Of a stretch of DNA of 34,853 nucleotides, positions 1-34,853 are shown piece after piece. The stretch comes from Candidatus Tayloriibacteriota bacterium (GTDB taxonomy: Bacteria > Patescibacteriota > Minisyncoccia > Phycocordibacterales > SIBU01), in the NCBI GenBank assembly GCA_009695005.1, contig SIBU01000009.1, positions 1 to 34,853 on the forward strand. The letters run 5' to 3'. A model generated the notes under the pieces. That model saw nothing but the letters and a program-made list of their open reading frames with translations. It did no database searches and had not been told where the DNA came from. Position numbers and translations under genes: made by a program. Each line of letters starts with the position of its first letter. Positions within the stretch are counted from its first letter, which is position 1.

Positions 1-82
1 AGAATCTGTTAGTGGTCTGACCCAGAAATTACACCCCTCATTCTGCGTTTTTGTTATGTATAATCGGGTAGACAGATACTAC

Positions 83-111
83 TTGACATATTCTTAGGTT
101 TAAGGCATTCT
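83..111 (+). promoter_or_regulatory. Candidate promoter for the first gene
   Basis: A consensus -35 box TTGACA (83-88) is followed after 17 bases by CATTCT (106-111), a weak -10 box. A second TTGACA at 122-127 has no usable -10. The leader to the start codon at 178 would be about 60 bases. Position and consensus only. Confidence 0.35.
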
Positions 112-177
112 TCTTTAAGAATTGACATTAAAACATCTACCGTCGAGTCGCAGATGGTCAATTAGTTGAAAGGAACT

Positions 178-1176
178 ATGACAAAAATTGAATATTGGCA
201 GTCCGTCCGTCTTAAACTAACTGGTCGCACAAATTCTCATCCTTTGGAGGGACGCGAGGTTGTACTTAATGCTGAAGGATTAGCCCTCTATGTTCATCAA
301 TACTGGAAGACAAACGGTGTGTTGCCGGGGGATTATATGCCGATTCCTGGAAAGGAGCGCGCGTATGACTATTTTCAATATCTATGGCTTGTTGCAAGAA
401 ATGAACCAACATTCATTCCGACGGTCCTTGATATTTACGAGGCTCATTATCTTTTGAGCTTAAGAGACGTGGGTGATAAATGGATTCATCTACGCCGTTT
501 CGATGTTCCGGGACCATTTCACGATAAGCTGTTAGCTCCGCAGATTCAGAGGATCTTCCAGCGAGCGCTTCAAGATTGCGAGGTCCTTCCCCACAATGAA
601 GATTCGAGCACCATTTCTGCTTTGATGTTCTGGTGTTTGGAATATACTGAACTAAAACATGCGGCTAAAACCGTGGAATGGCAGGATACATTTCTGCAAA
701 ATGTTAACATTCTTTCTCTCATTTTTGAGAGTCCTCTGTCTGTGAGTGAAATTGAGAATGTTCTTGGAATGTTTGAACATGTACGACAAAAAATACGTTC
801 TCTTGTCGGCTCAACACCCCAAGAGAGCATGACAAACTTCAATAAGGACATTCGCCCGATTCTCTTGGGGAAACTCATGTGTAAAGCCAATAGCTTCAAC
901 GCATGGGAGAGGGTGTTTGCACACAGTTTGGACAGAGATGCGAAAATCTTCGCTTTGTATCATATGTCCTACAGGGCGAAGAGTCTCAGCCAAGTGGTGA
1001 CTCAGTTCAGAAGTGCATCCAGTATTGGACTCCAGCCTGTGGCCCATTCTTTCAGAGAAAAGTGGAAGGGCATGTGTTTGGAAATGGGGGCGGATGAGCT
1101 TCTCAGGATGTCGGACCATCTCAATATCGATGAGGCATTCATTCAAAGTTTGATTCTCAGTAAGTGCGATACTTGA
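178..1176 (+). CDS. Unrecognised 332-residue protein
   Basis: I do not recognise a family. The protein is soluble-looking and probably mostly helical. It is rich in aromatic residues near the N-terminus and has no signal peptide, membrane segment or repeated metal-binding motif. I chose the ATG at 178 because GAAAGGA lies just upstream. An in-frame TTG at 166 precedes that SD site and is less likely. The gene stands alone, with its own candidate promoter and a strong terminator 15 bases after the stop. That SD-led, self-contained layout differs from the SD-less core genes and resembles the small genes at the right end of the window, so it may be accessory. Function unknown. Confidence 0.7.
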   Translation: MTKIEYWQSVRLKLTGRTNSHPLEGREVVLNAEGLALYVHQYWKTNGVLPGDYMPIPGKERAYDYFQYLWLVARNEPTFIPTVLDIYEAHYLLSLRDVGDKWIHLRRFDVPGPFHDKLLAPQIQRIFQRALQDCEVLPHNEDSSTISALMFWCLEYTELKHAAKTVEWQDTFLQNVNILSLIFESPLSVSEIENVLGMFEHVRQKIRSLVGSTPQESMTNFNKDIRPILLGKLMCKANSFNAWERVFAHSLDRDAKIFALYHMSYRAKSLSQVVTQFRSASSIGLQPVAHSFREKWKGMCLEMGADELLRMSDHLNIDEAFIQSLILSKCDT

Positions 1177-1191
1177 TCAATAAAGTAGATC

Positions 1192-1231
1192 AAAGCGGTG
1201 TATAATCCAAGGATGTACACCGCTTTTTTTG
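1192..1231 (+). terminator. Rho-independent terminator after the first gene
   Basis: AAAGCGGTGTA (1192-1202) pairs perfectly with TACACCGCTTT (1216-1226), with a 13-base loop and a continuing T run. The stem starts 15 bases after the stop codon. The stretch from 1232 to about 1420 holds no gene I can support. Confidence 0.85.
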
Positions 1232-1468
1232 TTGAAAAATTGTTCTTATTCTATATTTAAGCAATATCAAGTTTAATTGTCGGAAAAATTAGCTATCTAG
1301 AATTTGCCTTACTAACTAATAGGTTTGATGCTAAAGCATAAAATTGAAATACTTTACCCAGTAAGCAACAGTGTCAAGCCGATGTACTGTGAGGAGTCTA
1401 ACCACGAATTAGATCTTAAAATTTGTTATGATTGACATATGACCACAAAGGAACTTTCAGGAGGTACT

Positions 1469-1690
1469 GTGCATAAATTGACGGAAGATTTTCAAAAAGC
1501 AATTGCTGTAGCATCAACAGCACTATCGTTGTGGGAAGATATTACTCCCCTCGCCCGTAACGAGTGGATATGTTGGGTTACTTCCGGAAAGAAAGCGGAA
1601 ACAAGGAATGTTCATATAAAAAAAGCGCTTTCAAAACTTAAGAGCGGAATGCGCAGACCCTGCTGTTTCGAAGGTTGTAAACATCGTTGA
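1469..1690 (+). CDS. YdeI/OmdA-like (YdeI/OmpD-associated) family protein
   Basis: A 73-residue protein matching the YdeI/OmpD-associated domain family. The diagnostic stretch is W-x-D-I-T-P-L-A-R-N-E-W-I-C-W-V, then a basic helix (KKAETR) and the C-terminal RRPCC-x5-C-x-HR. The role of the family is poorly defined; it has been linked to bacteriocin and envelope stress. The start is GTG at 1469: a perfect AGGAGG lies at 1459-1464, and the resulting N-terminus (x-HKL-x-x-D) is what the family usually shows. An in-frame ATG at 1439 adds ten residues but has no SD. The family is common in many bacterial phyla, and the SD-led start contrasts with the core genes, so transfer is plausible. Confidence 0.8.
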   Translation: MHKLTEDFQKAIAVASTALSLWEDITPLARNEWICWVTSGKKAETRNVHIKKALSKLKSGMRRPCCFEGCKHR

Positions 1691-1717
1691 AGTGACATTG
1701 CTTATGAGTAGGAATGA

Positions 1718-1747
1718 TTGGTACCAAAGTTATTTCTGTTGTATAAT
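1718..1747 (+). promoter_or_regulatory. Promoter giving a near-leaderless transcript
   Basis: TTGGTA (1718-1723) and a perfect TATAAT (1742-1747) are 18 bases apart. The ATG at 1754 begins only 6 bases after the -10 box, so transcription should start at or within a base or two of the start codon. Confidence 0.65.
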
Positions 1748-1753
1748 TTTTTT

Positions 1754-2491
1754 ATGAAAAGTAAAAGTGAAAATATTCCGATCAGATTTTTATACTATGT
1801 TCTTTTTGGAGTACCTTTCTTGGCTTTAGTTATTTATTTTCATGCTATTGAGGCTCATGTGTGGTTGATTTCTTTTTTTGTTAAATCGATTCATAATGAA
1901 GCGATAAAATTAATTATATCAACCGATTCTTCAGTCTGGTGTTGGGCTACAGGAACTATTGTTTTTTTTGGATCAATTTGGTGGTACTTTGTGGGTAAAT
2001 TTGAGTGTAAATACAATAATGATCGTCGTTCTTTTTTGGTAGTGTTTCCAACAGGCTGCTTTTTTGTTTCGATTATTTGGCTCGCGTTTTCTATGACTGG
2101 ATATTTCGCGTTTAGTGAAAATAATATACTATATTCTAGTCCATTATTTCAGAACCATAGTTTATTAATCTCTTCAGTTTCATCTGTAAATTTTGATGCT
2201 TATGTTGAGGGTAGTGGTGGTCGTCCTGGTCGAGGGAAAACGTGTGGACTATCTTTTGTAATTCAAATTGTTGGAATCGATTCGGGCGTACCCTATAATT
2301 ATAAAGGGCGTATTACCGAAATTGATCGGTACGCTGTCTATGAGCTATATCATAATTTGAATTCACGAAATGTTCCCATTAATGTTTCAATGAATGGATT
2401 AAATGGTTCTTACGTTCCAAATTGCTCACAAAAAAATATAGAAGAATTTAAGAGCGAAATTGAGACAAATACTGGATTGAAATTTAACTAA
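1754..2491 (+). CDS. Unrecognised membrane protein with C-terminal soluble domain
   Basis: A 245-residue protein of unknown family. Three hydrophobic segments lie at about residues 8-32, 55-78 and 88-116. A polar domain of about 130 residues follows, rich in Asn, Ser and Gly, with two or three cysteines. I used the ATG at 1754 because the -10 box lies immediately before it and no SD is present; a TTG at 1718 falls on the -35 box and is not credible. The stop is 2 bases from the convergent stop of murF. Low GC and lack of an SD match the core genes. The C-terminal domain probably sits outside the cytoplasm, but this is an inference from the layout. Confidence 0.65.
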   Translation: MKSKSENIPIRFLYYVLFGVPFLALVIYFHAIEAHVWLISFFVKSIHNEAIKLIISTDSSVWCWATGTIVFFGSIWWYFVGKFECKYNNDRRSFLVVFPTGCFFVSIIWLAFSMTGYFAFSENNILYSSPLFQNHSLLISSVSSVNFDAYVEGSGGRPGRGKTCGLSFVIQIVGIDSGVPYNYKGRITEIDRYAVYELYHNLNSRNVPINVSMNGLNGSYVPNCSQKNIEEFKSEIETNTGLKFN

Positions 2492-2493
2492 TT

Positions 2494-3819
2494 TTATCTA
2501 TCCGACCACTCAGGTTCTTGTCTCACCAACAACTCTCCTTTCATTTCTGGTTTAGCCATGATTTCTTCAACGATTTTTTCCATTCGGATACCTTGAGAAG
2601 CTTTTACTAATAGAATGTCTCCTAATTGAATTAAATCTTTGACGGGAATCGCTGCTTCTTCCGAAGTATCAAATTGAAAAATAAATTTCTCGTCCATTCC
2701 GTTGTCTTGTGCTCCTTTTGCAATATCTCTGCCCCTAATGCCGACAGTTATTAATATGTCACAGGAAGCCCTAGCCTCTTTGCCGATTTTTATATGTTCA
2801 CTCTCTGAATGCTTGCCAAGTTCAAGCATATCTCCAAGTACGGCAATTTTTTTGCCTAGAGTTTTTAACTCTTTCAAAGTGCGTAGCGCCTCTGTCATTG
2901 CAATTGGTGAAGCGTTGTAGGTGTCGTCAATTATTGTTGAAGCTTTAATGCCGTCAACAATTTTCATTCTTCCCGGAGGAGTTTTGTGTTCGGAAATACC
3001 GTTAGCCATTTCTACCATGTTTAGACCAAGACTATTTCCGAGAGAAAGAGCAAAAAGCACCGGATATATATGTTGTTTACCTAAACCACCATTAATATAT
3101 ATCGGCACAGAATTGCCGGCATAATTTACTCTAAAAGAAATACCGATTGGTACTTGAAATCCGTTTTGTTCTACACATGTAGTCTCAATGTTTGACGCTT
3201 GATAGTCCGATTCATGATTGATACTAATTGTGAGGACTCGGCAATCTCTTCGTAGATCTTTAAGTGATCGTACATCTTCATCATCGTTGTTTAAAATTAA
3301 AATTCCGGATTCCTTTAGCGCTTTAACCAAAAAACTCTTTTCCCTTATTAACTCTTTTTGAGAACTGAAGAATTCGACGTGGGCAGGAACTTTTCCAAAA
3401 TGAGTGATAATTGTGATATCAGGTTTAAGCCATTTACAAATTTTTTCTATATCCCCTGGTCTGTCGGCACCAATTTCAAGAATTAGCCATAAAGGGTAGT
3501 TGAAAGTTCTAAGTTGAAAGGAGTTAGGAAGACACAAGAAAAGGCCCTGGAAGATGATTTTGAGCCAAATGAAGGGATTGCTCCAACCGTTCGGCAGTCC
3601 AAGGATGGTTAGGGGTACTCCGAGTTCACTATTAAAACTTTTGTTACTCTTGCGTATCACGAATCGTTTTGAAAGCACTGTCGCAACGGCATCCTTTGTT
3701 GATGTCTTTCCTACGCTTCCTGTTATGGCAATTATTTTTGGTTTGTACTTTGAAAGCACTATCCTAGCTTCAAAGGTAATGATTGTAACTATTAATGATT
3801 TGAGGAATTTCTTAAGCAT
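2494..3819 (-). CDS. murF: UDP-N-acetylmuramoyl-tripeptide--D-alanyl-D-alanine ligase MurF
   Basis: MurF adds D-Ala-D-Ala to the UDP-MurNAc tripeptide, using ATP, in the cytoplasm. This is the last soluble step before lipid I. The 441-residue protein has the Mur ligase P-loop ITGSVGKTSTKD at about residues 32-43, the central-domain segment EIGADRPGDIE, and the C-terminal DDTYNASP motif typical of MurF. The N-terminal substrate domain is short, and a hydrophobic stretch precedes the P-loop. No SD is visible before the ATG. It is the last gene of the dcw cluster here, 38 bases after ftsI. The usual followers (mraY, murD, ftsW, murG, murC, ftsZ) are absent, and a convergent gene ends 2 bases away. 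Confidence 0.93.
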   Translation of the reverse strand: MLKKFLKSLIVTIITFEARIVLSKYKPKIIAITGSVGKTSTKDAVATVLSKRFVIRKSNKSFNSELGVPLTILGLPNGWSNPFIWLKIIFQGLFLCLPNSFQLRTFNYPLWLILEIGADRPGDIEKICKWLKPDITIITHFGKVPAHVEFFSSQKELIREKSFLVKALKESGILILNNDDEDVRSLKDLRRDCRVLTISINHESDYQASNIETTCVEQNGFQVPIGISFRVNYAGNSVPIYINGGLGKQHIYPVLFALSLGNSLGLNMVEMANGISEHKTPPGRMKIVDGIKASTIIDDTYNASPIAMTEALRTLKELKTLGKKIAVLGDMLELGKHSESEHIKIGKEARASCDILITVGIRGRDIAKGAQDNGMDEKFIFQFDTSEEAAIPVKDLIQLGDILLVKASQGIRMEKIVEEIMAKPEMKGELLVRQEPEWSDR

Positions 3820-3857
3820 ATTTTTAGATCTATGATTTGGCGTTTACGGTTGACAAA

Positions 3858-5573
3858 TTATCTATCTGGCGGAATTTTATAATAGTTAATCAAAAACTTT
3901 ACTATATTCATAAATGGAGAAGTGAGAGTGTGTGAAGCGAAATCTCCCCCTACCCCCTTTGGTTCAATTGTGTAAAGGAAGATAATAAATCGTGGTTTAT
4001 AAGCCGGAAAATATCCAAAAAACGAATGAAGGTATTTATCACTATAATAACCACCACCTCCCGGTTTAGCAATTTGAGCTGTGCCTGTTTTGGCTGCAAC
4101 GCTGTAGTTAGTAATCTTCATTGTGCCCCCTAGTAGTGCTTTGTCAACGACCGTTACAAGCATTCTCGAAATTTCCGCTGATGTAGAAGGTTTGATAACT
4201 TGGCTTCCTTTTTCGTAAGTAATTTTTTTACTTACACCAATTTTGTAATCAATTTTCTTTACCAAGTGTGGTGTGACAAGGTAACCACCATTTGAAAGAG
4301 CGGATAATGCTCGAAGAGTGCTTATGGGACTCATGGCGATACCTTGACCGAATGATGCAGTTGCGTATTCTATGTCTCGCGGACTGTTTAGGTTGTCGAT
4401 GAGTCCAGGAGTCTCATTCGGCATGTCAATTCCGGTCTCTTCACCTAGTCCAAATTTTTTGAAATAATCAGAGAATAATTCGTTTCCCATTTTTCCAGCT
4501 ACGAAGGCAACGCCAGTGTTTAGTGATTGATTCAGGACTTCTTGCATGTTTACGACTCCACGAGCCTTGCCATCAAAATTTGAAAATTTTGATCCATTTA
4601 GAGTAAGTGTACCCTTGTCATTATAGGTTGTTGAGGCGGTTACCGTCCCCGAGTCTATGCCAGCAGCCATGGTAAGCGGTTTAATGATGGATCCCATTTC
4701 GTAAACGTTCTCAACTATCGGGCTGGAGAAGATTCCAGGATTTTTTTCATTCTGAAGAGCGTTTGGATTGAATGTTGGAAAATTTCCTAAGGCGTATATT
4801 TCGCCTGTCATTGGGTCCATGATTATTCCACCCGTAGAAGTTGAGGACCATTTCTTTTGAATGTCTGCAAGTTCTTTTTCAAGAAACGCTTCTACTGTCG
4901 GCTCAATAATAGTTTCAATATCACCCTCAAATTTTGATTTATTGTCTACAGTTTTTTCAAGATTTGAGAAAATTTCAGCAAAGAAGTTTTTATACAGACT
5001 ACCTGTATTTCGTGTTAGAACATCATTATAATAGCTTTCAAGTCCATATCGGCCCGCAAGAACGTCTCCTTTGAAGCCGGTTAGTCCTATTGCGTTTGCG
5101 GACAAGTCGCCAGATGGATAAAATCTATATCTATCTTTATATACTAAAACACCAGTTAGCTTTAAGGCTTGTATTTTCTGAGCGGGTACCTCGTCCACTT
5201 TTTTTGCAATAATTGAATATAGAAGTTCCTTTTGACTTGCCTTATCCATAAAGCTCTTTTTTTCAATCGGGAAAATTGCGTTCAATTTTGTGTAAGTCTT
5301 CTCTGGATCTATCATTGCCTTAGGATTAATACCTAAAGTAAAACCTGTTTTTAAAATGGCTGCACCAATTAAATTGTTGTCCTTTGTTTGAAAAAATATG
5401 GAACCTCTGTCGAATACATTACCACTTGGTTGAAGGTATTGCCTTTCCGCCTTCAATCTAAAATCATCCCCCGAGACGATTTGAAGCATATACAATTTTA
5501 AAATCAAAATCGCAACAATTAAAATTACGCAGAATGCGATAAATCGTATGCGATTTACGGAAGATTGCTTCAT
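3858..5573 (-). CDS. ftsI: Septal peptidoglycan transpeptidase FtsI (PBP3), class B
   Basis: FtsI cross-links septal peptidoglycan during division. The 571-residue protein has one N-terminal membrane anchor (about 10-32), a dimerisation/pedestal domain, and a transpeptidase domain with the three catalytic motifs in order: S295-I-I-K298, S350-L-N352 and K495-T-G497. It follows ftsL by 47 bases and precedes murF by 38, the normal dcw order. No C-terminal PASTA domain is present. Length is normal for the family. No SD is seen before the ATG. The assignment as FtsI rather than PBP2 rests on the dcw position and on a separate PBP2 gene in the mre operon. Confidence 0.93.
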   Translation of the reverse strand: MKQSSVNRIRFIAFCVILIVAILILKLYMLQIVSGDDFRLKAERQYLQPSGNVFDRGSIFFQTKDNNLIGAAILKTGFTLGINPKAMIDPEKTYTKLNAIFPIEKKSFMDKASQKELLYSIIAKKVDEVPAQKIQALKLTGVLVYKDRYRFYPSGDLSANAIGLTGFKGDVLAGRYGLESYYNDVLTRNTGSLYKNFFAEIFSNLEKTVDNKSKFEGDIETIIEPTVEAFLEKELADIQKKWSSTSTGGIIMDPMTGEIYALGNFPTFNPNALQNEKNPGIFSSPIVENVYEMGSIIKPLTMAAGIDSGTVTASTTYNDKGTLTLNGSKFSNFDGKARGVVNMQEVLNQSLNTGVAFVAGKMGNELFSDYFKKFGLGEETGIDMPNETPGLIDNLNSPRDIEYATASFGQGIAMSPISTLRALSALSNGGYLVTPHLVKKIDYKIGVSKKITYEKGSQVIKPSTSAEISRMLVTVVDKALLGGTMKITNYSVAAKTGTAQIAKPGGGGYYSDKYLHSFFGYFPAYKPRFIIFLYTIEPKGVGGDFASHTLTSPFMNIVKFLINYYKIPPDR

Positions 5574-5620
5574 TGAAAATAATTAGTTGTATAGAGCTTG
5601 ATTTGTCTTTCTCTGCCGAC

Positions 5621-5938
5621 CTAGTTATTTAATGTCAGGCTCTTTCCTGTGGGTGTTCTGGAGATGTACTTTGGTGTTAAGGTGATTTTTGTAAAGCCTT
5701 TTGATTTAGCAAGGTCTAGTGTGATTTTAGATTTTTCGCTCAAGTAATTCATCTCCATCTCTTCCGCCCCACTTTCTATAGCAATTATCCTTCTTTCAAC
5801 AGTCTGTCTCTCAACTACGCTGTAAATGGTGTGTCCAAAAAAGTAAAAATATAGACCAAGAAAAACAACTATAGCTATGACTAAAAACCAGAATGCATTC
5901 TTTTGATTACCTATTTCATTTTTTATTCTTTCAGTCAT
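5621..5938 (-). CDS. ftsL: FtsL-like division protein
   Basis: A 105-residue bitopic protein with a short basic cytoplasmic N-terminus, one membrane segment at about residues 15-34, then a coiled-coil-prone stretch (RQTVERRIIAIESGAEEMEM). This is the architecture of FtsL, the small divisome subunit that links FtsB/FtsQ to FtsI/FtsW. FtsL sequences diverge too much for motif proof, so the call rests on topology and its place between rsmH and ftsI. The ATG starts one base after the rsmH stop, so translation is probably coupled. No SD. Confidence 0.75.
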   Translation of the reverse strand: MTERIKNEIGNQKNAFWFLVIAIVVFLGLYFYFFGHTIYSVVERQTVERRIIAIESGAEEMEMNYLSEKSKITLDLAKSKGFTKITLTPKYISRTPTGKSLTLNN

Positions 5939-5939
5939 A

Positions 5940-6839
5940 TTATTTTGATATTTTTTCTATGATTCTAAGTTTTGCACTGCGTGATCGTGGATTCATGTTT
6001 TCCTCTTCCTGTGTTGGTGTAATTGGTTTTTTTGTAATTAATTTTCCTTGCTTCTCTATTGAGAGTTCCTTAAAGTATCTTTTTACGATGCGATCCTCGA
6101 TACTATGAAATGAAATTATTGCCATTCTTCCCTTATCCGATAATGATTTGAAACCCCTTACCAAACCGTCTTTCAGTGCACCAATCTCATCGTTCACAGT
6201 AATTCTTAAAGCTTGAAATGTTTTGGTTGCAGGATGAATTCTTCCGGTTTGATATTTTTTTGGAACTGCCTCTTTTATTATTTTTACCAAGTCCGTCGTC
6301 GTTTTGATTTCAGATTTACCTCTTGTGAAGACTATGGCGTGGGCGATTTTCTTTGCGAATCTCTCTTCACCGTAACTTTCGATTATTTGAGCTATATTTT
6401 CCTCGTCCCATTCATTTACAATTTTCCTCGCTGTTAGTTCTTCGCCCTTTGGATTGTTATTGAAAGTCATGAGAAGAGGCTCGTCTTTTTGGAATGAAAA
6501 TCCCCTTCCCGATTCCTCAAATTGATTAGAACTTAGACCTAAATCCAGAATTATTTTATTGACTGATTTAATTTCGCTGTCGATGAGTGCAGTATCCAAA
6601 TTGCGGAAACTAATTTGCTTTAGAATCACTTGAGCCTTTCCACCAGAAAGTCTGACTTTAGCCTTTTCCAATGCCTTTCCGTCCAGATCTAAGCCGACAA
6701 TTATTCCATTGCTACCAAGTTGTCTCAGCATAGCTTCGCTGTGTCCCCCACCGTTTATTGTCCCATCAAGGCAAACTTCATCAGGTTTGATGTCTAATCC
6801 ACTTATAACTTCATTTAAAAGAACGCTTGTATGGGTCAT
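5940..6839 (-). CDS. rsmH: 16S rRNA (cytosine1402-N4)-methyltransferase RsmH (MraW)
   Basis: RsmH methylates N4 of C1402 in the 16S rRNA decoding region. The protein starts with the family signature HTSVLLNEV, followed by the SAM motif LDGTINGGGHSEAML and the C-terminal IISFHSIEDRIVKRYFKE segment. I chose the ATG at 6839 (299 residues); an in-frame TTG at 6848 overlaps the mraZ stop and adds three residues. The gene follows mraZ with a 5-base gap and precedes ftsL by one base, the conserved start of the dcw cluster. No SD. Confidence 0.95.
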   Translation of the reverse strand: MTHTSVLLNEVISGLDIKPDEVCLDGTINGGGHSEAMLRQLGSNGIIVGLDLDGKALEKAKVRLSGGKAQVILKQISFRNLDTALIDSEIKSVNKIILDLGLSSNQFEESGRGFSFQKDEPLLMTFNNNPKGEELTARKIVNEWDEENIAQIIESYGEERFAKKIAHAIVFTRGKSEIKTTTDLVKIIKEAVPKKYQTGRIHPATKTFQALRITVNDEIGALKDGLVRGFKSLSDKGRMAIISFHSIEDRIVKRYFKELSIEKQGKLITKKPITPTQEEENMNPRSRSAKLRIIEKISK

Positions 6840-6844
6840 ATATT

Positions 6845-7279
6845 TCAAAGCACACCGATTTGTCCTAGCTTCTCTGCCAAAGTGTCAGCCTGTTTCTCAA
6901 TCGTTTCTTTGTGTGTAGCCCAGGACTTCTCATTCCATATTTCTACTCTACTTTGGACTCCGATTACCGCTACTTTTGTAGACAATCCACCCCACTCTTT
7001 CAAAAAATCAGGAACAAGTATTCGCCCTATTGAATCTACTTCTGTTTCTACTGCGCCACCGAACATAAATCTGTTAAAACTTCGACTGTCAGCTTGAAGC
7101 ATGCTTGAATCAGAAAGTTTATCCGCTATTTTGTGCCACTCCTTTAATGTAAATACCGACACACATTTGTCTAATCCTCTCGTCAGGACAATTTTCTTAC
7201 CCATTTCTTGCCTAAATTTTGCCGGCAATGAAAGTCGGTTTTTGTCGTCTATGGTGTGTGTGTATTCGCCGATGAGCAT
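6845..7279 (-). CDS. mraZ: Transcriptional regulator MraZ
   Basis: MraZ is a DNA-binding protein with an AbrB-like double fold and usually controls its own dcw operon. The 144-residue protein has the first domain GEYTHTIDDKNRLSLPAKFR, then a second copy with D-S-x-G-R-I-L-V-P (about residues 81-89), which is the family's conserved pair of D-x-x-G/K-R motifs. It heads mraZ-rsmH-ftsL-ftsI-murF. Its leader is about 210 bases long and starts at a promoter overlapped by TGGGA repeats of the kind MraZ recognises, so autoregulation is likely. No SD precedes the ATG. Confidence 0.95.
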   Translation of the reverse strand: MLIGEYTHTIDDKNRLSLPAKFRQEMGKKIVLTRGLDKCVSVFTLKEWHKIADKLSDSSMLQADSRSFNRFMFGGAVETEVDSIGRILVPDFLKEWGGLSTKVAVIGVQSRVEIWNEKSWATHKETIEKQADTLAEKLGQIGVL

Positions 7280-7384
7280 GAAATGGATTCAAGATTTAAG
7301 ATTAAAGTAAGATGACGAAACCGGAACATTCTTAGGCACTAAAACTTTTTCGCGGGAGCGGATGTCTGTGCTGGTATGCAAAGA

Positions 7385-7410
7385 AAAAGGAAATTGTTTT
7401 CCCTTATAAC
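7385..7410 (-). promoter_or_regulatory. Weak hairpin in the mraZ leader
   Basis: On the minus strand AAGGGAAA and TTTCCTTT can form an 8-bp AT-rich stem (one G-T pair) with an ACAA loop, followed by a T-rich tail. It lies inside the 210-base mraZ leader and could act as an attenuator, but the stem is weak. Confidence 0.25.
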
Positions 7411-7476
7411 AAACCTTGTAGATTCTTTTTTGAATTTTCATTTGTAAGTTTGTAGTTATTTGTAATTTTTACCCTA

Positions 7477-7525
7477 TCCCACCTTATCCCACTTATATAG
7501 TATTTTATAACACTTCATACCACAA
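7477..7525 (-). promoter_or_regulatory. mraZ/dcw promoter with MraZ-box repeats
   Basis: On the minus strand TTGTGG (7520-7525), 17 bases, then TACTAT (7497-7502) form a promoter. Just downstream, across the predicted start site, are two copies of TGGGA (7487-7491 and 7477-7481) spaced by 5 bases. MraZ of other bacteria binds TGGG-type pentamers repeated every 10 bases, so this is a credible autoregulatory operator. The next position in the 10-base register (TAAAA) does not match. Confidence 0.75.
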
Positions 7526-7558
7526 TGATACCTTTTGCCCTGTGGATAAGTAACATCG

Positions 7559-7600
7559 TCAAACCGCCTCAAAATAGACGATATCTTGAGGTGGTTTTGT
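7559..7600. terminator. Hairpin with short T tails on both strands
   Basis: AAACCGCCTCAA and TTGAGGTGGTTT pair (one G-T) around a 14-base loop. The tail is TTTTG on the plus strand and TTTG on the minus strand. It separates the mraZ promoter from the insert-like region to its right and could stop transcription entering from the glycosyltransferase side. Confidence 0.5.
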
Positions 7601-7646
7601 AATATATAAATCTCGCTCCAGGGAGGCGGGCGGCAGTGCCGATAAT

Positions 7647-7679
7647 TCATAAATGACGAATTCTCCTTGGTGAAGTCAT
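7647..7679 (-). CDS. Possible 10-codon leader peptide ORF
   Basis: On the minus strand GGAAAGGAGG, the strongest SD in the window with the 1459 site, sits 5 bases before ATG. The frame reads MTSPRRIRHL and stops. It lies between the terminator of the glycosyltransferase gene and the hairpin at 7559-7600. I see no convincing promoter, so it may be a remnant rather than an expressed leader peptide. Confidence 0.3.
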   Translation of the reverse strand: MTSPRRIRHL

Positions 7680-7741
7680 GTAGACCTCCTTTCCTTTGCT
7701 TGTCTCAGCATATACTTTTAAAAATTAAGCAATTTGGCATA

Positions 7742-7778
7742 CAAAAATAGGCAGTCATCCGCTCGTGGATGACTGCCT
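7742..7778 (-). terminator. Strong terminator of the glycosyltransferase-like gene
   Basis: AGGCAGTCATCC (7749-7760) and GGATGACTGCCT (7767-7778) form a perfect 12-bp stem with a 6-base loop. On the minus strand it is followed by ATTTTTG, so it ends transcription of the gene at 7877-8638. Confidence 0.85.
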
Positions 7779-7876
7779 GTTTGAAACCGATATATGTGAC
7801 CATTATTACGACTAAAGGAGTTCATCTCTTCTGGGAATTCTCCTGGGACTTTGGACAATTTTCAGCTCTTCACAAA

Positions 7877-8638
7877 TTAGGAGAGGCCAAGCTTTTGTCC
7901 GAGTGTCCTGTACGCCCCCGAAAGTGACTCCAACTGTACCGCACGTTTTTGACGAATTTCATCGTTATCGACCCCTTCGGCCGCGGCTTGTTCAGGTGGA
8001 TACACCATGTCCACCGTAACCGAGGCCGGCATTTTGCCAGTCACAGCCATGAGCATCGGGGGGACGTAGTGGTGGATATAGGTGTCCGGCACTCCGAACA
8101 CTTTCGGATTAAAGCTCATGAAGCCACCCGCGACCTGAATATGCCACGCCACGGGGCCCATCATGGGATCAAATCCCTCTAGCCCCATGGCATCGGCATA
8201 GACCGCGTTTGCTCGCTTTTCCGAAGCTGCTTGAAACGCCGGCCATGTCTTCCAACTTTTCTCGGATCGGAATGGAATTGAAACGAATACCTCTTTACCA
8301 TCAATCGGAGCGACAATTTGAGGTATAAATGGAACGATTGGCTTTTCCGGCTCGGTCGTAAAAATCAGCTCATAACCGTATCTGATGGCATGCTCATTTG
8401 CGTGGAAAAATGCCTGCCTTCGTGCCGGTCCCATGCCGCGATGCAACTGCGGAAACACAACCGCTCCAGCGTCTCTGAAGGATTCTGCGATTGAAGGATC
8501 GGGCGATCCATCGACGATTATGACTGGGTAATCTGCCTGCTTCGCCATGCCAATGGTTTGCAAGGCAAGCCTATGCCGGAGTTCGCCCGGCGTTTTATAG
8601 AATGTCACCATTGCGATGACTGTTTGTAACGAGTTCAA
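7877..8638 (-). CDS. Putative GT-A-fold glycosyltransferase-like protein
   Basis: A 253-residue soluble protein. The N-terminal third looks like a nucleotide-sugar (GT2/GT-A type) fold: beta strand TVIAMVTFY, then YPVIIVDGSPDP at about residues 37-48, and a conserved-looking TTEPEKP segment near residue 95. I do not see a classical DxD, so the catalytic assignment is tentative. The start is TTG at 8638 with AAAGGA upstream. By eye GC is about 53%, well above its neighbours, and the gene has its own promoter, operator-like palindrome and terminators. It sits between lysS and the mraZ promoter, where no envelope operon needs it, so it looks acquired. It may modify envelope glycans, but the substrate cannot be read from the sequence. 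Confidence 0.55.
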   Translation of the reverse strand: MNSLQTVIAMVTFYKTPGELRHRLALQTIGMAKQADYPVIIVDGSPDPSIAESFRDAGAVVFPQLHRGMGPARRQAFFHANEHAIRYGYELIFTTEPEKPIVPFIPQIVAPIDGKEVFVSIPFRSEKSWKTWPAFQAASEKRANAVYADAMGLEGFDPMMGPVAWHIQVAGGFMSFNPKVFGVPDTYIHHYVPPMLMAVTGKMPASVTVDMVYPPEQAAAEGVDNDEIRQKRAVQLESLSGAYRTLGQKLGLS

Positions 8639-8672
8639 GATATTCCTTTGTTCAAGTTTTCAACGAACACTT

Positions 8673-8690
8673 AGCGGTGTAACAACCGCT
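8673..8690 (-). promoter_or_regulatory. Hairpin in the leader of the glycosyltransferase-like gene
   Basis: AGCGGT (8673-8678) and ACCGCT (8685-8690) form a 6-bp stem with a 6-base loop in the untranslated leader, about 35 bases before the TTG start. The role is unknown. Confidence 0.4.
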
Positions 8691-8704
8691 CCTTTACGTA
8701 AAAA

Positions 8705-8733
8705 AGGTTAACATTAATTTGGATTAATGTCAA
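8705..8733 (-). promoter_or_regulatory. Promoter with an internal operator-like palindrome
   Basis: On the minus strand a consensus TTGACA (8728-8733) is followed after 17 bases by TAACCT (8705-8710). Overlapping the -35 box and filling the spacer is a perfect inverted repeat, ACATTAAT (8711-8718) and ATTAATGT (8723-8730) with a 4-base centre. This is the usual place for a repressor dimer site. No regulator gene is adjacent. Confidence 0.65.
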
Positions 8734-8740
8734 GGATATG

Positions 8741-8778
8741 AAAAACCCCCGATTCGCGGTTGAGGATCGGGGGTTTTT
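8741..8778 (-). terminator. lysS terminator
   Basis: AAAAACCCCCGAT (8741-8753) and ATCGGGGGTTTTT (8766-8778) form a perfect 13-bp stem with T runs on both strands. It lies 18 bases after the lysS stop codon and can act in both directions. Confidence 0.9.
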
Positions 8779-8796
8779 AAAAACATACAAAACAAT

Positions 8797-10698
8797 CTAG
8801 CTATGCAGTTTAAACTGCTTGGTCAGATCCTCAACTTCTCCTCGCGGACCAAAGACAAGTACGCCGAGGTACTCCACATCTTCTCCGTTTTTTTGTTTGG
8901 TCGCCTCGATTACTTTTTTGTCATTGGTCGTCTCAAGCATCTCGCGTGTAAACTCGCAGACCTCTAGCCCCTTCCCCTTTGCGAGAACTGAAAGCGCTCG
9001 AAGCTCAGCGCTTTTATGCGCCTCCTTAATCATGATTGCGTGCCGGATGTTTAGCTTTATCGCCTCGTTGTCCTTGGTGCGAATCTCATCCTGATAGAAG
9101 AGGCTTTTGCCTACACGCCCGCCAAGTGCGGCGGTCAGATGCGCGACGGTGTTAAGCTCCTGCCACGACGCGAGCTTAGCTCCACTATTAATGAGTGCGA
9201 CGGCGATGCTCCCCTCTTTCGATTTTGAAACCACTCCTACCGGCCGGAGTGTAGGGAATAAGATGACTTCTTTGATGTTTTTCGTATCAGTCAAAAGCAT
9301 GGTAAAACGGTCAATACCAATACCAATACCACCGTTTGGTGGCATACCGTACTCCATAGCCTCAAGATAAGCAGCGTCTGATGGAGAAATGTCCTGCTCT
9401 CCTCCAGCTCTTTTTTTATCTTGCTCCTGGTACCTTTCTTTTTGGTCGATTGGGTTGTTAAGCTCGGAAAATGCATTTACTATCTCAATTCCACCAATTA
9501 CTAGTTGGAAGCGGTCAATTAATTTGGGATTATCCTCCTTTCGTTTGGCAAACGGATTAAAACTTAAAGGGTAGTCAATGATGAACGTGGGTTGAATTAA
9601 TTTTGGTCTGCAAGCCTTCTTGTAAATGTTGTCCAATATTTTGTCCATTGCTTCCGAAGCGTCTGTTGTAACTCCAAACTGACTTGCTACTAGCAACAAC
9701 TCTTCCCTGCTGATTTCTTCGGGGTTTGAAATGAGAGCATGCCTTTTCAGAAGATCGTAGAAGGTTATTACTTGAAAATCACTACCAAAATCAATCGTTT
9801 GACCGTTGTAAATAATAATATTTTTCTTGAAAAGGGTTTTAACAATGTGTTTAAAAAGCTTCTGAATGAATTCTCTTTGCGAATGTGCATCCGCGTAAGC
9901 ATCTTGTGATTCAAGCATAGTAAATTCAGGATTGTGCGTCGTATCAATACCCTCGTTTCGGAATTTTCTTCCAATTTCATATACTTTGGTAAAGCCTCCA
10001 ACAAGCAATTGCTTCAAATAAAGCTCTTGCGCAATTGTAAGATGAAAATCAATGTCTAAAGCATTGTGATGAGTAGTAAACGGCAAGGCAGTAGCACCCC
10101 CGGCCAAGGTCTGTAATCGAGGAGTCTCTACTTCAATATAGCCTGCGTCATTATAAAATTCTCGTATTTCGCTTACGAGTATCGAGCGTAATACAAAACG
10201 CTCCTTAACCTCAGGAGACATTAGTGTGTCAAGGTAACGGTGTCTAAATCGTTCTTCGATATCTTGTAGACCGTGCCATTTTTCTGGTAGAGGACGAAGA
10301 CTTTTTGAAAGCATTTTCCAAGCTTTTATTTGCAGAGTTTTCTCACTGCGTTTTGTAACAAAAAGAGAGCCTTCAATCTCGATAAAGTCGCCAATGTCAA
10401 CGTTGGATAAAAATAAATTAAATACAGTTTCTGAAATCTCGTCGCTTTTCAGGAGTCCTTGAAATCTTCCACTCCCATCGTCTAGTGTCATAAAAATTAA
10501 ACCTCCTTGTGGTCTAAGTGACATTATTCTTCCAGCCAAAAATACGTTGCTATTTTTAGATAATTTTTCGAATTTTTCAGTTGCATCCTTCAGGTCGCAA
10601 CTACGATTTGTTTTTGTTGGGTATGGGTTGATTCCCGCTTCTTTGAGTGCGTTTAGTTTAATCAGTCTGTTGTTTCGAATTTCTTCAATGGAGGCCAT
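8797..10698 (-). CDS. lysS: Class II lysyl-tRNA synthetase fused to a C-terminal DUF2000 (PTH2-like) domain
   Basis: LysS charges tRNA-Lys. Residues 1 to about 487 are a complete class II enzyme: an OB-fold anticodon domain (GRIMSLRPQGGLIFMTL), motif 1 region, motif 2 (KFRNEGIDTTHNPEFT) and motif 3 (GIGIGIDRFTMLL). Residues 488-633 are extra. They match the DUF2000 family, whose solved members have a peptidyl-tRNA hydrolase 2-like fold: hydrophobic strand IAVALIN, LN-x-x-AHL-x-AALGG, D-E-x-R, and the C-terminal YLGVLVFGP. My hand count for 8821-9240 is about 52% GC, against about 38% at 9481-9660, so the extension differs in composition from the synthetase. No stop or frameshift separates the parts. 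No SD. greA lies 90 bases upstream. Confidence 0.9.
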   Translation of the reverse strand: MASIEEIRNNRLIKLNALKEAGINPYPTKTNRSCDLKDATEKFEKLSKNSNVFLAGRIMSLRPQGGLIFMTLDDGSGRFQGLLKSDEISETVFNLFLSNVDIGDFIEIEGSLFVTKRSEKTLQIKAWKMLSKSLRPLPEKWHGLQDIEERFRHRYLDTLMSPEVKERFVLRSILVSEIREFYNDAGYIEVETPRLQTLAGGATALPFTTHHNALDIDFHLTIAQELYLKQLLVGGFTKVYEIGRKFRNEGIDTTHNPEFTMLESQDAYADAHSQREFIQKLFKHIVKTLFKKNIIIYNGQTIDFGSDFQVITFYDLLKRHALISNPEEISREELLLVASQFGVTTDASEAMDKILDNIYKKACRPKLIQPTFIIDYPLSFNPFAKRKEDNPKLIDRFQLVIGGIEIVNAFSELNNPIDQKERYQEQDKKRAGGEQDISPSDAAYLEAMEYGMPPNGGIGIGIDRFTMLLTDTKNIKEVILFPTLRPVGVVSKSKEGSIAVALINSGAKLASWQELNTVAHLTAALGGRVGKSLFYQDEIRTKDNEAIKLNIRHAIMIKEAHKSAELRALSVLAKGKGLEVCEFTREMLETTNDKKVIEATKQKNGEDVEYLGVLVFGPRGEVEDLTKQFKLHS

Positions 10699-10788
10699 AA
10701 AAAATTTGAGAAGGAAATTATTTAATGTACAAGATTATGTATAAAATCACTGTTATTAATATTTTTCCAAGATATCCTGCGTAACTAT

Positions 10789-11256
10789 TTATTCGATACT
10801 AATAACTTTATAATCAATAATTCCACCAGGAGTAGTAACTTTAAGGAGATCACCCTTCTTTTTTCCTATGAGAGAAGATCCAAGTGGTGAGTGTATAGAT
10901 AACTTTGAATCAGCTGGATTAGATTCCTCGGAGCCGACAATTTTATATTTAACAGAAGAACCATCTTTCACTTTTTGTAGATTTACTGTGGTTCCTATGC
11001 CGATAACTTCACTGTGTGTATTCGACATTATCACTGCTGACTTGAGCATTGCTTCAAGTTTGGCAATTCTGTCTTCGATGTTTGCTTGCATTTCACGAGC
11101 TTCGTGATATTCGGCATTTTCTGATAGGTCACCTAAAGATTTCGCATATTCGAGACTTTCGGCCACTTCCTTGCGTTTAGTTGTTCGAAGTTCTTCAAGT
11201 TCCTTTGAGAGCTCTTCAAATTTCTCTTTTGTTAAGTATTCGGCTTTTTCATCCAT
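10789..11256 (-). CDS. greA: Transcription elongation factor GreA
   Basis: GreA enters the RNA polymerase secondary channel and stimulates cleavage of backtracked RNA. The 155-residue protein has the N-terminal coiled coil with the acidic tip motif GDLSENAEYHEAR (about residues 42-54), then the FKBP-like C-terminal domain with SPLGSSLIGKKKGD and the terminal GGIIDYKVISIE. Length is normal. It lies between mrdA and lysS on the same strand with gaps of about 100 and 90 bases. No SD precedes the ATG. Confidence 0.95.
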   Translation of the reverse strand: MDEKAEYLTKEKFEELSKELEELRTTKRKEVAESLEYAKSLGDLSENAEYHEAREMQANIEDRIAKLEAMLKSAVIMSNTHSEVIGIGTTVNLQKVKDGSSVKYKIVGSEESNPADSKLSIHSPLGSSLIGKKKGDLLKVTTPGGIIDYKVISIE

Positions 11257-11355
11257 ATAATTAGCTTGTTTAATGGCAATAATTGTGAATTATATGCAAT
11301 TTTTAGTGTAGAGTCAATTATTGTTTAAATTAACACAAACCTTAGATTTATTTTT

Positions 11356-13071
11356 TTACTTAATATATTCTGGTGTGGTTGAAGCCATCCATTCAATAAG
11401 TCCTCTCATCACATAGAGGGCGCCGATTGAATTTGTGTAAGGTCCCCTTTCCATTAGTCCAACGAAGGCAAGAGTTGGTTTTTCACTAGGCAAAAAACCC
11501 TCAACCCAGGAGTTAACGTATTTTTTTGAAGAACCTAATTCGGCAGTACCTGTTTTTGCCGCTATGGAAATCTGAGGAATATTTAATCCTTTTGCCGTAC
11601 CCATTATTACTCCTTGTCTCATACCGTCACGGATTACATCAAATTGTTCCTTGGTAAATGGTAGTCTGATACTTTGAGAAAGTGCTTCAGTTTCTGATGT
11701 TTGCATAATTGTCGGATTAAGTAATATTCCATTGTTCGCCACGCTAGAGATTGCTCTCGCCATCTGCATCGGAGTTACTTGAAAACCATATTGACCAATG
11801 GAAGTGTTGTATGTGTCGCCGATTCTCCAAGAATCACCTGGAAAATTTCTCTCCTTCCACTCGGGACTAGGAATTGATCCTTTTTTCCCCAATAATGAAT
11901 TGTTTGAAACTGTCCCACCAAAGCCGAAAAGTCTCATATATTTCTCAATGTTTTGAATACCCAGCCCCTTTTGGCCTTCAAAACCGCCGCCGATTTCATA
12001 AAAATATACGTCAGATGAAACCGCAAGAGCTTGCCTCATGTCAACCCAACCTTGTGCTCTCCAGTCGTTAAAAACAGTTTTCCTTTTTGGGTCGTAGGGA
12101 TTTTGAATTGATATTGAACCGGTACTTAAAATTTCAGTTTTCGGGTCAATTACTCCTTCTTTCAGGGCTGCCAATGCAACAAATGGTTTTACAATCGATC
12201 CTGGTGTATATAAACCATCTGTGTTCCTATCAAGAAAAGGCTTTTGCGGGTCATTTAAAAATGAACGAATGGCGGCAGAATTTGACTTGTCCGACATGAT
12301 ATTGGAATCGTATTCTGGATAACTTACCGAAGCGATAATTTCACCTGTTCTTGTATCAATTAAAATACCTGCACCTCCACCAAAGCCGATGTCTTTTGCA
12401 GTCTTCTTGATCAGATTGTAAAATTTCTCTTGAACTCGAGAGTCAATTGAAAGAGTAATGCTTTGCCCGTCTTGGGGTGGTTCGAGGACACTCTCCGTTT
12501 CAACTTCACCAAAAGCGTTTGTCTCAACAATTTTTAGGCCTGTTTTGCCGGACAAGACATTGTTGTAAGTTTTTTCCACACCGTCGACCCCATCGTAACT
12601 ATCTTGATAATAAAAGCCAGATCTATCTTTTGCTGGGTATCTTACGTAACCTAGAATATGTGCAAGGCCAGGAATATTAATATAGCTTCTGTGTGTAAAA
12701 TCCGGACTTTTTGAGTCGTAAATGTTTGATGCTAGTAATACTTTGTTTCGGTCATATATCACTCCACGTTCAGGAAAGATAACGGTTTGACGGAGACTGT
12801 TTGCAATACTTTTCTCTGCATATATTTTTCCTTGCTTTACTTGAAGAAGGAATATCTTGAAAATGAAAATTGAAAGAATAATAAAAAAAAATGTTCCACA
12901 AATTATAACGGTGTTTCGGGACAATGGCTTCTCAAGCCTGCCCTCGAACTGACTTTGATCGAAATCGGGTAGATTTTTTGAATCAAGAAAAATTTCATCG
13001 GGGTCAATTTCTTGATTTCGATTTTTTTTCCACAAATTTTTTTTAAGAAAATTAGGCCTTCGCTTGAACAT
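11356..13071 (-). CDS. mrdA: Elongation transpeptidase PBP2 (MrdA)
   Basis: PBP2 is the class B transpeptidase of the elongasome. The 571-residue protein has a long basic cytoplasmic tail, one membrane segment (about 54-76), the dimerisation domain (FPERGVIYDRN at 99-109), and the catalytic motifs S292-I-V-K295, S352-S-D354 and K506-T-G508. An SxD second motif is normal for PBP2 and separates it from the FtsI at 3858-5573. It follows mreD by 7 bases, giving the standard mreB-mreC-mreD-mrdA order. RodA is not in the window. Confidence 0.94.
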   Translation of the reverse strand: MFKRRPNFLKKNLWKKNRNQEIDPDEIFLDSKNLPDFDQSQFEGRLEKPLSRNTVIICGTFFFIILSIFIFKIFLLQVKQGKIYAEKSIANSLRQTVIFPERGVIYDRNKVLLASNIYDSKSPDFTHRSYINIPGLAHILGYVRYPAKDRSGFYYQDSYDGVDGVEKTYNNVLSGKTGLKIVETNAFGEVETESVLEPPQDGQSITLSIDSRVQEKFYNLIKKTAKDIGFGGGAGILIDTRTGEIIASVSYPEYDSNIMSDKSNSAAIRSFLNDPQKPFLDRNTDGLYTPGSIVKPFVALAALKEGVIDPKTEILSTGSISIQNPYDPKRKTVFNDWRAQGWVDMRQALAVSSDVYFYEIGGGFEGQKGLGIQNIEKYMRLFGFGGTVSNNSLLGKKGSIPSPEWKERNFPGDSWRIGDTYNTSIGQYGFQVTPMQMARAISSVANNGILLNPTIMQTSETEALSQSIRLPFTKEQFDVIRDGMRQGVIMGTAKGLNIPQISIAAKTGTAELGSSKKYVNSWVEGFLPSEKPTLAFVGLMERGPYTNSIGALYVMRGLIEWMASTTPEYIK

Positions 13072-13078
13072 GAGCTTA

Positions 13079-13339
13079 CTAGTTGAATTTAAGTTTTAAG
13101 TACAATGGCGCTACAACTATATATTCGATTGTTGCTAGTAACGTGTAAAAAACTGGGATTGGTAGTCTCCTGATTGGAATTCCGTATAAAATATCAATCA
13201 ATATTCCAAATACAAATATTTCATAGAAGTTTTTAAAAATAAACAGACAAATTGTTGCAACAATAAAAGTAACCCACCAAGGGAAAATGAATACCGAAAG
13301 TAAAATCAAGATATCTGCTACTGCTCTTTTTTTTGACAT
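13079..13339 (-). CDS. mreD: Short MreD-like membrane protein
   Basis: A protein of about 86 residues, almost entirely hydrophobic, with three likely membrane segments. It contains IDILYGIP, which resembles the conserved MreD segment (D-x-x-Y-G-x-P). MreD is usually about 160 residues, so this is roughly half size. I chose the ATG at 13339, two bases after the mreC stop; an in-frame TTG at 13345 overlaps that stop. Its place between mreC and mrdA supports the call more than its sequence does. Confidence 0.75.
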   Translation of the reverse strand: MSKKRAVADILILLSVFIFPWWVTFIVATICLFIFKNFYEIFVFGILIDILYGIPIRRLPIPVFYTLLATIEYIVVAPLYLKLKFN

Positions 13340-13341
13340 TA

Positions 13342-14133
13342 TCAATTTTTAATAACCTCTACTTTATTTATTTGGTACATATTGAATGGTAATTTAAATA
13401 AAATAAACTGGAATGAACTGGTTTCAGTGAGTTCTATACTCTCAACCTTGCCGAATGCTTTTGGTGACGGTGAATTCATTTGGACTAGATCATCGATGTT
13501 TACAGAAATTTCCTTTGGCAATTTTGCGACAAAATTTCCTCCTCCCCTACCAATCGCGTCGGCCGATATTCCGTCAGCTATGATTACTCTGTTTATTTCT
13601 CCTGGTGATGAAAAAAGAACGGCCTTCGAATAGTTTGAGTATGTCTCTCTTATCTCTCCTATTACAAAATCACCTACCGCCACGAGATCACCCTTTTTTA
13701 TTCCGTTATTTTCCCCAAGGTCTATCACTAAAGTGTCGTACACGGAAAAATTAGGTTTAGTAAGAACTGTCGCCGGAATCCTCTTCGTGCCGTCGGTTCT
13801 GCCTAGAGTTTTCTTTAAGTCCTCATTCTCCTTTCTGTAATATTCAAGAATAGACAAGTCGGTCTGAGCATATTCTAAATCACTTTTTAATTTAAGATTA
13901 TCAGCAATTAATTTTTCCTTGTCTGTGAAAAGTGGCCAAAAATTTGTAACTTTATACATCACGTATTCCTTTACATTCCAAATTGGTCTTGCAAACTTGT
14001 AGACGGTTTCACTAATAAAATTAGGCATAAAAAAATAAAAAAAGCCCGCTATAACGAGAATTACTATTGAAGTTACAATAGGTTTGGACAAGAAGCTTGC
14101 TTTGTTATTTTGTAGGCGGTAGTTCATCTTCAT
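13342..14133 (-). CDS. mreC: Rod-shape protein MreC
   Basis: MreC is a bitopic elongasome scaffold that activates PBP2. The 263-residue protein has a membrane segment at about 18-37, a coiled coil at about 72-110, then the beta-rich periplasmic-type domain with DTLVIDLGENNGIKKGDLV and RGGGNFVAKLP. The start overlaps the last 29 bases of mreB, in a different frame, so translation is likely coupled. A second ATG at 14127 gives a protein two residues shorter; I cannot separate the two. Confidence 0.92.
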   Translation of the reverse strand: MKMNYRLQNNKASFLSKPIVTSIVILVIAGFFYFFMPNFISETVYKFARPIWNVKEYVMYKVTNFWPLFTDKEKLIADNLKLKSDLEYAQTDLSILEYYRKENEDLKKTLGRTDGTKRIPATVLTKPNFSVYDTLVIDLGENNGIKKGDLVAVGDFVIGEIRETYSNYSKAVLFSSPGEINRVIIADGISADAIGRGGGNFVAKLPKEISVNIDDLVQMNSPSPKAFGKVESIELTETSSFQFILFKLPFNMYQINKVEVIKN

Positions 14134-15178
14134 TTCGAATTAATACTTCATCGTATTTTGATAGATCTTCCAAAATAATTCCTGTCCCACGGGCAACTGC
14201 GGTTAATGGATCTTCTGCAACGTGAACGGGTATTTTTACTGATTCGGTCAGGAGATTTCCCAGTCCTTTGATAAGTGCACCACCACCAACTAAATATACA
14301 CCTCTATGCATAATATCAGCTACAATCTCTGGAGGGGTCGTCTCTAAAACTTCTTTAGTAGCTTCTATCAAGTTGTCGACTGATTGCGCAATAGCCTCGC
14401 GAATGTCGGAGTCTGTAATTATTACTTCTCTTGGTAGGCCAGTGATAAGATCTCGTCCACGGATTGAAGCCTCCATGGGCGACAGTCCGGGTACTACAGA
14501 GCCAATTGCAATTTTGATGCTCTCTGCTGTTTTTTCTCCAATTAAAATTTTGAATTCACCTCTAATATAGGAAATAATATCTTCGTTAAGCCTGTCACCC
14601 GCAATTTTTAAGCTTTTTGAGCGAACAATACCTCCAAGTGAAATGACAGCAATGTCAGTTGTGCCACCACCTATGTCTATCACCATATTTCCGACTGGCT
14701 CCTGAACCGGCAAGCGAATACCGATTGCTGCTGCCATAGGTTCTTCAACAATGTGTACTTCTCGTGCGCCATTATTTCTTGTAGCATCCCTGACCGCTCT
14801 GGTTTCAACATTTGTAATGCCAGAAGGCACGCCGACTACCACACGAGGCCCCAATAATTTCTTTGAGCCGGCCTCTGCTTTTCTTATCAAGTAAGAAATC
14901 ATTTCTTCAGTGACTTCAAAATCGGAAATAACACCGCCAACCAATGGTCTAACTGCGCTTATGTGTGCAGGTGTTCGGCCCAACATTGATTTTGCTTGAA
15001 TACCAACGGCTACAACTTGTCCGGTTTTATTATTGATGGCAACAACAGAAGGTTCATTGATGATAATTCCTTGGCCCCGCATATAAACCAGTGTGTTTGC
15101 AGTGCCTAGATCGATTCCAATATCATTTGAAAGCAGTTGATATGCCTTGTCTACGTATTTTTTGATATGTTTTCTCAT
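14105..15178 (-). CDS. mreB: Actin-like cell-shape protein MreB
   Basis: MreB polymerises under the membrane and steers elongation. The 357-residue protein has the actin-fold phosphate-1 loop GIDLGTANTLVY, the phosphate-2 loop DIGGGTTDIAVISLGG, and the adenosine motif YLVGGGALIKGL. An N-terminal basic amphipathic stretch (MRKHIKKYVDKAYQLL) could bind the membrane; the second MreB at 19418-20431 lacks it. It starts 6 bases after the proS stop and overlaps mreC by 29 bases. No SD. Confidence 0.96.
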   Translation of the reverse strand: MRKHIKKYVDKAYQLLSNDIGIDLGTANTLVYMRGQGIIINEPSVVAINNKTGQVVAVGIQAKSMLGRTPAHISAVRPLVGGVISDFEVTEEMISYLIRKAEAGSKKLLGPRVVVGVPSGITNVETRAVRDATRNNGAREVHIVEEPMAAAIGIRLPVQEPVGNMVIDIGGGTTDIAVISLGGIVRSKSLKIAGDRLNEDIISYIRGEFKILIGEKTAESIKIAIGSVVPGLSPMEASIRGRDLITGLPREVIITDSDIREAIAQSVDNLIEATKEVLETTPPEIVADIMHRGVYLVGGGALIKGLGNLLTESVKIPVHVAEDPLTAVARGTGIILEDLSKYDEVLIRNEDELPPTK

Positions 15179-15184
15179 TGAAAA

Positions 15185-16468
15185 TTACTTTGTCAATTTC
15201 TGAATTCTACTTATCATTTCAGACTCGTCAATTAATTCTGACTTCTCTTCCAGCCGACGTTTGTATTCAAACTTCCCTGCCGCGATAGTTTTGTCGCTCA
15301 TAACTATTCGAACTGGAATGCCAATGAGATCAGAGTCTGCGAATTTCTCACCAGCCCGAAGATCACGATCGTCATATAGCACTTCAACATTTAATGACAA
15401 GAGTTTACTATATAGTTCGTCTGAAGCTAATTTGGCTTTTCCGTCTGCTCCAGCAAGAGAGATTAGGTGTACTTGAAATGGAGCAATGCTTTCCGGCCAT
15501 ACAAGTCCTTTTGCATCTGCTAAAACTTCTACTGCAGTTCCAAGAAGCCTTGTTGTGCCAATACCGTAACATCCAACAATCGGCATTTTTTCCTTACCTT
15601 CCTTGTCTTTGTAAGAAAATTCGAAAGCTTTAGGATATTTTTGCCCTAAATCAAAAACGTTTCCAACTTCCGCCGCCTTAGCTTTTGCCAGCTTCCCCTT
15701 GTTGCATTTTGGACATAGACCTTCTTCCTCTGTTTTGGCTACTTCTGTGTTTGCACAATGCGTGCAATTTGGACAATACACAACGTCGTCTTCTCCTGCA
15801 TCGGTCAGCACCATAAATTCATAAGAAAGTTTTTCCGAAAACGCTCCACCAGAAGCTTCGGTAACCTTTGCATTCAATCCAGTACGATTAAATATTTTAA
15901 GATATGCATCCTTTACAATTTTGTAAAAACGGTCAAAGTCCTCCTGAGATTCATGAAAACTGTACATATCCTTCATTCCAAATTCTCGTCCACGCATAAT
16001 CCCACTTTTTGCGCGAAGTTCGTCACGGTATTTTTGACCTATTTGATAAAGGGCAATAGGAAGGTCTTTGTAGGAATTTACGTATGTTTTGGCAATTGGA
16101 GTTACTATTTCCTCTTCGCTTTGGCCAAGTGCGTATTCCTTTTCGGTTCTGCTCTTAAGTTTAAACAAAACATCAACTGAATCCCAACCACCTGTCTGTT
16201 TCCATTTTTCACTTGGATGTAGGGTGGCCATTTTTATTTCTTGTCCACCAATGGCGTCCATTTCATCACGAATAATTTTTTCAATTTTCTCCAACGTTCT
16301 TAAACCAAGCGGTAAATATGAATAAACGCCCGCCATTTCTTTGTGGATGTAACCGGCTCGAACCAGCAAGTCGGCATTTTTTGAAAGTTGCGCTGAACCA
16401 TCGTCTAAGCGACCTTCTTCTTTTGGTGCCTCTTTGCGTGTCTTTGTAAATAGTTTTGATTGTTTCAT
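15185..16468 (-). CDS. proS: Prolyl-tRNA synthetase, short form without editing insertion
   Basis: ProS charges tRNA-Pro. The 427-residue protein has class II motif 1 (about residues 45-80), motif 2 (QIGQKYRDELRAKSGIMRGREFGMKDMYSF) split by no insertion, motif 3 (GCYGIGTTRLLGT) and an anticodon-binding C-terminal domain. Bacterial ProS is usually about 570 residues with a 180-residue editing (INS) domain that removes mischarged alanine. In its place is a short segment with four cysteines (CPNC-x2-C and CPKC) resembling a zinc ribbon. Alphaproteobacterial and mitochondrial enzymes also lack INS. No separate YbaK/ProX editing gene is seen here. Confidence 0.93.
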   Translation of the reverse strand: MKQSKLFTKTRKEAPKEEGRLDDGSAQLSKNADLLVRAGYIHKEMAGVYSYLPLGLRTLEKIEKIIRDEMDAIGGQEIKMATLHPSEKWKQTGGWDSVDVLFKLKSRTEKEYALGQSEEEIVTPIAKTYVNSYKDLPIALYQIGQKYRDELRAKSGIMRGREFGMKDMYSFHESQEDFDRFYKIVKDAYLKIFNRTGLNAKVTEASGGAFSEKLSYEFMVLTDAGEDDVVYCPNCTHCANTEVAKTEEEGLCPKCNKGKLAKAKAAEVGNVFDLGQKYPKAFEFSYKDKEGKEKMPIVGCYGIGTTRLLGTAVEVLADAKGLVWPESIAPFQVHLISLAGADGKAKLASDELYSKLLSLNVEVLYDDRDLRAGEKFADSDLIGIPVRIVMSDKTIAAGKFEYKRRLEEKSELIDESEMISRIQKLTK

Positions 16469-16491
16469 TGATTTAATGTTTAAAAGTATTG

Positions 16492-16497
16492 ATTATA
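16492..16497 (-). promoter_or_regulatory. Candidate -10 box upstream of proS
   Basis: On the minus strand TATAAT lies about 23 bases before the proS ATG. The -35 region is not clear. Another TATAAT-like sequence lies further upstream near 16535-16540. This is the likely promoter of the proS-mreBCD-mrdA operon. Confidence 0.4.
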
Positions 16498-16600
16498 CAA
16501 AGAAAGTTAGCCCATAAATTTGGGTATTAAGTTTCATTATACTACATGAAAGAAGTTCGAAATACGATACTTGACACCAATAAAAATTGTGACTTAAAGA

Positions 16601-17701
16601 CTAAAATAGTTTAATCAGTATGTCGTGTCCTGTTACGACAAGCATTAGTATGATAAGAAGGGTGAATCCAGTGATATTTAGCGCATTAACAAATTTGGGT
16701 TTCAGTGGCGAGCGTTTGATTGCCTCTATAAGAAGTATAAAAAGTCTGCCACCATCAAGTGCAGGAAATGGTATGAGGTTAATTACCGCTAAGTTAATCG
16801 ATAATAAGGCTGTGAAAAATATAAGGTAAGCAAATCCAAGCTCTCTTTGATCTCCTACCATACTTATCATCCCAATTGGACCTGAAACTTGGCTGAGATC
16901 AGCATGGCCGGAAACACTCTCATACAAAAAATAAACAATATGAGTGGCTATCATTTTAAGTAACTGCCAGGTCATAACTGCCCCATGGATGAATGCTTTG
17001 TGAATCGGTAATTTTTCAGTGGAAATTCCAACTAAATCCATGCTAATACCGATGGCAGGTGACTCCTCAATGATACCCGTTCGTGTTGTTATATTTGTTT
17101 TGGAAGTTTGACTTGCTCGTTTATAAGTTATCTCAATTGGATTAGTGCTCGAAACAATAAGGTTGTGAATTTCTGTTGGTGTGAGAGTTTGATTCAAAAC
17201 GATTCCTCCCGACTGAACAGATACAATTTCATCACCATTCTTTAGCCCACCTTCCTCTGCAGGTGAATTTGGTAATACAGAAGTAATAAATACATGAGAA
17301 TCTCGAATTCCTCCTGTGGCAGTTGTGTCCGCTGCAGTCGGTAATCCATACATTAAACCTATGGAAATCAATAGCCATGCAAAAATTATATTAAAAGTAA
17401 CTCCAGCTGCCAAAACTGCGGCCTGTATCCATTTTGATTTGTGCGCCAAGCTACAGGCGATTTGTTTGGGGTCTAATTCTCCGTCAGTTGGATTCTCGCC
17501 ATAGATTTTAACAAACCCCCCAAATGGAATAGCGTTTAATGTATATTCAGTTTCTCCAAACTTTTTCCCAAAAATTTTCGGAGGAAACCCAAGGCCAAAT
17601 TCATCAACTCGAATTCCAGATTTTTTCGCAACTATAAAATGACCGAACTCATGAACAAGCACAAGTAGCGCCAAAATAACTATAAAAATTAATATATTCA
17701 T
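16601..17701 (-). CDS. rseP: Site-2 membrane metalloprotease RseP family
   Basis: An intramembrane zinc protease of the S2P family that cleaves membrane anchors of anti-sigma factors or signal-peptide remnants. The 366-residue protein has H17-E-F-G-H21 in the first membrane segment, a single PDZ domain (about 130-215, with SPAEEGGLKNGDEI), and the distal LDGGRLF motif that gives the third zinc ligand. It lies between frr and proS, a common bacterial arrangement near dxr/cdsA, which are not here. No anti-sigma factor is visible in the window. Confidence 0.93.
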   Translation of the reverse strand: MNILIFIVILALLVLVHEFGHFIVAKKSGIRVDEFGLGFPPKIFGKKFGETEYTLNAIPFGGFVKIYGENPTDGELDPKQIACSLAHKSKWIQAAVLAAGVTFNIIFAWLLISIGLMYGLPTAADTTATGGIRDSHVFITSVLPNSPAEEGGLKNGDEIVSVQSGGIVLNQTLTPTEIHNLIVSSTNPIEITYKRASQTSKTNITTRTGIIEESPAIGISMDLVGISTEKLPIHKAFIHGAVMTWQLLKMIATHIVYFLYESVSGHADLSQVSGPIGMISMVGDQRELGFAYLIFFTALLSINLAVINLIPFPALDGGRLFILLIEAIKRSPLKPKFVNALNITGFTLLIILMLVVTGHDILIKLF

Positions 17702-17760
17702 AAGTTGAAAAGTTTAGCGTAAAGTCTAAAATATAGCTATCAATTGAGTAAAACTTCACT

Positions 17761-18309
17761 CTAACTTTGTATTTCCTTTGCTTTTCTTGCTTCAGTATCA
17801 GCCAGTTTGCCATTCAGAGTATCTACTAGCTTTTGTAGTTCAGCCTTAAGCCTGAATTTCTCATCTTCCCCCATTCCCCCTTCCTTTTCTGCTGCTTCTA
17901 TTTCTTTTTGTACCTCGTCACGTAATTTTCTAACTGAGATTCTTGCATCTTCAAATTTTTCCTTCGCTAATTTAATAAGCGCAGTTCTTCTGTCTGCAGT
18001 TAATTCAGGAAAAGTCACTCTTACACCAGTATCCACTGCTGACACCGACAGACCTAGGTTTGCAACTACAATGGCCTTTTCGATTTCTTTGATTGCACTC
18101 ATGTCCCAAGGTGTTACAAAAAGTGTTCTAGCGTCCTGGCTTGAAATAGAACCTACTTGATTTATGGGTATTTTTGCGCCGTATGATTCGACAAGAATTC
18201 CATCAAGAATTGTTGGTGTGGCACGGGATGTACGAATATTACCGAGCTCCTTTATAAGCCACTCTTCGATTTCTTTGCCTTTGGTATTAAATTTTGTGAA
18301 GTTGAACAT
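17761..18309 (-). CDS. frr: Ribosome recycling factor
   Basis: Frr splits post-termination ribosomes together with EF-G. The 182-residue protein is full length, with the typical NIRTSRATPTILDGILVESYG, the PWDMSAIKEIEKAI segment, and the conserved LTADRRTALIKLAKEKFEDARISVRKLRDE helix region. No SD precedes the ATG. It lies 59 bases upstream of rseP on the same strand. Confidence 0.96.
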   Translation of the reverse strand: MFNFTKFNTKGKEIEEWLIKELGNIRTSRATPTILDGILVESYGAKIPINQVGSISSQDARTLFVTPWDMSAIKEIEKAIVVANLGLSVSAVDTGVRVTFPELTADRRTALIKLAKEKFEDARISVRKLRDEVQKEIEAAEKEGGMGEDEKFRLKAELQKLVDTLNGKLADTEARKAKEIQS

Positions 18310-18364
18310 GCTTAAATATTAACAGTTAATTTATAATAATCCAACATACAAATCCAGTTAACTC

Positions 18365-19063
18365 TCATTTGACAATTGGAATAGTCAACGCCATATACTC
18401 AAAAAGCATTTTTATTCCTGCCGATTGATCAGTGAGATAGTCATTGCACATCTCGAAATCGTTTAAGGTTCGACTCGGAAACGTCCCCTCATTTTTTTGT
18501 TTCTTGTGGATAAAAATTTCAATCTCATGTAATAAGGCAATAGCATCACTTTTACTTTTCTTTTCATCTTTAATATCCTCGGTTAGTTTTTTTACAATTT
18601 CCAGACGTTTAGAAGTAGAAGATTTCAAAAAAATCATGGCAGGGCTTTCTTCATTCTCCTTGTTTGAATTAGAACAATTTATTTTTAAAATTCTAGAAGA
18701 TAGTGTCCCGATGAGATTTTGTGTGGAGTTGCCAATCAAAAAGAAATGAGTCATTTCTTTGGGTTCTTCAAATATTTTCAGTAACGCGTTTTGAGCATTA
18801 AGATTGATTGAATTTGCTTCGATGATAAAAATTTTTCTACTCGTCCCAAATGATTTGTTATTTTGCCTTTCAATCAGTTCTCTTGCCTCGTCCACACGAA
18901 AGATTTCTTGTTTGGAGTATGAAAAATCTGGGTTGTTGTGGGTATTGACTGACCACACAGTCTTTAGCTCCCGAAGTAAATGAGTAAGAATTTCTTTTGT
19001 GTCACCTGTGATTGCGTATGCATGGTGAAGATTTTCTCCTAGTAATAATTTTTTTAGATTCAT
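18365..19063 (-). CDS. holB: DNA polymerase III delta' subunit-like protein
   Basis: Delta' is the stator of the clamp loader. The 232-residue protein has an N-terminal HHAYAITG in place of a Walker A P-loop, as is normal for delta', and the family core LNAQNALLKIFEEP followed by FFLIG and LIGTLSSRI. Full-length delta' is about 300-330 residues; the zinc-binding cysteines and most of the C-terminal collar domain are missing or reduced. It is therefore a short version. The N-terminal fold could also suit another DNA polymerase III subunit, but delta' is the best fit. No SD. Confidence 0.8.
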   Translation of the reverse strand: MNLKKLLLGENLHHAYAITGDTKEILTHLLRELKTVWSVNTHNNPDFSYSKQEIFRVDEARELIERQNNKSFGTSRKIFIIEANSINLNAQNALLKIFEEPKEMTHFFLIGNSTQNLIGTLSSRILKINCSNSNKENEESPAMIFLKSSTSKRLEIVKKLTEDIKDEKKSKSDAIALLHEIEIFIHKKQKNEGTFPSRTLNDFEMCNDYLTDQSAGIKMLFEYMALTIPIVK

Positions 19064-19083
19064 TTTTTAATTTTAGCATAAAA

Positions 19084-19106
19084 ATAAGCGCTAAATTTGC
19101 GCTTAT
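19084..19106 (-). terminator. Terminator between the 79-residue gene and holB
   Basis: ATAAGCGC (19084-19091) and GCGCTTAT (19099-19106) pair perfectly across a 7-base loop, followed on the minus strand by a TTTTTAT tail. It ends the murA-mreB2-small-protein unit. Confidence 0.8.
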
Positions 19107-19119
19107 ATAATCATGGTTA

Positions 19120-19359
19120 TTACTTTGGCATAGAGCCTTTGTAATCGACCGTGATACTCGCGATTGATTCATTCAATTTCGTGTCTCCAGTTGCTGAATT
19201 TGTTATTCCTGAATTATCGGTGACAGTAATGTTGTAAATTGAAAGCTGGGCAGATGGGAAACCTACAAGATTTAGCAATTCACTAACTATTGCTATCCCG
19301 TCAGCATCAACCTGATTTACTGTGCGATCTAAGTTGTCAGTAACAGTTATTGTTCTCAT
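19120..19359 (-). CDS. Unrecognised 79-residue protein downstream of the second mreB
   Basis: I recognise no family. The protein is low in charge, rich in Thr, Asn, Asp, Val and Ile, and probably beta-structured. The motif ITVTDN occurs twice (about residues 4-9 and 44-49), hinting at an internal repeat. There are no cysteines, signal peptide or membrane segment. AGGA lies 8-9 bases before the ATG, a weak SD. The start overlaps a TAA stop as TAATG. The frame ending there encodes a short stretch including VTDNLVPGLK, related to the start of this protein. The gene follows mreB2 by 58 bases and has its own terminator, so the two are probably co-transcribed. Confidence 0.6.
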   Translation of the reverse strand: MRTITVTDNLDRTVNQVDADGIAIVSELLNLVGFPSAQLSIYNITVTDNSGITNSATGDTKLNESIASITVDYKGSMPK

Positions 19360-19417
19360 TATTTTAATCCTGGCACAAGATTATCAGTCACAGCTTGCGA
19401 GTCAAGGTCAAGAGCGA

Positions 19418-20431
19418 TTATCTTTTGGTAATAATTGATTTTTTATAGGTATCAAGATGCTCAAGTGCAATTCCAGTTCCAAGTGCGACACAATATAATG
19501 CGTCTTTAGCGAGAACTGCTTTGACCCCAGTACGACGGAAAACCAGCTCAGGAAGATTTCTAAGTTGAGAAGAACCTCCAGTCATGGTTATTCCTTGATC
19601 TATAATATCGGCAGCAAGTTCTGGAGGAGTTTCTTGTAACACATCCTTAATAGCTTTTATCATTTCTCGGAGTTCCTTTGCGATAGATTTTACAATTTCA
19701 TTTGTCTTTACTTCGGCAGTTCTTGGTAAGCCGGTGATAAAATCCCTTCCTTTAATTGTAAGTGAAAGTTCCTCTTCCAGTGGGACAGCAGAGCCAATTT
19801 TTATTTTAATATCTTCTGCCATTTTGTCTCCAATACCTAGATTAAAAGTTTTTTTAATGTAGTCGCTGATCGCTGCATCAATTTTATTACCTGCGCATTT
19901 CACTGAAGTAGATGAGACAATACCTCCAAGTGAAATGACGGCCACGTCAGTTGTGCCACCACCAATATCAACAATCATATGACCCATTGGCTCATGAATG
20001 GGAATGCCCGCACCAATAGCAGCAAGAATTGGCTCTTTTACGACATATGCATTTTTTGCACCTGCCTTAATAGCCGCTTCTATCACTGCACGTCTTTCTG
20101 TCGATGTAACCCCAGCTGGGACAGAAATCATTACATCAGGTTTCCAGATATTCCATTTTCCTAGAGCTTTATCTATAAAGTATCGAAGCATTGCTTCTGT
20201 CACTCTGTAGTCTGCGATAACGCCATCTTTCATTGGTCTGTAGGCAATGATTGAGTCGGGAGTTTTGCCAATCATATTTTTTGCTTCCACACCAACAGCG
20301 AGAATCTTGTTATCTTGCTCAGAGACCGCAACCACTGAAGGCTCATTTAGAACAACACCTTTGCCAGGAACAAATACGAGTGTATTTGCTGTTCCGAGAT
20401 CAATTCCAAGTTTTTTAGAAAAAAAAGCCAT
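19418..20431 (-). CDS. mreB: Second MreB paralogue
   Basis: A 337-residue actin-like protein with GIDLGTANTLVF, DIGGGTTDVAVISLGG and TMTGGSSQLRNL, so all nucleotide-binding motifs are intact. It is clearly a paralogue of the MreB at 14105-15178 but lacks that protein's basic N-terminal extension, starting MAFFSKKLGIDLG. It pairs with murA 22 bases upstream instead of mreC. Bacteria with several MreB proteins use them in different filaments. Here the murA link suggests a role coupled to precursor synthesis, which is an inference. The name Mbl could be used, but I cannot show orthology. Confidence 0.93.
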   Translation of the reverse strand: MAFFSKKLGIDLGTANTLVFVPGKGVVLNEPSVVAVSEQDNKILAVGVEAKNMIGKTPDSIIAYRPMKDGVIADYRVTEAMLRYFIDKALGKWNIWKPDVMISVPAGVTSTERRAVIEAAIKAGAKNAYVVKEPILAAIGAGIPIHEPMGHMIVDIGGGTTDVAVISLGGIVSSTSVKCAGNKIDAAISDYIKKTFNLGIGDKMAEDIKIKIGSAVPLEEELSLTIKGRDFITGLPRTAEVKTNEIVKSIAKELREMIKAIKDVLQETPPELAADIIDQGITMTGGSSQLRNLPELVFRRTGVKAVLAKDALYCVALGTGIALEHLDTYKKSIITKR

Positions 20432-20453
20432 TAATCAATTTTAAAATAATTAT

Positions 20454-21761
20454 TTAGTTACTCACTCTTTCAATATCTACTCCTATCTTTTTGAGTCGTT
20501 CCTCGATACGTTCATATCCCCTATCTATATAGTGAACATTGTTGATGACAGAACGGCCTTTAGCAATTATTGCTGCCAGAACGTATGCAAGTCCTGCTCG
20601 AATGTCTGGACCATCCAGTTCCTTTCCGCGTAGAGCTGTTGGACCCTTTATTGTCATGTTATGTTTGCTCCAAACGTTAATTTTTGCTCCCATTTTAATT
20701 AGGTCATTGGCGTAATTCAATCTTCCGTCAAAAATCGTTTCAAAAACATTGCTTTCACCAGCAACTTGTGTGAGAAAAACAGTCATTGGCGCCTGCAAAT
20801 CAGTAGGAAAACCTGGATATTCGTGTGTTTTAATGTTGGTGCTGTGAAGATTTAGTTCATTGTTGATTGCACGGCTAGTGACAGTAATGGAGCTTTTTAA
20901 AATCAATAAACTTACCCCTGCAGATCTCAGGGCTCCAATAAGACTTTCCAAATGTAAAGGATTGCAGTCAAGAATAGTAAGATTATCTCCAGCCAAAGCT
21001 CCTAAAATAAGAAAGCTGCCAGCTTCAATTCTATCAGGAATAGTTGTGTAAACTTTTTCTCCGCAATTCAAAAGACCAGTACCTATAATTTCAATTGTCG
21101 GTGTTCCCGCACCTTTGATATTAGCGCCGCAAGAAACAAAAAAATCAGCGAGACTTGCAATTTCGGGTTCCATTGCGCAATTTTTAATTACTGTTTTACC
21201 TTCCGCCAAAATTGCCGCCATCATAATTGTCTCGGTTACTGTATGACTTGGTACATGTAAAAAAATCTCTGCACCGATAAGTTTTTTTCCCTTTGTACTA
21301 ATTTTGTAAATATTACCGTTTCTATTTACTGTCGCTCCCATTTTTTGGAAAGCATACAAAAACATATCCAATGGACGCTCTCCCAATACGCAACCACCAG
21401 GGTGAGGAAAAGAAACCTCTTTGTATCGAGCCAGAATCGGACCTGTCAAAACAATTGAGGCTCTCATGTGTTTAGCCAGTTTCTCGTCTAGTTCAGTTTT
21501 AGAAAGTTTTGAAGCCTTAATTTTCCACGAATCTGAAGATATGCGCTCTGTGGTTCCTCCGAGATTTTCCAAAAGTTCCTTCATTGCACGAATATCCTCG
21601 ATGTAAGGAATGTTTTTAAAATTAACAGGATCCTTAAAAAGTATTGCGCTCGCAAGTGCGGGAAGGGCCGCGTTTTTGGCCCCCGACACTTGTAATGAGC
21701 CACGTAAAGATCTTTTTCCGTTAAGGCCTTTGATAAGAAATATATCTTTCATAGTCGTCAT
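20454..21761 (-). CDS. murA: UDP-N-acetylglucosamine 1-carboxyvinyltransferase MurA
   Basis: MurA makes the first committed peptidoglycan precursor from UDP-GlcNAc and phosphoenolpyruvate. The 435-residue protein has the substrate lysine in SGAKNA (K29) and the catalytic cysteine in PGGCVLGERP (C124). Cysteine rather than aspartate at this position is the fosfomycin-sensitive form. The C-terminal DIRAGLAYVLAA and HYIDRGYERIEERL segments are typical. The ATG at 21761 has an alternative three codons in (21752) that would fit the family's N-terminus equally well. It is the first gene of the minus-strand block, divergent from the PEGA gene. Confidence 0.96.
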   Translation of the reverse strand: MTTMKDIFLIKGLNGKRSLRGSLQVSGAKNAALPALASAILFKDPVNFKNIPYIEDIRAMKELLENLGGTTERISSDSWKIKASKLSKTELDEKLAKHMRASIVLTGPILARYKEVSFPHPGGCVLGERPLDMFLYAFQKMGATVNRNGNIYKISTKGKKLIGAEIFLHVPSHTVTETIMMAAILAEGKTVIKNCAMEPEIASLADFFVSCGANIKGAGTPTIEIIGTGLLNCGEKVYTTIPDRIEAGSFLILGALAGDNLTILDCNPLHLESLIGALRSAGVSLLILKSSITVTSRAINNELNLHSTNIKTHEYPGFPTDLQAPMTVFLTQVAGESNVFETIFDGRLNYANDLIKMGAKINVWSKHNMTIKGPTALRGKELDGPDIRAGLAYVLAAIIAKGRSVINNVHYIDRGYERIEERLKKIGVDIERVSN

Positions 21762-21862
21762 ATTCTAGAGCTTTTAAGGCATTATTACAACAAGTTCAAG
21801 AATATATCGTTTAGAATGTAAATATATTGAATTTTTAGCGGTTTTCTGTAACTATTGTACTT

Positions 21863-22744
21863 ATGACAATAGATGAACGTAACGTCCGTTTTACTAAAAT
21901 CTACCTGACAATGTGGGGAGTGTGCGTGTTCGTAGCCTTGAGTTTCTTTGTTTTGTATAAGTTTGGCTTTAGGCTCACAAATAAATTTGAACCTGTAAAG
22001 GTCGCTACAATTGAATTGAAATCAAATCAAAGTGATTTGCAAATTTTTCTTGATAATCGCGAGCTCAAAGCTTCATTTCAAGATGGGCGCTACATTATTA
22101 AAAATGTGATCCCTGGTCTCCATTCAGTTCTTGTTTCTAAGAATGGCTTTTGGCCGTGGACAAAAATTGTTAACGTTACAGAAAATAACTCTAAAAGTAT
22201 CTACGCGTTTATTTTCCCAACAGAAGGAGCCACTGCAAAAAAAATATCTCCCGAAACTTCGGAATATAAAATTGCAAGCAAAGGTTTAAAGTCTTCGATT
22301 TTGCCCGAGCCCGCTTCTTACGTTTCCAACCCAACAAATGACGAGTCAATCACCGAATGGTTAAAAACTAATGTACCTAATTTCGGTCTGTCGTTGGATA
22401 AGAGTACCGCATTGTATATCATGAATAATACAATATATGTTGCCTGGATATCGTCATCTGAACCACCACCTCATTATTTTTGTGAGGAGAATCCATGTAA
22501 GTTAATAATGCCGGTTACGATTTCAACTCTACCGATTCAGAGTGTTGTTTTCTATAAAGACCGTCGTGACGTAGTTTTGTTCTCTGCCGGCTCAAATATT
22601 TATGGGATAGAGCTAGACCGTCAAGGTACGCAGAATTTTCAGCCGTTATTGAAGGTCAATAACCCCTATTTTTATCAAGCCGTTAATGGCCAATTGTATA
22701 TTAAGGATGGAAATTCGATTTTCAGTGTCAGTGAGAAAGTTTAA
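21863..22744 (+). CDS. Membrane-anchored PEGA-domain protein
   Basis: A 293-residue protein with a membrane segment at about residues 13-33 and the rest probably outside. Residues 45-110 match a PEGA domain: an extended surface-layer-type beta module with LQIFLDNRELKA, YIIKNVIPGLHSVLVSKNGFWPW and TKIVNVTEN. The C-terminal 170 residues are not recognised but look like a beta-propeller or beta-sandwich fragment. PEGA proteins are frequent in Patescibacteria envelopes. It lies 46 bases upstream of the priA homologue, divergent from murA. No SD. Function is likely in cell-surface structure. Confidence 0.75.
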   Translation: MTIDERNVRFTKIYLTMWGVCVFVALSFFVLYKFGFRLTNKFEPVKVATIELKSNQSDLQIFLDNRELKASFQDGRYIIKNVIPGLHSVLVSKNGFWPWTKIVNVTENNSKSIYAFIFPTEGATAKKISPETSEYKIASKGLKSSILPEPASYVSNPTNDESITEWLKTNVPNFGLSLDKSTALYIMNNTIYVAWISSSEPPPHYFCEENPCKLIMPVTISTLPIQSVVFYKDRRDVVLFSAGSNIYGIELDRQGTQNFQPLLKVNNPYFYQAVNGQLYIKDGNSIFSVSEKV

Positions 22745-22790
22745 ATCGACAGTTATTGATATACTGGGCATCTAGCCTTATTTTCAATTT

Positions 22791-24689
22791 ATGTTTCTTA
22801 TTGAAGTTATTCCCATAGCACGTGGAATCAACAAAGAAAGTCTTTCATATTTTTCGTTGAAGGCTATTCCGGAAGGTTCGCTTGTTACAGTACCGATTCG
22901 AAAACGTGTGGTTAGTGCGCTTGTTGTTTCTTCTCAAGATGCGTCACTTTCAAAAAACGAAATCAAATCGTCTGAATTTGCCATGAGAAAAATTGGAGAG
23001 TTCAGATCTGAACAGTTGTTGTCAGAAGCGTTTATCAGGGCGGCAAAAGCCATAGCCACACATAACGCAACTACTTTAGGTGCAGTTCTTAACTTGCTAG
23101 TGCCCAAAATTATTTTGGATTTGTCTGTTGCACAAAAATCATCAGAAACTCCTGTTCCTATTGCTGGCCTGTTTGATAAGTTGGCACTTCAATCAGACAA
23201 TGAAGAGCGTTTTGCCAATTATCGGAGTTTAATTCGCGAAGAGTTTGCTCGAAAGCGCTCGGTGTATTTTTGTGTACCAACGGCTCAAGACGCAAAATTT
23301 TTTACAAATGAACTTTCAAAAGGCATTGAAGACTATACTTTCGCTCTTTATGGGTCATTGTCGAAAAAAAAATTGCTCGAAACTTGGTCTAAGATTGCCG
23401 AGGAGAAACACCCCGTTCTTATTGTTGCTACAGGCTTATTTTTTTCTCTTAATCGAAATGATTTGGGAATTATTGTTGTAGAGAATGAAAGTTCTCGTTC
23501 TTATAAATTTATGTTACGTCCCTTTTTGGATGTAAGAGTATTTGCTGAACTTTTTGCCAAAGAGATCAAGGCAAAATTTTTGGTTGGCGACACACTGCTT
23601 AGGGTGGAAACGATTCATCGTATCAAGCAGGGTGAATTTTCGGAATTTGCACCTATGAAATTTAGATCATTGTCATCCGCAACAAGTAAAGTTATCGATA
23701 TGTCGGCTTATAAAAAAAGCCTTAAGGGAAAGTTTGAGTGTATAAGCCTCGAGTTGTCAGAGCTAATAAGAGAAACCAATGTTGGAAATAGGCACTTGTT
23801 CATTCTGGCTTCAAAAAGAGGTTTAGCCTCACAAACTGTATGTTCCGACTGTGGAACAGTCGTCGTGTGCAATTTATGTCTTTCGCCCATTGCACTACAC
23901 AAAACTCGTGGTGGTGAAGACAATCAGAATTTCTTTTTTTGTCACGGATGTGGTGGAAAGCGAAGTGCGGAAGAACGCTGTGTAACTTGTTCAAGTTGGA
24001 AGCTGACACCTTTGGGTGTTGGTTTGGAACTTGTACTTGATGAAATTAAGCAGAAATTTCCGCATATTAAAATTTTCAGAATTGATAAAGATGTTACTCC
24101 GAGCACAAAAAATGTACAAAAGGAGGTTGCAAATTTTTATGCAGCGCCTGGCAGCATACTTATTGGTACGGAAATGGCTTTGTCATTTCTGGATAGAAAA
24201 ATTGAAAGTGCTGCTGTGGCGTCACTTGATTCTTTGTTTTCGTTACCTGATTTCAGAATTCACGAAAGGGTTTTACATTTGTTATTGAAGATTCGCTCAC
24301 TTGTTGATTCAACATTTTTAATACAAACTAGAATGCCAACTGAAAAAGTTATAGAGTATGCAGTTAAGGGGAATTTAATAGACTTTTATCGCGAGGAAAT
24401 TAAACAGAGAGAGATGTTTCGCTATCCACCATTTTATACATTAATCAAAATTAGTTTAGCTGGTGTCAGGTTGTCTGTTATCTCTGAAATGACAAAACTT
24501 AAAGATTATCTCGATCCATTCCCTTTGGAAATTTTTCCCGCCTTTTCGGAAGATCGTAAGGGTCAGTTTACAATGCATGCACTTTTACGTTTGCAGAGCG
24601 GTTCCTGGGTTGACCGTTCACTCCTTAAAAAATTACTAGTTTTGCCTCCACAGTTTAAAGTTGTGGTTGATCCCGAGAGCCTGCTTTAG
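22791..24689 (+). CDS. priA: PriA-like primosomal protein with degraded ATPase motifs
   Basis: PriA normally recognises stalled forks and reloads the replicative helicase. The 632-residue protein keeps the N-terminal 3'-end-binding domain (GSLVTVPIRKRVVSALVV), all eight zinc cysteines (C351, C354, C360, C363, C384, C387, C397, C400) and the C-terminal REMFRYPPFYTLIKI segment. The helicase motifs are damaged. The G-x-T-G-S-G-K-T Walker A is replaced by unrelated residues near 137-146, the Walker B DEEH reads E231-N-E-S, and the motif VI arginines (Q-V-A-G-R-A-G-R) read K-I-R-S-L-V-D near 500-506. The frame is open throughout, so this looks like an ATPase-dead but maintained homologue, acting as a structural adaptor. 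Confidence 0.88.
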   Translation: MFLIEVIPIARGINKESLSYFSLKAIPEGSLVTVPIRKRVVSALVVSSQDASLSKNEIKSSEFAMRKIGEFRSEQLLSEAFIRAAKAIATHNATTLGAVLNLLVPKIILDLSVAQKSSETPVPIAGLFDKLALQSDNEERFANYRSLIREEFARKRSVYFCVPTAQDAKFFTNELSKGIEDYTFALYGSLSKKKLLETWSKIAEEKHPVLIVATGLFFSLNRNDLGIIVVENESSRSYKFMLRPFLDVRVFAELFAKEIKAKFLVGDTLLRVETIHRIKQGEFSEFAPMKFRSLSSATSKVIDMSAYKKSLKGKFECISLELSELIRETNVGNRHLFILASKRGLASQTVCSDCGTVVVCNLCLSPIALHKTRGGEDNQNFFFCHGCGGKRSAEERCVTCSSWKLTPLGVGLELVLDEIKQKFPHIKIFRIDKDVTPSTKNVQKEVANFYAAPGSILIGTEMALSFLDRKIESAAVASLDSLFSLPDFRIHERVLHLLLKIRSLVDSTFLIQTRMPTEKVIEYAVKGNLIDFYREEIKQREMFRYPPFYTLIKISLAGVRLSVISEMTKLKDYLDPFPLEIFPAFSEDRKGQFTMHALLRLQSGSWVDRSLLKKLLVLPPQFKVVVDPESLL

Positions 24690-24696
24690 CGAAGCT

Positions 24697-24725
24697 TTGC
24701 GATTCTCCAAATCGCAGGTTACAAT
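24697..24725 (+). promoter_or_regulatory. def promoter with internal inverted repeat, near-leaderless
   Basis: TTGCGA (24697-24702), exactly 17 bases, then TACAAT (24720-24725). The ATG of def begins 6 bases later, so the message should be leaderless or nearly so. An inverted repeat TGCGATT (24698-24704) and AATCGCA (24710-24716) overlaps the -35 box and spacer. It could be an operator or a hairpin ending priA transcription, though it has no T tail. Confidence 0.6.
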
Positions 24726-24731
24726 TACACT

Positions 24732-25286
24732 ATGGTAACGATAGTTCAAAAAGGTGATGAAGTCTTAAGTAAAATTGCTAAGGAGGTGCCTGAAAACACT
24801 ATTTTAAGCTCTAAAATAAAGGGTATTATTAAAAATATGAAGATCGCATTGGACTCACAATGTGATGGTGTAGCCATTGCCGCTCCTCAAATTGGTGAAT
24901 CCCTTAGAATATTTGTTGTCTCGGAAAGAGTACTTGAGGTGCCCGACGAAGCTTCAGATCGTAAGATTAAACCAAGAGATGACATAAAAAAATATGGTCA
25001 TTTGATATTTATAAATCCAACTCTTGCACGAATGTCTCGTGATAAAAGAATGCTTGAGGAGGGTTGTCTTAGTGTGCGCTACCTGTATGGAAAGATAAAA
25101 AGGTCAAATAAAGCGACAGTTACAGCTTATGATGAAAATGGTAAAAAATTTACTAGAGGTGCGAGTGGTTTATTGGCGCAAGTTTTTCAGCATGAAGTTG
25201 ATCACCTTAACGGTAAGTTGTTTATTGATAGTGCAATTGAAATAAAGGATATACCTCCAGAAGAATGGAACGCAGGGAAAAAATAA
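24732..25286 (+). CDS. def: Peptide deformylase
   Basis: Def removes the formyl group from nascent proteins. The 184-residue protein has all three metal-site motifs: G46-V-A-I-A-A-P-Q53, E110-G-C112-L-S and H154-E-V-D-H158. The cysteine and two histidines bind the metal, and E155 is catalytic. The third residue of motif 1 is Ala where Gly is usual. A loop of about 20 residues (EVPDEASDRKIKPRDDIKK) is inserted between motifs 1 and 2. No SD; the start follows the -10 box by 6 bases. fmt follows by 5 bases, so formylation and deformylation genes share a transcript. Confidence 0.96.
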   Translation: MVTIVQKGDEVLSKIAKEVPENTILSSKIKGIIKNMKIALDSQCDGVAIAAPQIGESLRIFVVSERVLEVPDEASDRKIKPRDDIKKYGHLIFINPTLARMSRDKRMLEEGCLSVRYLYGKIKRSNKATVTAYDENGKKFTRGASGLLAQVFQHEVDHLNGKLFIDSAIEIKDIPPEEWNAGKK

Positions 25287-25291
25287 GAATC

Positions 25292-26173
25292 ATGAGTCAA
25301 AAAGAAAATATAAAATTTGCATTCCTAGGTACTCCACAATTGTCTGCTGAGATACTTGAGCATCTTAAAATACAAGGTTTTCTTCCCTCTATTATTATTA
25401 CAAATCCCGATAGACCTCAGGGTAGAAAAATGGTTGTTACTCCCACACCGGTTAAGATGTGGGCTATAAAGAATGGAATTCAATATTTGCAACCGGAAAA
25501 TTTAAAGGATAGTAACTTTATAGAAAAGTTGTCAGTAGATTTTGAATTATTTGTTGTTGTGGCTTACGGTAAAATTCTTTCTAAAGAGATTCTTTCTATT
25601 CCTAAGAAAGGTACTTTAAATATTCATTACTCTCTTCTGCCTAAATATCGAGGAGCGTCACCTATAGAGTCTGCGATATTAAATGACGATCGGAATACTG
25701 GCGTCTCAATTCTTCTTCTCGACGAAAAAATGGATCACGGTCCGATAGTTGCAATGGAAAGATTGAATTTAACATCTCAGATGCCAGAGTTTGCATGGCC
25801 ATTGAAGGCTAGTGAGCTTCGAAGTCAAATGAATCAAGTTGCTGGTAAGTTGTTGTCTGAGGTAATACCAAAATGGATGGCCGGAGAAATTAATGCTATA
25901 CCTCAAAATCACGATGAAGCAACATATACAAAAAAATTTGAAAAGGAGGATGGACTTTTAGATTTGACCGCAGATCCTTATAAAAATTTTCTTAAAATAA
26001 ATGCCTTCGATGATTCAATTGGCACATATTTTTTTGCTGAAAAAAATGATATGAAAATCAGAGTAATAGTAAAAGATGCAAAATTCGAAAGCGGTAGGCT
26101 AACTCTTGTTAGCGTTGTTCCTGAAGGAAAAAAAGAAATGCCATACGAGGTATTCAAAAAAACACTGAACTAA
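25292..26173 (+). CDS. fmt: Methionyl-tRNA formyltransferase
   Basis: Fmt formylates initiator Met-tRNA using 10-formyl-THF. With the start at 25292 the protein has 293 residues. It begins with IKFAFLGTPQLSAEIL and carries the catalytic triad N110, H112 (in NIHYSLLPKYRGASPI) and D148 (in LDEKMDHGPI). The C-terminal tRNA-binding domain is present but shorter than in model bacteria (about 315 residues). An upstream ATG at 25265 would overlap def; neither start has an SD, and I prefer 25292 because the family N-terminus begins near it. A convergent hpf gene lies 31 bases downstream. Confidence 0.95.
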   Translation: MSQKENIKFAFLGTPQLSAEILEHLKIQGFLPSIIITNPDRPQGRKMVVTPTPVKMWAIKNGIQYLQPENLKDSNFIEKLSVDFELFVVVAYGKILSKEILSIPKKGTLNIHYSLLPKYRGASPIESAILNDDRNTGVSILLLDEKMDHGPIVAMERLNLTSQMPEFAWPLKASELRSQMNQVAGKLLSEVIPKWMAGEINAIPQNHDEATYTKKFEKEDGLLDLTADPYKNFLKINAFDDSIGTYFFAEKNDMKIRVIVKDAKFESGRLTLVSVVPEGKKEMPYEVFKKTLN

Positions 26174-26204
26174 ACAATGAATTTTACTGTTACTCTTGAG
26201 TTTT

Positions 26205-26579
26205 CTACTCCCTCCACGGAGAAATTCCGCGAATAATATTCTTTATTTTCTGTCCACCCTTTCGAATAAGTGAAAGCTTCTTTTTTTTGTTTGAACTTAA
26301 TTCTCGGGCAACTTCATCTTTCATGTCATCGATTGCTCTAAAAAGATCTTCTTGCTCAGAAACAGCTCGAAAACTTTTGCCAGCTATGTGAATGTTGATT
26401 TCTGCTCTAAAAATATCTCCAGCTTTGTGGTGATTAGTTGTTTTTGCAAGTTCAACATCAGCGATGAAGCTCTGATTTTCGGTCGGTAAAAACTTTTCTA
26501 TTCCTTCTAAACGTTTATTGAGATAATTGGAAATTTCTGACGTTATTGAAATATTTGTACCTTTTAAATTTATTGTCAT
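26205..26579 (-). CDS. hpf: Ribosome hibernation promoting factor, short HPF/RaiA type
   Basis: HPF binds the 30S decoding region and silences ribosomes during starvation. The 124-residue protein has the HPF fold: ISITSEISNYLNKRLEGIEKFL, DVELAKTT-x-HHKAGDIFRAEINIHIAG, then a basic C-terminal tail ending RGISPWRE. It lacks the dimerisation domain of long HPF. The promoter is an extended -10 (TGATATACT, 26586-26594 on the minus strand) whose TATACT is followed after 6 bases by the ATG, so the message is probably leaderless. Confidence 0.92.
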   Translation of the reverse strand: MTINLKGTNISITSEISNYLNKRLEGIEKFLPTENQSFIADVELAKTTNHHKAGDIFRAEINIHIAGKSFRAVSEQEDLFRAIDDMKDEVARELSSNKKKKLSLIRKGGQKIKNIIRGISPWRE

Positions 26580-26604
26580 ATATAAAGTATATCAAACACT
26601 TAAA

Positions 26605-26841
26605 TTACTTACTATTATTAATAATCTCTACACTAAGAATCTTTTTTGTACTGGTATGTCCGCTCACTATTTTGACTAAAACACCGTTGGTTCCGAATTC
26701 TTTGCGTATAAGTTCGACAATTCTTCTGTTTGCCAGTCCCCTCTCTGCCTTTTCTTTAACTCTAATTGAGTAAGAATCATTACTTGTTTTTGTTATCGAT
26801 TCAGTTTTAAATTCAGTTTGCACATCAACTTTAATATACAT
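26605..26841 (-). CDS. DUF167 (YggU-like) family protein
   Basis: A 78-residue protein matching DUF167: MYIKVDVQTEFKTES, then the diagnostic VKEKAERGLANRR and VKIVSGHTSTKK segments. The family is widespread and small, with a nucleic-acid-binding-like fold and no settled function. I start it at the ATG at 26841, 4 bases after the CYTH gene's stop. A longer frame reaches back to 26955 but overlaps CYTH and adds residues the family lacks. It ends 25 bases before the hpf start. Confidence 0.85.
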   Translation of the reverse strand: MYIKVDVQTEFKTESITKTSNDSYSIRVKEKAERGLANRRIVELIRKEFGTNGVLVKIVSGHTSTKKILSVEIINNSK

Positions 26842-26845
26842 AAAA

Positions 26846-27430
26846 TTATGCCACTCTTTTACTCTCCAAAAAAGCAAAGTGTTTAGGTCTGTAGCGACGT
26901 AGAAACTCGATAACTTTTCCCTTCCCTGTCGCGCTAACATTATATTTTGTAGCAAAATCCAATATTTTTTTTTCTGCGTTAGGAATATCCTCGATTTTTT
27001 CTACCATTAACTCAATTTCAAATGCAGTAAATCCAAAATCTATTTCATCAAAATCTAAATGAAAATCATTCTTCTGGTAGCTTTCTCTTGTAGTGATGAT
27101 AGTACCAAATGGGGCAAATCCAGCTTTCTCTATAGTTTCGCTGAGGTCATGCGAGCTAGGAAGACCGAGCTCGCGGGCTATTTCCGCATCCGCCTCTAAT
27201 TCCTTATATTGATCTGTAACTCTGTCCAGTATTTTGCCACTGTTTAGTGGTACTTTGAGTTCAAACTTGCCGTTTCTTTTTCTTAACCAAAAATCCCTCC
27301 CTGTAAGTGAATAGTCATTAGAGTCATAATAGGTATCTGTTAAAACTTTCTTGTATAACAAAGTGGCGCCTTCGATCATACGTTTTTTACCTTCGGGGCT
27401 GATGTCATAATTTTTTTCCACTTCAATCAT
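26846..27430 (-). CDS. CYTH-domain protein, thiamine-triphosphatase-like
   Basis: CYTH enzymes act on triphosphates in an eight-stranded tunnel. The 194-residue protein resembles animal ThTPase more than CyaB: IEVEKNY at the start, TDTYYDSNDYSL, FWLRKR, FELKVP, YKEL, and FLRRYRPKHFAFL near the end. The signature ExExK is altered: E3-V-E5-K6-N7, so the expected lysine position holds Asn, with a lysine one place earlier. The basic residues of the tunnel otherwise look present. The substrate is not decided by sequence; inorganic triphosphate is also possible. Candidate promoter TAGACG-17-TAAACT ends 7 bases before the ATG. Confidence 0.82.
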   Translation of the reverse strand: MIEVEKNYDISPEGKKRMIEGATLLYKKVLTDTYYDSNDYSLTGRDFWLRKRNGKFELKVPLNSGKILDRVTDQYKELEADAEIARELGLPSSHDLSETIEKAGFAPFGTIITTRESYQKNDFHLDFDEIDFGFTAFEIELMVEKIEDIPNAEKKILDFATKYNVSATGKGKVIEFLRRYRPKHFAFLESKRVA

Positions 27431-27500
27431 GCTTTAGAGTTTACTATCAAGTTTGTCTTTCGTCTATAAAAATAGCCACTGTGTGTTATTGGCAAAATGT

Positions 27501-27527
27501 AAAAAACACCTGCACTGTTGCAGGTGT
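27501..27527 (-). terminator. purF terminator
   Basis: ACACCTGCA (27506-27514) and TGCAGGTGT (27519-27527) form a perfect 9-bp stem with a CTGT loop (ACAG on the minus strand). On the minus strand a TTTTTT run follows. It begins 24 bases after the purF stop. Confidence 0.85.
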
Positions 27528-27550
27528 GTTATCAATACTACTTTAGTTGA

Positions 27551-28915
27551 TTATTTGGCACATTCAGGAGTTATGGGGTATTTCCCGTTAAAACAGGCCA
27601 TACAAAAACTGTGACCACCGCAAGCCTTCAGTAGACCTTCTTCTGACAGATAGCCGATTGAGTCTACATTAAGCGCTTTACATAAACTTTCACCTTGATG
27701 CGAAACAGCAATCAGCTCGTTTCGATCCGGAAAGTCGATACCGTAGTGACAGGCAAATTTGTGTGGAGGACAACTAACTCTGATATGAACTTCGGTGGCT
27801 CCTGCGTCACGAAGATTTTTTACTCTTTCGATGCAGGTTGTTCCGCGAACAACAGAATCATCAATCATTACAACACGTTTACCTTTTACCAATTCGCCAA
27901 TTAAGGCTAATTTCATTTTGACGCTGTCGACTCTCATTCCACGTTCAGGCTGAATAAAACTTCTTCCTGTGTAGTGGCTTCGAACAAATGCCATTTCGAG
28001 AGGAATTTTGCTGGCTGAAGCAAAACCAAAAGCGGCTGGTGTCCCGCTATCTGGAACAGGAACAATCACATCAGCTTCACAGGGTTGCTCTTTAAAAAGA
28101 GTTATACCCATTTCAAAGCGATATGAATGAACGCTATTGTCAATATACTTGCTGTTTGGTCTCTCGAAATATACAAGCTCAAATATACAAAAGGAGCACG
28201 CCGCTGTCACTTTAGATTTTTCTGAACGCAGGCCATCTTTTGAAATGAAAACCATTTCACCAGGCAGAACATCACGAATGAAACGAGCTCCCATAAGATC
28301 AAGAGCGCATGTTTCGCTTGCAAATACAAATGTTCCGCCAATGGTTCCAATACACAATGGTCTGAAACCTCTTGGGTCGCGCACACCAACGAGTTCATCT
28401 TTAGTGCAGATAACCAAAGAGTAAGCTCCTGAGACTTTTGACATCATTTCCCCGATTGCTTCTGAAAGTGTTCCTTCAGAACGTGCGATGAGGTGAAGCA
28501 TAAACTCACTATCGGTTGAGGTTTGGAACACTGCGCCAGCGCTTGCTAACTCTGATCGTAGAGCATTTATGTTAATGAGGTTTCCATTGTGAGCAAGAGC
28601 AATCTTTCCACGCTGACAATCAATCAGAAGTGGTTGAACATTTTCAATTACCGATTTCCCTGTTGTGGAATATCGATTATGACCGATAGACATGTTGCCA
28701 ATAAGTCTATCTAGAGCGCCGTTTGCAAACACTTGAGAAACTAGCCCGATGTTTTTATGGTGGTTAAATTGACCGTAGTCATTTACGGACACAATGCCCG
28801 CTCCTTCTTCACCTCTGTGTTGTAGAGCGTGAAGACCAAGTGCAGTCAGTTTTGCTGCATTTGGTGTACCAAATACACCGACGATCCCACAGCTGTCTTT
28901 TGGATAGAAGTTCAT
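27551..28915 (-). CDS. purF: Amidophosphoribosyltransferase PurF
   Basis: PurF makes phosphoribosylamine from PRPP and glutamine, the first step of purine synthesis. The 454-residue protein has an 8-residue propeptide before the N-terminal nucleophile cysteine (C9 in CGIVGVFG), the glutaminase HRGEEGAGIV segment, and the PRPP loop VVMIDDSVVRGTT. Cysteines at the expected iron-sulphur positions are present: CIFE, FACHYGID and the C-terminal FCMAC. This is the Bacillus-type, Fe-S, propeptide-processed enzyme. No other purine gene is in the window. The gene is monocistronic, with its own terminator. Confidence 0.95.
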   Translation of the reverse strand: MNFYPKDSCGIVGVFGTPNAAKLTALGLHALQHRGEEGAGIVSVNDYGQFNHHKNIGLVSQVFANGALDRLIGNMSIGHNRYSTTGKSVIENVQPLLIDCQRGKIALAHNGNLININALRSELASAGAVFQTSTDSEFMLHLIARSEGTLSEAIGEMMSKVSGAYSLVICTKDELVGVRDPRGFRPLCIGTIGGTFVFASETCALDLMGARFIRDVLPGEMVFISKDGLRSEKSKVTAACSFCIFELVYFERPNSKYIDNSVHSYRFEMGITLFKEQPCEADVIVPVPDSGTPAAFGFASASKIPLEMAFVRSHYTGRSFIQPERGMRVDSVKMKLALIGELVKGKRVVMIDDSVVRGTTCIERVKNLRDAGATEVHIRVSCPPHKFACHYGIDFPDRNELIAVSHQGESLCKALNVDSIGYLSEEGLLKACGGHSFCMACFNGKYPITPECAK

Positions 28916-29005
28916 AATTTATATAGTCGAGGTTCAAGGTTTACTTTCCGAATAGAACTATATCAGGCAAAGTTACTTGTTTGCAAAGCTCTCTTCATTT
29001 GGTAG

Positions 29006-29011
29006 TATAAT
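29006..29011 (+). promoter_or_regulatory. -10 box of the tRNA-Asn promoter
   Basis: A perfect TATAAT lies 8 bases before the tRNA. The best -35 is TTGCAA (28981-28986) with a long 19-base spacer. Confidence 0.6.
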
Positions 29012-29019
29012 CATCGTAT

Positions 29020-29091
29020 TCCCCGGTGGCGCAGTGGTAGCGCAGTCGCCTGTTAAGCGATTGGTCGTAGGTTCGAATCCTACCCGGGGAG
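29020..29091 (+). tRNA. tRNA-Asn (anticodon GTT)
   Basis: A full cloverleaf is read by eye: acceptor TCCCCGG/CCGGGGA, D-stem GCGC/GCGC, anticodon stem GTCGC/GCGAT with loop CTGTTAA, T-stem GTAGG/CCTAC with loop TTCGAAT, and discriminator G. The anticodon is GTT. CCA is not encoded. The 3' segment TCCTACCCGGGGAGC (29078-29092) recurs at 30293-30307 and 30470-30484, and as CTACCCGGGGAGCA at 31569-31582, so this tRNA may be an attachment site for mobile DNA. Confidence 0.95.
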
Positions 29092-29147
29092 CAATTGTAA
29101 ACCAAAGTAAAGTGTTAACTGGATATAATGTGTGGTAATCTTAAACT

Positions 29148-30080
29148 ATGAAACCAGACGCAGAGTCTATTCCTAATAAAATAAATGCACCCAAACAAAT
29201 AAGAGGCGGCTTTGATGACCGTGTTGTAGATTTCCATTTAATACATAACCAGAAAACAGAGGACGTAAGGGTATTTATTGATATTATTGATTCAAAACCA
29301 AATGATGTGATTCTTGATGGTATGGACGGATACGGAGCAGTTGCAAGAGAGATACTTGATACAACTGAGCCAAAAGGTTTTCAGCCAGAAATATACACTG
29401 TAGATGAGAGTGTTGTGCAGGTTGAAAGAGCCCGACAAAACATGCCTGATGTTCAAGAGGACCATTTAGTTCAGGCTGACATAAGAAATATGCCATTTGA
29501 AGATAAAAAGTTTAATACTGTTATTATTAAAATGGGAATACACGAGCTTCCTAAGAGTGCTCAACCAGATATTTTAAAAGAAGTGTCTAGAGTTTTGAAG
29601 CCAGGGGGTAAATTTGTTACTTGGGAACTTTCATTCCCTGACGAAGCATCTCAAGTAATATTTCAAGATATAATAAGAAAGAAGGACGAACTGGCGGGAT
29701 TCAATAGATTAGTTGAAAATAGATATTTTCCTCGCCAAGATGAATTGTTAAAACTCTTTGCGGATGCGGGTTTTGAAAAAGTTGAGGTTGCACACAAGGT
29801 TGATGCAAAGTTGTCTATGAGAGTACGTGAGCAGGAATTGGTTTCAAAAGAAAGGAAACAGATAATGTCTGAAGAAGGAACCCTAACAGCAGAAAAAGAA
29901 AAAGAACTTGCAGAACTTGGAAAAGAGCGATGTGACCAGCTTGTTGCTTTTATAAAGGAATACATGTCCAGAGTCCCAGAAAGTATAAGAAAACAGATGG
30001 AATATTATGAGTCGGAAAACGATACATTTCTTTCACCTAATAAGGATATTATACTGGGATACAAACCTGAAAGTGTATAA
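29148..30080 (+). CDS. Class I SAM-dependent methyltransferase (UbiE-like)
   Basis: A 310-residue protein with a Rossmann methyltransferase fold. Motif I is V-I-L-D57-G-M-D-G-Y-G63, the acidic post-I residue lies in IYTVDES, motif II is FNTVIIKMGIHEL, and motif III is RVLKPGGKFVTWELSF. The core resembles UbiE/COQ5-type enzymes. The C-terminal third (about 220-310) is helical and highly charged and is not part of the standard domain. The substrate is unknown; a quinone role is unlikely in a Patescibacterium. TATAAT (29124-29129) precedes the ATG by 18 bases. No SD. The gene ends just before the repeat array. Confidence 0.85.
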   Translation: MKPDAESIPNKINAPKQIRGGFDDRVVDFHLIHNQKTEDVRVFIDIIDSKPNDVILDGMDGYGAVAREILDTTEPKGFQPEIYTVDESVVQVERARQNMPDVQEDHLVQADIRNMPFEDKKFNTVIIKMGIHELPKSAQPDILKEVSRVLKPGGKFVTWELSFPDEASQVIFQDIIRKKDELAGFNRLVENRYFPRQDELLKLFADAGFEKVEVAHKVDAKLSMRVREQELVSKERKQIMSEEGTLTAEKEKELAELGKERCDQLVAFIKEYMSRVPESIRKQMEYYESENDTFLSPNKDIILGYKPESV

Positions 30081-30106
30081 ACTTCTCTAGTTCTCTCTTA
30101 ACACGT

Positions 30107-30148
30107 ATCCAATCCACAGTTCTGAACTCGTCCACGAGGGGGAGCAAA
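30107..30148 (+). repeat. Junction repeat type C, copy 1
   Basis: A 42-base stretch starting ATCCAAT and containing AGTTCTGAA and CGTCCACG, ending GGGGGAGCAAA. It recurs at 32206-32246 with several substitutions and one indel. This copy is not followed by a TTGACA; it leads directly into a terminator hairpin. Confidence 0.7.
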
Positions 30149-30181
30149 CAAACGCCGAAAGGCGTTTTTGTTTTGCTCCCC
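30139..30181 (+). terminator. Terminator after the methyltransferase, inside a larger palindrome
   Basis: AAACGCC-GAAA-GGCGTTT is an inner stem with a stable tetraloop and T tail. An outer 10-bp stem, GGGGAGCAAA (30139-30148) with TTTGCTCCCC (30172-30181), encloses it. The outer arms are the tRNA-Asn terminal sequence GGGGAGC and its complement. Confidence 0.8.
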
Positions 30182-30340
30182 TGAGGAAGCGTAAACCGCT
30201 TCCGTGTAGGATTCGAAGACCTTGCGAGTATATTTTGTGATTCCCTGAAACAAAATATCCACAAGGTGTACTGACCCAGTAGGGGTCGAATATCCTACCC
30301 GGGGAGCTCAGCAATCATTAACAAAAACAGCCTTATGGCA
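30164..30340 (+). repeat. 177-bp tandem repeat, copy 1 (junction type A)
   Basis: First of two adjacent copies differing at only two positions. In order it holds: hairpin GGAAGCG/CGCTTCC; GTAGGATTCGAAGACCTTG (30206-30224); a long imperfect palindrome (CCTTG...CAAGG around ATATTTTGT...ACAAAATAT); TCCTACCCGGGGAGC (30293-30307), identical to the tRNA-Asn 3' end; and the hairpin ACAAAAAC-A-GCC-TTAT-GGC-A-GTTTTTGT. It contains no ORF I can support. Confidence 0.95.
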
Positions 30341-30351
30341 GTTTTTGTTTT
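30319..30351 (+). terminator. Terminator-like hairpin in the first 177-bp repeat
   Basis: ACAAAAAC (30321-30328) pairs with GTTTTTGT (30341-30348), and GCC with GGC, around a TTAT loop with one A-A mismatch; a T run follows. The outer arms CCGGGGAGC (30299-30307) and GCTCCCCGG (30352-30360) pair too. The second repeat carries the same hairpin at 30498-30525. Confidence 0.6.
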
Positions 30352-30517
30352 GCTCCCCGGAGGAAGCGTAAACCGCTTCCGTGTAGGATTCGAAGACCTT
30401 GCGAGTATATTTTGTGATTCCCTGAAACAAAATATCCACAAGGTGTACTGACCCAGTAGAGGTCGAATATCCTACCCGGGGAGCTCAGCAATCATTAACA
30501 AAAACAGCCTTATGGCA
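30341..30517 (+). repeat. 177-bp tandem repeat, copy 2 (junction type A)
   Basis: Same content as copy 1 with two substitutions (CTCCCCG for CTCCCCT; TAGAGG for TAGGGG). The tRNA-Asn-identical end lies at 30470-30484. The near identity means a recent duplication. A third partial repeat starts at 30518 and then diverges. Confidence 0.95.
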
Positions 30518-30539
30518 GTTTTTGTTTTGACCTCCCCGT

Positions 30540-30639
30540 GTAGAATTCGAAGACCTTGAGTATATCGCACGGAGCAAAGCGAGTACGATACGAAACCTGT
30601 ACCGTCCATGTAATGGAAGAACACCCTGCTCCCGGAGCA
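30540..30639 (+). repeat. Junction type A variant, copy 3
   Basis: Begins GTAGAATTCGAAGACCTTG (30540-30558), like the 177-bp repeats, then carries a different middle shared with 31483-31582: ATCGCACGGAGC, GCGAGTACGAT, and hairpin TCCAT-GTA-ATGGA (30605-30617). The end is TGCTCC-C-GGAGCA, a palindrome, in place of the tRNA end. A promoter follows after 12 bases. Confidence 0.85.
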
Positions 30640-30651
30640 CTGAAAATATCC

Positions 30652-30680
30652 TTGACTGGTAAGGTTATTTTTTCTAGAAT
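30652..30680 (+). promoter_or_regulatory. Promoter of cassette gene 1
   Basis: TTGACT (30652-30657), 17 bases, TAGAAT (30675-30680). The ATG at 30691 is 10 bases after the -10 box, so the leader is about 3-4 bases. Confidence 0.75.
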
Positions 30681-30690
30681 ATTTATATTA

Positions 30691-31290
30691 ATGAAAAACT
30701 CAGTTTTATCTAAATATAAAATCATCTGGTTACTATTTTTTGTATTGATTGTCATACCTTATATTTATCTTTTCATTTTGTCCTATAGCAGACTGAGTGA
30801 AGGTAATCGTCTGCTTTATGGACCATACGACCAATGTAAGGAATGTATTAGTAAGGGTGAATCTAATTATACATGTGCCATGAAAGTAGCTGATAATGAG
30901 GCATACAACTTTGTAGACAGTAATAAGCGGAAACAAGATGATAAACTTGTGATACAGTCACGAACTCAAAATTTGATTAGAAAATGTTCCACAGAAAGTT
31001 TAGAAAACTTAACACAGGACATATATCTTAATATTTCAAAAGAAAGAGGTCGTGATAATTCTACAATTGATGAAGTAAGAAAAGCGTGTCTGAATCCTAA
31101 GGCTGCAATTAATGAGTTTTCCGAAAAAGAAACGAGTGATTCAATTTGTCATTTTTCTTCATTAGAAAATATGCAAGGAAAAGCGTGGCCTCGACCCAGT
31201 AAGGCAGAAATATTTTTTCAGGCAGCATTTGAGCCAATATCATTATTTATAATATTTGTTGCTTTATTTCTTGGATTTGGAGGACATTAG
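30691..31290 (+). CDS. Unrecognised membrane protein with cysteine-rich middle (cassette gene 1)
   Basis: A 199-residue protein with two membrane segments, about residues 11-32 and 176-195, and a polar middle of about 140 residues with six or so cysteines (CKEC, C in NYTCAM, RKC, KAC, SIC). If the middle is outside the cytoplasm, these could form disulphides. No family recognised. I start it at the ATG at 30691, just after the promoter; an in-frame ATG at 30556 lies inside the repeat element upstream and is not credible. It has low GC and no SD, unlike the other cassette genes. It lies between two type A junction repeats, and no strong terminator follows. Confidence 0.65.
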   Translation: MKNSVLSKYKIIWLLFFVLIVIPYIYLFILSYSRLSEGNRLLYGPYDQCKECISKGESNYTCAMKVADNEAYNFVDSNKRKQDDKLVIQSRTQNLIRKCSTESLENLTQDIYLNISKERGRDNSTIDEVRKACLNPKAAINEFSEKETSDSICHFSSLENMQGKAWPRPSKAEIFFQAAFEPISLFIIFVALFLGFGGH

Positions 31291-31455
31291 TAACTTAATC
31301 TTAGCGAAACTTTCAACTCTTCCTTACTCACCACAATCTCTTCTCCCCACTTCCATAGTTCAGAAATCCAGCGTAGTTGCCGCTAATTGACCGTCCCGTC
31401 TCTCAATGGCCGGTTTTCCTTTACCTAAAACAGGTTCTAATATTCTCTATCAAGC

Positions 31456-31582
31456 GGGGCAAAGCATCGAAATGCTTTGAGAGTAGGATTCGAAGACCTT
31501 GAGCATATCGCACGGAGCGAAGCGAGTACGATGCGAAAAGTGTACCGTTCATGTAATGAAAGAAACTTCTACCCGGGGAGCA
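31456..31582 (+). repeat. Junction type A variant, copy 4
   Basis: Contains hairpin CAAAGCAT-CGAA-ATGCTTTG, GTAGGATTCGAAGACCTTG (31483-31501), the same middle as the copy at 30540, hairpin TTCAT-GTA-ATGAA (31548-31560), and the tRNA-Asn-like end CTACCCGGGGAGCA (31569-31582). A -35 box begins 5 bases later. The stretch 31291-31455 before it holds no gene; a weak ACCG/CGGT hairpin with a TTTTCC tail near 31390-31422 may end gene 1. Confidence 0.85.
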
Positions 31583-31587
31583 CACAT

Positions 31588-31615
31588 TTGACAAAAATAT
31601 ATTCTATGACATGAT
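31588..31615 (+). promoter_or_regulatory. Promoter of cassette gene 2
   Basis: TTGACA (31588-31593), 16 bases, CATGAT (31610-31615). Transcription would start near 31621, exactly where the structured leader begins. Confidence 0.65.
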
Positions 31616-31620
31616 TGAAA

Positions 31621-31712
31621 TAGACTTAACCTTCTCAATCCAGAGACAGTGATAAAAACTTGTTGATACAAGCACTTGTGGAAATGATTGTCATTTCCTA
31701 GAAGTAAGTCTA
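31621..31712 (+). promoter_or_regulatory. Structured 5' leader, riboswitch-like multi-stem candidate
   Basis: A closing stem TAGACTTA (31621-31628) with TAAGTCTA (31705-31712) encloses three hairpins: TCTC/GAGA (31633-31646), CTTGT-TGAT-ACAAG (31659-31672) and GGAAATGA-TTG-TCATTTCC (31680-31698). AAAAAGG and the ATG follow straight after the closing stem. The layout is that of a cis-regulatory RNA, but I do not match it to a known riboswitch class. Confidence 0.5.
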
Positions 31713-31722
31713 AAAAGGTAAA

Positions 31723-32106
31723 ATGAAAGTACGCATATACGCAGGCATCGTTCTCACTGGCCCAACACAAGCAGGTGGAACGGAAATCGAAACTGATGAT
31801 GAAATGATCTGGGTCGACTGCTCACTTCCAGCACTCCCCCGTATTGGTGAGATCGTGGAGCTTCATGACGCTGGCCAAAATTTTGCGACAGCCGCGACTG
31901 TGGAAGGCGTGAACTGGTTTCCTGACGAAAACAAGACTAATGTCTTCTTTCCTGTGGTCTACCTTGAAAAAGACGACTACTTCGACAAGAAACACGGTTT
32001 CGCCCTCGGCACTACCGTGGAGGAAAAGCGCAAAGTGCTCAAGGAACTTGTGGTGAAGACTCACGACCGCAAACGCCACTGTCTCAAGTTTGATTGCAAC
32101 GGCTAA
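31723..32106 (+). CDS. Unrecognised 127-residue protein (cassette gene 2)
   Basis: No family recognised. The protein is soluble and acidic. It begins with beta strand MKVRIYAGIVLTG, has an IRELHD-like hinge (PRIGEIVELHDAG), and ends with a basic segment and two cysteines (HDRKRHCLKFDCNG). The pattern could suit a small beta-barrel or a metal site, but I claim no function. AAGG lies 5-8 bases before the ATG. GC is higher than in core genes. It has its own promoter, structured leader and strong terminator, and lies between type A and type C junction repeats. Confidence 0.7.
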   Translation: MKVRIYAGIVLTGPTQAGGTEIETDDEMIWVDCSLPALPRIGEIVELHDAGQNFATAATVEGVNWFPDENKTNVFFPVVYLEKDDYFDKKHGFALGTTVEEKRKVLKELVVKTHDRKRHCLKFDCNG

Positions 32107-32125
32107 CAACTGATCGCCTCAACCA

Positions 32126-32167
32126 AAAATTCGCCTCAGCGCGACTCAAGGTTGGGGCGAATTTTTT
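32126..32167 (+). terminator. Terminator of cassette gene 2
   Basis: AAAATTCGCC (32126-32135) and GGCGAATTTT (32156-32165) form a 10-bp stem with a run of T. A second pairing, CCTCAACC with GGTTGGGG, overlaps it. Confidence 0.85.
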
Positions 32168-32205
32168 ATACAGAACTTAATTTCCCCAACTTTGTTTCGA
32201 CTAAA

Positions 32206-32246
32206 ATCCAATTCAGAGTTCTGAATACGTCCACGGGGGGGGCAAA
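32206..32246 (+). repeat. Junction repeat type C, copy 2
   Basis: Matches 30107-30148 (ATCCAAT, AGTTCTGAA, CGTCCACG, a G run and GCAAA). A -35 box begins at 32249, three bases after this repeat and 4 bases after its GCA. Confidence 0.7.
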
Positions 32247-32248
32247 GA

Positions 32249-32277
32249 TTGACATAATATGTTAGATATGATATTAT
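32249..32277 (+). promoter_or_regulatory. Promoter of cassette gene 3
   Basis: TTGACA (32249-32254), exactly 17 bases, TATTAT (32272-32277): close to the consensus. The leader to 32325 is about 40 bases. Confidence 0.85.
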
Positions 32278-32324
32278 GCAAATGAATCTTGGCACGGTAC
32301 ACCCCTTCACTAGAAGGAAGCTGA

Positions 32325-32753
32325 ATGACAGGATTTAAACAATTGGAGTTCATTGTGAGTATTATATCTAAATTGCTTAGCCTTATAAACAAACCCGCGA
32401 ACGAAAAACCCTTGATTTGTGTCTGTCAGGAAAATGATAGGGTCGGCATAATTCTTATGAGCGACTTCCTGAAAGCATCAGCAGCCTACTGGAAAAAATA
32501 CCAGAATGGCGACGAGGAATACGCTGACTGTAGAATGGATGCACGCACGGGAAATGTAATTCCTGTTCCAAGTGAAAAGCTCTTTATCTTCTACAAGGAC
32601 GCTTTCAATTTTGAAAGTTCCGATGATAGAGATGGCTTCAATAGCATCATGGAGCGTTGCTTGGCGCAAAGAGCAGTGTTTGAGGTTTACCATATCAACG
32701 ACTCTTCTGTTGGTCAAAAGGCACGCAAACACCTCTTTGGTGATGTTGAGTAA
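32325..32753 (+). CDS. Unrecognised 142-residue protein (cassette gene 3a)
   Basis: No family recognised. The first 22 residues are hydrophobic and could be an anchor or just an amphipathic helix; the rest is soluble, mixed alpha/beta, with a few cysteines. GAAGGAAG lies just before the ATG. It shares a transcript with the 54-residue gene that follows 60 bases later, and a terminator ends both. The SD-led start and higher GC separate it from the core genes. Confidence 0.7.
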   Translation: MTGFKQLEFIVSIISKLLSLINKPANEKPLICVCQENDRVGIILMSDFLKASAAYWKKYQNGDEEYADCRMDARTGNVIPVPSEKLFIFYKDAFNFESSDDRDGFNSIMERCLAQRAVFEVYHINDSSVGQKARKHLFGDVE

Positions 32754-32813
32754 AAATTTACCAATTTTATGTCTAAATTGGAAAGCCCCGAGATAACATC
32801 AAAAGGATAAAAC

Positions 32814-32978
32814 ATGTATAAAGTATTCGGCTACGATATGATGTGTGTTGACTATTCATACACATTCGACAGTTTCATTGAAGCCGTCAAATGCTTCATC
32901 GAACTAAGCAGACTTCCAGATGTCGTGTTCATCAATGGTGTTTCTACCAAAGTCGAACAAGCCATCAATTGGAAGTGA
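32814..32978 (+). CDS. Small 54-residue protein (cassette gene 3b)
   Basis: A short ORF reading MYKVFGYDMMCVDYSY at the start and ending AINWK. AAAGGA lies 6-7 bases before the ATG. The protein looks like one beta-hairpin plus helices (DSFIEAVKCFIELS), a layout seen in small single-domain proteins, with no recognisable family. A strong terminator follows 16 bases after the stop, which supports a real gene. It is co-directional with gene 3a and has no separate promoter. Confidence 0.65.
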   Translation: MYKVFGYDMMCVDYSYTFDSFIEAVKCFIELSRLPDVVFINGVSTKVEQAINWK

Positions 32979-32994
32979 AAAATGAACCATACAC

Positions 32995-33037
32995 CCGCCT
33001 CCGAGAGAACCAAATTCTTCGGAAGGCGGTTTTTTTA
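32995..33037 (+). terminator. Terminator of cassette genes 3a-3b
   Basis: CCGCCT-CCGA pairs with TCGG-AA-GGCGG around a 14-base loop, followed by seven or eight T. Confidence 0.85.
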
Positions 33038-33103
33038 TTCTCAATTACGATACTGACGATATATTCCTTACACTAAAGACAATAGGTACTTCACTTCCTG
33101 ATG

Positions 33104-33171
33104 CATAGTCTCTACATCCCCTATCGCACTACCCCAATCATAGGTTCGAAAGCTGTCCTGCCAGGCGAGCA
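33104..33171 (+). repeat. 68-bp junction repeat (type B), copy 1
   Basis: Runs from CATAGTCTCTACATCCCC to CCAGGCGAGCA. It contains CTATCGCACTACCCC, GGTTCGAAAGC with the palindrome TTCGAA, and CCTGCCAGG, another palindrome. Copies 2 and 3 have the same length with no indels. Only this 68-bp core is shared by all three. A -35 box starts 1 base later. The stretch 33038-33103 holds nothing I can identify. Confidence 0.95.
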
Positions 33172-33172
33172 T

Positions 33173-33201
33173 TTGACATAATTTAATTTTAATGTTAGTT
33201 T
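33173..33201 (+). promoter_or_regulatory. Promoter of cassette gene 4
   Basis: TTGACA (33173-33178), 17 bases, TAGTTT (33196-33201), a weak -10 box. The leader is about 50 bases. Confidence 0.65.
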
Positions 33202-33259
33202 CTTATTGGAACCAGGCTACACCTGATCACTGTTCCAAAACAATCAACTAAGGAGAAGT

Positions 33260-33703
33260 ATGAATTGGTTTTCAAAACCCTTCTCGCCTTCTGAGGTCGA
33301 GAAACTGGATGGTGAGACTTTTAGAGCGGCGTATGGACGAGTGTTAAATAATTTTTACTGCTGGTTCCCTATGGGCAACACTCCCCACAAGCACAACAAT
33401 CCGTTAGGTCTTTACCGCACAGTATTTACCAAAAGAGACACCGTAAGCCGAGCTAAGATGTGCGAAAACGAAAAGCACCGCTTTAGCGAAAAAGCTGCGA
33501 ATCAGACGACGAATGAAAAGTTTGATAGTTTTGATGCCTGTGTTAGAGAAATGGATATTCCCGTGGCGACCCTCTCGGAGACAATAAACCGCGCATTCGG
33601 GGAAAGGAAAGAAGAGAACTTTGAGCTCTTGTGGAATTTAATGATTCCTATTTACATCGAACTGCGAAAGCGAGGGTATAGTCCAGCCGATATAACAAGT
33701 TAA
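33260..33703 (+). CDS. Unrecognised 147-residue protein (cassette gene 4)
   Basis: No family recognised. A soluble, mostly helical protein with a His/Asn-rich stretch (GNTPHKHNNPLG) near residues 39-50 and a second helical half ending with YIELRKRGYSPADITS. AAGGAGAA lies just before the ATG, a strong SD. It has its own promoter and terminator and lies between copies 1 and 2 of the 68-bp repeat. Confidence 0.75.
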   Translation: MNWFSKPFSPSEVEKLDGETFRAAYGRVLNNFYCWFPMGNTPHKHNNPLGLYRTVFTKRDTVSRAKMCENEKHRFSEKAANQTTNEKFDSFDACVREMDIPVATLSETINRAFGERKEENFELLWNLMIPIYIELRKRGYSPADITS

Positions 33704-33707
33704 CACT

Positions 33708-33743
33708 CGCACTACGCCCTAACCGTAGGCGGGTTTTTCTTTT
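33708..33743 (+). terminator. Terminator of cassette gene 4
   Basis: CGC-A-CTACG (33708-33716) pairs with CGTAG-GCG (33724-33731), with one bulged A, followed by TTTTTCTTTT. It is the start of the 147-bp unit repeated at 34211. Confidence 0.75.
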
Positions 33744-33854
33744 ACTTAAATCAAACCAAAGCTACTAAATGTTTAATTTCCCTCATCGTAGTCTCTACAT
33801 CCCCTATCGCACTACCCCATTCAAAGGTTCGAAAGCTGTCCTGCCAGGCGAGCA
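33708..33854 (+). repeat. 147-bp repeat unit (terminator plus 68-bp type B junction), copy 2
   Basis: The block from the terminator through AAACCAAAGCTACTAAATG to the 68-bp junction (33787-33854) is repeated at 34211-34357 with the same length and few substitutions. The 3' end of one cassette and the junction were duplicated together. Confidence 0.93.
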
Positions 33855-33857
33855 AGT

Positions 33858-33886
33858 TTGACATTATTACAATCATGTGCTATCTT
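33858..33886 (+). promoter_or_regulatory. Promoter of cassette gene 5
   Basis: TTGACA (33858-33863), 17 bases, TATCTT (33881-33886). The leader holds a hairpin GTTGGC-TCGTA-GCCAAC (33905-33921). Confidence 0.75.
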
Positions 33887-33948
33887 CATTTATGAACAGC
33901 ACGCGTTGGCTCGTAGCCAACATAACAACAAGAAAGAAAGGTCTCTCC

Positions 33949-34170
33949 ATGCCTAGCTTAAAACAAATTTCAGCAACTCGAGATTGCTGTCTCAAGGTCG
34001 CGATAAAACTAAAGCGACAATTTCCAGATCTGAATCAATGTGCTCGAATTGTTCCGCAGTTCAATTACGTGCAGATTTTTTTCCACAAAAAATGGAGAGA
34101 GACGGCTCTCCCCCAGCAAATGGATGGTATTTCGATCCGTCTTTTTGACAACGACGGAAGACCCTTATAG
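33949..34170 (+). CDS. Unrecognised 73-residue protein (cassette gene 5)
   Basis: No family recognised. Basic N-terminal half with a helical region (CCLKVAIKLKRQF), then a short beta-rich end (VQIFFHKKW, ISIRLFDNDGR). The basic charge might suit nucleic acid binding, but this is a guess. I start at ATG 33949, with GAAAGG about 8 bases upstream; an in-frame ATG at 33892 lies on the predicted transcription start and upstream of the leader hairpin. It lies between 68-bp repeat copies 2 and 3. Confidence 0.6.
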   Translation: MPSLKQISATRDCCLKVAIKLKRQFPDLNQCARIVPQFNYVQIFFHKKWRETALPQQMDGISIRLFDNDGRPL

Positions 34171-34208
34171 TGGCATTCGACCGTCATCTCTAAGGTATCA
34201 TTTCATGA

Positions 34209-34246
34209 CCCGCACTACGTCCTAACCGTCGGCGGGTTTTTCTTTT
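34209..34246 (+). terminator. Terminator of cassette gene 5
   Basis: CCCGC (34209-34213) pairs with GCGGG (34232-34236), followed by TTTTTCTTTT. The inner pairing of the equivalent terminator at 33708 is partly lost here. Confidence 0.75.
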
Positions 34247-34357
34247 ACTTAAATAAAACCAAAGCTACTAAATGTTTAATTTCCCTCATCATAGTCTCCA
34301 TATCCCCTATCGCACTACCCCATTCAAAGGTTCGAAAGCTGTCCTGCCAAGCGAGCA
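34211..34357 (+). repeat. 147-bp repeat unit (terminator plus 68-bp type B junction), copy 3
   Basis: Same unit as 33708-33854; the 68-bp core lies at 34290-34357 and ends CCAAGCGAGCA. A -35 box begins 4 bases later. Confidence 0.93.
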
Positions 34358-34361
34358 TCAG

Positions 34362-34390
34362 TTGACAAATTATATTTTATCTGCTATTAT
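34362..34390 (+). promoter_or_regulatory. Promoter of cassette gene 6
   Basis: TTGACA (34362-34367), exactly 17 bases, TATTAT (34385-34390). An overlapping TATAAT begins at 34388. This is the best promoter in the array. Confidence 0.85.
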
Positions 34391-34470
34391 AATAGTGGTA
34401 GCTTTTTACTGGGTAGAGGCTCTGAAAGGAAGCCCTGGTGTCCCAACATAATACACCGAAGGATCAAAAA

Positions 34471-34707
34471 ATGAAATTAGGTTTGACAACTTACTACGAG
34501 GACGGCTCATCTGGAATCACCAAGATTAAGAAGCCGGCAGGGGCTCATCCTGATTCAATCATGGTGATAGCAGAAGGCATACTTGCAGCCGAAAAAACTG
34601 GCAAGCGGGTCTCGAAAATTGGGAGGTTAAAGGTAAATCCTTTTTCCAACCCGAAGACCGGATTGGTCATCGATGATAACCTGGTCACGCGAGGCATAAA
34701 TGGGTAA
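34471..34707 (+). CDS. Unrecognised 78-residue protein (cassette gene 6)
   Basis: No family recognised. A small basic protein starting MKLGLTTYYEDG and containing PAGAHPDSIMVIAEGILAAEKTGKRVSKIGRL. The centre looks like one helix flanked by strands. I chose ATG 34471 with AAGGA 7-8 bases upstream. A GTG at 34438 with AAGGAAG before it would add 11 residues, so the start is not certain. The remaining 34708-34853 shows no gene, repeat copy or terminator that I can support. Confidence 0.65.
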   Translation: MKLGLTTYYEDGSSGITKIKKPAGAHPDSIMVIAEGILAAEKTGKRVSKIGRLKVNPFSNPKTGLVIDDNLVTRGING

Positions 34708-34853
34708 ATGGGGACAGCCACCATTATCTTACTTTTAATGTGTTGTAGTAATTCACCGCTTCATTGGTCTACCTGGAGCTCGTAGCGTTGACTCAAGATG
34801 ATGTGTAAGTACCATTCGACTAACCCACCTTTCTTCGCCATATGGAACACCTT

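Follow-up and report, generated by a model that had tools for sequence, protein, structure and literature searches.

The integron attC site is a folded site whose stem is made of two half-sites and whose apical structure is variable. Genomic islands at the 3' ends of tRNA and tmRNA genes, collected in the Islander database (PMC4383910), can accrete in tandem, as in the Dehalococcoides ssrA islands with their serine recombinase DsiB (PMC3146451), while REP/REPIN palindromes are moved by TnpA-REP, a Y1 HUH enzyme (PMC3733652, PMC8266576). In this work, we have compared these systems with an array of small genes in the window, the whole stretch of 34,853 nucleotides that was analysed. We propose that the window is probably an integration hotspot behind a tRNA-Asn gene, of which the key part would be non-autonomous elements that sit at tRNA and tmRNA 3' ends. 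The array is anchored on this gene: it lies 3' of it, and its junction repeats carry the tRNA-Asn 3' end. Since the contig is the entire window, the array is truncated at 34853. Its features (+, forward strand) are as follows:

29020..29092, +, tRNA-Asn (GTT), the array anchor, with TTCGAATCCTACCCGGGGAGCA as its 3' end, of which the junctions carry copies
29148..30080, +, methyltransferase gene (Pfam PF01209, 3.2e-15), between tRNA-Asn and the first junction
30107..30146, +, junction A1, GTTCTGAAC..GTCCACGAGGGGGAGCA, conserved behind tRNA-Asn in genomes G001 and G014
30147..30181, +, terminator palindrome X and reverse complement of the tRNA-Asn acceptor strand (TGCTCCCC)
30185..30203, +, hp1, the small hairpin splitting the inverted tRNA arm
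30206..30217, +, reverse complement of the tRNA-Asn T-arm (GTAGGATTCGAA), an arm of P1
30218..30287, +, type 1 core: P2, GTACTG joint, P3 hairpin with GTA loop
30288..30307, +, direct copy of the tRNA-Asn 3' end (GAATATCCTACCCGGGGAGC)
30341..30517, +, second tandem 177-bp unit, 99% identical, with its element core at 30380-30482
30537..30640, +, junction B1, third element copy (69.1 bits), right arm degenerate, CCCTGCTCCCGGAGCA
30652..30680, +, promoter of unit 1 (TTGACT-17-TAGAAT)
30691..31290, +, unit 1 gene, 199 aa, no family
31480..31583, +, junction B2, an element copy (82.6 bits) with CTTCTACCCGGGGAGCA at its end
31588..31615, +, promoter of unit 2
31723..32106, +, unit 2 gene, 127 aa, no family
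32206..32245, +, junction A2
32249..32277, +, promoter of unit 3 (TTGACA-17-TATTAT)
32325..32978, +, unit 3 genes, 142 aa and 54 aa, no family
33104..33171, +, junction C1
33260..33703, +, unit 4 gene, 147 aa, no family
33705..33854, +, 150-bp repeat comprising a terminator region and junction C2
33858..33886, +, promoter of unit 5
33892..34170, +, unit 5 gene, 92 aa, no family
34208..34357, +, 150-bp repeat, 95% identical, comprising a terminator region and junction C3
34362..34390, +, promoter of unit 6 (TTGACA-17-TATTAT)
34438..34707, +, unit 6 gene, 89 aa, no family, 146 bases before the contig end

The tRNA-Asn gene upstream of the array had been overlooked in the sequence-only reading. 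The methyltransferase gene next to it is missing from the same place in G001 and is probable island cargo. Much of the layout first described stands: the small ORFs, all in one direction, are present both on reading and with tools, the six units are mutually unrelated at the DNA level apart from the junctions, and the TTGACW boxes start 12, 5, 4, 1, 3 and 4 bases past the junction ends. The pattern GAGCA-N(0-12)-TTGACW matches five of the six junctions and occurs six times in the entire window (0.73 expected; six reached in 0 of 100 shuffles); the junction that it misses, at 32206, ends GGGGGGGCA. Units 2 and 4 have weak -10 boxes. The statement that five of the six units end in a terminator was not confirmed: a strict scan returned a single terminator hairpin at the end of a cassette (33712), and by eye a GC hairpin with a T-run is visible at four units (genes 2, 3b, 4 and 5). 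The terminator motif after the second unit 3 gene recurs in a 57-aa cassette of G035. Searches of Pfam, PHROG, NCBIfam and PADLOC gave no usable match to a function for the cassette genes, no viral relatives were found for two of them, and the compared loci of other genomes yielded no relatives of the cassette genes of the window.

The three repeat families proposed at the junctions were confirmed, at 90% over 82 bp for B, 86% over 36 bp for A, and 95% and 63% for the 150 bp of C. They are not one kind of cassette site. The tRNA 3' end serves as boundary repeat in the A and B junctions, which, like tRNA-Asn, end GGGGAGCA or near variants. Type A sites were found only behind tRNA-Asn, and the type resembles a scar left by serine-recombinase islands at this gene, A1 being read as attR-like; 83 matches of the type A pattern in IMG/VR were taken as chance, given such a short pattern. 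Type C is a local repeat, found in this genome only except for an 18-bp match in one other genome; as a candidate end of a different tRNA of its own genome it was rejected, no tRNA found there ending in CCTGCCAGGCGAGCA.

The type B junction and the 177-bp tandem repeat that precedes it are members of one structured element family, of which the window carries four units. Each copy has three parts: the tRNA 3' end in reverse complement, with a small hairpin inside it; a core; and the tRNA 3' end again, in direct orientation. The core is a three-way junction with strong covariation (0.542 versus 0.109 shuffled); type 2 cores, like those of type 1, covary strongly. The covariance model matches the first copy at 30203-30305 with 87.7 bits. 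Rfam release 15 contains no family matching the element, and nine element loci and the window end gave nothing but tRNA over threshold. Neither literature searches, which retrieved no description of it, nor blastn against phage and plasmid records found the element; a phage or plasmid origin was rejected, the sole IMG/VR pattern match lying inside an ORF without a covariance-model match. The element is a family of hairpin-forming DNA in one group of ultra-small bacteria, apparently not described before.

About 22 copies are present in the genome of the window. Of 41 genomes sampled from the order, 25 have the element as a multi-copy family, and none was found in the sampled genomes outside it. 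Copies stand behind 19 kinds of tRNA or tmRNA gene, with 112 of 179 lying within 600 bp 3' of such a gene on the same strand (12 divergent, 4 convergent); about 37% have no tRNA in the 600 bp upstream, which counts against the reading proposed here. The arms follow the tRNA that they accompany: the right arm equals its own tRNA at 13 of 13 bases in 34 of 75 pairs, against about 0% with other tRNAs, and the inverted T-stem matches its own tRNA in full in 47 of 75, versus 1.4%. In G035 the arms are similar, not equal, to the tRNA-Asn end of that genome. Retroviral-type copying of a mature tRNA was discarded as a source, the arms running past the encoded end into the terminator and lacking CCA. 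In the genomes examined, no more than about half of the tRNA genes carry an element.

Between genomes of the same genus, which in this comparison are separate species, orthologous tRNAs differ by element presence, absence or core type. Behind an identical tRNA-Asn the site is empty in G001 and filled in G003, with the tRNA end duplicated. Several sites that are empty by threshold contain decayed copies, which counts against the proposed reading. The block of A1, terminator and hairpin (30089-30223) is 86% identical in G001, of the same genus, with wholly different genes on both flanks. The element is gained, lost and swapped between species, and this turnover suggests that it is mobile and linked to the ends of tRNAs.

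The sequence-only reading had noted no recombinase in the window, and we confirm this. A dedicated mover was not found among tyrosine integrases, serine recombinases or Y1 transposases, each absent or with counts uncorrelated with element number, which counts against the proposed reading. Tyrosine recombinase (PF00589) had no match in the genome of the window (G000, 89% complete), and other genomes mostly have one match, uncorrelated with element number. The large serine recombinases of G000 are on other contigs, and in two families (G001, G033) serine recombinase genes end inside tRNA-Asn. The Y1 transposase PF01797 is absent from G000, G001, G006, G013 and G034, with 15-27 element copies each.

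As in tRNA and tmRNA islands, the boundaries are marked by copies of a tRNA or tmRNA 3' end, several modules are stacked behind a single gene, and a serine recombinase gene adjoins the gene end in the relatives G001 and G033, with none in the window. Unlike these islands, the type B element occurs without a gene, has an inverted plus a direct tRNA-end copy and a conserved folded core, and stands behind those 19 kinds of gene in one order. It resembles REP/REPIN in its many dispersed, non-coding, palindromic and probably non-autonomous copies per genome, but it targets tRNA 3' ends, its copies carry the target sequence, and five element-rich genomes lack the Y1 transposase. With integrons it shares in principle a folded site with a two-half-site stem and arrays of unrelated small genes; unlike them, its arms match tRNA ends, the modules have their own promoters and the sites are mostly without cassettes. 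We know of no described element with arms matched to each tRNA gene that it occupies.

The sequence-only reading had proposed integron-like shuffling by modular insertion at junctions unlike attC, and suggested searching the repeats in related genomes. The unlikeness to attC was borne out, with no integron integrase (IntI) found in the genome of the window, no attC motif, and by eye no RYYYAAC ... GTTRRRY ends at the boundaries, the junctions ending ...GGGGAGCA or ...GGCGAGCA. The proposal is supported in part. The search did find copies of A and B, and constant junctions with variable DNA on either side are real, as are gain, loss and swapping of type B-family elements at orthologous sites; no cassette gene has relatives in the compared loci, and a role of the junctions as dedicated cassette-recombination sites is not supported. 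A single recombinase moving promoter-gene-terminator cassettes at the junction repeats would fit the shared junctions around unrelated genes, the constant A1 block between different genes in G001 and the promoter that directly follows the element in G035 too; we consider it improbable, given three unrelated junction types, of which B is elsewhere chiefly a tRNA-end element without cassettes, A resembles an island scar and C is nearly confined to this genome, and with no tyrosine recombinase found in the genome of the window. The view that duplication has spread what are plain untranslated regions or terminators, with no role in recombination, agrees with the type C repeats, which cover a terminator and 5' region three times in this genome only, but leaves unaccounted for both the keying of type B to so many kinds of tRNA or tmRNA gene and its presence or absence at orthologous tRNAs, and we give it hardly any weight.

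A better rival, although still an unlikely one, is that the elements are functional structured RNAs made by tRNA read-through, for example trailers controlling tRNA processing or termination, their turnover being ordinary gain and loss of RNA genes. The copies lie mostly on the tRNA strand directly 3' of the gene, both core types covary strongly, and the arms are complementary to the tRNA and could pair with it. Against this, G-U pairs are scarce: there are 13 G-U to 7 A-C, where the tRNA stems from the same genomes have 97 to 7 (p = 0.0017), which suits pairing of DNA better than of RNA; moreover the same tRNA bears swapped core types, copies occur in tandem, about half of the tRNAs or fewer have an element, and Rfam gives no match.

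Returning to the hotspot of non-autonomous elements, we observe the structure, its keying to tRNAs, tandem copies, cores that are exchanged, and elements present or absent at specific sites, with the tRNA end duplicated. A unit runs from the terminator palindrome through the inverted tRNA 3' end, with its small hairpin, and the structured core to the direct copy. In the mechanism that we propose, it would be DNA that inserts at a tRNA 3' end; the recombining form would probably be a folded strand with a stem that mimics the tRNA end in double-stranded form, in principle as attC does, with an enzyme that may be supplied in trans. Four such units, the type A scars and the type C local repeat would separate the short promoter-gene-terminator modules, which most likely accumulated successively, by tandem accretion, beside tRNA-end sequences. 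The matching of both arms to each tRNA is not accounted for by the mobile-element reading. We tentatively raise the further possibility of a new class of mobile DNA, with arms rewritten to match the tRNA gene behind which it landed, interchangeable cores (types 1, 2 and 2b), and a role in Paceibacteria as the platform on which small, self-contained gene modules land.

What would this mean for these bacteria? The analysis adds two conserved structured nucleic-acid families absent from Rfam release 15. If the reading is true, one order of Patescibacteria has a site-specific element family on a third to half of its tRNA genes in the genomes examined, the copying of target sequence into both arms becomes a directly testable question of mechanism, and the family would help to explain how reduced genomes retain variable islands.

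Our results show that the type B repeat belongs to a family of structured elements keyed to tRNA genes. When the type B repeat block was used as query, many scattered copies were recovered in other genomes of the order, and these copies, read individually, have one constant layout. A terminator palindrome stands first, downstream of the 3΄ end of a tRNA gene, and next comes the acceptor strand of that tRNA in reverse complement. A small hairpin, hp1, separates this from the T-arm, likewise in reverse complement. The core follows, made up of helix P2, a GTACHG joint and hairpin P3, whose loop is GTA, and the unit closes with the T-arm 3΄ half plus acceptor strand copied in direct orientation. 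For the window elements the tRNA is tRNA-Asn (29020-29092), whose 3΄ end, TTCGAATCCTACCCGGGGAGCA, can be set beside the 3΄ ends of the tandem units (GGTCGAATATCCTACCCGGGGAGC) and of junction copy B2 (CTTCTACCCGGGGAGCA). The covariance model R1 matches both 177-bp tandem units and the junction copies B1 and B2. Over 117 element sequences pairing reached 95.8%, and covariation was 0.542, compared with 0.109 after shuffling and no more than 0.076 after sliding, figures biased in favour of the structure by an alignment fitted to the model. A second structured core, type 2 (CGGCGGAG ... GAGCCGGTGCCCAG ... GTCGCGGGC), shows compensatory changes at 21 of 31 predicted pairs in 11 sequences. Two cores are merged in a single unit in some elements of genome G006 (loci L050, L051 and L052, e.g. 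L052:8542 and 8602), and the elements of L303 and L290, which have no tRNA nearby, have in common the string AGCGTACTCACGATC / AAGCGTACTCGCGGTC in the joint preceding the right arm.

The source genome (G000) has 22-23 R1 copies, and copies are present in 25/41 genomes of the order, with a maximum of 35 per genome; a phylum-wide sample of 287 genomes gave 7 positives, all from the same order. Among the matches listed for the exact core pattern, the named records comprise Nomura-, Zambryski-, Taylor- and Kaiserbacteria as well as unclassified Patescibacteria or uncultured bacteria. In 112 of the 179 non-redundant copies with enough upstream DNA, a tRNA or tmRNA gene lies upstream on the same strand within 600 bp (within 250 bp in 101), the other orientations being rare (12 divergent, 4 convergent). 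The targets comprise 19 kinds of tRNA/tmRNA gene, tmRNA included, and in G000 the arms of the element behind the tmRNA gene (L135:468-572, contig C12) match the tmRNA 3΄ end. In 34 of the 75 close pairs, 13/13 bases of the direct copy agree with its own tRNA, against about 0 for other tRNAs. A complete match was seen for the inverted T-stem in 47 (other tRNAs, 1.4%) and for the inverted acceptor in 24 (other tRNAs, 0.6%).

Comparison of the three same-genus genomes (G000, G001 and G003) reveals turnover. An inverted T-arm lies downstream of 15/33, 15/32 and 10/35 of the tRNAs examined, decayed copies being present at some sites scored as empty. The tRNA-Asn sequence is the same in all three; the G001 site reads GGGGAGC|CAAATAGG, with no insertion, and the G003 site reads GGGGAGC, the element and CCTACCCGGGGAGC|CAGATAGG. 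The G003 site thus holds an insertion of the element and a duplicate of the tRNA end. At tRNA-Arg(ccg) the site holds an element in G001 but is empty in G000, with flanking genes conserved on both sides. Cores are also exchanged: at tRNA-Arg(gcg), where both flanking genes are conserved, the core is type 1 in G000, type 2 in G001 and type 2b in G003. Tandem units can share arms yet differ in core, as in L042 (G015, contig C35, 311-703, minus strand), where three tandem units have unlike cores and nearly identical tRNA arms.

We infer that the element inserts as DNA. Its helices contain 13 G-T versus 7 A-C pairs, compared with 97 versus 7 in tRNA stems of the same genomes (Fisher p = 0.0017); although the counts are small, this scarcity of G-T is consistent with pairing at the DNA level. 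A folded element strand would present a stem equivalent to a double-stranded tRNA end, by analogy with attC, which imitates attI, with no membership of that class claimed. Matching of the arms to the tRNA may arise by quasipalindrome correction, by selection on pairing or by templated insertion. Element copy number is not tracked by the counts of tyrosine recombinases (Spearman -0.08), large serine recombinases (Spearman -0.20) or Y1 transposases.

What, then, is the array? The window is one complete contig (34853 bases) of a 794-kb genome in 24 contigs, and the promoter-gene array with junction repeats proposed by the sequence-only reading is found there (30081-34720). Its three repeat families (A, B and C) emerged again independently, and TTGACW boxes lie 12, 5, 4, 1, 3 and 4 bases beyond the six junctions, as had been described. 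GAGCA-N(0-12)-TTGACW has 6 window matches versus 0.73 expected, 5 of them at array junctions, and the promoter scan found twice the shuffled count of promoter-like sites. Terminators are less regular than the five of six units claimed, a GC hairpin with a T-run being visible by eye in four and a strict scan flagging one at a cassette end. The units are unrelated to one another, as proposed, except for a common type C tail, and the seven small proteins, unrecognised in that reading, have no useful family match. In genome G035 (L057:7575-7970) a TTGACA promoter lies behind an element, with a 57-aa ORF and then a terminator after it, and this terminator sequence matches, alone among the fetched loci, that behind the window gene 32814-32978.

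The type A repeat leads to the islands behind tRNA-Asn. In G001 a gene for a large serine recombinase (503 aa) ends within tRNA-Asn and is followed by a pair of restriction-modification genes, an AbiEii gene, a type A site, a terminator palindrome and an element; in G033, of a different family, a recombinase 53% identical to it likewise ends within tRNA-Asn. G014 has three consecutive type A sites 3΄ of tRNA-Asn with different modules between them, and all 6 occurrences of the type A pattern in 3.17 Mb of fetched DNA lie behind tRNA-Asn. Block 30089-30223 is 86% identical between the window and G001, the flanking DNA being unrelated on both sides. We interpret type A as the scar that serine-recombinase tRNA-Asn islands leave on their right-hand side. 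Type C was found in G000 only, save for one 18-bp match in G002. Elsewhere in G000, L139:6184-8700 (contig C16) carries in a row a type 2 core, a tRNA-Asn-type serine recombinase fragment, an ABC transporter and a type A-like half site, possibly a second island remnant.

The element has no match in Rfam or in phage and plasmid sequences, and no description of it was found in the literature searched, which took in few subscription papers or preprints. For islands stacked behind one gene, the nearest published case is that of ssrA in Dehalococcoides (PMC3146451). We rate the stacked islands as a known kind, and the tRNA-keyed element family as the apparently new part.
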